This document shows, in pieces, positions 1 through 60,102 of a stretch of 60,102 bases of DNA. Position numbers and translations under genes: made by a program. This stretch comes from Nitrospira sp. CR1.2. GTDB taxonomy: Bacteria > Nitrospirota > Nitrospiria > Nitrospirales > Nitrospiraceae. Under the pieces are notes generated by a model. That model was given only the letters and a program-made list of their open reading frames with translations, made no database searches and was not told the origin of the DNA. Position 1 is the stretch's first letter, and each line of letters opens with the position of its first letter. The stretch spans positions 1 through 60,102 of the forward strand of contig WIAG01000017.1 in assembly GCA_014055495.1 (NCBI GenBank). Reading direction: 5' to 3'.

Positions 1-115
1 TTGGCCGGAAGGCCGCGTCGCGGCTATAGGCGTTTGTCACCATGGGGGGCTAGCGATCCTCCGTGCGCGCATTCTCTCATAATGAACGGCATGGCGAAAG
101 CGCGCAGAAAACAGC

Positions 116-142
116 ACGGGCGAGGCTCCTTGCCTCGCCCGT
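116..142 (-). terminator. Rho-independent terminator of the sigma factor gene
   Basis: A perfect 11-bp inverted repeat (ACGGGCGAGGC at 116-126 with its complement at 132-142) encloses a 5-nt loop. Read on the minus strand it lies just beyond the sigma factor stop codon and is followed by GCTGTTTTCT, a U-rich tract. Stem, position and tract fit an intrinsic terminator. Confidence 0.8.
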
Positions 143-175
143 CCCTCACATCGCCCGTCTCTGCTGCGGGTCGGA

Positions 176-1429
176 TTACTTGAGCGCCGCGAACATTTCT
201 TTCACCATCGGGCTCTTGAGTTTCTTGAGGGCCTTGGCCTCAATTTGCCGAATCCGTTCACGGGTGACCGACAACTGCTGCCCGACTTGCTCCAGCGTAC
301 GTGCCTGATCCTGGCCGATGCCGAATCGCAGCCGGATGACGGTCTGCTCTCTCGGTGTCAGCGTTCCCAGGATCCGGTCCATTTCACGAGTCATTTCCGT
401 GCGGTTCACGTGGGCGTCCGGCGGAACCGCCTGCTGATCCGGCAGTAGCTCGCCGAGTTCCGTGCCCCCATCGCCGACCTGGTGCTCTAGCGCGACCGGC
501 TCCTGAAAGGCCTGAATGGTTTCCTGCAACCGGTCGGGGCGCATCCGCATGGACTGCGCGACCTCTTCCAGACGGGGCTGTCGCCCTAACTGCTGCACCA
601 GTCGTCGTGACGCCCGCAAAATCCGGTTCGACGCTTCCGTCTGGTGTACCGGGATTCTGATCGTCCGTGCCTGGTCGGCCAGGGCGCGAGTAATCCCCTG
701 CCTGATCCACCACGTGGCATAGGTGCTGAACTTGAACCCTTTCCGGTGTTGGTACCGTTCGGCCGCCTTCATCAACCCGATGTTGCCCTCTTGGACGAGG
801 TCGAGCAACGTGAGGCCGCGGCCGGTGTAATGTTTGGCGACATTGACGACCAGGCGTAGATTGCAGCGCACCAACTCATCTTTCGCGGTCTCCAACGTGA
901 TGCGCGAGGCGCGCAATTGCGCCAGGCAGGTCTCCAACTCCTTTCGCACGGCCGCCGGCACCTTGCCCCCGGCAGTACTGTCGAGCTGCAGGTGGGTCAG
1001 CGCCTCGTCAGCCTGGTTCAGCGCGGTCGCCGACAGTCCGCTCAGGCGGCGCACCGTCTGGAGCGTCTGGAGATGCTCGGTGACGTGCTGGGTCCGTTTC
1101 AGGCGACCACAAAGTTTCGCGGCTTGTTGGAGCACCTGGCGAATCTGCCTGGTGCCGAGGTCGAGTTGTTTGGCCAACGCAATCTCTTCCTCCCGCTCCA
1201 AGAGCCCACGCTCGCCGAACGACCGGAAATACAGGGACTCCAGAAGAAACGGGGAGGAGGCCGAACGGGAGGGCCGCTCAGGGACCTGCCCTTCGGGACC
1301 AACCTCGGGCTGGTCATCCTGGGCGATGTTGTCCAACAGGGTGCTGGCTTCCGGGTCATCCGCGTCCGGATCGACGGTCACTGCCACGGAGGGTTCTGTA
1401 TCGTCTTGAATCGCCGATGCATGTTTCAT
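176..1429 (-). CDS. RNA polymerase sigma-70 family factor (RpoD/RpoS-like, group 2)
   Basis: A 417-residue sigma factor that would direct RNA polymerase to promoters. Seen in the sequence: a conserved region 2 block in about residues 190-265 (NLRLVVNVAKHY, DLVQEGNIGLMKA, then STYATWWIRQGI for -10 recognition), a region 3 segment, and a C-terminal region 4 with PREQTVIRLRFGIG and the helix-turn-helix VTRERIRQIEAKAL. The N-terminus is acidic and poorly conserved, and a long insert separates a degenerate region 1.2 (about residues 60-90) from region 2. There is no recognisable region 1.1. I chose ATG at 1429 because a GAGGGG motif lies 8 nt upstream; a GTG at 1438 overlaps that site. A terminator follows. 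It is more likely an alternative group-2 factor than the housekeeping one. Confidence 0.9.
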   Translation of the reverse strand: MKHASAIQDDTEPSVAVTVDPDADDPEASTLLDNIAQDDQPEVGPEGQVPERPSRSASSPFLLESLYFRSFGERGLLEREEEIALAKQLDLGTRQIRQVLQQAAKLCGRLKRTQHVTEHLQTLQTVRRLSGLSATALNQADEALTHLQLDSTAGGKVPAAVRKELETCLAQLRASRITLETAKDELVRCNLRLVVNVAKHYTGRGLTLLDLVQEGNIGLMKAAERYQHRKGFKFSTYATWWIRQGITRALADQARTIRIPVHQTEASNRILRASRRLVQQLGRQPRLEEVAQSMRMRPDRLQETIQAFQEPVALEHQVGDGGTELGELLPDQQAVPPDAHVNRTEMTREMDRILGTLTPREQTVIRLRFGIGQDQARTLEQVGQQLSVTRERIRQIEAKALKKLKSPMVKEMFAALK

Positions 1430-1709
1430 TCTCGTCACCCCTCTTCCCCGAGCCGGGGAGGTTGGTTATAGGACCAGTGAAGGAGCCGACTCGTGTCCTA
1501 GTACGTTAGAGACCAGCGGGGACAAAAAGGATTCGACGGCCCGATCTCTCCGCATCATCTTCCTGCTAGTACGGACGCACCACACCGGTTGGATTGCTGT
1601 CCCTATGGAGATAGGAACCATCGCCTGAGTGTCAACTGGCCGTCGACGGTGCGGACGGTTGCGGCGGTTCGGTTGAAAACCCGTCGGCAGTTCCATAGAA
1701 TGCCCTCCC

Positions 1710-2588
1710 ATGTCACAACTGCAAAACGGAGAGCGTGTCCATCTGGTGGATAAGAAGGGGCGCCAGTATGCCCTGACGTTAAAAGCCGGGGATATCTATC
1801 ACTTCAGCGGCGAGACCATTCCACACGATGAGTTGATTGGGAAGCCGGATGGGTCGATCGTGACCCTCTCGAAGGGCAAGCGATTTCTCGCCTTACGGCC
1901 GACCTTCGGAGAGTATGTCCTCAAAATGCCCCGCGGGGCGCAGGTGCTCTATCCGAAAGATCTGTCGTTGATTCCGATGTGGGCGGACGTCTATCCCGGC
2001 GCGCGGGTCTTCGAGGCCGGCACCGGGTCGGGAGCACTCACGATGGCCTTGCTGCGCGCGGTCGGGCCCACGGGGCTGGTGGTGACCTATGAAGCGAGGG
2101 ACGACTTTGCGCGGACCGCGTTGACGAACATCGAACGATACATGGGGCCGGTGTCCACTTTGATGCCGTTCAGGAAAAATGCCTACGAAGGGATCGACAT
2201 CCTCGAAGACGGGCGTCCATTCGACCGACTGGTGTTGGATTTGCCCGAGCCCTGGCAGGTGGTACCCCATGCGGCCAAGGTGTTGCGCTCCGGCGGCATC
2301 TATTTGAGCTTTGTCCCGACCGTCCCGCAGGTGATGCAGACCGTCGACGCACTGGAACGCACCTCTGTCTTCGGCATGATCGAAACATTCGAGACCCTGT
2401 TGCGCACTTGGTCGATTCAGGGGCGCAGTGTTCGGCCTGACCATCGAATGGTCGCCCATTCGGGCTTTTTGACCGTCGCACGGAAGGTGGAAGAGGGCTG
2501 GTGGTCGCACCCTCAGCGCACGGTGGAATCGGAAGCAGCGGCAGAGTCGGACCAGGACGAGCGCGGAGGGGAGGACGCAACGGCATGA
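1710..2588 (+). CDS. trmI: tRNA (adenine-N1)-methyltransferase, TrmI type
   Basis: A 292-residue class I SAM-dependent methyltransferase of the TrmI/Trm61 family, which forms m1A58 in the T-loop of tRNA. The N-terminal small beta domain (about 1-75, with GETIPHDELIG) is followed by the family block around residues 77-92 containing PRGAQVLYPKDL and by the SAM site VFEAGTGSGALT near residue 98. LDLPEPWQV near residue 180 is the expected catalytic motif. Length is normal. The stop codon overlaps the start of the downstream oxidoreductase in ATGA, so the two are probably translationally coupled. The last 20 residues are acidic and variable. No clear Shine-Dalgarno precedes the ATG. Confidence 0.92.
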   Translation: MSQLQNGERVHLVDKKGRQYALTLKAGDIYHFSGETIPHDELIGKPDGSIVTLSKGKRFLALRPTFGEYVLKMPRGAQVLYPKDLSLIPMWADVYPGARVFEAGTGSGALTMALLRAVGPTGLVVTYEARDDFARTALTNIERYMGPVSTLMPFRKNAYEGIDILEDGRPFDRLVLDLPEPWQVVPHAAKVLRSGGIYLSFVPTVPQVMQTVDALERTSVFGMIETFETLLRTWSIQGRSVRPDHRMVAHSGFLTVARKVEEGWWSHPQRTVESEAAAESDQDERGGEDATA

Positions 2589-3346
2589 ATCGGTTACAGG
2601 GAAAAGTGGCCATCATCACCGGAGGCAATGCGGGTATCGGAGAAGCCATTGCCAAATTGTTTGCGGATGAAGGGGCGCAGGTGGTCGTGACCGGCCGCCG
2701 GAAAGAGGAGCTCGACCGGGTGGTGAAGGGGATCGGGGTCAATGGCGGGCGAGCCCTGGCCGTGGCCGGTTCCGTCACCGATGAGGCCCACGTCAGAGAA
2801 GTGGTCGCGCAGACCATGCGCACATTCGGCAAACTGCATATTGTGGTGAACAATGCCGGGATCGGCGATTTCGGCAAGCGGCTGCACGAGATGGACGATG
2901 CCACGTGGGCGAACGTGTTGGACATTAACCTGACGGGCGTGTTCCGCATGACGCGAGCGGCGCTTCCCGAGCTGATCAAGAGCGGCGGCGGGTCGATCAT
3001 CAACATTTCCACCGTCGCCAGCCTGGTCGGGATTCGCGGATTGTCGGCCTATGCCGCGTCGAAGGGCGGGCTGGATGCATTGACCCGATCCCTGGCCGTC
3101 GACTATGCGCAGGATCACATTCGGTGCAATGTGGTGAACCCCGGGTTGGTCGACACACCGATGGCGGCGCCGTTGATGGCCGATCCGGCCAGCCTGGAGC
3201 CCATCATGGCGCAGTATGCCCTCCGGCGGCCCGGGAAGCCCGAGGAAGTCGCCAAGATGGTGCTGTATCTGGCCTCAGACGAATCGACCTGGGTCACCGG
3301 CGCAACGTTCCCGATCGACGGGGGGATGACGATCTACAAGGGCTAG
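2585..3346 (+). CDS. Short-chain dehydrogenase/reductase (FabG-like)
   Basis: A 253-residue classical SDR oxidoreductase. Seen: the Rossmann cofactor motif TGGNAGIG near residue 13, NNAG near residue 87, a catalytic Ser in INISTVAS and the YAASK catalytic pair near residue 155. The C-terminal GATFPIDGG is typical of classical SDRs. The TGRRKEE context after beta-2 suggests NADP(H), which is inference. The substrate cannot be read from sequence; 3-oxoacyl-ACP reductase and various alcohol dehydrogenases share this pattern. The start ATG overlaps the trmI stop by 4 bp and aroE begins 5 bp after its stop, so it sits inside a trmI-SDR-aroE-aroK transcription unit. Confidence 0.88.
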   Translation: MNRLQGKVAIITGGNAGIGEAIAKLFADEGAQVVVTGRRKEELDRVVKGIGVNGGRALAVAGSVTDEAHVREVVAQTMRTFGKLHIVVNNAGIGDFGKRLHEMDDATWANVLDINLTGVFRMTRAALPELIKSGGGSIINISTVASLVGIRGLSAYAASKGGLDALTRSLAVDYAQDHIRCNVVNPGLVDTPMAAPLMADPASLEPIMAQYALRRPGKPEEVAKMVLYLASDESTWVTGATFPIDGGMTIYKG

Positions 3347-3351
3347 CCCGC

Positions 3352-4257
3352 ATGAGCACGCGAGGGTGGCCCGCGATGGCAGATGAAGTAGGACCGACCG
3401 GCATGGACATTACCACGCAGACCCAATGGTGCGGCATTCTCGGAAACCCGGTGGAGCATTCCCTCTCGCCGGCGATTCACAATGCCGCTTTCCAAAAACT
3501 GGGACTCGATCTCGTGTATCTGGCGTTTCGCGTCGAAGCGCTCGGCGATGCGATCAAAGGCATTCGGGCTTTGGGCAACGCCCGTGGGTTCAGTGTGACG
3601 ATCCCGCATAAGGTGGCCGCCATTCCGTTCCTGGACGAGGTGGAACCGACGGCCAAACACATCGGCGCCATCAATACCATCGTGGTCGAGGACGGGCGGC
3701 TCAAGGGGTACAACACCGACGCATCCGGCGCCCTGCGTGCCTTGAAAGAAGGCGGCGCGTTGCTGGATGGGCATCGGGTGCTGATACTCGGCTCGGGTGG
3801 CGCGGCGCGTGCGATTGCCTTCGCGATCGCCACAGGGAGCAATATTGCCGGCCTCACTATCCTCGGGATTGAGGAGGCGGAGCGGCAGCAGCTGGTGCGG
3901 GATCTGCGGGACAAGACCGGGATCCCGATTGAAGACGGTCCGCTGACGCTGGACATGCTTCGCAACTGGGTTCCGCATGTCCGCACGTTGATTCACTGCA
4001 CGCCGGTCGGCATGTCGCCACAGGTCGGAGAGTCCTGCGTCCCGGCCAATCTGTTCAGGCCGGAATTGACGGTGATGGATATCGTCTACAATCCGCGCGA
4101 GACGAAACTCCTGCACGAGGCCAAGGCGGCAGGGTGCCGAACCATTCCGGGCTTAGAGATGTTCCTCAACCAAGCCGTGATGCAGTTTGAGCTCTGGACA
4201 AAACAGCCGGCCCCGGTCGACACCATGCGGCATGTACTGGAGTTGCGTTTTGCCTGA
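3352..4257 (+). CDS. aroE: Shikimate dehydrogenase
   Basis: Reduces 3-dehydroshikimate to shikimate with NADPH in the aromatic amino acid pathway. Seen: GNPVEHSLSPAIHN (shikimate-binding SLS), SVTIPHK with the catalytic Lys, GAINTIV, NTDASGALRAL with the catalytic Asp, GSGGAARAIAFA for the cofactor, and NQAVMQFELWT at the C-terminus. From ATG 3352 the protein is 301 residues, slightly long for the family. In-frame ATGs at 3376 and 3403 would give more typical lengths, and homology begins around the last of these, so the true start is uncertain. aroK, the next pathway enzyme, follows 66 bp downstream. Confidence 0.93.
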   Translation: MSTRGWPAMADEVGPTGMDITTQTQWCGILGNPVEHSLSPAIHNAAFQKLGLDLVYLAFRVEALGDAIKGIRALGNARGFSVTIPHKVAAIPFLDEVEPTAKHIGAINTIVVEDGRLKGYNTDASGALRALKEGGALLDGHRVLILGSGGAARAIAFAIATGSNIAGLTILGIEEAERQQLVRDLRDKTGIPIEDGPLTLDMLRNWVPHVRTLIHCTPVGMSPQVGESCVPANLFRPELTVMDIVYNPRETKLLHEAKAAGCRTIPGLEMFLNQAVMQFELWTKQPAPVDTMRHVLELRFA

Positions 4258-4323
4258 GAGCGCCACGCAGCAGTCTCACGTCGGATACGCTGCCGCTCCG
4301 TTATCTCAGATGGGCAGCATGAT

Positions 4324-4842
4324 ATGAATCTCGTGTTGATCGGCTATCGCGGGACCGGCAAGAGCACGGTCGGAAAGATTCTCGCCCGCAAACTCGGGCG
4401 CACCGTCGTTTCCACCGATGCCGAGATCGTCAAACGGGCGAACCTCTCGGTCCCCGACATCGTCAAACAATTCGGATGGGACCATTTCCGCGATTTGGAG
4501 TCGGCGGTGTGCCGAGATGTGGCCGCGCAGGATCAGCTGATCATCGATACCGGGGGTGGTGCCATTTTGCGGCCGGAGAACGTGGAGGTCTTGCAAAAGA
4601 CCGGCACGTTGATCTGGCTGACCGCCACGGTCGAGACCATCACACGCCGCATCGGCGGCGATACGCAGCGCCCGTCGCTGACCGGCACGAAATCGTTCAC
4701 CGACGAAATCCGCGAGGTCTTGAACGAACGGACCCCGAAGTATCAGGCCGCCGCCGCCCATGTGGTGTCGACGGACGGAATCTCCTCGGCACAAGTGGCC
4801 GATCGGATTCTCCAGCTGACCTCCGGTCAGGCCGGTCGGTGA
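4324..4842 (+). CDS. aroK: Shikimate kinase
   Basis: A 172-residue kinase that phosphorylates shikimate at the 3-position, the step after AroE. Seen: P-loop GYRGTGKST at residues 7-15, the shikimate-binding D and R in STDAEI and HFRDLE, the GGGA glycine-rich substrate loop near residue 78, and the LID arginine in QRPSLTG near residue 118. Length and motif spacing are normal. It closes the plus-strand aro unit immediately before the tRNA-Arg gene. Confidence 0.94.
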   Translation: MNLVLIGYRGTGKSTVGKILARKLGRTVVSTDAEIVKRANLSVPDIVKQFGWDHFRDLESAVCRDVAAQDQLIIDTGGGAILRPENVEVLQKTGTLIWLTATVETITRRIGGDTQRPSLTGTKSFTDEIREVLNERTPKYQAAAAHVVSTDGISSAQVADRILQLTSGQAGR

Positions 4843-4892
4843 GCTGCCCGCCGCATGTCGGCATGAGGATATTCGAGGGGGCCCTGCCTTTC

Positions 4893-4922
4893 TTGACATC
4901 CCCGCAGCAACGTGGTTCTTAT
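4893..4922 (+). promoter_or_regulatory. Sigma-70-type promoter of tRNA-Arg
   Basis: A perfect TTGACA (4893-4898) is followed after 18 bp by TCTTAT (4917-4922), a 4/6 match to the -10 box, with the tRNA starting 8 bp later. Position and the consensus -35 box support a promoter for the tRNA. Confidence 0.65.
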
Positions 4923-6133
4923 ACCGGCGCGCGCCCGTAGCTCAATTGGATAGAGCATCGGACTTCGGATCCGAGGGTTGGGGGTTCAAGTCCCTCCGGG
5001 CGCACCAGATAATCAACAGGTTGCATCGTTTCTCGCTCTTCCCCCTCCGGTTTGGTCACGGTTTTGGTCACGGTTCCAGCCAGACTCCCTCGATTCACTG
5101 CGTCCCGAAGATGTCCTGGGGCAAGGTGGGCATACCGGAGGGTCGTTTCAATATCGCGGTGTCCGAGAATCTCCTTCACCGACACGAGATCGACCCCTGC
5201 CATGACACGGCGGCTGGCTGCGGTATGCCGGAGTGAGTGCCAGCACGCCCCGGTGATCCCCGCTCGGCGCAAGCCAGGCTCAAACGCACGCCGGAGGAAG
5301 GCCCTGCTGTCCATAGGGTGAGTCACGTCCATTAAACCTGGGAACACCCAAGCTGACCGAAGAAACGAGTCAAATGACCTCAGGATGGTCTTGGCTCCTT
5401 CGCTCAAAGGCACATGCCGGGTTTTGCCTCCCTTCGGCATAGGCAGGGTCAGGACCTCGTTCTCCAGATCGACCTGGTTCCAGCGGAGCGAGAACTGTTC
5501 TCCTCGCCTCAACCCAGTCTCGACGGCAAAGGCCACCAATTTCCAATCGTCCGGGCTCATCACGCCCCTCAACCGGTCCAGTTCTTCACTCGTCAGGAAG
5601 CGCGTCCGGTTTGCTTCCGGGAAGAACTTGAGACTGGACACTGGGTTCTTGGTCAACTTGTCATCTTTGACGGCTAACATGAGCACATGCCGAAGGAAGG
5701 CAAAATGTCGGTTAATCGTGGCATCCGCCCAGAGCCGTTGCGGTTCCTTCGTATTCACCTTCATCTTGGCTCGCATTCTGGCTTGAATCCGTCGAAGATC
5801 ATCGACCGTAATCTGGGTGATTAGGCGGCTTCCAATAAGCAGTGACCAGCGCCGCCCGTAGAGGACTTCGCCAGCTTTGTTTCGGTTCACAGTCCCTTCG
5901 AGGTAGCGGTTGATCCAGGCTCGAAGCGTGATGTCCTTCCTCGGCGCAAACTTCTCTGGGAAAAAGGTTCCTTCTCGAATGTCGGCCTTCAGTCGGCCAT
6001 ACAAGGCTTTGGCCTGAGATTTCGTGTCACAACGAAACCAGCGCTGCCGTCCATGTTCGTAGAGGCGGACCCACCACCCTTCGCGGCCCTTCCGTTGGGT
6101 GATGCCTCTATCCTTTCCCGCTTTTCTTGCCAT
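4919..6133 (-). CDS. int: Tyrosine recombinase / integrase
   Basis: A 404-residue integrase expected to integrate and excise the element at tRNA-Arg. An N-terminal arm-type/AP2-like part (about 1-65) precedes a core-binding SAM-like domain (about 65-170) and the catalytic domain. The catalytic set is visible: R209 in TGLRRGE, K237 in GGKTRH, H299 and R302 in WHSLRH, H325 in LGHRD and nucleophile Y334 in TTLRYAHL. ATG 6133 is preferred because AGGAGG lies just upstream. The frame runs through the tRNA on the opposite strand, so the last ~30 residues (including PEGLEPPTLGSE) are antisense-tRNA translation and the final ones are chromosomal. On excision the tail would change. It overlaps the upstream zinc-finger gene by 26 bp. 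Confidence 0.93.
   Translation of the reverse strand: MARKAGKDRGITQRKGREGWWVRLYEHGRQRWFRCDTKSQAKALYGRLKADIREGTFFPEKFAPRKDITLRAWINRYLEGTVNRNKAGEVLYGRRWSLLIGSRLITQITVDDLRRIQARMRAKMKVNTKEPQRLWADATINRHFAFLRHVLMLAVKDDKLTKNPVSSLKFFPEANRTRFLTSEELDRLRGVMSPDDWKLVAFAVETGLRRGEQFSLRWNQVDLENEVLTLPMPKGGKTRHVPLSEGAKTILRSFDSFLRSAWVFPGLMDVTHPMDSRAFLRRAFEPGLRRAGITGACWHSLRHTAASRRVMAGVDLVSVKEILGHRDIETTLRYAHLAPGHLRDAVNRGSLAGTVTKTVTKPEGEERETMQPVDYLVRPEGLEPPTLGSEVRCSIQLSYGRAPV
4931..5007 (+). tRNA. tRNA-Arg (anticodon TCG)
   Basis: A complete cloverleaf can be drawn: acceptor GCGCCCG at 4931-4937 pairs with CGGGCGC at 4997-5003; the D-arm contains GCTCAATTGGATAGAGC; the anticodon stem TCGGA/TCCGA closes the loop CTTCGGA with anticodon TCG; the T-arm is GGGGTTCAAGTCCCT; discriminator A and an encoded CCA follow. 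Its 3' half (from 4963) is element-derived, because a 47-bp copy of it sits at 11195-11241. The original chromosomal 3' end was therefore displaced and this tRNA restored by integration. Confidence 0.95.
4963..5009 (+). repeat. Left attachment repeat (tRNA side)
   Basis: This 47-bp sequence runs from the anticodon loop (CTTCGGATCCG) through the encoded CCA and the next two bases. It is identical to 11195-11241; bases flanking each copy differ on both sides. It is the core-containing direct repeat generated by site-specific integration. Confidence 0.92.
5054..5076 (+). repeat. Left pair of 11-bp repeats, candidate integrase arm sites
   Basis: GGTCACGGTTT at 5054 and GGTCACGGTTC at 5066 are tandem copies 12 bp apart. 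The same motif occurs in the same orientation at 11030-11075 near the other end. They lie inside integrase codons for TVTKTVTK. Arm-type binding sites are an inference from the paired placement around the attachment core. Confidence 0.5.
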
Positions 6134-6785
6134 GGCCCTCCTCCTTTCGTTGCGCGGTCTTGTGGTCAGTCTTCTGGCTGTCGCGCCACTTTCTGGCCGC
6201 GACGCGGTTTTGACAGCGGGGGTTGCAGTACAGTTGGTCGCGTCGGATCGCGAAAAAGATCGTGGCGCATTCCGGACAGCGTCGAATGTAGTCCCCCGTG
6301 TGGGCCAGGAGGTGGACAAATCGGTATTCAAACTCCTTCGCCTTGCGTTTCGCGCTCACGATGACCGTCCCGGCCTCGTCAGAGCCCTCACCCGGCGACA
6401 CCACGACCAGCGTCATCTGCGGAAACGTGAACTCGGTGTAGCCTTCGTGCCAATAGAGCTCCAAGTGCTCCAGGACGGCAGCCTGAATGTCCAGGGCTTC
6501 TTTGCGACTGGGTATTGTCTGATAGTTCTTCGCGTGAGGCACGCCCTCCACGCTCCAGCCACTCTCCGGGGCCACCATCCCGCCATAGCGCTCTCCCGTC
6601 TCATCGACAAAGGCCGCGACCTCAAACGCTACCAGCGTCCATTCCGTGGGCGTCAAGGCCTCCAGATCGGTCTGTAAAAACCGGAGCACCCACCCCACGG
6701 CGCCATCCGGCATCGTCTGGATCCGCTCCATCGCCTTCCCATACTCCAATTGAAAGTCCTGTTCCGCGTGCCCCTGTGCGCTCAT
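6108..6785 (-). CDS. Zinc-finger protein of the mobile element, CGNR-like
   Basis: A 225-residue protein of unknown role. The C-terminal part (about residues 170-200) has a Cys4 pattern, RRCPECATIFFAIRRDQLYC followed by NPRC and QNRVAARKWR, which resembles the CGNR zinc finger of putative transcriptional regulators. The middle is rich in aromatic and acidic residues with no recognised fold, and the C-terminus is Lys/Arg-rich. ATG 6785 is chosen for its upstream AAGGAG. Its end overlaps the integrase start, so the two are probably one operon and it may control integrase or excision; that role is inference. Confidence 0.75.
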   Translation of the reverse strand: MSAQGHAEQDFQLEYGKAMERIQTMPDGAVGWVLRFLQTDLEALTPTEWTLVAFEVAAFVDETGERYGGMVAPESGWSVEGVPHAKNYQTIPSRKEALDIQAAVLEHLELYWHEGYTEFTFPQMTLVVVSPGEGSDEAGTVIVSAKRKAKEFEYRFVHLLAHTGDYIRRCPECATIFFAIRRDQLYCNPRCQNRVAARKWRDSQKTDHKTAQRKEEGHGKKSGKG

Positions 6786-6927
6786 GCCTTCGGCTCCTTT
6801 TTCACGTGGACCCCTCCCTAATTTCTTGATCCCAACACCACCGAAAAATGTGTCGTGCGAAAGGGCCGTTTCCACCGGAATGTGTTTGGCAAGTGTACCT
6901 CCGGCTTGCTAATGGGTGTCAAGAAGA

Positions 6928-6955
6928 ATCACGGCTCAACAATATCAGCCGTGAT
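6928..6955. promoter_or_regulatory. Palindrome in the divergent control region of the element
   Basis: ATCACGGCT (6928-6936) and AGCCGTGAT (6947-6955) are perfect 9-bp inverted repeats 10 bp apart, located between the minus-strand zinc-finger gene and the plus-strand HTH gene. CATTTTTG follows on the plus strand, so it could be an operator or an attenuator-like terminator. Confidence 0.5.
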
Positions 6956-6988
6956 CATTTTTGAACCATTCTTTCAAGGAGGTGTCCG

Positions 6989-7195
6989 ATGGTCAGTACA
7001 AAATTGATCACCATTCGAGAAGCGGCCAACCGGTTAGGGCTGAAGGAAAGCACGATCAGGAAATACATCCTGAAACGGCAGATTGCCTATGTGAAGCCAT
7101 CCGTGCGCGCCGTGCGGATTCCCATTGAGGAATTGGAGCGGATTCTGTCTGCCGGCCTTCGTCCTGCGATCCCTCAAGCGGAAGGTGCCCGATGA
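6989..7195 (+). CDS. Excisionase-like helix-turn-helix protein
   Basis: A 68-residue DNA-binding protein. TIREAANRLGLKESTIRKYI followed by a basic strand-like segment and IPIEELERIL matches the MerR-like/excisionase winged helix (helix-turn-helix_17 type) used by excision factors and copy-number regulators. A strong AAGGAGGTG precedes the ATG. Its stop overlaps the start of the Rep-like gene in ATGA, so the two are coupled. It may serve as Xis for the integrase, as repressor of the rightward operon, or both; sequence alone does not decide. Confidence 0.8.
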   Translation: MVSTKLITIREAANRLGLKESTIRKYILKRQIAYVKPSVRAVRIPIEELERILSAGLRPAIPQAEGAR

Positions 7196-7905
7196 GCCGC
7201 TGGAAGGAGTTCCGGCGGGAGCCCGTCGGCGGGGAATGGACCAGGAAGCAGAAGCGGGGCTATCACCGGGTGCGATCCCTGCTCTGGTTCTGGGAATGCC
7301 ATCAGTTCCAAGTCCTTTGGGTGACGCTCTCCACGGCAGAAGGCGGGGATGCGGAGAAGCTTACTTACCACCATAAGCAACTGCGTCAACGGATCGAACG
7401 CCAGCTGGGGTTTCAGGGGTTGGAGTACTACCAGGTCCGGACAGAAGAAGGGCATGGCGTCCTCCATATCTTCTGGGCCTGGCGGGGGCTGGATGGGGAA
7501 CGGGCTCGCCGGTTCTGGATCTCCCAGGAATGGCTCTCGTCGCAATGGCAGGCCCTCCATGGGGCTCCGGTGGTCTGGATCAAGGCCTATCAGCCCAGTC
7601 ATCGTTCCCGGAACCGTCTGAGCCGGTATGTCATCAGTCAATACGTCCAGGATCAATGCGGGTACGTGAACATGTGCTGGTCCTGGAAACGGTCTCTTGG
7701 GTTCCCCATCAGCCGACTTTGGGAAGAGATGCGGCATCAATGGTCCACCAGGAATGCCTATCGTAGGATTAGGGGCGAAATTGAAATCCCGCGCATTGTC
7801 TTTCTGAAGACCTGGGAGGATCTGCTCTCGGGGCATCCCATTTGGTTTAGCGGCACCATTCTGCAGCTGGTGTTGGGGAAGGGACTCGTCTATCAGGAGG
7901 TGTGA
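7192..7905 (+). CDS. Putative divergent HUH-type replication initiator
   Basis: A 237-residue protein not confidently recognised. Three segments recall rolling-circle Rep proteins in correct order: a hydrophobic strand VLWVTLST (41-48, motif I-like), a His-containing strand GHGVLHIFWAW (87-97, motif II-like), and RYVISQYVQDQ (145-155) resembling the Tyr-bearing helix of motif III, followed by a WSWKRSLGFP stretch common after that helix. The second metal-binding His of a canonical HUH is replaced by Phe, so activity or even the assignment is doubtful. The position supports it: coupled to an HTH gene and followed by hairpin-rich DNA. An unrelated DNA-binding function is possible. Confidence 0.45.
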   Translation: MSRWKEFRREPVGGEWTRKQKRGYHRVRSLLWFWECHQFQVLWVTLSTAEGGDAEKLTYHHKQLRQRIERQLGFQGLEYYQVRTEEGHGVLHIFWAWRGLDGERARRFWISQEWLSSQWQALHGAPVVWIKAYQPSHRSRNRLSRYVISQYVQDQCGYVNMCWSWKRSLGFPISRLWEEMRHQWSTRNAYRRIRGEIEIPRIVFLKTWEDLLSGHPIWFSGTILQLVLGKGLVYQEV

Positions 7906-7907
7906 GG

Positions 7908-8150
7908 ATGATCTGGCATCGATGCGATCTGAAGCTGTCGAGTCTATTGGGGCCGACCTGCTGCGGACGGGAAGCGACCACCTATGATCGTGCGCGCAAA
8001 GCTTGGCTCTGTCCTGAGCATACGAAGGAACGGCTCTGTGAGTTCTGCCAATTCGAACGGGCGTGGGTACGGTTCTGTTATGCGGAGCATGATGTCACAT
8101 GCGAAATCTGGCTCTGTGTGGAGTGTGCGGGGCTCACGGGGCGACGGTGA
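7908..8150 (+). CDS. Small cysteine-rich protein of the mobile element
   Basis: An 80-residue protein with about nine Cys residues in CxxC-type pairs (TCCGRE, LCPEH, LCEFC, FCYAEH, TCEIWLCVEC), suggesting two structural zinc sites. I recognise no family. ATG 7908 has AGGAGG 7 nt upstream; a GTG at 7902 overlaps the preceding stop but sits too close to that site. It ends the tightly packed HTH-Rep-Cys operon, so a role in replication control is plausible but unproven. Confidence 0.7.
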   Translation: MIWHRCDLKLSSLLGPTCCGREATTYDRARKAWLCPEHTKERLCEFCQFERAWVRFCYAEHDVTCEIWLCVECAGLTGRR

Positions 8151-8510
8151 GCATACTAATCAATTTCTCCCTGTCACCCGTCCACTATCCGTTACGGGTG
8201 AGAGGGAATCATGCTCCGTCCTTACACAAGGCGGCGAGGCGTCAGCTTGGCCGCCGTTCTGGTTGATCGTTGATGACAGAAGCAGGGAACACAACAGGAT
8301 ACTGAAACCATGGGGAGATTGGTCACGCAAAGACTTCGCCCAACGAGGCCGCCCGGCCGTTCCGGACCACTGGACCGGACGGCCGGGGGGATCGGGGGCG
8401 CAGCCCCCGCTTCACTTGATCTATATGGTCAAAGTAGGACGCAGCCGTTCATCATAATACCTCTTGGCTCGCTACTGTATGGAGATTGGGGTATTCTTGA
8501 TTAGTTAGAA
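8151..8510. other. Hairpin cluster in a gene-free gap, candidate replication origin
   Basis: No gene is supported here. Three inverted repeats are seen: TCCCT.TCACCCGT at 8168-8181 pairing with 8194-8207 (one mismatch); a GC-rich hairpin at 8352-8387 with an outer 8-bp stem CCCGGCCG and an inner TCCGG/CCGGA stem; and CGGGGGC/GCCCCCG at 8393-8409 with a GCA loop. The first may terminate the upstream operon. The cluster directly downstream of a possible Rep gene could form an origin; this is inference. Confidence 0.45.
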
Positions 8511-8960
8511 ATGTGCCGGCGGGCAGGTGTGCTGGATCACTTCGCATCTCAGGAGGATGTCCCGGCTTTGTGGTTCCTGAAAAGAATTGCCTTTGTATAC
8601 TTCGGCGCAGTTCTGCTGCCGTTGCTACTCTTACCGTTAGCATTCGTTGAAACAGTGGGAGGCCATTCAGTACTATTTCTTGGGATTTTTGCATCGCCTG
8701 TGGGAATTCTTGCTGGGTGTGCATACTCCGATGTAAGAAGGCATTATCAGCTAATAGCAATTGTTGTTCGGACGGCAGCGGCTTCCATGGTTTTGTTATT
8801 TTTATATTTCGTTCTGTTTCAGATTGAGGACGTACTGCCATTTTTTAAGAACGATGGCTGGATACTTATTCCTTTAGCTGGTCCTTTGTTTGCCGGTGGG
8901 GTAAGCGAATTTATTCCAACAGAAGCAGATGGACCTAAATTTGTTCGGTCAAGCATTTGA
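8511..8960 (+). CDS. Unknown membrane protein (element cargo)
   Basis: A 149-residue protein with about four hydrophobic segments: near residues 23-45, 53-70, 82-103 and 115-130. No family is recognised. The DNA is visibly richer in A and T than the surrounding chromosome, which fits recent acquisition. There is no convincing Shine-Dalgarno; the ATG is the first of the frame. It stands alone, with intergenic spacers on both sides, as do the next two genes. Confidence 0.6.
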   Translation: MCRRAGVLDHFASQEDVPALWFLKRIAFVYFGAVLLPLLLLPLAFVETVGGHSVLFLGIFASPVGILAGCAYSDVRRHYQLIAIVVRTAAASMVLLFLYFVLFQIEDVLPFFKNDGWILIPLAGPLFAGGVSEFIPTEADGPKFVRSSI

Positions 8961-9042
8961 CTTACACTAACCTTGATCTGGATATCTCTAATCTAAGAGT
9001 TTGTGCGGAATATGGCTCGGAGGTAGTTCGTTGGAGACCATC

Positions 9043-9627
9043 ATGCTGTATGAAGCCAAGTTACCGGCGGATGAATTACAATTTCTTGACCATCTAATTG
9101 GGTGTTCTATTGAACGCATTGTGGGAGATGGGTGGAGCATCGAAATTCAGCTACAGGATAGGATCCTTCATTGCTTTCCGGAAGAAGAAGCCACACCAGA
9201 CAACGAACATGAACTTGGTGGAGTCGACCGACTACGAGTCGAGCTGATTCATACTTCCACCATGCAAAGCAGACCTTTCATTGCGGCGGAGCTTGGAAAG
9301 GTTATTTCAATAAGCGTTCTCAGTCTTCTGGCTGGATTCACTCCTCCGACCCCAGTGCCATCGACGCCCCTTCTTGGCATTGTGATTCCCCCGGGTATTG
9401 CCTACGGCCACTTCTACTTCAGACCCGAGTTTCGTGAACACGTAACCGCTACACTGTCAATGAAACAAGCCATAATCGACTGGGATATTGGAATAGAAAT
9501 CGTCACGGAACGTTGTTCTTCGATTGTTCTCTACACCAAGGGTTATTTTGTTCGTGCTTCGATGAATGGCCTGCCCAGCCAAGATTGGGCAAGGGATGAA
9601 TTGCTTAGTAAGCGCGCCTTTTCATAA
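9043..9627 (+). CDS. Unknown soluble protein (element cargo)
   Basis: A 194-residue protein not assigned to any family. It alternates acidic and hydrophobic stretches (residues 1-75), contains a Pro-rich hydrophobic stretch (about 100-130) and has no signal peptide. ATG 9043 is chosen because GGAG lies about 7 nt upstream; the frame remains open back to a TTG at 9001. Base composition is AT-richer than the chromosome. Such orphan genes in mobile elements are often immunity or defence cargo, but nothing here shows that. Confidence 0.6.
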   Translation: MLYEAKLPADELQFLDHLIGCSIERIVGDGWSIEIQLQDRILHCFPEEEATPDNEHELGGVDRLRVELIHTSTMQSRPFIAAELGKVISISVLSLLAGFTPPTPVPSTPLLGIVIPPGIAYGHFYFRPEFREHVTATLSMKQAIIDWDIGIEIVTERCSSIVLYTKGYFVRASMNGLPSQDWARDELLSKRAFS

Positions 9628-9782
9628 CTTTCAGGGATCGTCAATAAGATTATTCTAGATCGGTTGAGATTCGTGTGCAGTGATATTGACTAACCTGGTA
9701 GGAAGTGGAAATGGACGGGATATAGCGGATATTGCTGGCGTCCAATGTCTCCCCTATTTCAGGCTCCTGCGGTTTGAGGGAC

Positions 9783-10085
9783 ATGAAGACCTACCCTATA
9801 TACAATTCTGAGAAGCAGATGCTCGCATTTGAGATCGAAAACGATAGAATTGGGCGGCATGCAGTTTGCCGCTTCGTTAAAACGATTCCCGGTGCGACAC
9901 TCACCCGAGAACCAAAGATATTTTCATGGTTTCGCGAAGAGGTATTTTGTGAGTTTACGGTCGATGGGGGAGCTTATATTGTTGAAGAGCCTTATGGGGA
10001 CAACAGTCGATATTGGATCGGGCCTGTTTCTTCTGGTTGGCTAGCACAGACAGAGAAAGTACATGATGCGTTCGTCAGGGTTTAG
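9783..10085 (+). CDS. Small conserved-looking hypothetical protein (element cargo)
   Basis: A 100-residue protein beginning MKTYPIYNSE and containing AFEIEN, PKIFSWFREE and EEPYGDNSRYWIGP. I recall similar unnamed small proteins with the FGDNSRYWIGP ending scattered in proteobacterial genomes, but know of no function. A GAGGG lies very close to the ATG. It is the third of three singly spaced cargo genes. Confidence 0.6.
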   Translation: MKTYPIYNSEKQMLAFEIENDRIGRHAVCRFVKTIPGATLTREPKIFSWFREEVFCEFTVDGGAYIVEEPYGDNSRYWIGPVSSGWLAQTEKVHDAFVRV

Positions 10086-10286
10086 TGGACTGACTACCAC
10101 GATTTTATGAGTCTGAAGAACTCAAAGCGAAATGTCCGACATGGATACAGGCCGTGGAGCTATTTCGTGCTTCAACCGGAAACTGTCTCGCATTCTTTAT
10201 TGAAATTTTGATCCTGGTTCTGGCTACGATTACAGGTATGCTTGCGTTGTCAGTAACCCCCATCTGCTGATAGTGAAGTCTCTGCT

Positions 10287-10342
10287 CTATAAGGAAAACA
10301 TATCCATCTGCCCTCCCTGGTCGTTGTCAGTCTCTAGGGCAC
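10287..10342 (+). repeat. Direct repeat A flanking the toxin-antitoxin module
   Basis: CTATAAGGAAAACATATCCA and the following ~36 bp are repeated with about ten differences at 11130-11186. Read on the minus strand both copies encode the same short terminus DQGGQMDMFSL, which is the predicted integrase tail in the excised circle. Confidence 0.85.
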
Positions 10343-10408
10343 TTTTTACGTCGTCTTGGCCAATGGTCTCGTTTCTTGGGGGGAAGGTCCGTTTGTTCTG
10401 ACAGATGA

Positions 10409-10436
10409 TTGACTTGTGCGACAAATGGCGTACAAT
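10409..10436 (+). promoter_or_regulatory. Promoter of the relB/yafQ operon
   Basis: TTGACT (10409-10414), a 16-bp spacer and TACAAT (10431-10436) form a strong sigma-70 promoter. Transcription would begin near 10443, almost on the first ATG of the antitoxin gene. Confidence 0.75.
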
Positions 10437-10443
10437 GTGAAAC

Positions 10444-10722
10444 ATGAGGAAGGCGTCGCATCTGTCCATGTCAGACCGTATTAATGCCCGTATCGATATC
10501 GGCCTCAAAAAGAGAGCCGTGAAAATCTTCGACCGTCTTGGGATTAGTGAAGCAGAAGCCATACGGCTGTTTTATGCTCAGGTTGAACTCCATCAAGGTA
10601 TTCCCTTCCCCCTCACCATTCCAAATGCCACGACTATTGCCGCCTTTGACGAAACCAACAAGCCGGAGAAACTCCCTTCTTTTAGGACCTTCCGCGCCCT
10701 CAGAAACCAGACGGGCGTATAG
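10444..10722 (+). CDS. RelB/DinJ-family antitoxin
   Basis: A 92-residue antitoxin expected to neutralise the adjacent YafQ-like toxin and repress its own promoter. SDRINARIDIGLKKRAVKIF and the following GISEAEAIRLFYAQV form the ribbon-helix-helix DNA-binding region; IPFPLTIPN and the polar C-terminus form the toxin-binding part. The likely transcription start is immediately before ATG 10444, which would make it nearly leaderless; ATG 10468 (MSDRIN) with GAGGAAGG upstream is an equally good start. The toxin begins 2 bp after its stop. Confidence 0.85.
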   Translation: MRKASHLSMSDRINARIDIGLKKRAVKIFDRLGISEAEAIRLFYAQVELHQGIPFPLTIPNATTIAAFDETNKPEKLPSFRTFRALRNQTGV

Positions 10723-10724
10723 CC

Positions 10725-10994
10725 TTGCTCACCATCAAACCCACTAGCCGTTTTCTCAAAGACCTGAAGTTAGCCAAAAAGCGAGGACAGGACATCGACG
10801 ATCTCGAGGACATCATTGATCTCTTACAATTCCAAAAGGTTCTGCCTGTCAGACACAGAGATCATGCCCTTTCTGGTATTTGGAAGCATCACCGCGAATG
10901 TCACATTGCCCCAGACTGGCTGCTGATTTATCGAACGGATGATGAATTCCTGTACTTGGAACGTACCGGCTCCCACGCTGATCTGTTCGAGTGA
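10725..10994 (+). CDS. YafQ-family mRNA interferase toxin
   Basis: An 89-residue RelE-superfamily toxin, expected to cleave mRNA on the ribosome. Residues known to be catalytic in YafQ appear here in context: His in RDHALSG, His in RECHI, Asp in PDWLLIY, and His in RTGSHADLF. It starts with TTG 2 bp after the antitoxin stop, a usual arrangement for coupled translation at low toxin level. It probably stabilises the mobile element by addiction, which is inference from context. Confidence 0.88.
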   Translation: MLTIKPTSRFLKDLKLAKKRGQDIDDLEDIIDLLQFQKVLPVRHRDHALSGIWKHHRECHIAPDWLLIYRTDDEFLYLERTGSHADLFE

Positions 10995-11029
10995 ATGTGC
11001 CAGATCTTCTCTCATTTGTGCGGAAATCT

Positions 11030-11075
11030 GGTCACGGTTTTGGTCACGGTTCGGTCACGATTTTGGCTACGATTG
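11030..11075 (+). repeat. Right cluster of 11-bp repeats, candidate integrase arm sites
   Basis: Four direct copies at 11030 (GGTCACGGTTT), 11042 (GGTCACGGTTC), 11053 (GGTCACGATTT) and 11065 (GGCTACGATTG), 11-12 bp apart, match the pair at 5054-5076. In the excised circle the two clusters flank the 47-bp core. Confidence 0.55.
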
Positions 11076-11129
11076 CAGGACTGCCGCAATCGTCATTGAT
11101 CCTCATGGACTGACACGAAAAGCCTTGAT

Positions 11130-11186
11130 CTATAAGGAAAACATATCCATCTGTCCGCCCTGATCGCTGTCAATCTCTAGAACGCT
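11130..11186 (+). repeat. Direct repeat B next to attR
   Basis: The partner of repeat A at 10287-10342. It lies just inside the right attachment repeat and, on the minus strand, would supply the 3' end of the integrase gene in the circular form. Confidence 0.85.
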
Positions 11187-11194
11187 TTGTGAGC

Positions 11195-11241
11195 CTTCGG
11201 ATCCGAGGGTTGGGGGTTCAAGTCCCTCCGGGCGCACCAGA
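11195..11241 (+). repeat. Right attachment repeat (displaced tRNA 3' half)
   Basis: Identical over 47 bp to 4963-5009. It contains the anticodon loop, T-arm, acceptor 3' strand and CCA but no 5' half, so it is not a functional tRNA. It is the original chromosomal end pushed aside by the insertion. Confidence 0.92.
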
Positions 11242-11556
11242 GAATCTAAAAGTCGTCGAAGCTTCCCGATCCTCCAGGGGCACCCCGCGGGGGCTCCCTC
11301 TCAACCTTCAGTTCTCCAGCTCATACCCGTTCCTGTTCTCGAAGGGGCACCTTCCGGCCGTTGCCGCTCAGAGTGATTGAAAATATGGCGGTTCTCTGAG
11401 GGGGCGGCATGCTCTCCTTGCTCCATGCTCGCCGGGCAACTCCTCGAAATGACGGTGCATTCTGGCCTGCCCCTGCGGAAACCAGAGGAAATCGTGGCCG
11501 GTGCTATAGTTGTTACGTACAGCACTGGTTACACCCCCTCTCAAGGAGCAAGGTTC
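11242..11556. other. Chromosomal spacer upstream of pal
   Basis: No gene is supported between attR and pal. A TATAGT at 11505-11510 could be the -10 box for pal, but I see no matching -35. AAGGAG at 11543-11548 is the pal ribosome site. Confidence 0.5.
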
Positions 11557-12312
11557 ATGAAGTACCGTGGCGCGTCGCAGCTGATGTTGGGCGGAATCGC
11601 ACTCGTCGTCTTCACGGCGTCGGGTTGCAGCAACATGAAATGGTTCCAGTCGGGCTCGGACGATCAGTCCCTGTCGGCGGAGGGCCGTTCCGGAAGCGAA
11701 TCGGAGAGCCGTTCCGGGAGCGACTATGCGCAGCGCGATGGCATGCGAAATCGGCTTGATGGAGCGGAAGACGGCCAGTATCCTTCGCTCGGCCACCGGC
11801 CAGATGCGGCAGAGGCGGAAGGCGGTCGCTTGCGCGGCTTGTCTCCCCTGGTGAACGGGGAGATCTCAGGAGAGGAACGCCTCAGCCGGAGCCCGTTCGG
11901 CAGTATGTTGACGGCGCATGAACGGGACGAAAAGTGGGCGGCGGAAGTTCGACGTGAGGAAGCGGCCGCGCTGGAAGCGGGTCTCAAGGATGTGTTTTAC
12001 GGGTATGACCGGTACAACGTGGCGGACAACGACGGCGTGGCGGCATTGTCGGTCAACGCCGCCTGGTTGAAGGACAATCCTAAGGCGCTCCTCAAGATCT
12101 CCGGGCATTGTGATGAGCGCGGCACGCACGATTACAATCTGGTGCTCGGAGAAAAACGCGCGAAGGCCGCCAAGAGCTTCATGGTCGATATGGGGGTCAG
12201 CCCCAAGCAAGTGGCGATCGTTTCGTATGGAAAGGATCGTCCCTTCTGTGCCGACCATGACGAGGCTTGCCATCAGCAGAATCGGCGCGGGCACATGTTG
12301 CTGCGCAAATAG
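11557..12312 (+). CDS. pal: Peptidoglycan-associated lipoprotein Pal
   Basis: A 251-residue outer-membrane lipoprotein that anchors the outer membrane to peptidoglycan with the Tol system. The start ATG 11557 is set by AAGGAG upstream; it gives a signal peptide with lipobox TASGC near residue 24. A long, Ser/Gly- and charge-rich linker (about 30-145) is followed by an OmpA-like domain: YGYDRYNV, ISGHCDERGTHDYNLVLGE and the basic peptidoglycan-binding stretch, ending QNRRGHMLLRK. The GHCDERGT motif is specific to Pal. The linker is longer than in E. coli Pal. No other tol gene is adjacent. Confidence 0.92.
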   Translation: MKYRGASQLMLGGIALVVFTASGCSNMKWFQSGSDDQSLSAEGRSGSESESRSGSDYAQRDGMRNRLDGAEDGQYPSLGHRPDAAEAEGGRLRGLSPLVNGEISGEERLSRSPFGSMLTAHERDEKWAAEVRREEAAALEAGLKDVFYGYDRYNVADNDGVAALSVNAAWLKDNPKALLKISGHCDERGTHDYNLVLGEKRAKAAKSFMVDMGVSPKQVAIVSYGKDRPFCADHDEACHQQNRRGHMLLRK

Positions 12313-12318
12313 TCGAGA

Positions 12319-12351
12319 GGTCCCGGCGCCTGCCCCTGGGGCGCCGGGACC
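12319..12351 (+). terminator. Terminator hairpin after pal
   Basis: A perfect 12-bp stem, GGTCCCGGCGCC (12319-12330) with its complement (12340-12351), encloses a 9-nt loop 6 bp after the pal stop. The downstream tract AGGTTTCAG is only weakly U-rich. The rest of the gap up to 12614 shows no gene. Confidence 0.65.
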
Positions 12352-12620
12352 AGGTTTCAGCCGGTCCGTTCCACCCTTGCATTCCTCTCCTATCCCGCAA
12401 TCGTCCACCACCTGTGACGCCGGATCCGTCGGTACGCCGCTCGGCCTGCTGCCGCTCCGATGCCGCCGCCGGGCGATGGGGAATCGCGCGCAGTCACCCC
12501 GTTCAAACCAGTCCGGCCCCCCCTTCTCCGTCGGCATGGTGACAATACGCGGGAGCTTATGGTATTGAGCCTCAGCGGGGACAGGCGTTCTGCCCCCTCA
12601 TTCGCCGAAGGAGTATGATT

Positions 12621-12785
12621 GTGAACCAGCGCTTTGGAATTACTGTGAAGTTCTTGATTTCAGCTGACTCGCCCGAAGAGGCTGAAGAGATCATCGAATC
12701 TGCCTGCGAGAAGATGGCGTCCTCCATCCATGAAGGGGATGTCAGCTACGAAGGCATTGAAGATATCGAAGAGGAAGATGATTGA
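12621..12785 (+). CDS. Acidic 54-residue microprotein
   Basis: A short frame encoding MNQRFGITVKFLISADSPEE and continuing to an acidic tail DIEEEDD. GTG 12621 is preferred because AAGGAG lies 7 nt upstream; an in-frame ATG at 12615 is too close to it. The pattern of one beta-strand-like start, an acidic helix and an acidic tail, and the clean ribosome site, support a real gene. No family is recognised. It lies 96 bp before the DUF3422 gene. Confidence 0.6.
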   Translation: MNQRFGITVKFLISADSPEEAEEIIESACEKMASSIHEGDVSYEGIEDIEEEDD

Positions 12786-12881
12786 AGTATTCGCCGGATG
12801 TCGATGCCGTTCCGGGGTTGTTCCGGGTCGGCGAGGGGATGACTCTCTGCGGTTTCCGTTTCAGCTGGAGCAGCGGATGTT

Positions 12882-14273
12882 ATGACGGACTCGGTTGAGC
12901 CTGCCGGAACCGATTCCCGCCGTGCGGGATTTCTGAACCGGATTCATCAGTCCAACAAGCAGTATCTGCCGCAGTGGCTCGGTGTGCCGGCGCACATTCA
13001 TCATGTCGCGTACCGGATGGCTAATCCTCCGGTGGAACGGCCCAACAGTCGCCGGGAGTTTCAGCACCTCCTCCAGGCCCTGGACATTACTGAAGGTGCG
13101 ATTGAGGAGCGGTTTGGCTACGGCTTCAAGACGGCCGCCAACGGCGACCGCCTGGTGGTCGTGTGGGAAGCCCACACGGAATACTACAGCTACCAGGTCT
13201 GGCATGTCGTCAAGGACAGTGTCGCCCCGCTGGATTTCGGCCCGATCACCTTTCCCGGCTATATGATGCCCCTCTGTCCCCTCGGCATTCGTGTAAACGC
13301 CCTCGACCTGCTGTTTCTGCCGCAAGAGCCGCCGCTGGAGCGGGAACTGCCCGCGAGGCTTCCCGGCGCCATGGTGTACGGGAGTCGTATTCTGGGGGAC
13401 GACATCGTGGCGGTGACCAGTTTCACTCCCGATGAGTTCGACCGGGAACGGTACCTGATTTGCTCCACATCCGAGCAGGCGCTGCGGCAACAGGTGGCGA
13501 AGATTGTCGATACGATCGTCGCCATCGAGAATTACTATCACCTCGTCATGTTGCCGATGAAGGCCTTCTCCCGGGCCGTGGATCAAATTCACGACTATGA
13601 GCAGCGGCACCTCTATCAACGGGCCGTGCTGATCGAGCAGCTGGGCGGGACCACTCCGCCGACCATGCAGAAATGGCTGACGGTCCTCACGCAAGACCTG
13701 TTGCAGGTAAGCCGGCTGGCTGAGTCGATGCGATACCGGCTCTCGGCCTCGGTGCCATACGACCGAATTGTGCAAAGCAACCTGGTGGCTTTGCAGGAGC
13801 GGCCCTACCCGCCGCTTCGTCAAATCTCCGAGTATGTGAGTTGGAAAATCACCGGCGTCACCGATGGCTATCAACAGTTGCTCCGTCGCATCGATGCCAT
13901 GGAAAAGGATTTTGAGGCCACGGTCGCAGTGCTGCGTACGCATATCGAGCTGCGGTTGCAGGAGCAGAATATCGAACTGCAGGATCAGAACATGAAACTG
14001 CTGGCCAGCGTGGATTCCACAACGCGCGCGCAGGCGATCCTGCAGCGCACGGTTGAAAGTCTCTCCGTGATCGTCATCACGTACTATCTGACGGGCTTGG
14101 GCGGGTATGTGCTGAAGGCCTGTTACGAGATGGGGTGGATCAAGAATGCCAATGTGGCCACGGCGATCTTCGTGCCGATCGCGTTCGCGGTGTCCTTTAC
14201 CCTCATGACGGTGGGACGGAAAATCATCGTCAAGCGGATGGCGAATCCCGCCTCGGACCCCGGAGGGCACTGA
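12882..14273 (+). CDS. DUF3422 family membrane-anchored protein
   Basis: A 463-residue protein of the DUF3422 family; the molecular function is unknown. The N-terminal domain (about 1-200) contains the family signature around NSRREFQHLL and WEAHTEYYSY. A helical middle (about 210-370) with coiled-coil stretch LRLQEQNIELQDQNMKLL precedes two C-terminal transmembrane segments (about 388-410 and 425-447), so most of the protein should lie on one side of the inner membrane. Length is typical. It may be co-transcribed with the acidic microprotein upstream. Confidence 0.8.
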   Translation: MTDSVEPAGTDSRRAGFLNRIHQSNKQYLPQWLGVPAHIHHVAYRMANPPVERPNSRREFQHLLQALDITEGAIEERFGYGFKTAANGDRLVVVWEAHTEYYSYQVWHVVKDSVAPLDFGPITFPGYMMPLCPLGIRVNALDLLFLPQEPPLERELPARLPGAMVYGSRILGDDIVAVTSFTPDEFDRERYLICSTSEQALRQQVAKIVDTIVAIENYYHLVMLPMKAFSRAVDQIHDYEQRHLYQRAVLIEQLGGTTPPTMQKWLTVLTQDLLQVSRLAESMRYRLSASVPYDRIVQSNLVALQERPYPPLRQISEYVSWKITGVTDGYQQLLRRIDAMEKDFEATVAVLRTHIELRLQEQNIELQDQNMKLLASVDSTTRAQAILQRTVESLSVIVITYYLTGLGGYVLKACYEMGWIKNANVATAIFVPIAFAVSFTLMTVGRKIIVKRMANPASDPGGH

Positions 14274-14368
14274 CGGATTTCCCTGGATGGCTCGTGCCGC
14301 TGAGGGCGGACGCTGTCCCCATCACAAGCCGGCCGTCGACGAGGCGGATGCCGTGCTTAAGGAATGGC

Positions 14369-14731
14369 TCAGGCCGCGGTCAATTCCTGCCGGTCGGTCG
14401 CGACCCCGGCGGTCGATTCTTCCAATACCCGACCAATCAAGCGCTGCAGACGGCCCTGCTCATCCTGACGTACCCGGATGAACTCGACGCCTGCCTTCTG
14501 CTCGGTGGCCCATCGAACCTTCGCGAGTCCCACGGTCAGCGGTCGGGCCTGATCAGGAGCCATTACGTGCAGCTCGAGGTAGTCGCCGGGTTGAACGGGA
14601 AGGGTGGTTTCGATGGCACACCCGGGCGCCGACAGATTGATGAGGGTTCCCTGGCCGACCATCGAATCGCCGGAGAGCCGGACCGGGTAGGCGACCGTGA
14701 CCCGCGTGGATGAACGATGATCCATGTCCAT
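14369..14731 (-). CDS. PilZ domain protein
   Basis: A 120-residue single-domain PilZ-type protein, expected to bind cyclic di-GMP. The N-terminus has the RxxxR-like MDHRSSTRVTVAYPV (usually RRxxR...), followed by GTLINLSAPGCAIET corresponding to the DxSxxG loop, here N-L-S-A-P-G, so the Asp is replaced. AKVRWATEQKAGVEF is the usual end of the barrel. AGGAGG lies 7 nt before ATG 14731. The altered loop leaves nucleotide binding uncertain. A second PilZ protein lies 1 kb away on the other strand. Confidence 0.8.
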   Translation of the reverse strand: MDMDHRSSTRVTVAYPVRLSGDSMVGQGTLINLSAPGCAIETTLPVQPGDYLELHVMAPDQARPLTVGLAKVRWATEQKAGVEFIRVRQDEQGRLQRLIGRVLEESTAGVATDRQELTAA

Positions 14732-14855
14732 AATACGGCCTCCTTGCCTTTACCCTCGATTCCTGAGGGCTACACACCTTCTCGGTAAGGGTTTTTCTGA
14801 ACTTTAGCCGGGGTGGGTGAACACGACCCTCTGCCGATCCCTCAAGGGAGAATCC

Positions 14856-15023
14856 CTAGGTGGTGGGCGGAGGGTGTCGGGGCCCGCGCGGGTGGTCAGC
14901 AGCCCCGTATCGGCCGGTCAGCCAGAGCACCAGGGGGATGCTGATGGGAAACGGCAGGAGGATGAGCAGGAGAAGGGCGAGGACTCTTTCCTTGGCCCCT
15001 CGGAATATGGGTAGCTGTTTCAT
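14856..15023 (-). CDS. 55-residue single-pass membrane microprotein
   Basis: The frame gives a basic N-terminus (MKQLPIFRGAKER), one hydrophobic helix rich in Leu/Ile/Pro (about residues 15-36, containing LLLLILLPFPIS) and a Pro-rich polar tail. TAGGAG lies 7 nt before the ATG. Charge distribution predicts the N-terminus inside. No family is recognised. It is followed by the PilZ gene on the same strand 125 bp downstream. Confidence 0.55.
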   Translation of the reverse strand: MKQLPIFRGAKERVLALLLLILLPFPISIPLVLWLTGRYGAADHPRGPRHPPPTT

Positions 15024-15182
15024 GGGGAACTCCTAACCTGTGCCACTCCGAATATTGCGCGTCGGTCTTTTCTCCCGGCGTTCGTTCCGGAGGGAGTCTC
15101 ATAGTAGGTTGCGGAAAAACTCGATTCTTGGCTCATAGCGCGCGGTGAGCTCCACATGCTCTCTCGCGTCAGCACGCACTGC

Positions 15183-15303
15183 AGGATGCGCAAAAAGGCC
15201 GTCCAGCAAGGCCGCAGCGAGCGAAGGGGCGAATCGTACTCTTGCGGTACGGTGAGTCGCTGAGTGACGCGAGAACGCCGCTGGCGGGCTTTTTCCGCAT
15301 CCT
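15183..15303. repeat. Short inverted-repeat element (REP/MITE-like)
   Basis: AGGATGCGCAAAAAGGCCG at 15183 is the imperfect inverted repeat of the right end, AGGATGCGGAAAAAGCCCG read on the minus strand from 15303. The interior contains GCAGCGAGCGAAG and GAACGCCGCTGGCGG blocks. A related block (CAGCGGCGTTCTCG... TCGCTGCGGC) recurs near 23639-23720. The right end abuts the stop codon of the 29-residue gene. It can fold into a long hairpin. Confidence 0.75.
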
Positions 15304-15304
15304 G

Positions 15305-15394
15305 TTAGATCTGACGCAGCAGGTCGGTGACCCAGTGGGCGATCAAGGCGGAGAACGCCACGAAGGTGATCAGCAAGTCCACATTCAGGTCCAT
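15305..15394 (-). CDS. 29-residue membrane microprotein
   Basis: A very short frame, MDLNVDLLITFVAFSALIAH followed by WVTDLLRQI and TAA. AGGAGGAG lies 7 nt before the ATG, one of the best ribosome sites in the window. The residues form a single amphipathic-to-hydrophobic helix. No family is recognised. Its stop codon is 1 bp from the end of the repeat element, so the gene and the element are intimately linked. Confidence 0.5.
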   Translation of the reverse strand: MDLNVDLLITFVAFSALIAHWVTDLLRQI

Positions 15395-15749
15395 GATACG
15401 TCTCCTCCTGTGAGGCATGGCGTGGTTCTACGCCTGTGATACAGCAACCCTTGTGCCAGTGCGGTTGTGTCCACTGCCAGGACTTGGTCGCCCTCATCCA
15501 TCGGGATTGTCGGGCAAGCCGGTTCCTGTGTGTGACATGTGTCGTAGGGAGTGATAAAAAACAGATACGGCGTCGTATCTTCCCCGATACGCTGGATGAT
15601 CTGCTTGCATGGAGTTGGAAGCTTGGCAGGTTCGTGTGGCCTGAATGGTCGATCCTGGGATGCGGGTTGATTTCCGGAACTGAACAGCGTATCCCTCTCC
15701 GGATCTTGCTCGTGTTGAACGCCTGTCACCCTGTCCTGAGAGGACCCTA
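15395..15749. other. Gap without a supported gene
   Basis: A plus-strand frame opens from GTG 15436 with several Cys residues (CQCGCVHC) but runs into the PilZ gene and lacks a ribosome site, so I do not call it. A tract GATAAAAAACAG and the hairpin-like ATACGGCGTCGTATC near 15566 are the only notable structures. Confidence 0.4.
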
Positions 15750-16070
15750 TTGGAGCGCCGCGATAGCCCCCGCTACGAAATTCGAGTGCCCCTGACGTTT
15801 TCTGGCCAGTCCGTCGCCGGAAGCGGATTGATGACCAGCCTGTCGAGGGAAGGTTGCCATGTGGTGAGCGAGGAGTCCCTTCCGGCGCGAGCCTGCCTGT
15901 CCCTCCATGTCGAGTTTCCTGCGCCCTATGAACCCCTGACGGTCGAAGTGGCCGAGGTACGGTGGACGGATGCCACGGGGTTCGGGCTGGTCTTTGTCCA
16001 TGTGCACGACGAAGAACATGCCAGGCTGCAGAAATTTATCGACTGGCTGAAGCGGACCCAGAACAACTAG
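15750..16070 (+). CDS. PilZ domain protein
   Basis: A 106-residue single-domain PilZ protein that may bind cyclic di-GMP. ERRDSPRYEIRVPLTF carries the RxxxR-type motif and GLMTSLSREGCHV corresponds to the DxSxxG loop with Asp replaced by Thr. AEVRWTDATGFGLVFV is the terminal barrel part. The start is TTG 15750 with GAGAGGA upstream; no ATG is available at the correct place. It resembles the minus-strand PilZ protein at 14.4-14.7 kb in architecture. Confidence 0.8.
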   Translation: MERRDSPRYEIRVPLTFSGQSVAGSGLMTSLSREGCHVVSEESLPARACLSLHVEFPAPYEPLTVEVAEVRWTDATGFGLVFVHVHDEEHARLQKFIDWLKRTQNN

Positions 16071-16123
16071 CGTCCAGGAGTCGTGCGGGCTTGTGTCCCG
16101 CTTGGCTGGGGGGGGTCTCCTCG

Positions 16124-17044
16124 TCAACGGGCGCGTGGCGGGACGTCGACATGCACGTCGATGTAAGGGTCCGTCGTTCCGGGCGGGAACGGAGGGAACG
16201 GGTGGGCATCTACCACGGCCAGCAGGGCAGCCCGGTCGAGCGACAGGTCGCCCGAACTCCGTTCGACTTCGATGAGCTGGGCCTCGCCGTTGGCATAGAG
16301 CCGGAAGCCGATGCCTGGTCCACGCCGGAAGGTGTCGGCCGGTCGCCCGCCCGCATCGACGCGCAGTCGTTGCCGGATCAGCCCCTGTAGCTTCTTCCAG
16401 TACCCCTCCTGCTTTGCCAGGGTTGGGGTTCCGACTAACTCTTCCTCTTCGACGTGTCCATCCAAGAGGGCGAGATCCGGCTGTGAGTGTGGTGGTGTGC
16501 GCGGGCCCTCGGTCAGATTGAGTGACAGATCCGACGGTCCCCGGTGATGATCTGCATAGCCGGGCATGGCGATCGTGATGACCACGGTGCGATCGAACAG
16601 TGCCTCGACCTGTTCCCCCTGCGGGCGACCGATCTGCACGTGGATGGTGGTCGCTTTGGGCGGAGTCCCCATGGTGCTGGACAACCGACCGAGATCGACG
16701 GTCGCGGAGTAGCCCTGTCGGTCGTGATCCATGTCCATCGGCACGATGTAGGGGGCGGTGTCGGGGATCTCAAATTGGGCCGCCAGAGGGATGCCTTGCC
16801 CGACCGGGGCATTCGGGACATGAACGACTAGCGTCAGTCGCCGGTTGATCGGTAGAGATCCGACGAGGCTGTCGGCCGGCAACTCGATGTGAAGGTCCCG
16901 CGGGGCGAGCTGTACGGTCGAGCCGGTCGCCGGTGCGACGGCGCCCGCGAGCGCCAGCATTCCGGCGAACAGCAGACAGAGCGACCAGTGACGTACCCAA
17001 CCGACAATCGGATTCACGAGGCGACGCGGCGAAGGGAGAGGCAT
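16124..17044 (-). CDS. TonB C-terminal-domain-like envelope protein
   Basis: A 306-residue protein with an N-terminal signal/anchor helix (about residues 16-40, LCLLFAGMLALAGAV), a beta-rich middle of unknown type (about 45-190) and a C-terminal TonB-like domain (about 215-306: YWKKLQGLIRQRL, GIGFRLYANGEAQLIEV, SLDRAALLAV, PFPPFPPG). The last motif is typical of energy-transducer TonB domains. ATG 17044 gives a clean signal sequence; the frame remains open to 17122. No ExbB/ExbD is adjacent, so it may be a TonB-like periplasmic protein rather than a classical transducer. Confidence 0.65.
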   Translation of the reverse strand: MPLPSPRRLVNPIVGWVRHWSLCLLFAGMLALAGAVAPATGSTVQLAPRDLHIELPADSLVGSLPINRRLTLVVHVPNAPVGQGIPLAAQFEIPDTAPYIVPMDMDHDRQGYSATVDLGRLSSTMGTPPKATTIHVQIGRPQGEQVEALFDRTVVITIAMPGYADHHRGPSDLSLNLTEGPRTPPHSQPDLALLDGHVEEEELVGTPTLAKQEGYWKKLQGLIRQRLRVDAGGRPADTFRRGPGIGFRLYANGEAQLIEVERSSGDLSLDRAALLAVVDAHPFPPFPPGTTDPYIDVHVDVPPRAR

Positions 17045-17211
17045 GGTGATGCTCGCTTGGGTGGGGAATGTTGTGAGTGTCCCTCTCATCAGTACCACGT
17101 ACCGGAGAGAGCGCCTACTCAAAGTCGGAAACCTGTCGGCCGGCCAGAGTGGAGGTTGCGCAGGCCACAGGGATCAGGCAGGATATCGCGACCTCTGCTA
17201 GGAGGGCCTCG

Positions 17212-18741
17212 ATGAACCCAGGACCGACCATGGACCTTCCACGTCTGCGTACTCCCTGCGTGATGGTGATTTTCGGGATCGACGGCGATCTCGCGAAGCG
17301 GAAGCTGCTGCCAGCCGTCTACAATCTGATGGCCGGACAGTTCCTTCCGGAAGCATTCGCCATCGTAGGATTAGATCGACCGGGCAGCACGACGGCGGCC
17401 TTCCGTGAGAAATTGGATCGGGTCATGGGCGACTATTTGTCGGCGTCCGCCGATCGTGCGGTGTGGCAGGCGGTCTCGCAACGCGTGCACTACCTGGCCG
17501 GAGACTTTCAGGATGGGGCCACCTATCGCCGTTTGAACGAGCTTCTGGAGACCGTGGATGCTGCCGCCGGGACCAAGGGAAACTATATTTTTTATCTGGC
17601 GACGATTCCTGGACTGTTCGGCGGGATTGTGACGCATCTCGGCGAGTATGGTCTCACGGTGGAGCGGGAAGGAACCTGGCGCCGGGTCATTATCGAAAAG
17701 CCGTTCGGCCATGATTTGGACTCGGCCCGGACCCTCAATCATGAGCTTCAGCGCGTGTTGCACGAACGGCAGATTTATCGCATCGATCACTATCTCGGAA
17801 AAGAAACGGTGCAGAATATCCTGGTGTTCCGGTTTGCGAACGGGATTTTTGAGCCGGTCTGGAATCGTCAGTACATCGATCATGTGCAAATCACGGTGGC
17901 GGAGAGCCTCGGGGTCGAGCATCGTGGTCGCTACTATGAGCAGGCCGGAGCGTTGCGCGACATGGTGCCGAATCATCTGCTGCAGTTGCTCTGTTTCCTG
18001 GCGATGGAGCCGCCGAACTCCTTTGCCGCGGACGCCGTGCGCGATGAGAAGGCCAAGGTGCTGCGGGGTGTGGTTCCGCTGAATTCGCTCGATGTGCTGC
18101 GGTATGTGGCCTTCGGCCAGTATGGACCGGGCACGGTGGAGGGGGCATCGGTCGCAGGGTATCGGGCTGAGCCGCATGTCGGGCCGGAATCGATGACGGA
18201 GACGTTTGTCGCGATGAAGCTGTTCATCGACAACTGGCGCTGGGCCGGGGTGCCGTTCTATCTGCGGACCGGGAAGCGTATGACGCGGCGGCTGACCGAA
18301 ATTGTGGTGCAATTCAAGCGGGCGCCGTTCATGTTGTTTCGTAAAACCCAGGTGGATCGCTTGGCGCCGAATGTGCTCGTGATCCGCATCCAGCCGGATG
18401 AAGGGATCTCTCTGCGGTTCGATGCGAAGGTGCCGGGACCGACGGTGCGGATCGGGACGGTGGATATGGATTTCCAATATGCAGACTATTTCGGCAATGC
18501 GCCGCAGACGGGGTATGAAACGCTGCTCCACGACGCCATGGCCGGGGATGCGACGCTGTTCCAGCGGGCCGACAACATTGAGTTGGGCTGGGCGGTGGTG
18601 CAAATGATTCTGGATGTCTGGAAGTCGTTGCCCGGTCCGGCGGCGTTTCCGAATTATCCCGGCGGGAGTTGGGGACCGCCCGAGGCCGAAGCCTTGCTGC
18701 GGCGAGAAGGCCGGGAGTGGTGGAACGGGGGACAGGCGTAA
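17212..18741 (+). CDS. zwf: Glucose-6-phosphate 1-dehydrogenase
   Basis: A 509-residue enzyme oxidising glucose 6-phosphate to 6-phosphogluconolactone with NADP+. Seen: N-terminal dinucleotide motif [24 protein letters not shown], the active-site block [13 protein letters not shown] near residue 190, and C-terminal [11 protein letters not shown]. The usual motif reads GASGDLA; here Ala-Ser is Ile-Asp, as in some other bacterial Zwf relatives, and may affect cofactor choice. AGGAGG precedes ATG 17212. msrA begins 32 bp after its stop. No gnd or pgl is adjacent. Confidence 0.93.
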
Positions 18742-18773
18742 TCGGTGGAGCGGCGGAAGAGGAGAGGTGCGTG

Positions 18774-19316
18774 ATGGCGCAAGCGACGGAGAGTGCGACG
18801 TTGGCCGGCGGCTGCTTCTGGTGTCTGGAGGCGGTCTATGACCAGATGAAGGGTGTGCAATCGGTTGAATCCGGCTATATCGGCGGACAGCTGGACTCGC
18901 CGACCTATGAGCAGGTGTGTGGTGGTCGAACCGGCCATGCGGAGGCGGTGCGGATCACCTTCGATCCTGCCGTCGTCGGTTACCGCGATCTGTTGAACGT
19001 GTTTTTTGTCATTCACGATCCGACGACGTTAAATCGGCAGGGAAACGACATCGGGACGCAATACCGTTCGGCGATTTTCTATCACTCGCCTGAACAGCAA
19101 CGCTGTGCCCAGGAGACGATTGCCGCGGTGACGGAGGCTGGGCTCTACCCCAATCCGGTCGTCACCGAAGTGGTCCAGGCGACCCGATGGTTCGAGGCGG
19201 AACCGTACCATCAAGAGTACTTTGCGCGGCACCCGTCTGAGGGCTACTGCGCCTATGTGGTGGGGCCGAAGGTCGCCAAGTTCCGGCAGAAGTTTGCGTC
19301 TCTGCTCCGGACCTGA
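18774..19316 (+). CDS. msrA: Peptide methionine-(S)-S-oxide reductase
   Basis: A 180-residue MsrA that repairs oxidised methionine. The catalytic signature GGCFWC is at residues 12-17 with nucleophile C14. GYIGG, GHAEAVRITFDP, HDPTTLNRQGNDIGTQYRS and YHQEYF are the remaining conserved blocks. A possible resolving Cys occurs in EGYCAYV. There is no signal peptide, so it is cytoplasmic. GGAGAGG lies upstream of ATG 18774. It follows zwf closely, and NADPH from Zwf could support thioredoxin-dependent recycling. Confidence 0.95.
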   Translation: MAQATESATLAGGCFWCLEAVYDQMKGVQSVESGYIGGQLDSPTYEQVCGGRTGHAEAVRITFDPAVVGYRDLLNVFFVIHDPTTLNRQGNDIGTQYRSAIFYHSPEQQRCAQETIAAVTEAGLYPNPVVTEVVQATRWFEAEPYHQEYFARHPSEGYCAYVVGPKVAKFRQKFASLLRT

Positions 19317-19336
19317 CCCGGCAATCCGACAAGTTG

Positions 19337-19810
19337 CTAGACGCGTTTGAGCAGTCGGAACATGCCGTCGCGAAGGTCTTGAAGCAGGCTTGGTTGTTGG
19401 GTGATCTGGTGGCGTTTGATGAGTAGTTCCGCCTGCGGTGGACAGAAAGGCCATTCGATGGCGCTCTTTCCTTGAACCTGGGCCAGGAAGTCGTCATCCG
19501 ATCCTTCGGCTGGGGCTTGAAGGACGATCATGGGATCCTTGGGATCCAGGAGGCAAGTCGACTCATAGCCGCCTTGCCGGTGCTGGTCCGGTCGGTTGAG
19601 GGACACCTTGTGCGCGCCGGTTGAGAAGACGGTATCCCCTTCGCGAATGGGACCTTCCGGCGCGAGGGAAAAGAGCATCATCGGGGTCAGGATAATCACC
19701 GCTGCGGACGCCGCGATCGACCAGAGCGGTGGCTCGGCCCCCTGCCGGGGAAGCGTGTTCCGCCGATTCACGATGCTGGCAGGCCTCCATACGATGGGAC
19801 TTGCGTCCAC
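19337..19810 (-). CDS. Hypothetical single-pass membrane protein
   Basis: A 157-residue protein of no recognised family. It has one transmembrane helix (about residues 30-50, IAASAAVIILTPMMLFSLA) after a basic N-terminus, then a soluble part of about 105 residues that is probably periplasmic. The frame starts with GTG 19810; a second GTG at 19772 would shorten it. It converges on msrA with 20 bp between stops. Confidence 0.55.
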   Translation of the reverse strand: MDASPIVWRPASIVNRRNTLPRQGAEPPLWSIAASAAVIILTPMMLFSLAPEGPIREGDTVFSTGAHKVSLNRPDQHRQGGYESTCLLDPKDPMIVLQAPAEGSDDDFLAQVQGKSAIEWPFCPPQAELLIKRHQITQQPSLLQDLRDGMFRLLKRV

Positions 19811-19894
19811 ATCACAACTGCTTCACACTCACGTCCCGCGTAACTCGGTCATCTTACCCGATGCGACGGAGAAAGGCGCGCGCCGATACCCGAT

Positions 19895-20038
19895 ATGGTT
19901 TATTGTCCCATGTGCTCAGGCACTGCCAAGCGAGTGGCCCGGCACGGTTGGAAGGATTTTTTTCTGCATTTGATGGGGTATTACCCATTCCGATGCACAC
20001 TCTGTCTCCACCGCTTTCGTCTGCGTCGCCGCACCTGA
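19895..20038 (+). CDS. 47-residue zinc-ribbon microprotein, copy 1
   Basis: The frame encodes MVYCPMCSGTAKR, a basic/hydrophobic helix (VARHGWKDFFLHLM) and GYYPFRCTLC followed by a basic tail HRFRLRRRT. The pattern is CPxC-26-CxxC, a likely zinc knuckle pair, with an amphipathic helix that may touch the membrane. A paralogue of exactly the same length lies 180 bp downstream; conserved residues include CxxCSG, KR, FF, GYYPxRCxxC. No strong ribosome site is visible; pairwise conservation is the main support. Function unknown. Confidence 0.65.
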   Translation: MVYCPMCSGTAKRVARHGWKDFFLHLMGYYPFRCTLCLHRFRLRRRT

Positions 20039-20218
20039 TCGACGCTTCCTGCCGTCCGGCGGGCATTCACCCGTACATCTTTGTGTCGATATGAATCACG
20101 TCATTGGTCGTTTGGATGACTTCATAGTCGTCCAAACTGGACTTGCATCGCCTTGGGGTGTTTCAGTAGGATTCTTTCCCGAAGCGGCACCCTGGCCCCG
20201 ATCGGATGAGTGACTCAC

Positions 20219-20362
20219 ATGTCTTTTTGCGGAAAATGTTCCGGTTATACGAAACGGTCCCGCCGTCAGGGGCTCTTGGATTTCTTCTTCTTCCTGATCG
20301 GCTATTACCCCTATCGCTGTCTGCGCTGCGGTCGCCGAACCCATCTGCGTCAACGGGTCTGA
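20219..20362 (+). CDS. 47-residue zinc-ribbon microprotein, copy 2
   Basis: A paralogue of the preceding microprotein: MSFCGKCSGYTKRSRRQG, a strongly hydrophobic LLDFFFFLI and GYYPYRCLRCGRRTHLRQRV. Both Cys pairs are kept at identical spacing, as are SG, KR and GYYP. The 180-bp spacer between the copies has no gene. An overlapping longer frame (20206-20586) is a shadow. Function is not known; candidates are membrane-associated metal binding or nucleic-acid binding. Confidence 0.7.
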   Translation: MSFCGKCSGYTKRSRRQGLLDFFFFLIGYYPYRCLRCGRRTHLRQRV

Positions 20363-20493
20363 CTCTCGCCTACCTGAAGTTCTCTGCGTCCCTCGGTTTT
20401 GGGGGAGAATCCGCTCCGCGAGCAATGTCCCTGCTCCGGTCATATGATGATGGCGTGAGGCCCATCACGTCCCGGGTTCAGGGGTGGGGCCTG

Positions 20494-21363
20494 TTATTCG
20501 TCGTCGGTCTCACCGTCGGCCGTCGCCTCAAGACCTTCCTCCGTCTTCAAGGCCGAAAAATCGAAGAGTGTGCGATCGAGCAGTAATGAGGGAGCGATGT
20601 TGCCCAGTGCCGCGAACATGCTGTCGTTCGATCCGGGAAACCGCTGATTCCAGTCCTGCAGCAACGCTTTGATCTGTTTGCGTTTTAAATCTTCCTGGGA
20701 GCCGCACAGATCGCACGGAATGATCGGGAACTGCCGCAAAACGGCATACCGCGCCAGGTCGGACTCTTTGACGTAGGCCAGCGGCCGGATCACCAGATGG
20801 CGGCCGCTCTTGGCCCGGAGTTTCGGCGGCATGGCTTTCATCTTGCCCGTAAACAACAGATTCAGGAGAAGTGTTTCAAGAATGTCGTCGCGGTGATGGC
20901 CCAGGGCAATCTTGGTCGCTCGCAGTTCGGTGGCCAGCCGGTAGAGGTGTCCGCGCCGGAGACGGGAGCAGAGCGCACAGGTGGTGTGTCCCTCTGGAAT
21001 CAACCGTTTCACCACGGAATAGGTATCGCGGGTCTCAATGTGAAACGGCACCCCGCGCTTGGTCAGATACTCCGGCAGGATGTGGGCGGGGAATCCCGGC
21101 TGCTTCTGGTCGAGATTGACGGCGATGATCTCAAAATGAATCGGGGCCCGGCTGCGAAGCGAGAGCAGGATCTCCAATAGCCCGTAACTGTCTTTTCCCC
21201 CCGACAGACAGACCATGACCCGATCCCCATTCTCAATCATGTGATAGTCGGCGATGGCCTGTCCGGTGAGGCGGCACAATCTGGTCTCCAGGCGCTCGAG
21301 TTCTTCGGTCGGTTTGGCCGGCCGCACAGGTGTCCCTGTCAGCGGAGTGAGAAGGGGTTGCAT
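20494..21363 (-). CDS. ttcA: tRNA 2-thiocytidine(32) synthetase TtcA
   Basis: A 289-residue PP-loop ATPase that thiolates C32 of certain tRNAs. Seen: PP-loop SGGKDS at residues 54-59, the Fe-S cysteine pair in [12 protein letters not shown], and a third Cys region [13 protein letters not shown]. The central [18 protein letters not shown] block is characteristic of the TtcA/TtuA group. The Cys-x2-Cys plus single-Cys pattern favours TtcA. Length is normal. It stands as a single gene between the microprotein pair and the peptidase gene. Confidence 0.9.
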
Positions 21364-21535
21364 GGTCGGACATTGTAGCGCATGCGCCTCAGGGAATGGG
21401 ATAGGGGATGGCGACCGAGGGTTTCCCCTGAATGCTGAGCGGGCCCACCGGCGATCGACGAGCGCAATTTCAGCGAGCTGCTATAGTTAAACGAGAGCAA
21501 ATTGGCGCCGGACGAGGCTTTTTGGTGGCGAACCC

Positions 21536-22597
21536 ATGGGGCGAGCGCAGAACCAGCAACGACCGCGGGCACATTCGGCCGATTCGGTGCCGGTGTGGGC
21601 GGAATGGAGCGATGAGCAACTCCTCGACCTTCGCATGTGCGATTTGGATTTGCGGCTCGACGGCACCTTTTATCAGGAGCCGATCGCCCAGCTATATCGC
21701 GAATTGGAGGCGCGCCGCTTGCTGTTTCGGCCGCATGTGTGGATTTCAGATGAATGGTTTACCCCGGATGGGGTGCCTGGAATTGCCGTCCCTTTCTATC
21801 TCGCCCATCCCCGCTTGACGAGACTGGAAGCCAGCCAGATGCTGGAGGTCGAGGGAGGCACGCACGACTGGTGTATGCGCATCCTCCGCCATGAGGCCGG
21901 TCACGCTATTGAAAACGCTTTTCTGCTCCGTCGACGCCGGCGTCGGCAGAAACTGTTCGGCCGCTCCTCCCAGCCCTACCCCGAGTACTACACGCCGCGA
22001 CCCTACAGCCGGAGTTTTGTGCGCCATCTGGATGTCTGGTACGCACAAAGCCATCCGGACGAAGACTTCGCCGAAACATTTGCCGTGTGGCTGGACCCCC
22101 AGTCGGGTTGGCAGGAACGGTATCGCGGATGGCCGGTGATGAAGAAACTGGAGTTCATAGAACGACTCATGGGCGAGCTGGTCGAGGTGAGCCCGAAGGT
22201 AACCGGGCGGCACTTGCTGGATCCGCTGCCGCGCATTTATAAAACCCTGCGCGATCACTACGAGGAAAAACGGAAGCACTATGGGATCGGACGCGCGTCG
22301 ACCTATGACAGCGACTTGAAGAAATTATTCTCCGACCAGCCTGCTCACGCCAAGAATCCCAGCGCCGCCGAATTCCTGCATCGCACGCGCAAGGACATCC
22401 GCCGGCGGGTGGCGGAATGGACCGGGGAATATCAGTACACTATCGATCAGGTCTTGGAGAGCATGATCGAACGATGCCACGCCTCGAAACTGCATCTGAC
22501 GCAGCCGAGCGACCAGGCAAAACTCGATTTCGCGATCCTTCTGACGGTGCAGACCATGAACCATCTGCACAGTGGGAGGCATAAGGTGGCGTTATGA
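21536..22597 (+). CDS. Putative zinc-binding metallopeptidase
   Basis: A 353-residue protein with gluzincin-like motif HEAGH (H119, E120, H123) in ILRHEAGHAIE and a possible third ligand E180 in PDEDFAETFAVWL. This combination matches a family annotated as putative zinc-binding metallopeptidase. No signal peptide or transmembrane segment is seen, so it should be cytoplasmic; the C-terminal ~130 residues are helical and charged. Its stop overlaps the start of an ATP-grasp ligase gene in ATGA, so the two products are made together. Substrate unknown. Confidence 0.75.
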   Translation: MGRAQNQQRPRAHSADSVPVWAEWSDEQLLDLRMCDLDLRLDGTFYQEPIAQLYRELEARRLLFRPHVWISDEWFTPDGVPGIAVPFYLAHPRLTRLEASQMLEVEGGTHDWCMRILRHEAGHAIENAFLLRRRRRRQKLFGRSSQPYPEYYTPRPYSRSFVRHLDVWYAQSHPDEDFAETFAVWLDPQSGWQERYRGWPVMKKLEFIERLMGELVEVSPKVTGRHLLDPLPRIYKTLRDHYEEKRKHYGIGRASTYDSDLKKLFSDQPAHAKNPSAAEFLHRTRKDIRRRVAEWTGEYQYTIDQVLESMIERCHASKLHLTQPSDQAKLDFAILLTVQTMNHLHSGRHKVAL

Positions 22598-23616
22598 AGC
22601 GATTACGCGTGCTCGTGCTCATGCATCAGGATCTGGTCCCACCGGAGTCCCTCAACGGGCAAAACTCTGAACAGGCGGCATGGCGGACGGAATACGATGT
22701 CGTCTCCACGCTGAAAAAGCTTGGTCACGAGGTGCAGGCGCTCGGCGTGAAGAGCGACCTGGAGGTCATCCGCACGGCAGTGGAAGGGTGGAAGCCGCAC
22801 ATTGCCTTTAATCTGCTGGAGGAGTTCGATGGCGTGGCGGTCTACGACCAGAATGTCGTGTCCTATCTGGAATTGATGCGGATTCCCTACACGGGCTGTA
22901 ACCCGCGAGGGCTGATGCTGGCGAGGGACAAGGCGCTGGCCAAGCAAGTGATGTCCTACCATCGCATCCCCTATCCGGAATTCATCGTGGTGCCGTTGCA
23001 TCGGATGGTACGGCGGCCCAAATACCTGCCCTTCCCGCTGATTGTGAAATCGAGTACGGAAGAAGCGTCCTTGGGGATTTCTCAGGCGTCGATCGTAGAC
23101 GATGATGACAAACTGCGGGAACGAGTCGCCTTTATCCATGACCATGTCGGGACCGGAGCCCTCGTTGAGCGCTACATCGAAGGCCGTGAGCTCTACGTCG
23201 GTGTGATGGGCAATGCCCACCTGCAAGTGTTCCCCGTCTGGGAATTGGTGATGGACAAGATGCCGGACGAAGCGCGCCGCATCGCGACCCAACGCGTGAA
23301 ATGGAGTCGGACCTATCAGGACAAGTACGGCATCCGCTCCTGCGAGGCGCGGAATCTACCGGACGGCGTGGCCGACCAGATTCAGCATCTTGCCAAGCGT
23401 GTCTATCGTGCGCTGGGATTGAGCGGGTATGCCCGCATCGATATGCGCATGGATAAAGACGGCAACGTGTACGTCCTCGAAGCCAACCCCAACCCGCAGA
23501 TCGCCAGCGGCGAAGACTTCGCCGACTCGGCGGAGAAGGCCGACCTGACCTACAAAGACCTGCTGCAGGAATTGTTGCAGGTGGGGTTGCGGTGGCGACC
23601 CGCCCAAGCCGCCTAA
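22594..23616 (+). CDS. D-Ala-D-Ala ligase-like ATP-grasp enzyme
   Basis: A 340-residue ATP-grasp protein. N-terminal Rossmann-like part (1-95) with FNLLEEFDG and IPYTGCNPRGLMLARDK, ATP-binding part with PLIVKSSTEEASLGISQ and VERYIEGRELYVGV, and C-terminal RIDMRMDKDGNVYVLEANPNP for Mg-ATP. The closest fold is Ddl, but it is not expected to be the cell-wall ligase because it is coupled to a peptidase and lacks mur neighbours. ATP-grasp enzymes form peptide-type bonds, so the pair may build or tailor a small peptide. The product is unknown. Confidence 0.8.
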   Translation: MKRLRVLVLMHQDLVPPESLNGQNSEQAAWRTEYDVVSTLKKLGHEVQALGVKSDLEVIRTAVEGWKPHIAFNLLEEFDGVAVYDQNVVSYLELMRIPYTGCNPRGLMLARDKALAKQVMSYHRIPYPEFIVVPLHRMVRRPKYLPFPLIVKSSTEEASLGISQASIVDDDDKLRERVAFIHDHVGTGALVERYIEGRELYVGVMGNAHLQVFPVWELVMDKMPDEARRIATQRVKWSRTYQDKYGIRSCEARNLPDGVADQIQHLAKRVYRALGLSGYARIDMRMDKDGNVYVLEANPNPQIASGEDFADSAEKADLTYKDLLQELLQVGLRWRPAQAA

Positions 23617-23638
23617 CGAATGTTGGAACGGGCTCCCA

Positions 23639-23844
23639 GCGGCGTTCTCGTTTTGCTCAAAGCTTCGACGTACTCAAACGGTGCGCCTCGCCCCCTCGCT
23701 TCGCTGCGGCTTTGCTGGCAACCTGTTTGAGCGGTTGCCGGCATTCTGAAGCGGGGGCCATCGTTCGCGATGGTCATCGAGCCGCGGACCTCGCCGCATC
23801 ACTCGCAATTTCTCGTGGAACCGTCATGAACAATGCGGCTAGGG
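23639..23844. repeat. Composite intergenic repeat region
   Basis: Two repeat families meet here. Positions ~23639-23720 resemble the element at 15183-15303 (CAGCGGCGTTCTCG, TCGCTGCGGC). The right end, GTCATGAACAATGCGGCTAG (23825-23844), matches the termini at 54057-54294 and 57816-57943; the inner GGAACC next to it is also shared. The left partner is degenerate (GCCGGCATTCTGA near 23737). The terminal CTA is the stop codon of the minus-strand barrel gene. Confidence 0.65.
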
Positions 23845-24390
23845 ACCCCAACGAATTCCGAACAGCAGCGCCACGCTGCTATTGTCGTCGGGGACCGGGG
23901 GGGACAGATTGATGCGATGGAGATTGACCATGAGGGTCGTCGAGAAGGCGATGTTGGGTCCGACCTGATACTCCAGCGACAGGCCGAGCGGAATGAAATG
24001 GCTTGTGTCGTTGCGATCGACCTTCCCCGGGCCGCTGCCGCGGTTGAGATCAGCGTGGACCAAGCCGAGTCCGGCGAAGGGCACGAGATTGAATCCACCG
24101 TTCAGCCGGAGGTGATACTTCGCGACACCGGCGATGCCGATTTGAGTCAGGTCACCCACCGGGGTGAACAGCGCCATTCCACCGAATGAAAAGTTCGGGT
24201 CCATGTAGTAGTCGAGTCCGAAGCCAAGCGCGAAGGTGGTGTCGTTGGTGGTGCCGCTCCACAGGCCGAGGTCGGTCGCGAAGCCCCAATGCGCCCCTTG
24301 CGATTCCGCCGATCTGGCCGGGCTGGAGGACAAGCAACCGATGATTGCGAAGATGGCGCACAGAAGCTGGAGTCGTCTGGTGTGTGTCAT
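23839..24390 (-). CDS. Outer-membrane beta-barrel protein
   Basis: A 183-residue protein with a signal peptide (MTHTRRLQLLCAIFAIIGCL, cleavage probably after ARSAES-type region near residue 28) and alternating amphipathic strands (WGFATDLGLW, FALGFGLDYYM, YHLRLNGGFNLVPFAGLG, GLSLEYQVGPNIAFSTTLMV) ending with LLFGIRWGP, a typical barrel terminus. It resembles OmpW/OmpX-like small porins. ATG 24390 is preferred over earlier in-frame starts because it begins the signal peptide. Its stop codon lies inside an intergenic repeat terminus. Confidence 0.7.
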   Translation of the reverse strand: MTHTRRLQLLCAIFAIIGCLSSSPARSAESQGAHWGFATDLGLWSGTTNDTTFALGFGLDYYMDPNFSFGGMALFTPVGDLTQIGIAGVAKYHLRLNGGFNLVPFAGLGLVHADLNRGSGPGKVDRNDTSHFIPLGLSLEYQVGPNIAFSTTLMVNLHRINLSPPVPDDNSSVALLFGIRWGP

Positions 24391-24531
24391 AGAGTCCCGC
24401 CTCAAAGTGAACGCCCTCCTTGTAACATAGGCCATCCCGGCGGACAAGCGCAGGCACTGTGCGGAGCATGGCCGAGGGTTGTCACGGCGCGCGACGCTTC
24501 AGTATCCTGGGGCCTGTTGCGGAGGGATGGT

Positions 24532-25026
24532 ATGAAAAGAGAATCGATGACGCCCGCTGAAGTTGCAGATGCCCTGTATAAGTTGATTCCGCGCCGAATG
24601 ACGGTCGAGGCTTTGAGCGAGTATGGAATTGGGGGTACGGAGGAGCAGGAGGAGGCGATGACTCGGGAGATCCTCTCATTCACGCTCTACTGGGTTCATG
24701 CGGCTATCAATGCCCACATTCCACGGAAGTACCGCGAGGTGCTGTTTCAGCGGGTGTTGGAGTTGATCCATGCGGACTGGGCGACGACGTTCCAACTGGC
24801 GTCGGTGAAGTGGGAGGACTACCTGGTTGAAATGGAAGAGCGCCGCGCCCGGTATTCGCCGGTGGGAGACTACGAGGGAGGGGAGATCGCGGCATCCGAG
24901 GAGATTTCAGATCTGCTCGAAAGCGAGGGCCTCATTCAACCGGAGGACCGTCCCAAGCTGCTCGTCTTACTTCCCGACTTGGTGCCGCTGGATCAATATC
25001 AGGAGTTGTTGAGCCAGTGTGTCTAG
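24532..25026 (+). CDS. Hypothetical protein
   Basis: A 164-residue soluble, largely helical and acidic protein with no recognised domain. Visible landmarks are LYKLIPRRMTVEALSEYG near residue 16, YWVHAAINAHIPRKYREVLF near residue 53, and acidic SEEISDLLESEG near residue 122. GGAGGG precedes ATG 24532. No clear operon partner: the neighbour downstream is convergent gpmA. Confidence 0.65.
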   Translation: MKRESMTPAEVADALYKLIPRRMTVEALSEYGIGGTEEQEEAMTREILSFTLYWVHAAINAHIPRKYREVLFQRVLELIHADWATTFQLASVKWEDYLVEMEERRARYSPVGDYEGGEIAASEEISDLLESEGLIQPEDRPKLLVLLPDLVPLDQYQELLSQCV

Positions 25027-25143
25027 GCGAATGAGTCTCATTCTGCCGCGGTACAGCCCGATGCGCAGTGTCCAACGTTCTTGACCGCGTTGAGCTCAGT
25101 TGAACATTGAACTATGAGCATTCCGCAGGGTCACTGCGGTCCC

Positions 25144-25749
25144 TTAGAGATACCGGTGCGACAAGACCTTCCCGCTGTTGTCGAGTTCGTACAGCAGAGG
25201 CGCTCCGGTGGGAATGTTGAGCTCCAGCACCTGTTCGCGGGTCAGCTGTTCGAGCTGCATCACCAGCGCGCGCAGGCTGTTCCCATGGGCGGCGATGAGA
25301 ATGGTTTCCCCCTTGAGCACGTAGGGTTTGATTCGACTCTCGTAATAAGGCAGTACGCGCTCGGCCGTATCTTTCAGGCTTTCTCCGCCGGGCGGCCTCA
25401 CGTCATAACTCCGCCGCCAGATCTTCACCTGCTCATCGCCGAACTTCTTGGCCGTTTCGGCCTTATTCAACCCTTGCAACTCGCCGTACATCCGCTCGTT
25501 CAAGGCCTTGTCTTTTTCGATCGGAATGGTCGTCTGCCCGATGGTTTCGAGCACAAGCCGCAGCGTCTCATTGGCGCGAGCCAGCACGGAGGAGAAGGCA
25601 CGGTCGAACGTGAACTCCGCTAGTTTCTTCCCGGCCGCCTTCGCCTCTTCGATTCCCTTCGTGGAGAGGGGAACATCGACCCACCCGGTGAAGCGGTTTT
25701 CCAGATTCCACTGCGATTCGCCGTGCCGGATCAGAACTAATCTACTCAT
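25144..25749 (-). CDS. gpmA: 2,3-bisphosphoglycerate-dependent phosphoglycerate mutase
   Basis: A 201-residue glycolytic mutase interconverting 3- and 2-phosphoglycerate. RHGES at residues 8-12 holds the phosphorylated His9; [32 protein letters not shown] and [12 protein letters not shown] (second catalytic His) are typical of dPGM rather than general phosphatases. It is shorter than the 250-residue E. coli GpmA but in the range of compact dPGMs. AAGGAGA lies upstream of ATG 25749. A second histidine-phosphatase gene at 58 kb is less similar to true mutases. Confidence 0.9.
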
Positions 25750-25929
25750 CGTGTCGCGTCTCCTTATCCGAAAGGGGTGGGGACTGGCGTCCACAGGTTA
25801 CGCGATTGCCCCTTGATCCTGTCAAGGTCCCCGCTTGCTCGAACCCCTGGGCGATGGTCGGCTCGGTTGCATTCAGTGGTGGCAGTCAGTACCATGCCGC
25901 CGATTTCCCCTCACGTGTGGAGCATCTCG

Positions 25930-26769
25930 ATGTCGACGGTTCCCCCCACAGACTGGTTTCCGCTGCAACAGTGGTGGCAGGCGATGGGGCGTCGTCTGCA
26001 GGTCGAAGACCGGGTCGAGGCGTTTTTTCGACGGGCGCTCGGGATGAAGCAGGCGTTGGCTGGTGTCGTGCAGGTCGGCGGAGAGGTCGAGTATATTCTC
26101 TTTGTGCTGGTGCGGTACTGGATTCCGGTCGTGTTGCCGCCGCCAGGCCGGGAACGGGCCTCCAAAGGCGATCCGGACTATTGGCTTGAATCCGAGCAGA
26201 TTCTGAAAGCAGCCGCCATCCGGTTACGGGAGCTCAAGCCGCTGATCGAGCTGCTGACCGTGACCAATCCTTTAGGTGCTGGGTCGACTGGTCAGCCTGC
26301 GCCGAGAACGCCGCTCGTGGAGGTGGAGTTGGCGAACATGCTGCAAGGCATCGCGGAGTCCGCCGGTAGTTATGGCGGGCCTGACTACACCTCCGTGATC
26401 AAGACGTTCGATCCGGTCCCGTTGCGCCAGACTCAACCCTTCAAGCACAACAAGAAAAACAGCGCGGAACTGTGGGTGGTCTTTCTCTTGCGCGAATACT
26501 TCCGCAGTCTCGGGCTCGGCAAGGACCGCTACTGGCCGCTGGTGGCGGGGTTGTGTTCAGCGGCCGGCATTGCCAATCCTAGCGGGCAGCCCTACGGACC
26601 GGATGAACTGAAATCCTGGTGGCAGAAGAACTGGCCGCGCACCTATACGCAGCTTGAGCAAACGCAGGCGACGCCCGATCTCAGCGGGGCGGCGTATCAG
26701 CAGGATTTTGACTGGTTCGTGTCGTGGATCGAGTGGCAGCGGCAGCAGCAGGTCGAAGCGAGAGAGTAG
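25930..26769 (+). CDS. Hypothetical protein
   Basis: A 279-residue Trp-rich soluble protein with no recognised family. The N-terminal ~95 residues contain WFPLQQWWQAMGRR and a hydrophobic stretch VEYILFVLVRYWIPVVL; the remainder is helical with LWVVFLLREYFRSLGLGKDRYWPLVAGL near residue 180 and a Gln-rich C-terminus. ATG 25930 has GGAG 8 nt upstream; an earlier ATG at 25894 is possible. It converges with the zinc-ribbon membrane gene. Confidence 0.6.
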   Translation: MSTVPPTDWFPLQQWWQAMGRRLQVEDRVEAFFRRALGMKQALAGVVQVGGEVEYILFVLVRYWIPVVLPPPGRERASKGDPDYWLESEQILKAAAIRLRELKPLIELLTVTNPLGAGSTGQPAPRTPLVEVELANMLQGIAESAGSYGGPDYTSVIKTFDPVPLRQTQPFKHNKKNSAELWVVFLLREYFRSLGLGKDRYWPLVAGLCSAAGIANPSGQPYGPDELKSWWQKNWPRTYTQLEQTQATPDLSGAAYQQDFDWFVSWIEWQRQQQVEARE

Positions 26770-26796
26770 GGAGAACGTACGGATAGAGCCTGCGGG

Positions 26797-27441
26797 CTAC
26801 ACCTGGGTCATGCCGGCCGGGTGTGGTTTGGCGGGCGACCCCTTCGAACCGTCGGGAGGACCATCTTTGAGCATGGCTACGACTAATCCGATTTTCAGCA
26901 CCAGCAGCCCGACACCAACCCAGACCACGTAGGGTTGTACTCCACCCAATTCCCCCAACATTTGTTCCTTGGCCTCTCCACCCCCGGCCCGCTCGGCCTT
27001 AATCTTGGCGAGTTGCTCCTTGGCGTGCCAGAAGTAGATATAGTTGGCACTGGCTCCGGCGATCACGCGCCAGACGATGTCGGCGGAAAGATCCTGTGTG
27101 ATGTAAAACGCCATGGCGGGACCGATGGCATAAATCAACGCGTAGCCATACATTTTCCGGTACAGGAACCAGAGAAACGGCTCGAACACAAAGACCGGCC
27201 AGTGCCAGGTCAAGGCGAATTGCGGGCCTGAGGGCCCTGAAAATTTCTTGAATGTTTCGAGATATCGGTCGGCGTTGGGGCCGATGAAGGCTTTCCAGAG
27301 GTCCGTATCCGTCAGCGCTGTGGCGGTCTGGTCCGGTTCCGTGGTGGACGCCTGCGGTTCGGGGCCGAAGGCGTCCCCGCATTGGTGACAAAAGCGGGCA
27401 TCGTCCCGGTTTTCTTGCCGGCATTGTGCGCAGGATTTCAT
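26797..27441 (-). CDS. Zinc-ribbon DUF2628 membrane protein
   Basis: A 214-residue protein: an N-terminal zinc ribbon (MKSCAQCRQENRDDARFCHQ followed by CG, CxxC-CxxC), a DUF2628-like region (DLWKAFIGPNADRYLETFKK, then HWPVFVFEPFLWFLYRKMYG) with hydrophobic segments near residues 85-125, and one more transmembrane helix near 172-192 (VVWVGVGLLVLKIGLVVAML). Such proteins are common and uncharacterised. It ends 27 bp from the convergent upstream gene. Confidence 0.75.
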   Translation of the reverse strand: MKSCAQCRQENRDDARFCHQCGDAFGPEPQASTTEPDQTATALTDTDLWKAFIGPNADRYLETFKKFSGPSGPQFALTWHWPVFVFEPFLWFLYRKMYGYALIYAIGPAMAFYITQDLSADIVWRVIAGASANYIYFWHAKEQLAKIKAERAGGGEAKEQMLGELGGVQPYVVWVGVGLLVLKIGLVVAMLKDGPPDGSKGSPAKPHPAGMTQV

Positions 27442-27612
27442 ACCGCCACCTTATCCCATCCGCCGTCTCCTCCCGTCAAGGGACGATCACCGCCGGATGC
27501 GTCTTTCCGAACCCGCCACCCGCCGCGCCAGGAGCCACGATCGGCCGTGGTTCGGTTGCTTTCACCTGGTGCCTATGATAGCTTCGCCGACTCACGATGG
27601 GAGAGGTGTGCC

Positions 27613-28818
27613 ATGCCGACGGGTGAGTTGCGTCTCAATGCCGAACAGTACCTGATGAACACCTACATGCGCCAGCCGATTTCGATCGTGCGCGGGCGCG
27701 GGACCAAGGTATATGACCTGGAGGGCCGGGAGTATATCGACTTCGTCGCCGGTATCGCGGTCAATGTGCTCGGGCATGGACATCCGGATCTGGTATTGGC
27801 CATCCAAAAGCAGGCGCAGCACCTGATTCACACGTCGAATCTCTATTATACCGAGCCGCAGGTACGTTTGGCGCAGATGCTGGTGGACCATTCGTTCGCG
27901 CAGAAGGTTTTCTTTTGCAACAGCGGCGCGGAAGCGAATGAAGCGGCTATCAAGCTGGCGCGCAAATACTCCTATGACAAGTACGGCGGCGATCGATACG
28001 AGATCGTCACGATGACGAGTTCCTTCCATGGACGGACGCTCGCCACCCTGACCGCGACCGGCCAGGAGAAGGTCAAAAAAGGCTTCGCCCCGCTCATGCC
28101 GGGATTTTCCTACGTGCCTTTTAATGATCTGTCGGCGGTCGAACGGGCGATTACTCCCAAGACGGCCGCGATCATGCTGGAACCGATTCAGGCCGAAGGC
28201 GGGGTCCATGTGGCGGATCGCGGGTATATGCAAAGCCTGAGGGAATTGTGTCGTGAACGGGATGTCTTGCTGGTTTTCGATGAGGTACAGACCGGTATCG
28301 GCCGGACCGGCACCCTCTTCTGTTATGAACAGTTCGGCATGCAGCCGGATATCATGACCTTGGCCAAAGGGCTTGGTGGCGGCGTGCCGATCGGCGCGTG
28401 CCTGGCCACGGACAGCGTGGCGCACGCGTTTGGGCCGGGCGCGCATGCATCGACGTTCGGTGGCAATCCCTTGGCCTGTGCCGCGGCGCTGGCGGTGTTA
28501 CGCGTGCTGCTGGACGGGAAGATTCTCGACCAGGGGCGCCGGATGGGCGAGTGTCTCGCCAAAGGGCTGGCCACCTTGAAAGAGCGGCACCGCTGCGTAA
28601 AAGAGGTGCGGGGTCTCGGGCTGCTCCAAGGCATGGAGTTGGAGATCGACGGGAAAGCCGTCGTGGCCGACTGTCTCACACGCGGACTGCTGATCAACTG
28701 CGTCGGTGATCGAGTTTTGCGTTTTGTGCCCGCGCTCACTATTACTGAGCGCGAGATTGATCGCCTGCTGGCCGCGCTATCACAGATTTTTAATCAACGA
28801 ACCACCTCAAGCCATTAA
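27613..28818 (+). CDS. argD: Acetylornithine aminotransferase
   Basis: A 401-residue PLP-dependent class III aminotransferase converting N-acetylglutamate semialdehyde to N-acetylornithine. Seen: FCNSGAEANEAAIKLAR for phosphate binding, SFHGRT, VFDEVQTGIGRTG with the PLP-contacting Asp, and TLAKGLGGGVPIGA with the Schiff-base Lys. It heads the arginine cluster; argF starts 16 bp after its stop. GGGAGAGG lies upstream of ATG 27613. ArgD can also serve as succinyl-DAP aminotransferase in other bacteria, but this genome region encodes DapL. Confidence 0.93.
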   Translation: MPTGELRLNAEQYLMNTYMRQPISIVRGRGTKVYDLEGREYIDFVAGIAVNVLGHGHPDLVLAIQKQAQHLIHTSNLYYTEPQVRLAQMLVDHSFAQKVFFCNSGAEANEAAIKLARKYSYDKYGGDRYEIVTMTSSFHGRTLATLTATGQEKVKKGFAPLMPGFSYVPFNDLSAVERAITPKTAAIMLEPIQAEGGVHVADRGYMQSLRELCRERDVLLVFDEVQTGIGRTGTLFCYEQFGMQPDIMTLAKGLGGGVPIGACLATDSVAHAFGPGAHASTFGGNPLACAAALAVLRVLLDGKILDQGRRMGECLAKGLATLKERHRCVKEVRGLGLLQGMELEIDGKAVVADCLTRGLLINCVGDRVLRFVPALTITEREIDRLLAALSQIFNQRTTSSH

Positions 28819-28834
28819 GCGAGTAGGGGCGCGT

Positions 28835-29818
28835 ATGTTGCGGCGTCCTCGTCGGTCGACCACCCGGGCTGGTCTCGGGAAAGATTTTCTGGATTTGCTC
28901 TCGATCCCCACGGAGGAGTTGAAGGGCCTACTCCGTCTCGCCGCGCAGCTGAAGGCGAAGCAACGGCGCGGCGTGCCCCACCCGCTTCTGCCGGGGCGCA
29001 TGCTGGGCCTGCTCTTTCAGAAGCCGTCGACCAGGACCCGTGTGTCGTTCGAGGCTGGGATGAATCAACTCGGCGGCCAGGCCATGGTGCTGCCGATGGG
29101 AGACATCCAGTTGTCTCGCGGGGAGACCATTGCGGATACCGCCCATGTGTTGTCGCGCTACCTGGACGCTATCGTCCTGCGGACCTTCGATCATGCCATT
29201 GCCGAGGAGTGGGCACGGGAGGCCAGCATCCCGATCATCAATGGGCTGACCGATCTGAATCACCCCTGCCAGGCTCTCTCCGATCTGCTGACCATTCAGG
29301 AGAAGAAACGTCGATTGAAGGGCATCAAGATCGCGTATGTGGGCGACGGCAACAATGTGACGAACTCGCTCATTGAGGCCGCGGCCAAAACCGGTATGAC
29401 GATCGCCGTGGGGTGCCCGCCCGGCTATCAGCCGAACCAGGCTATTGTGGATCGAGCCCGGGAGGAAGCTCGGCTGACGGGAGCGGTCATTGAAATCGGG
29501 GCCGATCCGCTGGTGGCCGTGAAAGGGGCCGACGTGGTGTATACCGACGTCTGGATCAGCATGGGACAAGAGCGAGAGCAAACCAAGCGGCTGAAGATTC
29601 TGGCCCCGTATCAGCTTAATGCGCGACTGTTGAAGCGCGCGAAGTCGGACGCATTGGTGATGCATTGCCTGCCCGCTCACCGTGGCGAAGAAATCAGCGC
29701 CGAGGTGTTGGACGGACCCCAGTCTGTCGTGTTCGACCAGGCTGAAAACCGGTTGCACATGCAGAAGGCGATCCTGGTCCGGCTTCTCGGGAAGACATCG
29801 CAGACACGCAGGACGTAA
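28835..29818 (+). CDS. argF: Ornithine carbamoyltransferase
   Basis: A 327-residue enzyme joining carbamoyl phosphate and ornithine to citrulline. Seen: carbamoyl-phosphate motif PSTRTRVSFE, the QLSRGE block, HPCQALSDL, DGNNV and the ornithine motifs DVWISMGQE and MHCLPAHRGEE. Catalytic Cys is in HCLP. ATG 28835 gives a 15-residue basic N-terminal extension relative to many homologues. It lies between argD and argG on the same strand. Confidence 0.94.
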   Translation: MLRRPRRSTTRAGLGKDFLDLLSIPTEELKGLLRLAAQLKAKQRRGVPHPLLPGRMLGLLFQKPSTRTRVSFEAGMNQLGGQAMVLPMGDIQLSRGETIADTAHVLSRYLDAIVLRTFDHAIAEEWAREASIPIINGLTDLNHPCQALSDLLTIQEKKRRLKGIKIAYVGDGNNVTNSLIEAAAKTGMTIAVGCPPGYQPNQAIVDRAREEARLTGAVIEIGADPLVAVKGADVVYTDVWISMGQEREQTKRLKILAPYQLNARLLKRAKSDALVMHCLPAHRGEEISAEVLDGPQSVVFDQAENRLHMQKAILVRLLGKTSQTRRT

Positions 29819-29830
29819 CAAAGGAGTGGT

Positions 29831-31048
29831 ATGAGCCGGTCATCGTACAAGAAAGTCGTCTTGGCCTATTCGGGCGGATTAGACACCTCGGTCATATTGA
29901 AGTGGCTGGAAGAGGTGTATGGATGCGAGGTGGTCGCGTTTTGTGCGGATCTCGGTCAAGGGGAAGATCTCAAGGTCATCAAGAAAAAGGCGCAGTCCTT
30001 GGGGGTGAAAAAGGTCTATGTCGAGGATTTGCGCGAGACGTTCGTCAAGGACCACGTGTTTCCCATGTTGCGTGGGAATGCGCTGTATGAAGGCAGTTAT
30101 CTGCTGGGGACCTCGATTGCGCGTCCGCTCATCGCCAAACGGCAAATCGAAATTGCCGCTCAGGAAGGGGCTGAAGCGGTGTGTCACGGCGCGACCGGGA
30201 AGGGCAACGACCAAGTGCGGTTTGAGCTGACGTATATGGCGCTACATCCGCAGATCAGCATCATCGCGCCGTGGCGGGAATGGACCATGCGTTCGCGCCG
30301 GGAGTTGATCGAGTATGCGGAGAAGCACGGCATTCCGGTCACCGCCACGAAGGCCAAACCGTACAGCATGGATATGAATTTGTTTCACACGAGTTACGAA
30401 GGCGGCATTCTCGAAGATCCCTGGCAGGCTCCACCGGAAGAAATTTTTGTCATGTCGGTGTCGCCGGAACGGGCGCCTGCTAAGGCGCGTGAAGTCGAAA
30501 TCGAGTATGTCGCCGGCGATCCGGTGGCGGTGGATGGGAAAAAGATGAAGCCCGCTGCCTTGTTGGCCCATCTCAATATCCTGGGTGGGAAGCATGGTGT
30601 CGGTCGAGTCGATCTCGTGGAGAACCGCTATGTCGGCATGAAGTCTCGCGGTGTCTATGAGACCCCGGGCGGTACGATTTTGCATGCGGCGCATCGCGGC
30701 CTGGAGTCCCTGACCATGGATAGGGAAGTGCTGCACTTGCGGGACAGCCTGATCCCGCGTTATGCGGAACTCATCTACTATGGATATTGGTATGCACCGG
30801 AACGCGAGATGCTGCAAGTGGCGCTGGATGAAGCCCAAAAGGATGTCACGGGCGCTGTTCGGGTGAAGTTATACAAGGGGAATTGTACGGTGGTCGGACG
30901 GAAGTCCCCACGGTCCCTGTATCGCCTGGATATGGCGACCTTCGAGGAAGATGACGTGTATCGGCAAAAAGACGCGGAAGGGTTCATTCGCCTGAATGCA
31001 CTGCGGTTGGCCATTCGCGCACAACGCAAGAAGAGGTCGACTCGGTAA
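29831..31048 (+). CDS. argG: Argininosuccinate synthase
   Basis: A 405-residue ligase forming argininosuccinate from citrulline and aspartate with ATP. The nucleotide motif AYSGGLDTS lies at residues 12-20; [15 protein letters not shown], the Asp/citrulline-binding motif, and [15 protein letters not shown] are present. Type 1 family length. AAGGAGTGG precedes the ATG. Its stop overlaps argH in TAATG. Confidence 0.95.
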
Positions 31049-32502
31049 TGGCGAAGTCTATCTCTGGCCGCGCTCGTACTCCCAAATCTGTTCGCCTCGC
31101 ACCACCATCCGGTCGGACCTTACCCAAAGGGAAAGCCTGGGGCGGTCGATTCGCTGAACAAACCGATCGTCTGGTTGAACAGTTCACCACGTCGTTGGCC
31201 TATGATCGCCGTCTCTATCCCTATGACATCCAGGGGAGCATGGCGCACTGTAAGACGCTCGAACGGGCAGGGGTGTTGACGGCCAGGGAATCGGCGCAGC
31301 TCGTGCGCGGGTTGCAACGCGTGAAGGCCGAGTTGGATGGGGGACGGTTCCCGTTCTCACCGCAAGACGAAGACATTCACATGGCAATCGAGCGTCGGCT
31401 GACGGAGCTGATCGGCCCCCTCGGCGGAAAACTCCACACAGGGCGAAGCCGCAACGATCAGGTAGCGTTGGACTTGCGACTCTTTTTGCGCGATGTCGTG
31501 TCCCGCGTGATGGGGCAGATCCACGAATTCCGACGGGTGTTGGTGGGGCAGGCCCGGACGCATCTGGATGTCGTGATGCCGGGGTACACACATTTGCAGC
31601 GCGCACAGCCGGTCTTGATGGCGCATCACTTCCTGGCTTATGTCGAAATGTTCGAGCGCGATTGGGGGCGTCTGCGGGATTGTCGGACGCGGCTGAATGT
31701 CATGCCCTTGGGGTCCGGCGCGCTTGCCGGGTCCAACTATCCCGTGGACCGGCGATACACGGCCTCGCTCCTGGACTTTCCGTCGGTGACGCACAACAGT
31801 CTCGACGCGGTCTCGGATCGCGATGCGGTGGTAGAAGTTCTTGGCGCCTTCTCCCTGATCATGATGCACCTCTCGCGACTGAGTGAGGAGCTGATCCTTT
31901 GGGCCTCGCAGGAGTTTCGCTACGTGGACTTGCCGGATACGTTTTGTACCGGCAGCAGCATGATGCCGCAAAAGAAGAATCCCGATGTGCCGGAGTTGGT
32001 ACGCGGCAAAACGGGGCGTGTCTATGGCCGCTTGATGGGGACGCTGACGCTCCTGAAGGGGCTGCCTCTCAGTTACAATCGTGACCTGCAGGAAGATAAG
32101 GAAGCCCTGTTCGACGCTGTGGACACGACGGAACAGTCGTTGGTACTGTGCGCCGAACTGATTCGACGGCTCGTGGTCAACAGGACCGTGTTGGCCGAGG
32201 CCGCTGAAGGCGGCGGCATGTTGGCGACGGAGCTGGCGGATTACCTGGTGACACAAGGGGTGCCGTTCCGGGAGGCCCATTCCATTACCGGACAGATTGT
32301 GCGATTCTCTTTGGAGCAACATCGGGCGCTACAACAATTGACCTTGAAGGACCTCCAGGGATTTTCGCCTCGCTTCGGGCAGGATGTGCTGCAGTATCTG
32401 ACCGTGCGAGGCGCAATCAATCGGAAGGATCAGATCGGCGGCACGGCGCGGCGTCGGGTAGAAGCGAGAATCAAGGAGCTTGAAAAGGCACTGAAGGGAT
32501 GA
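31048..32502 (+). CDS. argH: Argininosuccinate lyase
   Basis: A 484-residue member of the fumarase/aspartase superfamily splitting argininosuccinate to arginine and fumarate. Seen: GGRFAEQTDRLVEQFT, HTGRSRNDQVALDLRL, GYTHLQRAQPV, and signature GSSMMPQKKNPD with the catalytic flexible-loop Ser. The first ~30 residues are an unusual basic extension ([20 protein letters not shown]); the usual start would correspond to about KAWGGRF. The ATG overlaps the argG stop by one base, and its own stop overlaps the next gene by 4 bp. Confidence 0.95.
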   Translation: MAKSISGRARTPKSVRLAPPSGRTLPKGKAWGGRFAEQTDRLVEQFTTSLAYDRRLYPYDIQGSMAHCKTLERAGVLTARESAQLVRGLQRVKAELDGGRFPFSPQDEDIHMAIERRLTELIGPLGGKLHTGRSRNDQVALDLRLFLRDVVSRVMGQIHEFRRVLVGQARTHLDVVMPGYTHLQRAQPVLMAHHFLAYVEMFERDWGRLRDCRTRLNVMPLGSGALAGSNYPVDRRYTASLLDFPSVTHNSLDAVSDRDAVVEVLGAFSLIMMHLSRLSEELILWASQEFRYVDLPDTFCTGSSMMPQKKNPDVPELVRGKTGRVYGRLMGTLTLLKGLPLSYNRDLQEDKEALFDAVDTTEQSLVLCAELIRRLVVNRTVLAEAAEGGGMLATELADYLVTQGVPFREAHSITGQIVRFSLEQHRALQQLTLKDLQGFSPRFGQDVLQYLTVRGAINRKDQIGGTARRRVEARIKELEKALKG

Positions 32503-32801
32503 AGTCGTTCGGCGGGAGGCGCCTTCTTATCTACGGCCGTCCTGCTGCCGCGTTGTTCGGTATGCTCGGACTGTCCGGCTGCGGGGTGTTGGGTGCTCCG
32601 ATTCCACCGGAGGATGTGGGCGTCGCACCGATCATCGAACGTCAGTTGAGACGGGAAGGGCTGTTGGCCGCGAACGCCAACGTGTATGGATCAGCCTCAC
32701 GGCCGAGTGCGCCCACCGGGGTTACGATCGAGGAGGCGCCGATCCCGCCGGAGCCGGACCCGTTACCGACCCCTCCGCTGCGGATGATGGGCACGAGATA
32801 G
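32499..32801 (+). CDS. LptM-like small lipoprotein
   Basis: A 100-residue lipoprotein with signal peptide and lipobox LSGC (Cys28). The first residues after the Cys, CGVLGAPIPPED, fit the CGxxGxxxxPP pattern of LptM/YifL, the small lipoprotein that helps LptD mature; YifL genes also lie just upstream of lysA or dapF in proteobacteria. The C-terminal ~65 residues are Pro-rich and unique. The assignment rests on the short motif and synteny only. It overlaps argH by 4 bp (ATGA) and precedes lysA by 100 bp. Confidence 0.5.
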   Translation: MKSFGGRRLLIYGRPAAALFGMLGLSGCGVLGAPIPPEDVGVAPIIERQLRREGLLAANANVYGSASRPSAPTGVTIEEAPIPPEPDPLPTPPLRMMGTR

Positions 32802-32901
32802 CCGGAGGTTAGGGCACGCTTCACGCAATCCGGTTGTGGGGAGTCCTCCCCTGTCGGGAGCAGAAGCGTCGAGTTGGAATTGTTGATCGAGGATGACGAC
32901 C

Positions 32902-34164
32902 ATGCATGATTTTCACTATAGAGAAGGCGAATTGTACTGCGAGGATGTGCCGCTTTCGCGCATTGCGAAGGAAGTGGGGACACCCTGTTACATCTACAGC
33001 CATCACACCCTGGTGAGGCATTTTCGTGTGTACGACGGCGCCTTCAAGAACATTCCGCATATTGTGGCCTTTGCCATGAAGGCGAACTCGAACCTCGCTG
33101 TGTTGCGGCTCATGGCGAAAGAAGGAAGCGGCGTGGACATCGTGTCCGGCGGAGAACTCTATCGCGCCTTGAAGGCGGGAGTGCCGCCTACGAAGATCGT
33201 CTTTGCCGGGGTCGGGAAGAAGCCGGATGAAATCGCTGAGGCATTGAAGGCAGATATCTTGATGTTCAACGTTGAATCGTCGGCAGAACTGCAGGCGATC
33301 AACGAGGTGGCGGCATCCATGGGCGTCAAGGCCAGGGTGGCCCTGCGCATCAATCCCGACATCGATCCGAAGACGCATCCCTATATTTCCACTGGTCTCA
33401 AGAAGAGTAAATTCGGCATCGCGGCTGATCGTGCGATCGAGGAGTTCAAGTCTGCCGCGGCATTCAGCCACATTAAGGTGGTGGGACTGCATGCGCACAT
33501 CGGGTCACAACTCACGCAAGTGACCCCTTTCGTCGAGTCACTAAAAAAGGTGCTGGCGCTGGTACAGGCCTTGGCGGAACAAGGGATTCCGCTTCGGTAC
33601 ATCAACATCGGTGGTGGGTTAGGCATTACCTATTCCGATGAAACGCCTCCCGAACCGAAGGACCTGGCCGAAGCGATTTCGCCGCTCGTGCGTGATTTAA
33701 AGTGCGTGTTGATCATGGAACCCGGTCGCGTGATTGTTGGGAATGCCGGCGTGTTGCTCACCAAGGTGCTGTATGCAAAGGATGGTGAAGCTAAACGGTT
33801 CTTGATCGTCGACGCCGCGATGAATGACCTGATTCGTCCGAGTCTGTATGATGCGTATCACGATATCCGGCCGGTGTATGAAGCGGCGGCTTATGGCGAG
33901 AAGAAGACTGTGGATGTAGTCGGTCCCGTGTGTGAGTCAGGAGACTTCTTGGCCAAGGACCGTGTCATGCCGGCCCTCAATGCCGGGGATCTCATGGCGG
34001 TCATGAGCGCGGGCGCCTATGGGTTTGTCATGTCGTCGAACTACAACTCGCGGCCGCGTGTGCCGGAGGTGCTGGTGCATGAGGGGCAAATCCACGTCAT
34101 TCGCTCGCGTGAGAGTTACGAGGACTTGGTGCGAGGGGAGGAGATCCCGGAGTTTCTCGCGTAG
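32902..34164 (+). CDS. lysA: Diaminopimelate decarboxylase
   Basis: A 420-residue fold-III PLP enzyme making lysine from meso-DAP. K60 in FAMKANSN is the PLP Lys; HAHIGSQL, NIGGGLGI, EPGRVIVGNAG and the catalytic GPVCESGDFLAKDR motif are clear. ATG 32902 is chosen because GAGG lies 9 nt upstream; ATG 32893 is directly adjacent to that site. dapA and dapB follow on the same strand. Confidence 0.95.
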   Translation: MHDFHYREGELYCEDVPLSRIAKEVGTPCYIYSHHTLVRHFRVYDGAFKNIPHIVAFAMKANSNLAVLRLMAKEGSGVDIVSGGELYRALKAGVPPTKIVFAGVGKKPDEIAEALKADILMFNVESSAELQAINEVAASMGVKARVALRINPDIDPKTHPYISTGLKKSKFGIAADRAIEEFKSAAAFSHIKVVGLHAHIGSQLTQVTPFVESLKKVLALVQALAEQGIPLRYINIGGGLGITYSDETPPEPKDLAEAISPLVRDLKCVLIMEPGRVIVGNAGVLLTKVLYAKDGEAKRFLIVDAAMNDLIRPSLYDAYHDIRPVYEAAAYGEKKTVDVVGPVCESGDFLAKDRVMPALNAGDLMAVMSAGAYGFVMSSNYNSRPRVPEVLVHEGQIHVIRSRESYEDLVRGEEIPEFLA

Positions 34165-34198
34165 GGCGTTCATTACTGTCTTTGAGATGGAGCGCTGA

Positions 34199-35071
34199 AT
34201 GTTTACAGGGTCTTTGGTTGCCATTGTCACGCCGTTTAAGAACGGGAAGCTGGATGAGCGAGCCCTTGGGGACCTCATCGAATGGCAGATCAGCAGTGGG
34301 ACCCACGGGATCGTACCGTGCGGGACCACCGGTGAATCGGCCACGCTGACTCATGCCGAACATGATCGGGTGGTGGCCTTCACTGTTGAGGTCGTCAAGC
34401 GGCGAGTCCCGGTCGTCGCAGGGACAGGATCCAACAGCACCGACGAGGCGATTGCTCTGACGAAGCATGCCAAGGCTGCCGGTGTGGACGGCGCGTTGCT
34501 GATTACCCCCTATTACAACAAGCCTACCCAGGAAGGCCTCTATCTCCACTACAAGGCGGTCGCGGAGGCCGTCGACCTTCCCCTTGTGGTCTACAACATT
34601 CCGGGGCGAACCGGGGTGAATATGTTGCCGAGCACTATCGCGCGTCTGGCGGCCTGTCCGACGGTGGTGGCGGTGAAGGAGGGGAGCGGTGCGGTGCAGC
34701 AGGCTTCGGAAATCATTCAGCTGTGCGGGGATCGATTAACGGTGTTGGCCGGGGATGATGCCTTGACCTTGCCCATGATGGCAGTCGGCGGCAAAGGCGT
34801 CATTACGGTGACGGCAAATCTGCTTCCCTCGAAGATGGCTCAGTTGGTCAATGCGTTTCGTGCTGGTCGAGTCGACGAGGCGCGTGCGTTGCACTACCAA
34901 CTGTACCCCCTCTTTACAGCGTTATTTTATGAGACCAATCCCATTCCTGTGAAGGAAGCGCTGCATATGATGGGCAAAATCGAGCCTGAAATGCGGCTGC
35001 CGCTCTGTCCCATGGGGAGTGAGAACCGCGAAAAACTATCGCATGTGATGAAGGCCGCCGGCTTGGTCTAA
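34199..35071 (+). CDS. dapA: 4-hydroxy-tetrahydrodipicolinate synthase
   Basis: A 290-residue class I aldolase condensing pyruvate with aspartate semialdehyde. K160 in VAVKEGSG forms the Schiff base; Y132 in VVYNIPGRTG and the TT pair in CGTTGES complete the site. Length is standard. GATGGAG precedes the ATG. It sits between lysA and dapB. Confidence 0.96.
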   Translation: MFTGSLVAIVTPFKNGKLDERALGDLIEWQISSGTHGIVPCGTTGESATLTHAEHDRVVAFTVEVVKRRVPVVAGTGSNSTDEAIALTKHAKAAGVDGALLITPYYNKPTQEGLYLHYKAVAEAVDLPLVVYNIPGRTGVNMLPSTIARLAACPTVVAVKEGSGAVQQASEIIQLCGDRLTVLAGDDALTLPMMAVGGKGVITVTANLLPSKMAQLVNAFRAGRVDEARALHYQLYPLFTALFYETNPIPVKEALHMMGKIEPEMRLPLCPMGSENREKLSHVMKAAGLV

Positions 35072-35101
35072 CGGCCTCGGCTGGCTGTGAAGGATATTGT
35101 C

Positions 35102-35905
35102 ATGATCAAGGTTGTTGTTACAGGGGCAGCTGGACGTATGGGATCTCGTCTGGTGTCCCTGGTCAAAGATTCGGCATTTCTCACCTTGGCGGGAGCGGTG
35201 GAGAGCAAGGGGCATCATGCTCTCGGCGAAGATTCCGGTGAGGTCGCCGGCTGTGGGCATACCGGGGTGCCGATCGTAGAAGATCTGTCCAGTTTAATGG
35301 AGCGAGGTGAGGTGGTGGTTGACTTTACCACACCACCGGCCACGCTTGGGCATTTGAGGATTGTGGCCCAGCATCGACGGAGCATTGTGGTCGGCACCAC
35401 GGGCTTCTCTTCAACTGAATTGGACGAGCTTCGAAGCCTGAGCAAACAGATCCCCTGCGTGTTCTCTCCGAATATGAGTGTCGGAGTGAATGTGATTTAC
35501 AAGGTGATCGCCGAAATGGCGAAGACCCTCGGCGAAGACTATGACATCGAGGTCATCGAGGCGCACCATCGCCTGAAGAAAGATGCTCCCAGCGGTACCG
35601 CTCTCAAGATGGCCGAGGTGCTTGCGCGAGCGGTCAATCGAGATCTTGGGCAGGTTGGAGTGTACGCGCGCAAGGGGCTGATCGGTGAGCGCAAAAAAGG
35701 CGAGATTGGAATCCAGACGATTCGCGCCGGAGACATCGTGGGCGATCATACGGTGATGTTCGGGACCATGGGGGAACGGATTGAGGTCACCCACCGTGCG
35801 AGCAGTCGTGACACATTTGCTCGCGGGGCCCTTCGCGCTGCTCGTTGGGTCGTCAAGCAGCCGCCAGGCCTCTATGATATGCACGATGTCTTGAGTCTTA
35901 AGTAA
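35102..35905 (+). CDS. dapB: 4-hydroxy-tetrahydrodipicolinate reductase
   Basis: A 267-residue reductase producing tetrahydrodipicolinate. Nucleotide motif GAAGRMG is at residues 8-14; the catalytic region EAHHRLKKDAPSGTAL and GTTGF are present. ATG 35102 has AAGGA 8-12 nt upstream; the frame is open from a GTG at 35087. It ends the lysA-dapA-dapB group. The next pathway step would be done by DapL at 47.8-48.9 kb. Confidence 0.95.
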   Translation: MIKVVVTGAAGRMGSRLVSLVKDSAFLTLAGAVESKGHHALGEDSGEVAGCGHTGVPIVEDLSSLMERGEVVVDFTTPPATLGHLRIVAQHRRSIVVGTTGFSSTELDELRSLSKQIPCVFSPNMSVGVNVIYKVIAEMAKTLGEDYDIEVIEAHHRLKKDAPSGTALKMAEVLARAVNRDLGQVGVYARKGLIGERKKGEIGIQTIRAGDIVGDHTVMFGTMGERIEVTHRASSRDTFARGALRAARWVVKQPPGLYDMHDVLSLK

Positions 35906-36099
35906 GGCGGCCCCAACAAAGATGTGAGCCGATCAAGAGGGCCCGGGTCGGTCGATCAGGACTGCGGCAATACTGAGCGGTCGGGAGGCAATAGGGAGCG
36001 CAGGCGGCAGAACCATCCTGTGGCTCAAAATTCGGCCAGAATGGTTGAGGGGAGCCTTTGCGTGCAATGTAAGGCTGAAGTCCGGATGGACGGCAGGCC

Positions 36100-36128
36100 G
36101 AAGACGGTGTTCTCATAACACCGTCTTC
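36100..36128 (+). terminator. Hairpin terminating the arg-lys cluster
   Basis: GAAGACGGTGTT (36100-36111) and its complement (36117-36128) form a perfect 12-bp stem with a 5-nt loop, about 195 bp after dapB. No U-tract follows, so it may be factor-dependent or an RNA-processing structure. The preceding 190 bp hold no gene I can support. Confidence 0.55.
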
Positions 36129-36172
36129 TCATCGCAAGTGAGCGTTCTAGGCGTTGTTTTTACTGCGACAGA

Positions 36173-36325
36173 CTAATGTCGTGACGTGATCGGTCTCGGT
36201 TCTGAATCCGCTGCTTTTCGACGGCCACAGTTCAGGCACGCCAGTACTGTGATGGCCAAACCAGCATTCAAGTCAACCGCCCGCTCAGGCAACATTGTTC
36301 CGCGGCATTTGTCACATTTATGCAT
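36173..36325 (-). CDS. 50-residue zinc-ribbon protein
   Basis: MHKCDKCRGTMLPERAVDLN and a second pair CLNCGRR form a CxxC-CxxC zinc ribbon followed by a polar tail. The frame remains open to 36460, but the compact ribbon begins at ATG 36325. The ribosome site is weak. Small proteins of the form CxxCxGxMxxE...CxNCG are common and uncharacterised. Confidence 0.6.
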   Translation of the reverse strand: MHKCDKCRGTMLPERAVDLNAGLAITVLACLNCGRRKAADSEPRPITSRH

Positions 36326-36528
36326 GGATGGCTTATAACATTGCTCTGTAGGATAAACCATCCATCTGAAGTACTGTCTCAACGTGGGAAAAGGTCCCGC
36401 ATAGACGCGAAAGCCTCTGGGCCATTTGGTCCTACGGTTGCCCCTTAAGGGATTGCCCAATCCCAGTAAGTTGTCGAGGTAGTGCGAACTGCGTCAGACA
36501 TGTAGTAGCCTATGAAGGAAATGCCACA

Positions 36529-36789
36529 ATGTATAGGTTGTTTGTCATCGCAGCACTCTTGGCACTTCTCTACTATCTCTTGAGGAGAACGCTCAGAAAG
36601 TTGGGCCAGAACGAGCTGCAGGCCAAGTCGCGGGAGCGGAAAGAATCCGGGAAACAAATGATTCAGGACCCTGTCTGCCGAGTGTTTGTCCCGCGAGAAA
36701 ATGCCGTAAGCGAAACAATTGGTGGGCAAACATATTTCTTTTGCAGTCGTAATTGTGCGATCGCGTTTCAGAAGCAACTCTCGGCCTAG
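36529..36789 (+). CDS. YHS/TRASH-like small membrane-anchored metal-binding protein
   Basis: An 86-residue protein: an N-terminal transmembrane helix (MYRLFVIAALLALLYYLL), a charged linker, and a YHS-like module (IQDPVCRVFVPRENAVSETI, then GQTYFFCSRNC) in which three Cys can bind metal. Similar small proteins are annotated PP0621-like. AAGGAAATG precedes the ATG. Its stop overlaps the stop of the convergent lipoprotein gene. Confidence 0.75.
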   Translation: MYRLFVIAALLALLYYLLRRTLRKLGQNELQAKSRERKESGKQMIQDPVCRVFVPRENAVSETIGGQTYFFCSRNCAIAFQKQLSA

Positions 36790-37088
36790 CAGCCCGAATA
36801 ACTCGAATCAGACACCACATTCTCCGTATCGAAGAATACAATCATCTGGCATTCGTTGGCCTTGAAGTTAAACAGTGGTGGGCCTGACTTTCCTCCAGCG
36901 ATTCGATTGTAAATCCACTTCTCTCCTCCAAAAAAACGAGAGGTTTTTGCGTCAGGGGGACCCAGCTCCTTTTCAATCCAGGCTTGATCCTTCCCCTGGT
37001 ACCTGGTCAAGGAGGCGTCGAGATAGGGATTGTGGCTGCAGGCAGTGAAGCAGAGACAGATTATCAAGATTCCCAGAGATGCGCGCAT
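36786..37088 (-). CDS. Small lipoprotein
   Basis: A 100-residue lipoprotein: signal peptide MRASLGILIICLCFTAC with lipobox FTAC, then a compact domain containing IEKELGPPDAKTSRFFGGEK and WIYNRI, reminiscent of the BamE/SmpA-like fold (a helix pair before GxPxxK). AGGAGG lies 9 nt before ATG 37088 and 3 nt before ATG 37094; the former is preferred. Exact family uncertain. Confidence 0.65.
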   Translation of the reverse strand: MRASLGILIICLCFTACSHNPYLDASLTRYQGKDQAWIEKELGPPDAKTSRFFGGEKWIYNRIAGGKSGPPLFNFKANECQMIVFFDTENVVSDSSYSGC

Positions 37089-37277
37089 GTGCATGGTCCT
37101 CCTCTAATTATGGTGCTGGAGTCAGGCTATCACGGTGACGGGAAAAATGTAGCAGCCCCTATTCTCTACCGCAAAACGAGTCTATCATAGGTGTGTTGAC
37201 CGGTTGCCCTGTTTTCAGGTTGCTTCTAAAATGCCTGCTCGAAAACGATCTAGATCGCTTGATGAAAGGATTCTCCT

Positions 37278-37925
37278 ATGAAGCTTTATCTCGATACGGC
37301 GAACGACAAAGAAATTCAAGAGGGTGCCAAGCTAGGCCTGATCGACGGCGTGACCACGAATCCCTCCCTCGTCGCAAAGGAAGGGCGCAGTTTCAAGGAA
37401 ATGCTCCTTGAAATTTGCAAGATGGTTGATGGGCCGATCAGCGCGGAAGTCGTTGCGATTGAAGCTGAGGCCATGGTGAAAGAAGGCCGAGATCTCGCGA
37501 AGGTCCATAAGAACATCGTGGTGAAAGTCCCGCTCATCCCTGAAGGTCTCCGCGCAACCAAGCAGTTGGCGGCGGAAGGCATTCGAGTGAATGTCACCTT
37601 GTGCTTTTCTCCGACGCAAGCATTGCTGGCGGCCAAGGCTGGGGCCTGGTGTGTATCCCCCTTCATCGGCCGCCTCGACGATGTGAGTTCAGACGGAATG
37701 GCGCTCATCAGGCAGATCGTCACGATCTACAAAAACTATGATTTCAAGACTCAGATACTGGTGGCGAGTGTGCGTCACCCTCAGCATGTGGTCGAGGCGG
37801 CGTTGGCCGGAGGACATATTTGCACGATGCCCTACGCCGTGTTTCAGCAACTGGTGAAGCATCCTTTGACCGATCTCGGCCTGAAGAAGTTCCTGGCCGA
37901 TTGGGAGGCGATGAATAAGAAGTAA
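37278..37925 (+). CDS. fsa: Transaldolase / fructose-6-phosphate aldolase family enzyme
   Basis: A 215-residue TalC/FSA-type aldolase. DGVTTNPSL at residues 23-31 and Schiff-base K83 in IVVKVPL are diagnostic, as are [19 protein letters not shown] and SPFIGRLDD. This short class includes both transaldolases and fructose-6-phosphate aldolases; the activity cannot be settled from length and motifs. A transaldolase would fit the pentose phosphate pathway with zwf. GAAAGGA precedes the ATG. Confidence 0.9.
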
Positions 37926-37938
37926 CAGGTGGGGCTGC

Positions 37939-38637
37939 TCAGTCGGTGATCGATGTGTCCGGTAGTCGTCGTCTGGCCTGAGCAAAGATGCGGTGGAACA
38001 TCGGCCGAGTGAGTGTGCCGGTGAACGTATTTTGCTGGCTTGGATGATAGGAAGCGATGAGCGACACACCCCACGCCAGGGTGTAGATGGCCTCGTGGCC
38101 GAATTTCGGAAGCGGAACAGGCAACTGGTACCCCAGTTCACGGGAGGCTTTGAGGTAATGATCGAACGCGATCTTGCCCAAGACGACGACCACGCGCACC
38201 GACTTCAGTAGCTGGAGTTCCCTCAAGACAAAAGGCCGGCAATTGGTGAATTCCTCCGGGGTTGGTTTGTTGGCCGGAGGCGCGCATCGAACGGTTGCGC
38301 CGATATAGCAGTCTGTGAGTGTGAGGCCGTCCTCCGCATGCGTTGAGGAAGCCTGGTTGGCGAACCCGAAGTGATGCAATGCCTCATAGAGCCAATCTCC
38401 GCTCCGATCCCCCGTGAAAACACGTCCTGTTCGGTTCCCTCCATGTGCAGCCGGCGCAAGACCCAGAATGTAGAGTCGGGCCTTCGGATCGCCAAATCCA
38501 GGAATGGGCTTTCCCCAATAGGTCCAATCCTGGAATTGACGTCGCTTGGTCTCGGCGACGGTCCGGCGATAGGCGACTAATCTGGCACACTGGCTGCAAG
38601 CCACAATGTCGGCATTCAGGAGTCGGAGCGTAGACAT
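37939..38637 (-). CDS. Type-5 uracil-DNA glycosylase (UdgB-like)
   Basis: A 232-residue DNA-repair enzyme removing uracil and possibly other deaminated bases. Fe-S cysteines are visible in CSQCARL near the start and further Cys downstream; motif A region GLAPAAHGGNRTGRVFTGD and motif C region SYHPSQQNTFTG are characteristic of family 5, where the catalytic Asp of motif A is replaced. ATG 38637 begins the conserved part; the frame is open to 38697. It converges with the aldolase gene. Confidence 0.85.
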   Translation of the reverse strand: MSTLRLLNADIVACSQCARLVAYRRTVAETKRRQFQDWTYWGKPIPGFGDPKARLYILGLAPAAHGGNRTGRVFTGDRSGDWLYEALHHFGFANQASSTHAEDGLTLTDCYIGATVRCAPPANKPTPEEFTNCRPFVLRELQLLKSVRVVVVLGKIAFDHYLKASRELGYQLPVPLPKFGHEAIYTLAWGVSLIASYHPSQQNTFTGTLTRPMFHRIFAQARRRLPDTSITD

Positions 38638-38731
38638 TGAACCGGAGTGTACCAAAACCAGGAGTTCCTTGTCCCTCGACAGGCTTGTTGATAGCATGAG
38701 CGCTCACGTGTGACGAAAGGATCAGTTCGGT

Positions 38732-39811
38732 ATGCGGAACAATGATTGGGGACTTCGGTCCGGTATCGTCGGTGTCACCCTGTTACTGGGGCTGGCGCCC
38801 TTATTTGCGGAAATGTCCGGGGATCCCAAAAGTGCCGTGCCGCCGCCCACGAAATCCCATGATGAACAGTCTGCGCCGGTGAACGATTCCTCGGCAAGTC
38901 CCCCGACCAATGAAACGGAAGTCGCTCCGGAGCTCGAGGACCGGCTTGTGATTCTTCCTGAAATCAAACGGGAGGGAGAACGGTTCTTTCTGAGTTCCTT
39001 CAAACTGCCCGACAAGTTGACTTTCGCCGGGCAATCGATTCCCTTGGATAATTGGCAGGTACGGGAACGGATCGAATACGAGTTCTACCAATTTCTCGAG
39101 GACCAGGGCGAGAGTATCATTCTTGCGAAACGTACCGGGCGATGTTTTGCGCCGGCCGAAAAACAGTTAGCGGAAGCGGGATTACCCGACGATTTGAAGT
39201 ATATGCTGTTGGTGGAAAGTAAGTGCATTGCGGCGGCCTATTCCCGTGCGAAGGCGTCGGGCCCCTGGCAGTTCATCAATTCGACGGGACGGCGCTACAA
39301 ATTGCACAACGAGCGGTGGCTTGATGAACGACGTAATCTTGAGATGTCCACCGAAGCCGCCATCAAGTATCTCCGTTATCTGTGGGATTTGTATCAGGGC
39401 GACTGGTTTCTCGCGATGGCCTCGTACAATGCGGGGGAAGACCGGGTGCGGAAGTTGATTAAAGAACAGAACGTGAAGGACTACTGGCGCATGCATGGTC
39501 CGCGGGAGACCATGCGCTATGTCGCGCGCATCATTGCGGCCAAAGAGATCTATTCTCAACCGGAAAAGTATCTGGGGCTGACCAAGAAGGATCTGTATCC
39601 TCCCCTCGAAACGGAAACCGTGACGGTGACGATCAAGGAAGCGCAGCGGCGCCTGACCTCGATCGCTGAGGAATATGGAACGTATTTTCTGGAATTGAAA
39701 ATGCTGAACCCGGAGTTCACTAAGGATTACTTGCCAAAGGGGACGTATCAGGTTAAGGTGCCACGGCAAACCTGTCCCAATCGTTGTTTCAAGCAAGACA
39801 AGCTTCCCTAG
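38732..39811 (+). CDS. MltD-like lytic transglycosylase
   Basis: A 359-residue periplasmic peptidoglycan-cleaving enzyme. A signal peptide (about 1-26) and a Pro/Ser-rich linker precede an SLT domain (about 140-300) with catalytic E162 in LLVESKCIAAAYSRAKASG, then PWQFI, MASYNAGEDRV and YVARIIAAKEI. The C-terminal 60 residues (TVTIKEAQRRLTSIAEEYG and NPEFTKDYLPKGTYQVKVP) resemble a LysM-like module. Seen in many MltD homologues, though usually with more LysM copies. Confidence 0.88.
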   Translation: MRNNDWGLRSGIVGVTLLLGLAPLFAEMSGDPKSAVPPPTKSHDEQSAPVNDSSASPPTNETEVAPELEDRLVILPEIKREGERFFLSSFKLPDKLTFAGQSIPLDNWQVRERIEYEFYQFLEDQGESIILAKRTGRCFAPAEKQLAEAGLPDDLKYMLLVESKCIAAAYSRAKASGPWQFINSTGRRYKLHNERWLDERRNLEMSTEAAIKYLRYLWDLYQGDWFLAMASYNAGEDRVRKLIKEQNVKDYWRMHGPRETMRYVARIIAAKEIYSQPEKYLGLTKKDLYPPLETETVTVTIKEAQRRLTSIAEEYGTYFLELKMLNPEFTKDYLPKGTYQVKVPRQTCPNRCFKQDKLP

Positions 39812-39816
39812 TGTAC

Positions 39817-41157
39817 ATGATGCGTATCGGCGTCCCGCAGCCACGAGCCAAGGCCCTCCTCGCAAGGCTCTTTCAGGCGGGATTGCAGGCGGTCGATCCC
39901 TACGAGGCCGTCTGCCGGCAGGTTCGAGTCCGCCACGACCAACTTCTCATCGGCTCGCATCACTACTCCCTCGAGCGAATACAGCGAATCGTCGTCGTCG
40001 GTGCCGGAAAGGCGTCGGCGCGAATGGCCCACGCGCTTGAACACCAGCTGGGCGCACGGATCGACACCGGTCTGGTGGTCGTCAAGTATGGACATGGCGC
40101 TCCGACCCGCACCATTCGCATCGTGGAGGCCGGGCATCCGATTCCCGACGACGCCGGTCTGGAAGGCGGGCGCATGATCATGGAGGTAGTGCGGACGTTG
40201 ACGTCTGCCGACCTTCTCATCGTCCTTCTGTCCGGCGGTGCATCAAGCCTCCTCCCTGCACCGGCGTCCGGTATCACGCTCCAAGACAAACAAGCGACAA
40301 CGAAATTGTTGCTGCGCTCCGGAGCGACCATTCAGGAAATCAATACCGTCCGCAAACACCTCTCTTCCATCAAGGGCGGACAGCTCGCGGCTGCGACCAA
40401 GGCGCGTGTGGCAAGTGTCATTTTGTCCGATGTCATCGGAAACGATCTGGGGACCATAGGGTCTGGGCCGACGGCCCCCGATGCGACGACGTTTCAAGAT
40501 GCCTGGGACATTGTGGAGCAATATGGAGTCTCCCGCACGATTCCTCTGCCGGTGCGTCGCCACTTGCAATCGGGCCTTAGAAAGCGCGTTCCCGAGACGC
40601 CGAAACCGCGAACGCGACTCTTTCGTCGGGTGGACAATATGTTGATCGGCGACAACCGGGCGGCCGTCGACGCCGTAGCGAAGGCGGCACAACGGGAAGG
40701 GCTGCGCACGCTGATCCTTGCCACGACGCTCACAGGGGAAGCGCGGGAGCTTGCCAAGTGTTTTGGCGCCATAGCGCGTGAGATTGCCGCAGAAGGGCGT
40801 CCGATCAGTCGTCCGTGCTGCGTGATTGCCGGAGGCGAGCCCACCGTGACCATTCGTGGCGAAGGTAAAGGGGGAAGGGCGCAAGAGTTCGCGCTGGCCG
40901 CAGCGGCTGAGATCGCAGGACTGTCGGAGATGTGGGTCGCCGGATTCGCAACCGATGGGACCGACGGGCCGACCTCGGTCGCCGGTGCCGTTGTAGACGG
41001 ACACACCGTTGCCCGAGCACAGCGCAAGAACCAGAATCTCGCCAAAGCGCTTCAGGAAAACGACGCCCATCCGTTTTTTGAAGCCCTCCACGGTCATATT
41101 GTCACAGGGCCGACCGGAACCAATGTGAACGACCTTTACCTCCTCCTTGCACTCTAG
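39817..41157 (+). CDS. Glycerate 2-kinase (GK-II, MOFRL family)
   Basis: A 446-residue DUF4147/MOFRL protein phosphorylating glycerate to 2-phosphoglycerate. VVVGAGKASARMA, LLSGGASSLLPAP, VRKHLSSIKGGQLA, LSDVIGNDLGTIGSGPT and C-terminal MOFRL block GGRAQEFALAAA with ATDGTDGPT are present. It starts 6 bp after the transglycosylase stop; ATG 39820 is an equal candidate. Glycerate kinase can return photorespiratory-type or glyoxylate-derived carbon to glycolysis; the neighbouring PEP-synthase-like gene is downstream by 15 bp. Confidence 0.9.
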   Translation: MMRIGVPQPRAKALLARLFQAGLQAVDPYEAVCRQVRVRHDQLLIGSHHYSLERIQRIVVVGAGKASARMAHALEHQLGARIDTGLVVVKYGHGAPTRTIRIVEAGHPIPDDAGLEGGRMIMEVVRTLTSADLLIVLLSGGASSLLPAPASGITLQDKQATTKLLLRSGATIQEINTVRKHLSSIKGGQLAAATKARVASVILSDVIGNDLGTIGSGPTAPDATTFQDAWDIVEQYGVSRTIPLPVRRHLQSGLRKRVPETPKPRTRLFRRVDNMLIGDNRAAVDAVAKAAQREGLRTLILATTLTGEARELAKCFGAIAREIAAEGRPISRPCCVIAGGEPTVTIRGEGKGGRAQEFALAAAAEIAGLSEMWVAGFATDGTDGPTSVAGAVVDGHTVARAQRKNQNLAKALQENDAHPFFEALHGHIVTGPTGTNVNDLYLLLAL

Positions 41158-41172
41158 CTACTATTCCGATCC

Positions 41173-43803
41173 ATGACAGATCCATTTCTGCTTCCGTTGG
41201 AGCACAGCGCCGACCTGCGTCTTGTCGGGGGGAAGGCTGCCGGCCTGAGAGCACTGCATGTCGCCGGATTTCCAGTGCCTCGGGGGCTATGTGCGACCAC
41301 GGCTCTCTATCACCAGTGTCTGAGTGTGGTCGGAATCGATGGACCCGCCGAATGGCAGGCGCTGTTGCGTGCTCCTGCTGCGCAGCGGGCGATGGCGCGG
41401 GCACACGTTCATCATGACTTGGCGAGGGGCACATGGCCGCCGGGATTCCGTGACGATCTGGAATCACGGCTTGGCGAGCTGAGCCCTGAGACTGAGACGC
41501 GATGGGCCGTGCGGTCATCCGCGACCAATGAGGACGCCGGCCATGCGAGCGCGGCTGGCCTCTATTCCACCTACCTGGGACTGACGACCGTTGAGGTGCT
41601 GCAGGCGATCCGAGACTGTTGGGCCTCGCTGTGGGAAGAGCGGGTTCTGCAGTATATGCTACGTGTCAATGACGATCCGCCTTGCCCTTCGATGGCCGTG
41701 GTGATTCAACCCATGGTGCATGCGGTAGCCGCAGGCGTGGCCTACTCGATCCATCCCGTGACGGGACGAACCTCCCAGGTGTTCATTAACGCCGTGCCGG
41801 GCCTTGCGTCCGCCCTGGTCGGTGGTGAGGTCGCGCCTGACCAGTACATGGTCGAGGTGGATGAGGAGCTGTGCCGACCGATTCGGATACGTCGGCGTCA
41901 GCTGGCCAGGAAGCAGCAGAAATTGCTGATCACTCTGGATGGCGTGCAGGCTGAGCCGATCCCGCAGCCGGCCCAGCAGCAGGCCTCGTTATCGGACGGG
42001 CAACTCCATGCTCTGGCGCAACTCTCCAAGCAAGTGGAGCGTGCTTTCGGTCACCCGATCGATCTCGAATGGGCCTGGGATACCGAACGACCGTGGTTGC
42101 TTCAGGCCCGTCCCATTACCGGGGTGCAGCCCCTGCCGACACTGACCGATGATGAGTGCGAGTGGACGCGCGCAAATTTGAAGGAAACGCTGCCGGAATT
42201 GCCGAGCCCGTTGGGGCTGTCCTTCCTTGAACAATTCATGGATGCCTACATCATCGGGCCCTACCGACGACTGGGTTGTACGGTGCCGGATGGTCTCCGC
42301 TCGGTTCGGGTGCTGCACGGTCGTCCATTCCTGAACGTCACGTTGTTTTACACCTTGGTCTCACAACTTCATGGCAATCCGGCATTCCTGACCGAACAGA
42401 TGGGGGGTGAGCCTCTGGCGTTCACTCCACGGGTGCGAACGCTTGGAGCGGTTGCGCTGCTCCGTGCGGGCTGGGCAATCATGCGTGAATGGCGAAGGGT
42501 CGTGCGAGAAGGGCCGTCCAGCTTCGAAGTGATGAAAACGATGGCCGAGACGTATCAGTCCGAGCATGTTCAGCATTTCTCGATGAACGAAGTGCGCGAA
42601 ACGCTCGATGGCCTAGGCCGCTGGCTGGATGCGCACGAATTGACCTATGGAATTGCAGGTGGGGTCGCGCAGAGCCTTCAGGCCATGGGTACGTTTCTCC
42701 CGGGCTGGCTTGGTGCGGACTGGCGGGAGTTGCTGAATGCGTCGCTGCAAGGTCAGGGAACGGTGATCAGCGCCCAACAGATCGTGCGTCTGGCCGAACT
42801 GGCAGAGATGGCGCTCCACGAAGAGTCGGTACGTCGGTGGTTTCTGAATGACGGCTGGAGCCCGACGGGATTTCCAGATGCACTGGCAGGAACCACCTTT
42901 CTGCAGCGGTTCGAGCACTATCTGGCCGACTACGGGCACCGTGCCGTGGGAGAATCAGACATCATGTCTCCGCGAATGGCAGAACAGCCTGAAATCGTCT
43001 TGGGTGTCATCCGAACGCAGGTGAGGACAGGAGAGGTGAGGCGAGCGAGGGAGATTCTTTCTCGGCAGGTCGCACAACGGCAGGAGGCGCTCGCGGAGAT
43101 CACGCGACGATTCGGCTGGCGACGGCACCGGGGGGTCATCTTTCGTTGGTGGCATCGGCGGCTCACGCGGTTTTGCGTCTTGCGGGAAGCGAACCGCCAT
43201 CATCTCATGTACTACTCTTTGGCCGTGCGCCGGTTGTTGTTTCGACTCGGGGAGCACATGGTGGAGCGAGGACTGTTCGCTGTGCCGGATGACATTTTTT
43301 ATCTCACGATGGACGAACAACGGGCAATGAGCGGCGGTGCCCGTCGAAATTGGCAGGGGCTTGTCCGCGAGCGGCGGGAGGAACGGGCACGACACGAGCA
43401 GAGGCACGTCCCGGATACGATTCGAGACTGGGAGGCTGTCGTGGAGCAGAACGAGCTGTCTCCCGGCGTGCAACGCGAAGGTGTGTTGAGGGGCATTGCG
43501 ATCAGTGCAGGAGAGGCCACCGGCCCCGTTCGTGTCGTCCGTTCCGCGTTGGACTGGGGGCGAGTGAGACCGGGTGACATCTTGGTGGTTCCCGTGATCG
43601 ATCCAGGCATGGCGCCATTGTTTGGCATGGCGGGTGGTGTCATTGCGGAAATGGGGGGGACGCTCTCACACGGGGCGATTATTGCCCGAGAGTACGGTCT
43701 TCCCGTCCTCGTCAATGTGCTCGATGCCACCAGCCTGCTGCGCGAAAATGAACAGGTGACCATCGTCAGCTCGACCGGTAGGATCCACCGAGCGGTCCCT
43801 TGA
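41173..43803 (+). CDS. Rifampicin phosphotransferase-like PEP synthase relative
   Basis: An 876-residue protein with the three-part order of Rph: an ATP-grasp PPDK_N domain (about 1-315, GGKAAGLRALHVAGFPVPRG, RSSATNEDAGHASAAGLY), a helical middle domain (about 330-770), and a C-terminal swivelling His domain with H833 in GGTLSHGAIIAREYGLP. The PEP/pyruvate TIM barrel of true PEP synthase is absent, so gluconeogenic activity is unlikely. Rph phosphorylates rifampicin with ATP; whether this one has a drug or another small molecule as substrate cannot be read. It follows glycerate kinase closely and may be co-transcribed. Confidence 0.75.
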   Translation: MTDPFLLPLEHSADLRLVGGKAAGLRALHVAGFPVPRGLCATTALYHQCLSVVGIDGPAEWQALLRAPAAQRAMARAHVHHDLARGTWPPGFRDDLESRLGELSPETETRWAVRSSATNEDAGHASAAGLYSTYLGLTTVEVLQAIRDCWASLWEERVLQYMLRVNDDPPCPSMAVVIQPMVHAVAAGVAYSIHPVTGRTSQVFINAVPGLASALVGGEVAPDQYMVEVDEELCRPIRIRRRQLARKQQKLLITLDGVQAEPIPQPAQQQASLSDGQLHALAQLSKQVERAFGHPIDLEWAWDTERPWLLQARPITGVQPLPTLTDDECEWTRANLKETLPELPSPLGLSFLEQFMDAYIIGPYRRLGCTVPDGLRSVRVLHGRPFLNVTLFYTLVSQLHGNPAFLTEQMGGEPLAFTPRVRTLGAVALLRAGWAIMREWRRVVREGPSSFEVMKTMAETYQSEHVQHFSMNEVRETLDGLGRWLDAHELTYGIAGGVAQSLQAMGTFLPGWLGADWRELLNASLQGQGTVISAQQIVRLAELAEMALHEESVRRWFLNDGWSPTGFPDALAGTTFLQRFEHYLADYGHRAVGESDIMSPRMAEQPEIVLGVIRTQVRTGEVRRAREILSRQVAQRQEALAEITRRFGWRRHRGVIFRWWHRRLTRFCVLREANRHHLMYYSLAVRRLLFRLGEHMVERGLFAVPDDIFYLTMDEQRAMSGGARRNWQGLVRERREERARHEQRHVPDTIRDWEAVVEQNELSPGVQREGVLRGIAISAGEATGPVRVVRSALDWGRVRPGDILVVPVIDPGMAPLFGMAGGVIAEMGGTLSHGAIIAREYGLPVLVNVLDATSLLRENEQVTIVSSTGRIHRAVP

Positions 43804-43899
43804 CGTTTCCTCATATTTTTCGTACTCTCCACGCAATTTCCCTACAACAGGTTGCTAGAAAGAATTCCAGTGCTTCGGTGTGCTCGTAGGGGAAGCCTC

Positions 43900-45309
43900 A
43901 TGATTGATCTCACCTCCACAACGTTTGCTGCGGGAACTGTTGCCGGTCTTGGGGTCGGGGCGTTAATTGCCGGCTGGTGGGTGACGGTTCGTGTGCACTC
44001 CCACACTCAGGCCCAATTACTCGAAAGCCGTGAGCGTGCGCAGCGGGCCGATACCGTGGCCGCGACACTCCACGAACGTGTCGAACAGCAAGAGTCCGAA
44101 CTAGGGCAATTGCGTGAAGCATTGACGGAGTCTCAGGCCGGTCGAACGCGTGCGGAAACGCGCATGGAAGCGCTCTCCCGCAGTGTGGAGGATCAGCAGT
44201 CCTTGCTGACGCGGGCGCGTCAGGAGTTGCACGAATCCTTTGAGTCCCTATCGGGACAGGCCTTAAAACAGAATAACGAGGCGTTCCTCAACCTTGCCCG
44301 TACCTCCTTTGAAACCCTGCAGGCCGAAGCCAGAGGCGAGTTATCGCAACGTCATCAAGCCATCGGCGAACTGGTGAAACCGCTGGAGGAGTCGCTCCAA
44401 CGGTATCGCGAACAGCTGCAGCAGGCAGAGCTGGCGCGCCAGCGGGAATATGGCGGGCTGGATCAGCAGTTGAAATTCATGGCCGAATCCCATCAACGCC
44501 TCCAGCACGAAACCAGCAATCTTGTGAAAGCGTTACGCGCGCCGGCCGTACGGGGGCGATGGGGAGAAATGACGCTTCGCCGCGTGGCCGAACTGGCCGG
44601 CATGGTGATGCATTGTGATTTCGCGGAGCAAGATTCGGTCGGAACGGCGGAGGGCCTGCTGCGTCCGGACATGGTCGTGTATCTGCCCGGTGACCGGCAG
44701 ATCGTGGTGGACGCGAAGACCGTGCTGGCGGCCTACCTGGATGCTTATGAGGCGCAAAATGACCAGCAGCGGCAGGCGCACTTGCGTCGTCACGCCGATC
44801 AGGTGCGCGCCAGAATGGACGCACTCAGTGTGAAGGCCTACTGGGCGCAATATAGGCAGGCGCCGGAATTTGTCGTCTTGTTTCTCCCCGGGGAGCAGTT
44901 TCTCGGCGCCGCGTTGGAACAGGACCCCAGCTTGATCGAGGATGGGTTTGCCAGGGGCGTGGTGCTGGCCACACCGGCGACGCTGATGGCGCTGTTGCGT
45001 GCTGTTGCCTACGGGTGGAAACAGGAGCAGCTGACCGAACATGCGGAACAGGCGGGGCGACTGGGGAAGGATCTCTATGAACGGGTGGCCGTGCTGACGG
45101 ACCACCTCAACGACATCGGCCTGGCACTCCGGAATAGTGTCGGGGCTTACAATAAGGCGGTCGGATCGCTGGAATCCCGGGTGTTGCCCGCGGCTAGAAA
45201 ATTCAAAGAGCTCGGGATATCATCTGAGAAGGACATCGCGTTGCTGGAAGCCGCCGAGGTTGAGCCGAGGCGCGTGCTGCCCTGCGTGGGTGAGGATGTG
45301 AGGACGTGA
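43900..45309 (+). CDS. rmuC: DNA recombination protein RmuC
   Basis: A 469-residue RmuC-family protein, thought to limit DNA inversions and processed-end recombination. An N-terminal membrane helix (TVAGLGVGALIAGWWVTV), a long coiled coil (about 40-200) and a PD-(D/E)xK-like domain with RGRWGEMTLRRVAELAGM, LRPDMVVYLPGDRQIVVDAK and VLATPATLMALLRAVAYGW are visible. ATG 43900 is preferred over the upstream frame because GGGGAAG lies just before it. The stop is 2 bp before the MazG-like ATG. Confidence 0.9.
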   Translation: MIDLTSTTFAAGTVAGLGVGALIAGWWVTVRVHSHTQAQLLESRERAQRADTVAATLHERVEQQESELGQLREALTESQAGRTRAETRMEALSRSVEDQQSLLTRARQELHESFESLSGQALKQNNEAFLNLARTSFETLQAEARGELSQRHQAIGELVKPLEESLQRYREQLQQAELARQREYGGLDQQLKFMAESHQRLQHETSNLVKALRAPAVRGRWGEMTLRRVAELAGMVMHCDFAEQDSVGTAEGLLRPDMVVYLPGDRQIVVDAKTVLAAYLDAYEAQNDQQRQAHLRRHADQVRARMDALSVKAYWAQYRQAPEFVVLFLPGEQFLGAALEQDPSLIEDGFARGVVLATPATLMALLRAVAYGWKQEQLTEHAEQAGRLGKDLYERVAVLTDHLNDIGLALRNSVGAYNKAVGSLESRVLPAARKFKELGISSEKDIALLEAAEVEPRRVLPCVGEDVRT

Positions 45310-45311
45310 GA

Positions 45312-45740
45312 ATGATAGACCCCCAGGCGATGGTGGCCGAGTTCCACCGCAAGTTCGACATTCCGGTCGGAGACCGGCCGTTGATCCCGGACGAGGCGGT
45401 CACGCAGTTGCGCGTGCGACTCATTCAAGAGGAATTTGACGAGTTGCAGGAGGCCATGTTTGCGAAGAATCTTCCGGCGGTGGCAAAGGAATTGGCCGAC
45501 CTCTTGTATGTGGTGTATGGCACAGCCGTATCTTATGGTGTGGATATGGATCCAGTTTTTCGCGAAGTCCATCGATCGAACTTGAGCAAAGTCGGCGGCT
45601 ACAAACGGGAGGACGGGAAGTGGGTGAAGCCCACGACCTATTCGCCCGCGGACGTGGGACCGTTGCTGGCCAGCCAGTCATCCGAGAACGCCGCTCCGAG
45701 GTCGCGCGCGCCGGTGGTCGGACAGGAGTCCGAAGCCTAG
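45312..45740 (+). CDS. MazG-like nucleotide pyrophosphohydrolase domain protein
   Basis: A 142-residue all-alpha NTP pyrophosphatase-like protein. LIQEEFDELQEAM and ELADLLYVVYGTAVSYGVDM match the ExxE...ExxD metal-binding pattern of the MazG/PRA-PH superfamily; VHRSNLSKVGGYKREDGK is a common tail in phosphoribosyl-ATP pyrophosphohydrolase-like homologues. Housecleaning of abnormal nucleotides is the likely role. ATG 45312 is favoured by GAGG 9 nt upstream. Confidence 0.82.
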   Translation: MIDPQAMVAEFHRKFDIPVGDRPLIPDEAVTQLRVRLIQEEFDELQEAMFAKNLPAVAKELADLLYVVYGTAVSYGVDMDPVFREVHRSNLSKVGGYKREDGKWVKPTTYSPADVGPLLASQSSENAAPRSRAPVVGQESEA

Positions 45741-45741
45741 T

Positions 45742-46257
45742 ATGAAAGAACTGCATTGCCCGGCTTGCGGCACACCCTGCGTCAGAGTGATTTCCGGGAC
45801 GAGTCTCATCGAGAAGACACTGAACCGGTTGTCCATCTTTCATGTGCGGTGCCAGCTCTGCACGGCTCGTTTTCAGGCGCGCAGGCCGGGGAATCGAGTG
45901 ACGTCACAAGCCTTTGACCGGCGTGAATACAGGCGTCTGCCGGCGAACTTCGCGGCCACGCTGATACTGGATCAGCCGGCGGCCGGTGGTTTGGTCACCG
46001 ATATTTCGATGGGAGGCTGTGCCTTGCAGGCAACGACGACGCTGACACGAGGGACGTTTGTGAAGTTCGTCTTGCACGGCCCGTCTGGCCAAGGGGATAT
46101 CAACGTCGATTCTGCGATGATTTGCTCCGTCCAGCCTCAATCGGTCGGCGTGAAGTTTTTGGAATTCGACCCGGAGGACAAACAACGCATGGGTCAATTG
46201 ATTCTGGAACTGCTCGCCGACCAACAAGCCCCTCCTCGCATCAGCTCGCGAAGCTGA
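45742..46257 (+). CDS. Zinc-ribbon plus PilZ domain protein
   Basis: A 171-residue protein. The N-terminal ~45 residues carry two Cys pairs (CPACGTPC, RCQLC), a zinc ribbon. A PilZ barrel follows (about 58-155): DRREYRRLPANFAATL has the RxxxR motif and VTDISMGGCALQ keeps the DxSxxG loop intact, so cyclic di-GMP binding is more likely here than in the two PilZ proteins near 15 kb. VGVKFLEFDPED ends the barrel. The start is 1 bp after the MazG-like stop. Confidence 0.85.
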   Translation: MKELHCPACGTPCVRVISGTSLIEKTLNRLSIFHVRCQLCTARFQARRPGNRVTSQAFDRREYRRLPANFAATLILDQPAAGGLVTDISMGGCALQATTTLTRGTFVKFVLHGPSGQGDINVDSAMICSVQPQSVGVKFLEFDPEDKQRMGQLILELLADQQAPPRISSRS

Positions 46258-46326
46258 CTAGTGCCGCGCCAATGCTCCGGAAGGGTCTTCGTCTCTGTGC
46301 TGCGGACGGTCCGCTGCTGCTCGCCG

Positions 46327-47184
46327 TCAGGAGCGATGGCGGGAGGTGACCAGAAGATTATCGAGGAGCCGTACCGTACCGATACGTATCACCCCGAGAA
46401 GGACAACCTGACGTTCCATGGTTGGTAGGGGCTCGAGGGTGGTGGGATGGCAGACTGCAAGGTATTCCACACTGGCCAAAGGTTCCCGTGCGACGGTGCG
46501 GGCCATCAGCCGTTCGACGGCCGCTCCTCGTCGTTCCCCGGCTCGAATGGCAGCGGCCCCGGCCTGCAGGGCGCGGTAGAGAACCGGCGCGGCTTGCCGC
46601 TGTTGCGCGTCGAGATACACGTTGCGTGAGCTGAGCGCCAGTCCATCCGCTTCGCGTACGGTGGGATGAACGACGATGCGACCGGGAAGGTTCAGGTCCG
46701 CGACGAGTTGCCGGACCACCACCGCCTGCTGATAGTCCTTCTGTCCGAACCATGCCATGTCAGGTTGCACCAAGGACAGCAACTTCGTGACGACAGTGGC
46801 GACCCCTTCAAAGTGGTGCGGGCGCGCTTCACCCTCCCAGCGCCGCGCGAGCGCGGGAACAGTCACCGTGGTGTGTGCGCCCTCCGGATACATGGTCCTG
46901 ACCGTGGGTGCGAAGACCACATCCACCCCCTCTCTGCGGCAGAGTGCCTGGTCTTGCCGTAGTTGGCGGGGATATTTCGAAAGATCTTCCGTCGGGGCGA
47001 ACTGCGTGGGATTGACAAAAATGCTCACGGCGACCGCATCGCAGGCCAATCGTGCCGCACGAATTAAGCTGCGATGCCCTGCGTGCAAGGCTCCCATGGT
47101 CGGGACGAATCCGATGGTGACCCCTTCCCGACGCAGAGAGCGGCTCCAGGCGGTGAGGGCCTTGGTACTGCGGATGGTGTTCAT
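46327..47184 (-). CDS. panC: Pantothenate synthetase
   Basis: A 285-residue ligase joining pantoate and beta-alanine in coenzyme A synthesis. PTMGALHAGHRSLI (HxGH ATP motif), FVNPTQF, FEGVATVVTKL, FGQKDYQQ and LSSRNVYL (KMSKS-like) are all present. Its ATG overlaps the folK stop by 4 bp. It is the last gene of the dapL-folK-panC operon. Confidence 0.95.
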   Translation of the reverse strand: MNTIRSTKALTAWSRSLRREGVTIGFVPTMGALHAGHRSLIRAARLACDAVAVSIFVNPTQFAPTEDLSKYPRQLRQDQALCRREGVDVVFAPTVRTMYPEGAHTTVTVPALARRWEGEARPHHFEGVATVVTKLLSLVQPDMAWFGQKDYQQAVVVRQLVADLNLPGRIVVHPTVREADGLALSSRNVYLDAQQRQAAPVLYRALQAGAAAIRAGERRGAAVERLMARTVAREPLASVEYLAVCHPTTLEPLPTMERQVVLLGVIRIGTVRLLDNLLVTSRHRS

Positions 47185-47744
47185 CTCTGCGGCCGGTTTG
47201 TCGGCGGTGCGTTGCAGGTCGGCCGCGAACCGTACCGGGAGTGCGGCTGGGGAGAGAGTCGTCGCACGACGGACGGATCTCTGAGTTGTGACAACAGCTC
47301 ACGAACGCTCTGGCGCAGCAGGGGATGCCCTCTCTCGGGATCGATCTCCACCAGTGGGGTGAGGACGAATCGACGGAGGTGCAGTCGAGGGTGAGGAATG
47401 GTCAAGGTTGAGTCGGCCACAATCAGATCGTCATACAGGAGCAAATCGAGATCGAGGGTCCGCGGTCCCTTTCGATCCTCCGGATCGCGCCCAAGTGTTC
47501 GTTCGATCTCACGGCAGATTTCCAGCAGGCTTGCGGGTGTAATGTCGGTCTGAATCTGCACCACGCCGTTCAGGAACCACTCCGGCCCTGGGGCTGCGCC
47601 GTCGTCGACCGGTTCGGTCTCATAGAGCGACGAGACGGCGTCGAGCCGTGAATGCGGCAGAAGCCCGAGCAGGGTCACCGCCCGGTCGCAGAAGTCCAGC
47701 CGGTTGCCCAGATTGGAGCCGAATCCGATGAACGCGGTGGCCAT
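47181..47744 (-). CDS. folK: 2-amino-4-hydroxy-6-hydroxymethyldihydropteridine pyrophosphokinase
   Basis: A 187-residue HPPK of folate synthesis. FIGFGSNLGNR, LYETEPV, WFLNGVVQIQT and GPRTLDLDLLLYDD (metal-binding Asp) are diagnostic, as is TIPHPRLHLRRFVL. ATG 47744 starts the conserved region; the frame is open to 47834. The C-terminal ~30 residues are a variable Arg/Pro-rich tail. dapL ends 29 bp upstream. Confidence 0.94.
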   Translation of the reverse strand: MATAFIGFGSNLGNRLDFCDRAVTLLGLLPHSRLDAVSSLYETEPVDDGAAPGPEWFLNGVVQIQTDITPASLLEICREIERTLGRDPEDRKGPRTLDLDLLLYDDLIVADSTLTIPHPRLHLRRFVLTPLVEIDPERGHPLLRQSVRELLSQLRDPSVVRRLSPQPHSRYGSRPTCNAPPTNRPQR

Positions 47745-47773
47745 GGGGATCCGTTCGTCGTGACGCCGGTGCG

Positions 47774-48949
47774 CTAGAATCCGGCTTTCTTGATGCGTTC
47801 TACCGCTTCGGCCAATCGTTCTTTCGTTGTGCACACGGTCATGCGAATGTAGCCTTCGCCGGGTGCACCGAAGCCGTTGCCTGGCGTCGTCACTATCCCG
47901 GCTTTTTCGAGAAGATGGGCGGTGAAGGACGCGGAGGTGTAGCCCTTCGGCACCGTCACCCAGATGTAAAACGCGGCGGGAGGCGGGTCCACTTCAAGTC
48001 CGAGTTTCTTCAAGCCGGGCACCAATGTGTCGCGGCGTTCCTGATAGATCTTGCGCAATCCGTCGGTGACCGAGTCATCCAACCCCAGGGCCGTGATGCC
48101 GGCGGCTTGAATCGCCTCGAAGACGCCGGAGTCCAACTGACTCTTGACCCGTCCGAGTCCTGCCAAGACATCCTTATTGCCCACCGCAAATCCAAGGCGC
48201 CAGCCGGTCATGTTGTAGGTTTTGGAGAGGGAATGGAATTCGACACCGACGTCTTTCGCCCCGTCCACCTCGAGGAAACTGGCAGGCCGCTTCCCGTCAT
48301 AGAAAATTTCCGAGTAAGCCGCGTCATGGCAGACGATGATCTGGTGTTCTTGGGCAAATTCCACCACACGCTTGAAGTAGTCTGTGCTCATAATCACGGA
48401 GGTGGGATTGTTGGGTGAGTTCAACCACATCAACTTGGCCTTCTTCGCCACGTCTTTGGGGATGGCATTGAGGTCAGGGAGGAATCCATTCGCTTTGGTG
48501 AGCGGCATGATGTGGGAGACGCCACCGCAAAAACTGGTGCCGACCGGGTAGACCGGGTATCCGGGACTGGGAACGAGCACAATGTCGCCCGGATCGACGA
48601 AGGCGAGGTGGACATGTCCGATACCCTCTTTCGATCCGATCAGAGTGAGCACCTCATTGGCCGGATCGAGGGTGACGTTGAAGCGTCGTCGATACCAGTC
48701 GGCGACGGCCTTGCGAAATGAGAGCATGCCCTCGTAGGAGGGATATTGATGGTGTTTCGGATTCTTTGCCGCCAGAGCCAAACTCTCGATGATCGGAGTC
48801 GGTGTCGGAAGGTCCGGGTCTCCGATCCCGAGGTTGATGATATCGACCCCGCGCGCGAGTGCCTCTTGTTTCATTTTGTCGATCGCGGCGAACAGATAGG
48901 GAGGCAAAGTCTTGATGCGGGTGGCGACTTCAATCGGAAAACCGGCCAT
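47774..48949 (-). CDS. dapL: LL-diaminopimelate aminotransferase
   Basis: A 391-residue class I/II PLP aminotransferase. The N-terminal block RIKTLPPYLFAAIDKMKQEA, with INLGIGDPDLPTP, is typical of DapL; NSPNNPTS, YSEIFYDG and the PLP Lys in SLSKTYNMTGWRLGFAVGN follow. DapL converts tetrahydrodipicolinate directly to LL-DAP, bypassing acylated intermediates, which complements dapA/dapB/lysA in this window. Glutamate-pyruvate or other aminotransferase activity is a weaker alternative. It is first in an operon with folK and panC. Confidence 0.88.
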   Translation of the reverse strand: MAGFPIEVATRIKTLPPYLFAAIDKMKQEALARGVDIINLGIGDPDLPTPTPIIESLALAAKNPKHHQYPSYEGMLSFRKAVADWYRRRFNVTLDPANEVLTLIGSKEGIGHVHLAFVDPGDIVLVPSPGYPVYPVGTSFCGGVSHIMPLTKANGFLPDLNAIPKDVAKKAKLMWLNSPNNPTSVIMSTDYFKRVVEFAQEHQIIVCHDAAYSEIFYDGKRPASFLEVDGAKDVGVEFHSLSKTYNMTGWRLGFAVGNKDVLAGLGRVKSQLDSGVFEAIQAAGITALGLDDSVTDGLRKIYQERRDTLVPGLKKLGLEVDPPPAAFYIWVTVPKGYTSASFTAHLLEKAGIVTTPGNGFGAPGEGYIRMTVCTTKERLAEAVERIKKAGF

Positions 48950-49205
48950 GCGGGAGCACTCCTTTGTTGGCCTGAGCAACGACGCTCAGCGGTATACGAT
49001 GGATGAACGGCTGGAGGCCGTCTCGTGGCAATCGGTCACGCGCTAGGGTACCGCAGGATCGCTCCGGCAATCAACGGAGTGACTGTCGAAAACTACCGTG
49101 ACGCACCATGTCTGAGCCATGTGTGAAACGAGCAGGGGAGGGATGCGAGGCCCCCTGTGATCGTGTAGCCCGGTTACTTGAAAGGTTAGACAAATTCAGG
49201 TTGCT

Positions 49206-50390
49206 ATGGTCTTATACACAGGCATGGATGTGACTAGCTTGTGGCCCGCGGTTGGAGTGGTACTACTGGCACTCGGAACCGCGATGCTCCTCCCATCAGT
49301 CAGGCCCCGCCAAGCCCCCCCAGCCACTCGTTATTCGTCCCTCGATGGGCTTCGAGGGTATCTGGCGCTGGCGGTGTTTCTGAGTCATTCCTCCATCTGG
49401 TACTTCTATCTGCGTTCCGGCGTCTGGGATGTTCCTCCTTCCACTGTCTACACCCAGTTGGGGCAAAGCAGCGTCACCCTGTTTTTTATGATCACGGGGT
49501 TTCTATTTTGGTCGAAACTCCTGAACGGACGACTGGAGCCGATCGACTGGACGCGACTATATCTGTCCCGGTTGCTTCGTTTGGGCCCCCTCTATCTGCT
49601 GGCGGCGGCCTGCGTGATCCTCGTAGCATTCTGCCGCGCCGGATTTGAGCTGAAGGAGCCGTCGACGGTGGTGGCCGGGCAGGTGGCGACCTGGCTGATG
49701 TTTACGATTCCCGGCGTGTCACCTGTGAATGGATTTGCCGAAACGGTGCCCCTGGCAGGAGCAGTGTGGACTCTGCCCTATGAATGGTTGTTCTATGCCT
49801 GTCTCCCTATCGGCGCACTCTGCCTGCGGGCGTCGATCCCGCTGCCCTGGTTGGCGTTCAGTGCAGGGGCAGTGACGGCCCTCAACATGGGGATGCCGGA
49901 GGTGCGGATGCCGATGCTGTCTGCCTTTGCGGCAGGAATCACTGCGGCAAGCCTGGCGCGCATCGCGGCCGTCCGTGCCATGCTTGCGCGCGGTGTGTGG
50001 GGGGGCATCGCGATCGCCTGCTTCGCGACGACCCTGTGTCTCCTGCCGACGGCCTACATGCTGTCAGCCGTTCTGCTCTTGGCCATCGCCTTTCTGATTA
50101 TTGCCTGCGGCAATTCTCTCTATGGCATTCTCGAATGGCCGGCGTCTGTCTCCTTGGGTGAAATGGCGTACAGTCTGTACTTGCTGCATGGCCTGGTCTT
50201 GTTTGTCGCCTATCGGCTGGTGTTTGCCGAAGGCGCCGGCAGGTTCTCCCCGATCGAACATTGGGCCATCGTCCTCGGCCTGGTTCCTGTCCTGGTCCTC
50301 CTCTGTTTTGCGACGTTCCGCCTGATCGAAAAGCCGGCGATGGATGCGGTGCCACGCTGGCATGCGTGGCTGACGGCCCGATTCTCCTGA
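49206..50390 (+). CDS. Membrane acyltransferase (acyltransferase-3 family)
   Basis: A 394-residue integral membrane protein with about ten hydrophobic helices. SSLDGLRGYLALAVFLSHS carries the family His in the second helix, and SRLLRLGPLYLLA, LPYEWLFYACLPIG and GEMAYSLYLLHGLVLF are typical of OafA-like acyltransferases that modify surface polysaccharides or exported sugars. ATG 49206 or 49224 may be the start. It precedes the Wzm/Wzt genes by ~1.2 kb but is not in the same operon. Confidence 0.85.
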   Translation: MVLYTGMDVTSLWPAVGVVLLALGTAMLLPSVRPRQAPPATRYSSLDGLRGYLALAVFLSHSSIWYFYLRSGVWDVPPSTVYTQLGQSSVTLFFMITGFLFWSKLLNGRLEPIDWTRLYLSRLLRLGPLYLLAAACVILVAFCRAGFELKEPSTVVAGQVATWLMFTIPGVSPVNGFAETVPLAGAVWTLPYEWLFYACLPIGALCLRASIPLPWLAFSAGAVTALNMGMPEVRMPMLSAFAAGITAASLARIAAVRAMLARGVWGGIAIACFATTLCLLPTAYMLSAVLLLAIAFLIIACGNSLYGILEWPASVSLGEMAYSLYLLHGLVLFVAYRLVFAEGAGRFSPIEHWAIVLGLVPVLVLLCFATFRLIEKPAMDAVPRWHAWLTARFS

Positions 50391-50639
50391 GCGTGGTTCC
50401 AGCAACATTTGGGTTCGCCTTCCCCTGGTAACGGCCGTTCTCTTTGGGTCGCCTCGCCCCTCACGTGCCGAGGGATAGTACGGTCCCTCTTTGAGAGGAG
50501 ACGGGAGCGTGTGAAGCGTGGGGCATGCCGAATGATTTAGGGTTGATTTGAGCTTTACGAGCGGTCAATATGATCCTATGCCGTTCCGGTTTGACGAAGA
50601 ACGAGTAAATCGGCACAACCTGAATCGCGAAACCTTGGT

Positions 50640-51164
50640 ATGCTGAAACAGACATTGTGCTTCATGACTCTGCTCCTCCTCGCGCTGTCGAGCGCCTGTG
50701 TGTCCGTGCAGGTGGATCCTCTGACGAGGACGGCTTTCGAACCGAGGGGAGGAGGCGACGCGGTGGCGACGTTGCAACGTGAGCCCAATCACGGCCATAT
50801 CCAAATCGCTCGCATTGTTGCGACCAGCGAGTATGCCAGCGAGGACACGTTACGCGATCGAATACTGGCGCAGGCCAAGGAGCTGGGTGCCGACGCTGTC
50901 GTGCTTGGAGAGGCGGATGTTCGGCGGCTCTCTGATCGGGGACCTGTCTTTCAATCCACCATGGGTACTGCTGTTCCTGGCGGGACCTCCGGCAATTCCT
51001 ACCGCAGTGGGTACTGGAATCCGTTCCGAATGGACGCGTGGAGCTTTACTCAGGGCGCCGGCGGCGGGCAGGGGTGGATGTTACATATGTCCGGTTTGGC
51101 TATTCGGTACGTCTCACAAGAAGAGTTGAAAGCGCTCCAAGCCCCTCCTCCCTCCGTGCGTTAG
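50640..51164 (+). CDS. Hypothetical lipoprotein
   Basis: A 174-residue lipoprotein with signal peptide and lipobox SSAC (Cys20). The central IARIVATSEYASEDTLRDRI and LGADAVVLGEADVRRL suggest a small alpha/beta module of the kind seen in several periplasmic proteins; the Gly/Ser-rich stretch (about 112-147) is low complexity. No family is assigned. No clear Shine-Dalgarno is seen. Confidence 0.65.
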   Translation: MLKQTLCFMTLLLLALSSACVSVQVDPLTRTAFEPRGGGDAVATLQREPNHGHIQIARIVATSEYASEDTLRDRILAQAKELGADAVVLGEADVRRLSDRGPVFQSTMGTAVPGGTSGNSYRSGYWNPFRMDAWSFTQGAGGGQGWMLHMSGLAIRYVSQEELKALQAPPPSVR

Positions 51165-51547
51165 CGGCTCTCCATCCGCTTCGACTCGGAGTATGTCAGA
51201 CTATTGAGTTCTTTGTAGGCCGCCCATCGGGAGCCTCACACCTTCCCCGGTGCGTGCAGCGGGCGCATGCTCTTGAGCCAAGTCTCCGCCTGTGTATTCG
51301 GCGCATGCCGGTCACTGTGTGCTGCGACGACCGACAGGGAGGCCACGGGAGGTTCTGCGAAGAAGCGCCTGCACGAAAGATGATGCTCCTTGACCGCATG
51401 TCAGAAGTTTGACATAACAATATCGATTCTGTTCGAGTTAGAAATAACGACGCGAACCCCGTTCTCCCTAGTCTGATACCTGCGGAGGTCGTTGTTGTTC
51501 TCAGCTGGGCCAGGTCGTTTGAAACCGGCCGGAATGAAGACACTGTC
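51165..51547. other. Gene-free region upstream of wzm
   Basis: No coding region is supported in these 383 bp. TTGACATAACAATATCG at 51409-51425 contains a perfect -35 hexamer but no good -10 at the proper distance. The region is long enough for a leader RNA or regulatory sites, none of which I can identify. Confidence 0.4.
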
Positions 51548-52405
51548 ATGTCTGTCGTGAGGATCGATCAAGGGCATTCGGCGGCGTTGCCGCATGTGCG
51601 TATCCAGCCGGCCAAGGGCCTCTTTGATCTGGATTTCGCAGGTCTGTGGAATTATCGCGAACTCGTCCACATCCTTGTGTGGCGTGACGTGACCGTACGC
51701 TACAAGCAGACGGTCTTGGGGGTGGCCTGGGCCATGTTCCAGCCCGTGGCGACCATGCTGATTTTTACCGCTGTCTTCAGCATGATGGGCAAGATACCCT
51801 CGGACGGGTTTCCCTATCCCGTGTTTCTCTATGCCGGCTTGTTGCCCTGGTTTTATATCTCTCAGGCCTTGAGTCGGGGGGGGACCAGTTTGGTGGGGGA
51901 AGCGCCGCTCATCAGCAAAGTCTATTTCCCCCGACTGATTCTGCCGCTCTCGGCAACGATCGCACCCCTCATCGATCTGCTGCTGGCCTTCGTGGCGTTC
52001 CTCGGGTTGATGGCTTGGTTTGACGTGGTGCCGACCTGGCGTATCTTGTTGCTTCCGCTGTTCGCCGGTCTGGGTGCGACCATGGCCTTTGCGGCCGGAT
52101 TGTGGGTCTCAGCGCTCTATGTCCGGTATCGCGATGTCGGGCATATCCTTCCGATGTTCATTCAGCTGTGGATGTTTGTGTCTCCCATTCTCTATCCCGT
52201 GAGCAAAGTTCCTGAATCCTGGCGTGCGGTCTATGCGCTGAATCCGGTCGTCAGCGTGGTTGAAGGATTTCGATGGGCGCTGATTCCCGGGTTCCAGGTG
52301 GACTTCTCCATGTTCCTTCCGAGTTTGATCATTGTTGCGGTCACTCTTGCGGGCGGGCTGATCTATTTCCGTTCGATGGAACGCACCTTTGCGGATGTGA
52401 TTTAA
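51548..52405 (+). CDS. wzm: ABC polysaccharide/lipopolysaccharide export permease
   Basis: A 285-residue ABC-2 type permease of the Wzm/TagG group. NYRELVHILVWRDVTVRYKQTVLGV is the usual N-terminal amphipathic region, followed by six hydrophobic helices between about residues 60 and 280 and the family motif SKVYFPRLILPLSA. It should form the membrane channel with the ATPase encoded immediately downstream; the start codon of that gene directly follows this stop. No glycosyltransferase genes are adjacent. Confidence 0.9.
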   Translation: MSVVRIDQGHSAALPHVRIQPAKGLFDLDFAGLWNYRELVHILVWRDVTVRYKQTVLGVAWAMFQPVATMLIFTAVFSMMGKIPSDGFPYPVFLYAGLLPWFYISQALSRGGTSLVGEAPLISKVYFPRLILPLSATIAPLIDLLLAFVAFLGLMAWFDVVPTWRILLLPLFAGLGATMAFAAGLWVSALYVRYRDVGHILPMFIQLWMFVSPILYPVSKVPESWRAVYALNPVVSVVEGFRWALIPGFQVDFSMFLPSLIIVAVTLAGGLIYFRSMERTFADVI

Positions 52406-53704
52406 ATGGCCAGTGTTGCAATTCGAGCAGAGGGTTTGTCGAAGCACTACCGGCTGGGGGCCGGGGTGCAGCATAATACGCTCCGCGATCACGTGATGCA
52501 TCGCCTGAAGTCCCTGACCCGTTTGGGCGCAGATCAGTCCGAGTCTGATCCCTCCTTCTGGGCCGTGAACGACATTTCCTTTGAGGTCCAGCACGGGGAA
52601 GTGCTTGGCATCATCGGACATAACGGCGCCGGGAAAAGTACGCTGCTCAAGATTCTCTCGCGAATCACGCAGCCCACAAAAGGCACGGCCGATATTTACG
52701 GGCGGGTGAGTTCGTTGCTGGAAGTTGGAACGGGGTTCCATTCCGAACTGACGGGGCGGGAGAACATCTTTTTGAACGCGGCGATGTTGGGGATGCGGCG
52801 GCAGGAGGTTCGGAAAAAGTTCGATGAGATCGTGGCCTTCTCCGGTGTGGAGCGGTTCATCGATACCCCGGTCAAGCGATATTCGAGCGGCATGTATGTA
52901 CGGTTGGCGTTTGCCGTGGCTGCGCATCTCGAACCGGAAATCTTGATTGTGGACGAGGTGCTGGCGGTGGGTGACACCAGTTTTCAGCAGAAGTGTCTGG
53001 GGAAGATGGAGGAAGTCAGCCGAAGCGGCCGCACCGTCCTGATCGTCAGCCACAATATGACGATTATCGAGGGACTGTGCGAGCGGGCGATTCTCCTGGA
53101 GAAGGGGCGGATTGGGAGAATGGGTAAGACGCATACCGTGGTGGAGGGCTACGCCGACGCCATTCGCAGTCACGCCAGTACCGCCATCGAGGATCGGGAG
53201 GATCGGGTCGGACTCGGAGAAATCCTTCTTACAAAAATTGAATTGATGGACAGTGAGCGACATGCGGTTGCCGCAGCAATTACGGGCCGCGACCTCATCA
53301 TTCGCATGCACTATCGTTGTGCCGACCAGAAAGACTTTCGAAACTGTCGCGTGAGTATTTCCGTCAATGGTCGCAAAGGGGAAGATCTGTTTGTGTTGTC
53401 GACCGATATCGTGGATCCGACGCCTCTGACGTTGAAGGGAGCCGGATACGTCGATTTTATTGTGCCGGAATTGCCATTGACCGGCGGAGCATACTTTTTT
53501 CAGTCCTACATCGAATCCAACGGGCAGGCCCAAGATTGGATCAAGAACGTCGCCCCCTTGCCGGTCCTGGATGCCGATTACTACGGAACAGGTAATCTGT
53601 GTCCTCCCGGGTGGGAGGCCAGCGGCGTCCTGATCGACTATCGCTGGGAGTCCAGCGATGGTCGCCGAACCTCCGTGCTCCCTCTCAGAGCCACACAACG
53701 GTAA
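52406..53704 (+). CDS. wzt: ABC export ATPase with C-terminal carbohydrate-binding domain
   Basis: A 432-residue Wzt-type ATPase. The nucleotide-binding domain (about 1-245) has Walker A GHNGAGKST, signature YSSGMYVRLAF, Walker B ILIVDEVLAVGD and a terminal switch His (VSHN). The C-terminal ~180 residues form a Wzt_C beta-sandwich (ELMDSERHAVAAAITGRDLI, YVDFIVPELPLTGGAYFFQS), which in E. coli O9a Wzt recognises the terminal modification of the O-antigen. It is coupled to wzm with no spacer. Confidence 0.92.
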   Translation: MASVAIRAEGLSKHYRLGAGVQHNTLRDHVMHRLKSLTRLGADQSESDPSFWAVNDISFEVQHGEVLGIIGHNGAGKSTLLKILSRITQPTKGTADIYGRVSSLLEVGTGFHSELTGRENIFLNAAMLGMRRQEVRKKFDEIVAFSGVERFIDTPVKRYSSGMYVRLAFAVAAHLEPEILIVDEVLAVGDTSFQQKCLGKMEEVSRSGRTVLIVSHNMTIIEGLCERAILLEKGRIGRMGKTHTVVEGYADAIRSHASTAIEDREDRVGLGEILLTKIELMDSERHAVAAAITGRDLIIRMHYRCADQKDFRNCRVSISVNGRKGEDLFVLSTDIVDPTPLTLKGAGYVDFIVPELPLTGGAYFFQSYIESNGQAQDWIKNVAPLPVLDADYYGTGNLCPPGWEASGVLIDYRWESSDGRRTSVLPLRATQR

Positions 53705-53855
53705 CCCTTGACGAGAAGCGCCCGTCTCTGCTGATGAGCCATCGCCTGCCTCCCGGTCGCGTCCTGTCGGCAAATCACTAATTGCTCTGCAACCGCTCAA
53801 GAGTGCGCTACGATCTGCCCTATCACTCCTGATGGCGATCGACTGAGGCGTACGC

Positions 53856-54059
53856 ATGGGTTCCGTGGTCGAAGACGGACAGCAGGCACAGCTTGAGCTG
53901 GCCGGGTTGAGGCGCACGCTGAAGTGGACGAATATCCAACGTGAACAGTTGTTGGATCGTCTGGATCTTCTCCGCCTTGACAACCAGCGGCTGCAAGAGC
54001 GGGTAGAGGAACTGGAGCGGCAGTTGGCAGAGGCCAGGCAGCAGCAGGCCCTCTTCTAG
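53856..54059 (+). CDS. 67-residue coiled-coil protein
   Basis: A short protein that is almost entirely a charged heptad-repeat helix: LAGLRRTLKWTN, LLDRLDLLRLDNQRLQERV, ELERQLAEARQQQ. GAGGCG lies upstream of the ATG. Its TAG stop is also the first three bases of an inverted-repeat element. Function unknown; ZapB-like or SlyX-like scaffolds look similar at this length, but I claim neither. Confidence 0.55.
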   Translation: MGSVVEDGQQAQLELAGLRRTLKWTNIQREQLLDRLDLLRLDNQRLQERVEELERQLAEARQQQALF

Positions 54060-54294
54060 TCCGCATGATTCATGACCGCTTCTGCTTCATCGCCGATCCG
54101 CTGCTGCAACGAGCCTTCGGCCGACGGGCTTGCCGCTTCGGTCCGGCCGCCTCACCGACTCGGCGGCGCGCACAAACGTGGCGCTCTTTCTTCATCGCGC
54201 CGTGCGCCTCTCGACGTACTGCACGAGTACCCCTCGGGCCCTCGCGGATCCACGCGTCGGTTTCGCGACGAACCGTCATGAATCATGCGGGCTA
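54057..54294. repeat. 238-bp inverted-repeat element (MITE-like)
   Basis: TAGTCCGCATGATTCATGAC at 54057-54076 and its inverted copy at 54275-54294 (one mismatch) bound the element; CTAG occurs at both outer edges. The ends and the inner CGCTTCTGCT...CTTCGGCCG and CGACGAACCG blocks match the element at 57816-57943 in inverse orientation, with ~110 bp extra inside. No transposase is encoded. Confidence 0.85.
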
Positions 54295-54402
54295 GTGTCA
54301 GTACGACATGTCCCGCGATCGCCTGGCTTCTTGTCTCTCAGATTCAACTCCGGCGTGATACAGTCATGTGATGGCGGCAGGGTATGCCCCGCCCATCTCA
54401 CG

Positions 54403-55197
54403 ATGTCGGCTCCTATGACCCATAAGATCACTACTGCCGATGATCTCCGCTGGTTGCTCACGCACACCCAAGGGTTTCGTGGTGGGCAGATTACAGACGT
54501 CCATGTCGCAAAGCGGCGGATGTTCGATGAGGAGTCCGGCCGCGACGTGACGGTCGAAAGCATGGTGACGGTGCTCATCAGGTATTCCGTACGCGGAGTC
54601 CTCAGGGTAGCCAAATTATCCATGCACGCGGTGTCTGATCTCTCCCTGTTTGAGCAGGATGGCGGAGACTGGGCGATAGTGGGTGGGATCCAGGTGGAAT
54701 TCAAAGAAGGGAAGGTGCGATTCTGGTTTGATCCCCACGGAGACCTCTATGTCGTATGCGAGGAGGCCTCGTTTGAAGAGGTCTCGCTGCCGCATGGAGG
54801 GACGGAGCGGGAAGAATTGGTCGAGCAATGGGTGTTTCAAGCCGATTGCGGCGAAGTCCCCAGCATCAACTGGCTGCTGAATCAACTCGATCAGGTCGGC
54901 ATACCCTGTGTCTGGAGAGCGGCGGCGCGCCGGGAGCACCGTCCGCGCGGGATTTGTTGGGAAGGGGAGTTGGTGACGGCAAGCGTCCAGGGATGTGCGG
55001 GGCCGGTTGCCGCACTTGATGTGCAAACCTATGGGCCGATCGATGGCGGGGGATTTGGGATCTTGGTACAGTCTCGCAGAGCCGTGGGCCGCGCCGGTCA
55101 CCGATTGTTCAGCATGGTTGCCCACGTGGTGACGAGTGCGTATAGGGGCACCAGTCTCACCGGGGGAGCATTGTTGCCGCCGGGAGAGGGGAGATAG
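54403..55197 (+). CDS. Hypothetical protein
   Basis: A 264-residue soluble protein with no recognised family. The first ~130 residues are beta-rich (GGQITDVHVAKRRM, ESMVTVLIRYSVRGVLRVAKL, AIVGGIQVEFKEGKVRFWFD) and contain an acidic segment; the rest is mixed with WLLNQLDQVGIPCVWRAAA. ATG 54403 and 54415 are both possible; the open frame upstream runs through the repeat element and is not credible. It converges with the methyltransferase gene. Confidence 0.6.
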   Translation: MSAPMTHKITTADDLRWLLTHTQGFRGGQITDVHVAKRRMFDEESGRDVTVESMVTVLIRYSVRGVLRVAKLSMHAVSDLSLFEQDGGDWAIVGGIQVEFKEGKVRFWFDPHGDLYVVCEEASFEEVSLPHGGTEREELVEQWVFQADCGEVPSINWLLNQLDQVGIPCVWRAAARREHRPRGICWEGELVTASVQGCAGPVAALDVQTYGPIDGGGFGILVQSRRAVGRAGHRLFSMVAHVVTSAYRGTSLTGGALLPPGEGR

Positions 55198-55257
55198 CGG
55201 GACGCGCAATGGGAGGAATGGGAGCCCGTTGGGAATAGCGAGAGGGGACGCGGGCTC

Positions 55258-55944
55258 TTAGCTGACGTGGCCGTGCTTCCCGTTTCCATTTCCGTTCACA
55301 CCGACCGAACCGTTTCCATTGACGCTGCCCTTCCGGTTGACGCACTCGACCAGGTGCCAGAACTTCATCGGATTGACTTTCTCTTTTCTGGTCACGTGCA
55401 GGTTGGTGCCTTCCAAGACGGTGTTCAAGGACAGGTCGGTACGGAAGCCGATGTGCTTACAGAGCGGAGAGATGACCTTTTCAACAGCGGCGATCAGCTT
55501 GTTCCCGTTGCTGAAGTGGTTCAACATGATGATGCGGCCGCCGGGTTTACACACGCGGATCATTTCGTTGACGACTTTCCGGTAGTCCGGGACGGCGGTC
55601 ACGACATAGGCCGCCATGACGGTGTCGAAAGTATTGTCGGGGAATTCCATTTTCCCGGCATCCATCAGCATGAGACGCACGTGATCCAGATGGTAATGCG
55701 ATTGCCGCTGCCTGGCTTTGGCGAGCATGCCGGAGGAGAGGTCGATGCCGGTGATGTTGCAGTTCTTCGGATAGTATTCGAGGGCGATCCCCGTTCCAAC
55801 GCCGACTTCGAGAATATTTTCTTCCGGTCGGATCCTCAGGTTGCGCACACAAGCTTCGCGCGACTCGTGGAAAATTTTCCCAAAAATATGATCGTAGACG
55901 CCGGAATAACTGGTATACACTCGCTCGACTTTGGCGATATCCAT
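55258..55944 (-). CDS. Class I SAM-dependent methyltransferase (PmtA/UbiE-like)
   Basis: A 228-residue methyltransferase. The SAM motif LEVGVGTGIALEYYP (about 45-59), acidic loop TGIDLSSGMLAKAR, MDAGKMEFPDNTFDTVMAAY and the CKPGGRIIMLNHF post-motif are typical of UbiE and Rhodobacter-type phospholipid N-methyltransferase PmtA; the substrate is therefore uncertain. The last ~20 residues are Asn/Gly-rich low complexity (NGNGSVGVNGNGNGK), absent from family members I know. Start ATG 55944 with GGAGGGACG upstream. Confidence 0.85.
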   Translation of the reverse strand: MDIAKVERVYTSYSGVYDHIFGKIFHESREACVRNLRIRPEENILEVGVGTGIALEYYPKNCNITGIDLSSGMLAKARQRQSHYHLDHVRLMLMDAGKMEFPDNTFDTVMAAYVVTAVPDYRKVVNEMIRVCKPGGRIIMLNHFSNGNKLIAAVEKVISPLCKHIGFRTDLSLNTVLEGTNLHVTRKEKVNPMKFWHLVECVNRKGSVNGNGSVGVNGNGNGKHGHVS

Positions 55945-56199
55945 CGTCCCTCCGCAAGCTCACACCCATCGGGCCGCACACTCCGCAGTGCGGCAGTGAC
56001 GGAAGCGAGCAGTGTGGCGTGGAAAAAATCTATGAAGGCGGGACTGCGATCCGGATGACTCGTCCTCACCCGCCGGATAAGAACGGGCTTAATGTAGCCA
56101 AAGCGCTCCTGGGGAGTCAACAGGTTCCTGAGGTGTTTGGGCGTCTGCACCGGTTGTCCGGGCTTGATTCTCCGGGAAGCCCTATGGGAAGTTTCGCGA

Positions 56200-56820
56200 A
56201 TGATCTTAGCCGGGGCGTTTGCCATTGTGTTGTTCATCGGCCTGCTCGTCGGTGATTGGATGTACTACACCCGACTTTCCTCGGATGCCGGTCGATATGG
56301 GTATGGAATCGGGCAAGTGCAGGATCGGTTTCCCGCGCTCACATTGTCGAAGCTGCTGCGCGCGTTCGACGCGAATGGATTTGTCAGTTTGCCGCACGGG
56401 GTCGCCCGGGTCTTTCCCGAGGTGGGGCGCATGGTCGTTAGGCCGACCCATCGCCTGTTCTCGATGCGCTTCCGCACCGCGTGGCCGTTGAAAGGATCCA
56501 TCGAACTGGTGTCCGACGGGGAGGGGCTTCGGCTGATCTGCACCAAGCGCGTGCCCTGGTCTTCGTCGATCCTCACGTTTCTCTGGTTCAGTCTCGTGGG
56601 ATTCGGGACAGTGGGCTTCCTCATTACCTATCTGCTTCAGGGCGAACTCGACTCGTTAGGTAGTGTGTTGCTGGGAATCGGGGTGACGGGAGTCGGGCTC
56701 ATTGTGGTGGCTTTCGGACTGTTGACGGTCACGGTGGCCTATCGCATTGAGAATACGCGGCTGATGCTCGTGTATGAGGAGCTGAAAGCGATTGTTGTGG
56801 AACAGGAGCGTGCCGCGTAG
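56200..56820 (+). CDS. Hypothetical membrane protein
   Basis: A 206-residue protein with an N-terminal helix (MILAGAFAIVLFIGLLVGDWM) and two C-terminal helices (about 128-150 and 158-183), separated by a ~100-residue soluble part with FPALTLSKLLRAFDANGF and GVARVFPEVGRMVV. No family is recognised. The soluble part would face outside if the first helix is inserted N-in. Ribosome site is weak (GGGAAG). Confidence 0.6.
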   Translation: MILAGAFAIVLFIGLLVGDWMYYTRLSSDAGRYGYGIGQVQDRFPALTLSKLLRAFDANGFVSLPHGVARVFPEVGRMVVRPTHRLFSMRFRTAWPLKGSIELVSDGEGLRLICTKRVPWSSSILTFLWFSLVGFGTVGFLITYLLQGELDSLGSVLLGIGVTGVGLIVVAFGLLTVTVAYRIENTRLMLVYEELKAIVVEQERAA

Positions 56821-56876
56821 CCGATGGCGCGGTGCAGAGATGAGGTGAGGGCGCGGGCCTGTCACTCGCAGATGGG

Positions 56877-57233
56877 TTACGATGGACGCCGGTACAGGCT
56901 CAGGAGATGCTCGAAGTCTTCAGGCAGGTCCAACGGAGTGCCCGATTGGGCCAGGCCGGCGATGATGCCGCGGTGTTTCAAATTCAGGCCCGAATCGACG
57001 AAGGCCGCTCGAAAAAGGGTCCATCGCTGTGACCTGTCCGAGGCCACTCGATGCAACTCCTCGGGCGGCAGAGATGTGAGTGTTTTGGTCAAGGTTCCCA
57101 GGGCCTTTTCGACACTATCATAAGGGGCCGCCAGCTTGAGACGGCTGTAAAAAAGGGTGAGGTGTCCCCGGAATTCCTCCCGGAGTGACTCGATTGACCC
57201 TGGTCCCAATTGGCGCCCTGTATCCTCGCCCAT
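56877..57233 (-). CDS. Hypothetical protein
   Basis: A 118-residue soluble, mostly helical protein: SIESLREEFRGHLTLFYSRL, YDSVEKALGTLTKTLTSLPP and DLPEDFEHLLSLYRRPS. GAGGAGG lies 5 nt before ATG 57233, so the start is clear. No family is recognised. It is divergent from the lipoprotein gene to its right. Confidence 0.65.
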   Translation of the reverse strand: MGEDTGRQLGPGSIESLREEFRGHLTLFYSRLKLAAPYDSVEKALGTLTKTLTSLPPEELHRVASDRSQRWTLFRAAFVDSGLNLKHRGIIAGLAQSGTPLDLPEDFEHLLSLYRRPS

Positions 57234-57341
57234 GCGGTCCTCCTCGCCTCTGCCCAAGCCTCAGGGGGGAGCTTACGGGAGAGGTAGGCGGTTGCGCAAC
57301 GCGTTTTCCCGATGAATCACATTTTTATCATGGAGGGTGTC

Positions 57342-57818
57342 ATGTGGTATCGATCGTTGCTGGTGCTTGTCGGAATCCTCGCGGCCGGGGTGACCGGCTG
57401 TTCCCACCACCACGGGAGTTATGAACGTGGAAAGGGCGACTATTACTGGAGCAAAGCGACGCAGGATGTGAGCGGTCTGATTGAAAAACACGTGAAGAAT
57501 CCCGAAACCGCCAAGCAGGTCAACGTGGTGATGGGGGACATGATCACCGAGATTAAGTCTGCTCGGGAACAACACCGTCAATCACATCGTGCACTCTATG
57601 AGTTGAATGCCAGCTATTCCGCCTCGCCTGAGGAGTTTACGAAGATCCTCGATGAGCTCAACACGAACCGTATGCGCTCGGCCGCCAGGATTCTTGGGTT
57701 GCGGTTCAAGATGAAGTCGTTGTTGTCGGCTGAGGAATGGGCGGCCATGTCCGATGAATTGAAGCGCTATGGCAGTCGGTACTACGGAAAAGGTGCAGAA
57801 GGCGCGGCAGCTCATTAA
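57342..57818 (+). CDS. Hypothetical helical lipoprotein
   Basis: A 158-residue lipoprotein: signal peptide with lipobox VTGC (Cys20), a His-rich start (CSHHHGSYERG), then an all-helical domain (NVVMGDMITEIKSAREQHRQ, ELNTNRMRSAARILGL, LLSAEEWAAM) reminiscent of Spy/CpxP LTxxQ-like periplasmic proteins. ATG 57342 is favoured by GGAGGG upstream. Its TAA stop is the first triplet of an inverted-repeat element. Confidence 0.65.
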   Translation: MWYRSLLVLVGILAAGVTGCSHHHGSYERGKGDYYWSKATQDVSGLIEKHVKNPETAKQVNVVMGDMITEIKSAREQHRQSHRALYELNASYSASPEEFTKILDELNTNRMRSAARILGLRFKMKSLLSAEEWAAMSDELKRYGSRYYGKGAEGAAAH

Positions 57819-57943
57819 CCCGCATTATTCATGACGGTTCGTCGCGAAATTGCCGAATCACGTGGCGAGCCCGCCGGCCGAAGGCCCGTCGCAGCAGTGA
57901 ATCGGCGATTGCAGCAGAAGCGCTGATGAATAATGCGGGTTAA
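57816..57943. repeat. 128-bp inverted-repeat element (MITE-like)
   Basis: TTAACCCGCATTATTCAT at 57816-57833 and its perfect inverted copy at 57926-57943 bound a 128-bp element with TTAA at both edges. The interior CTTCGGCCGGCGGGCT and CGACGAACCG-type blocks match the element at 54057-54294. No coding capacity is seen. Confidence 0.9.
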
Positions 57944-57959
57944 GCGCGGCGTGTATTGC

Positions 57960-58568
57960 TCAGGCCAGCCTGCCCACGCCGGGGCGATGGTTCAGAAACA
58001 GCAGATGAGCGGCGGCGTGGGTCAATTCCACCCCGCTCACCCCCGCGTGGTCGATACGCGCATGGCGGAGGGCAGTCAGGTTGAGCCGGAGGTAATGGGC
58101 GAGCAGCGCCCGAATGACGTCGCCGTGGGACACCACGAGATAGGTCGCTTCGTGCGCGGCCTGTAGCGCCTGTTCGAGGGCCTCCACCGCCCGTTGCTGC
58201 ACTTCTTGCAGCGTTTCACCACCGGCTGGGCGGGCCCGATCCGGGTGTGTATACCAGTCCCGCTTGGCCGGGTCTTCAGCAAAATCCTGCCAATATCGAT
58301 TGATCCAGTCGCCGACGCCGATCTCACGCAACCCGGCCAGATGTTGGGGCCTGGTGGCCTGCGCCCGGCTGAGGATGTCGGCCGTTTGTACCGCGCGTAA
58401 GACGGGGCTCGTGAAGATGCCGGCGACCGGGGTCTGGACCAGCATGTCGGCGCAGGCACGGGCCTGCTGTTCACCGGTGTGGTTCAAGGGAATCGGCTGA
58501 TCGCCCATGACCCGACCGGATCGATTCCAGTCGGTTTCTCCATGGCGAATGAGCAGCAGCGTCGGCAT
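57960..58568 (-). CDS. Histidine phosphatase family protein
   Basis: A 202-residue phosphoglycerate-mutase-superfamily protein. RHGET at residues 8-12 (phospho-His9), second His in VVSHGDVIRALL, and the substrate region GVGDWINRYW are visible. It lacks the mutase-specific stretches present in gpmA, so it is more likely a phosphatase; cobC/alpha-ribazole or 2-carboxy-sugar phosphatases are alternatives. It lies 16 bp from the MITE-like element. Confidence 0.85.
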   Translation of the reverse strand: MPTLLLIRHGETDWNRSGRVMGDQPIPLNHTGEQQARACADMLVQTPVAGIFTSPVLRAVQTADILSRAQATRPQHLAGLREIGVGDWINRYWQDFAEDPAKRDWYTHPDRARPAGGETLQEVQQRAVEALEQALQAAHEATYLVVSHGDVIRALLAHYLRLNLTALRHARIDHAGVSGVELTHAAAHLLFLNHRPGVGRLA

Positions 58569-58589
58569 GCCTGATCCTTCCGGACCCTG

Positions 58590-59642
58590 TTAGACCCTGG
58601 GTGGTGTGTGGTCGAGACCGGTCAGCGGGAGCGGAGCCCAGTTCTGTCCGCCATCGGTGGAGCGGTAGAGTCCGCTTCCATTGGTGCCGAGGTACAGCAA
58701 CTGGGGATCACTCGCGCTGATGCTGATGGTACGAATGTTCAGCGTCGTCAACCCTTGATTCTGCGCCTGCCAGGTTTTCCCGCCGTCGAGGGTCTTCCGT
58801 ATCCCGTCGGGACCGCCGACGTACAGAATATCGGGGTCGGTCGGATGCAGCGCGAGCGTGCTGATGAATTGATTCGACAGTCCTTGCCCGATCTGCTCCC
58901 AATACTCGCCGCGATTGGTGGATCGAAAGAGGCCCTTGGTCGTGGCGGCGTAGACGATCTCGGACTTCTGGGGATCAACGGCCATCACATTGACTCCAAG
59001 CGCCATGGCCGCATTCAACACGTCATCGGGAATGAGACCCTGATTTTTTTTCTGCCAGGAGGAGCCGCCGTCTTCGCTGCGATACGTGCCGCCGGTCGTG
59101 CCCGCGTACAGGATGCGAGGATGCTGGTGGTCCATGGTGATGCAGGTGACGATGTGTACTTCCTTCATGCCCGCCATGCGTTCCTCCCATTCCCGACCTC
59201 CGTTCTTAGAGATGAAGGCGCCGACGGTGGTGGCGAGGTAGATCAGTTCGGTGTTGTCGGGATGAAAGATGATCTCATTGATGAACGAGACATGTTCCTT
59301 GAGTCCGACATTGTGCGGGAGCCAGTGCTGGCCCCCGTCGGGACTTTTGTAGATGGCGTCGCCCATGGTGCCGGCATACACGGTGGCGGGAAGTTTCGGG
59401 TCGATCGCGAGTGTGGTGACGCGGCGGGCCGTGAATGCGGGAAATTGCTCCCACGTCGCCCCGCCGTCCCGCGTCTTATGCACGGCATCGTTCGTGGCCA
59501 CGTAGACGATGTTCGGGTTGGACGGATGGAGCGCAATCGACACCACGGCGGATTCACGCGAACCGCAGGCCAATAGAAAGAGACCGACGAGCCAGACGGA
59601 TTGCCGGAGCAGGGTCATGAGTCGAGTGGGCCAGAAGGACAT
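58590..59642 (-). CDS. Asp-box beta-propeller lipoprotein (BNR/Ycf48-like)
   Basis: A 350-residue lipoprotein with lipobox LLAC near residue 26. At least seven Asp-box motifs of form SxDGGxxW are present: TRDGGATW, SPDGGQHW, SKNGGREW, SEDGGSSW, STNRGEYW, TLDGGKTW and STDGGQNW, interleaved with hydrophobic strands such as IVYVATNDAV and ILYAGTTGGTY. This predicts a sialidase-like/Ycf48-like propeller anchored to the membrane. Catalytic residues of sialidases are not seen, so binding or assembly is more likely. Start codon uncertain (59666, 59642 or 59618). Confidence 0.78.
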   Translation of the reverse strand: MSFWPTRLMTLLRQSVWLVGLFLLACGSRESAVVSIALHPSNPNIVYVATNDAVHKTRDGGATWEQFPAFTARRVTTLAIDPKLPATVYAGTMGDAIYKSPDGGQHWLPHNVGLKEHVSFINEIIFHPDNTELIYLATTVGAFISKNGGREWEERMAGMKEVHIVTCITMDHQHPRILYAGTTGGTYRSEDGGSSWQKKNQGLIPDDVLNAAMALGVNVMAVDPQKSEIVYAATTKGLFRSTNRGEYWEQIGQGLSNQFISTLALHPTDPDILYVGGPDGIRKTLDGGKTWQAQNQGLTTLNIRTISISASDPQLLYLGTNGSGLYRSTDGGQNWAPLPLTGLDHTPPRV

Positions 59643-59715
59643 CACAGTGGCCGAAGACCTAACCATAGCGTCGCGACTGAGTCAAGGTGAGACATGGTTG
59701 TCCGGTGGCGGCGGG

Positions 59716-60102
59716 TCACAATTTGGGCGTCACCCGCTCGGCATAACCGGTCATTTCGACATATCCATTTCCGGTGACGGCTTTTCCGCGTGCCTGGCCC
59801 GAGGCAGCCACCGCCCCTTCCCAGTAGGTGACACGCGTGCTGCGGGCCGTATCGAGTTCCTGATCGGCGAGCAATGAGGCCACCTCCAGGTCTAGGCCGA
59901 GCGACGGGGCCCTGAGCCGCCAGCGCTGCGGGTACCGCCCCCCGGATCGTGTACTGGTCCAATGCGAGCGGGGCACAATGGTCAGATCCTGGAGCCGCAG
60001 TGGTTGCGTCCGGCCGTCGGCCAGGACGAACGTGCCTCCGGACACCGGGTCGGATGTACCGTCGGCATGCCGTAGGGAATACCACATCAGCTCTGTCGAG
60101 TC
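59716..60102 (-). CDS. CrtC/AttH-like lipocalin-fold protein, C-terminal part
   Basis: The 3' 128 codons of a gene cut by the window edge. DSTELMWYSLRHADGTSDP, then GTFVLADG, and YWEGAVAASG with GNGYVEMTGYAERV match the C-terminal half of the CrtC/AttH family (carotenoid 1,2-hydratase and AttH-like proteins, often encoded beside LolCDE-type ABC permeases). The N-terminal half lies outside the window. Substrate unknown. Confidence 0.75.
   Translation of the reverse strand, partial: DSTELMWYSLRHADGTSDPVSGGTFVLADGRTQPLRLQDLTIVPRSHWTSTRSGGRYPQRWRLRAPSLGLDLEVASLLADQELDTARSTRVTYWEGAVAASGQARGKAVTGNGYVEMTGYAERVTPKL

Follow-up and report, generated by a model that had tools for sequence, protein, structure and literature searches.

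A conserved tandem pair of predicted zinc-ribbon microproteins in Nitrospira, related by sequence to a PilZ-fused domain

Very small proteins consisting of one zinc-finger domain have been described in archaea. Haloferax volcanii encodes dozens of single-domain zinc-finger micro-proteins, and of 16 deletion mutants, 12 showed a phenotype, with biofilm formation and swarming among the traits affected (PMC6562870). A further report states that several one-domain zinc-finger micro-proteins do not bind zinc (PMC11241148).

Here we describe two bacterial microproteins, A and B, encoded in tandem in a 60,102-nucleotide stretch of Nitrospira sp. CR1.2 DNA (contig WIAG01000017.1; hereafter the window; Table 1). 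An earlier note on this DNA had reported two 47-residue frames at 19895–20362 that share CxxCSG, KR, an FF helix and GYYPxRCxxC, and both frames are as it described. A pairwise comparison gave 52% identity over 46 residues. Each protein has four cysteines arranged CxxC...CxxC; both resemble one-domain C4 zinc-finger micro-proteins in being shorter than 70 residues, with two CxxC motifs and nothing else. The remark that the frames are too short for the usual gene callers was overstated, since ORFs as short as about 90 bases are within the range of common gene callers. For B, an alternative GTG start at 20210, nine bases 5' of the ATG, would yield a protein of 50 residues; the equivalent codon is GTG in just 13 of 28 relatives, so that the ATG is the likely start.

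Table 1. Coordinates, in the window, of the microprotein genes and of associated features.
Feature	Position	Strand	Description	Basis
157-aa ORF	19337–19810	−	One likely membrane helix, no Pfam match	
Upstream region of A	19796–19894	+	ACTTGC element, conserved TTCACACTCA, GGAGAAAGG leader stretch	Alignment
Microprotein A	19895–20038	+	47 aa, stand-alone C4 zinc ribbon (predicted)	ORF, ATG start, translation MVYCPMCSGTAKRVARHGWKDFFLHLMGYYPFRCTLCLHRFRLRRRT
Upstream region of B	20134–20218	+	GACTTGCA, about 18 nt, TAGGAT; GTGAG ribosome-binding-like stretch	Spacer alignment
Microprotein B	20219–20362	+	47 aa from ATG, stand-alone C4 zinc ribbon (predicted), paralogue of A	Translation MSFCGKCSGYTKRSRRQGLLDFFFFLIGYYPYRCLRCGRRTHLRQRV
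Ribbon-PilZ protein, 171 aa	45742–46257	+	N-terminal ribbon (match 45754–45888) fused to PilZ domain	

The tandem pair is present, in frame throughout, in 28 of 29 genomes of the genus, among them Candidatus Nitrospira defluvii (FP929003.1). The contig of the sole exception (G016) stops just past ttcA, where the pair would be expected, and this genome was therefore not counted as an absence. The earlier note had held that loss of the cysteine pairs or of the frame in related genomes would speak against its proposal; both frames are open and identical in length in 28/28 genomes, and the four cysteines (residues 4, 7, 34 and 37 in A) are retained in every one of them, for A and B alike. Variable columns at the first, second and third codon positions number 12, 8 and 42 for A and 10, 9 and 42 for B across these genomes. 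The note had also suggested comparing dN/dS across homologues, and NG86 values over the 28 genomes, calculated without pairs saturated at synonymous sites, are 0.077 (A) and 0.030 (B). One frame on the strand opposite B is likewise open in 28/28 genomes; the codon-position pattern fits the plus frame. B is 87–100% identical across 17 named Nitrospira genomes, mostly 94–98%, and is more conserved than the adjoining glucose-6-phosphate dehydrogenase gene (zwf, 82–93% in the same genomes; ttcA, 78–91%). A and B are real genes under purifying selection, and the idea of duplicated zinc-ribbon microproteins is borne out by their conservation, invariant cysteines and paralogy. A tblastn search of plasmids returned no match.

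The gene order zwf, msrA, minus-strand 157-aa ORF, A, B and ttcA (minus strand) is fixed in the 17 named genomes, as far as each contig extends. The 157-aa ORF, 65–88% identical across the genus, is divergent from A, and the two have a common upstream region. With zwf, msrA and ttcA as its flanks, the A-B pair is not accompanied by c-di-GMP or PilZ genes in any conserved arrangement. Where stand-alone ribbons elsewhere were checked, their neighbouring genes were unrelated and had nothing in common. In two genomes (L137, L138), a gene for a di-haem cytochrome c peroxidase (CCP_MauG) is found no more than about 4 kb from another stand-alone ribbon.

Each gene is preceded by conserved elements of its own. 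ACTTGC lies about 96 bases 5' of A in 25 of 28 genomes, and the conserved region upstream of A is probably its promoter and leader. The A-B spacer varies from 172 to 444 bases and is little conserved apart from one block, the TAGGAT-containing element listed in Table 1, which a loose pattern recovers in 25/28 genomes. We infer that this block may serve B as a sigma-70-like −35/−10 promoter; a strict promoter consensus scan did not list the upstream elements of either gene. A near-perfect 12-nt inverted repeat at 20110–20137, upstream of B, was considered as an operator or RNA element and dropped because its left arm is not conserved in most relatives.

No family in Pfam, NCBIfam or PHROGs scored above its cut-off for A or B. 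The proposal of an undescribed family therefore stands insofar as no library names it; it does not stand as regards isolation, as the same domain also occurs fused to PilZ. Relatives found by sequence are of two main kinds, short ORFs with hardly more than the ribbon and ORFs of approximately 160–220 residues with a ribbon and then PilZ, and one profile retrieves both free-standing and PilZ-fused ribbons. Pfam PilZ matched three of the longer relatives with E values of 1e-12 to 7e-12, and a PilZ-type NCBIfam model gave a weak match in 29 of 31. No library model covers the combination of zinc ribbon and PilZ as such, and a literature search largely confined to papers outside subscription journals found no description of ribbon-PilZ proteins, which is weak evidence that none exists. 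Across an alignment of 60 ribbons, seven columns are invariant (C, C, P, R, C, C, R). Both A and B show the pattern of the ribbon domain, CxxC and CxxC about 26 residues apart with a YPxRCxxCxxRF block, which in B ends in RT in place of RF. Neither has the PF07238 barrel or the RxxxR and [DN]xSxxG motifs of PilZ, both proteins ending after the ribbon. By this comparison of sequences, A and B are free-standing versions of a domain found elsewhere in fusion with PilZ, and their identity as conserved C4 ribbon microproteins homologous to the PilZ-fused ribbons is close to certain.

Besides A and B, the source genome itself holds three further clear members, namely a short ORF and two ribbon-PilZ proteins, which brings the total to five. 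The ribbon-PilZ gene in the window (own-genome profile search, E 2.7e-6; Pfam PilZ, E 4.4e-12) is not adjacent to the A-B pair but about 25 kb away, between a MazG/PRA-PH-like ORF and the pantoate-beta-alanine ligase gene. Among 295 sampled Nitrospirota genomes, the profile matched 77 from the family of the source genome and a single one from a second family in the order, with no match at E 1e-4 in the other Nitrospirota families listed; a single-sequence search reached more genomes of the second family. Outside Nitrospirota, where eight single genomes were searched, the ribbon occurs in some Deltaproteobacteria and in Rokubacteria, mostly fused to PilZ. Some Nitrospirota genomes carry three or four ribbon-PilZ genes in tandem arrays (L163, L164, L097). 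The genus also has a further stand-alone paralogue with CxC instead of CxxC as its first knuckle, in which the metal site may be altered (L003, 1504–1605; L075, L076).

The tree of the 60 ribbons places the free-standing ribbons on one side of a branch with 99/98 support and the fused ones on the other, with A and B each forming one group; it is based on 45 columns, with weak deeper forks, and is unrooted, so that it fits either loss or gain of PilZ. This separate, supported branch indicates that the free-standing ribbons are a maintained lineage and not recent fragments of gene decay. That A and B are degenerate remnants of ribbon-PilZ genes after loss of PilZ, a thought invited by the frequent fusion of the shared domain to PilZ, is thus extremely improbable; dN/dS far below 1, identical length in 28 genomes and the separate upstream elements of each gene also count against it.

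AlphaFold2 modelled the ribbon-PilZ protein of the window with a pLDDT of 87.8, its ribbon comprising a strand, an 8-residue helix and two strands, followed by the PilZ barrel, which Foldseek matched to Alg44, YcgR and MapZ. B alone was modelled poorly (mean pLDDT 57.6), with a similar order of elements and a 9-residue helix at LLDFFFFLI. The four cysteines would form two knuckles expected to hold one zinc ion, with a core made up of the short hydrophobic helix between the knuckles and the YYPxRC strand; the surface and tail, rich in Arg and Lys, would provide a binding face. We tentatively favour, while stopping short of calling it probable, a reading of A and B as paralogous basic zinc ribbons acting as soluble cytoplasmic adaptor or regulator modules, whose partners would be of the same class as those of the ribbon in PilZ proteins, without the PilZ switch. 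The homology with the ribbon-PilZ proteins is observed; a shared adaptor role, and with it a tie to PilZ/c-di-GMP signalling, is what we infer from it. A more specific version, in which the c-di-GMP output of Nitrospira is tuned by free-standing ribbons that compete with ribbon-PilZ effectors, or dock on them, in trans, appears distinctly unlikely; if true, the microproteins would be counterparts of the targeting domain that the effector itself carries.

The strong basicity of both proteins (pI about 10.5, net charge about +9) also suits small housekeeping or regulatory factors that bind nucleic acid, be it RNA, the ribosome, RNA polymerase or DNA, with no link to PilZ. The very slow evolution of B and a weak pattern likeness to the small zinc ribbons of polymerase and ribosome point the same way, but those matches lie below cut-offs and are mostly C2H2 fingers with a PFRCxxC pattern in common, and the family, confined to Nitrospirales and a handful of other lineages, lacks the wide distribution of core transcription or translation factors. 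We consider this explanation possible, if doubtful. A peripheral membrane location, with the FFFFL helix, the YYP aromatic patch and the basic tail docked on the anionic inner membrane, seems unlikely. It draws on the hydrophobic 11-mer GLLDFFFFLIG of B (mean Eisenberg 0.85) and its highly basic flanks, yet the hydrophobic moment is low (0.25), A is less hydrophobic, and the equivalent stretch of the ribbon-PilZ protein lies within its folded ribbon. The membrane-seeking helix of the earlier note is not supported as a transmembrane segment, peripheral contact being possible: with 8–9 residues between the zinc knuckles in the models (that of B at low confidence) the helix is too short to span the membrane, and, where a transmembrane protein would have a hydrophobic helix of approximately 18–20 residues, even the best 19-mer includes Pro, Arg and Cys.

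A and B represent a family of bacterial zinc-ribbon microproteins that is well supported and linked through homology to a PilZ-associated domain, and that is found in an ecologically important genus, the nitrite-oxidising Nitrospira. Should the PilZ link be true, they would offer a testable case of a second-messenger effector controlled by microproteins.

Among known zinc-binding families, the FmdB-type zinc ribbon (TIGR02605 / PF09723 Zn_ribbon_8) gave a weak match at the second knuckle, below its curated cut-offs (21.3 versus 31.3 bits; 17.9 versus 34.4), and A and B were not assigned to it. Sequence matches in the PDB, mostly eukaryotic C2H2 fingers, were set aside, the shared PFxCxxC pattern being attributed to chance or convergence. 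Like A and B, the Haloferax volcanii micro-proteins (PMC6562870, PMC10716476, PMC11241148) have fewer than 70 residues and two CxxC motifs, stand alone and occur many per genome; they are archaeal and carry two C(P)XCG motifs, and the likeness is one of kind, not of a homologous family. The ribbon-PilZ proteins (PF07238) of Nitrospirota, Deltaproteobacteria and Rokubacteria share with A and B the cysteine spacing, the position of the helix and the YPxRCxxCxxRF block. They differ in an N-terminal CxxC...YPFRCQLC whose second knuckle is mostly CQLC, whereas A and B lack PilZ and fall on a separate branch. Single-domain zinc-finger microproteins are already known as a kind; specific to A and B is their homology to a PilZ-associated domain.
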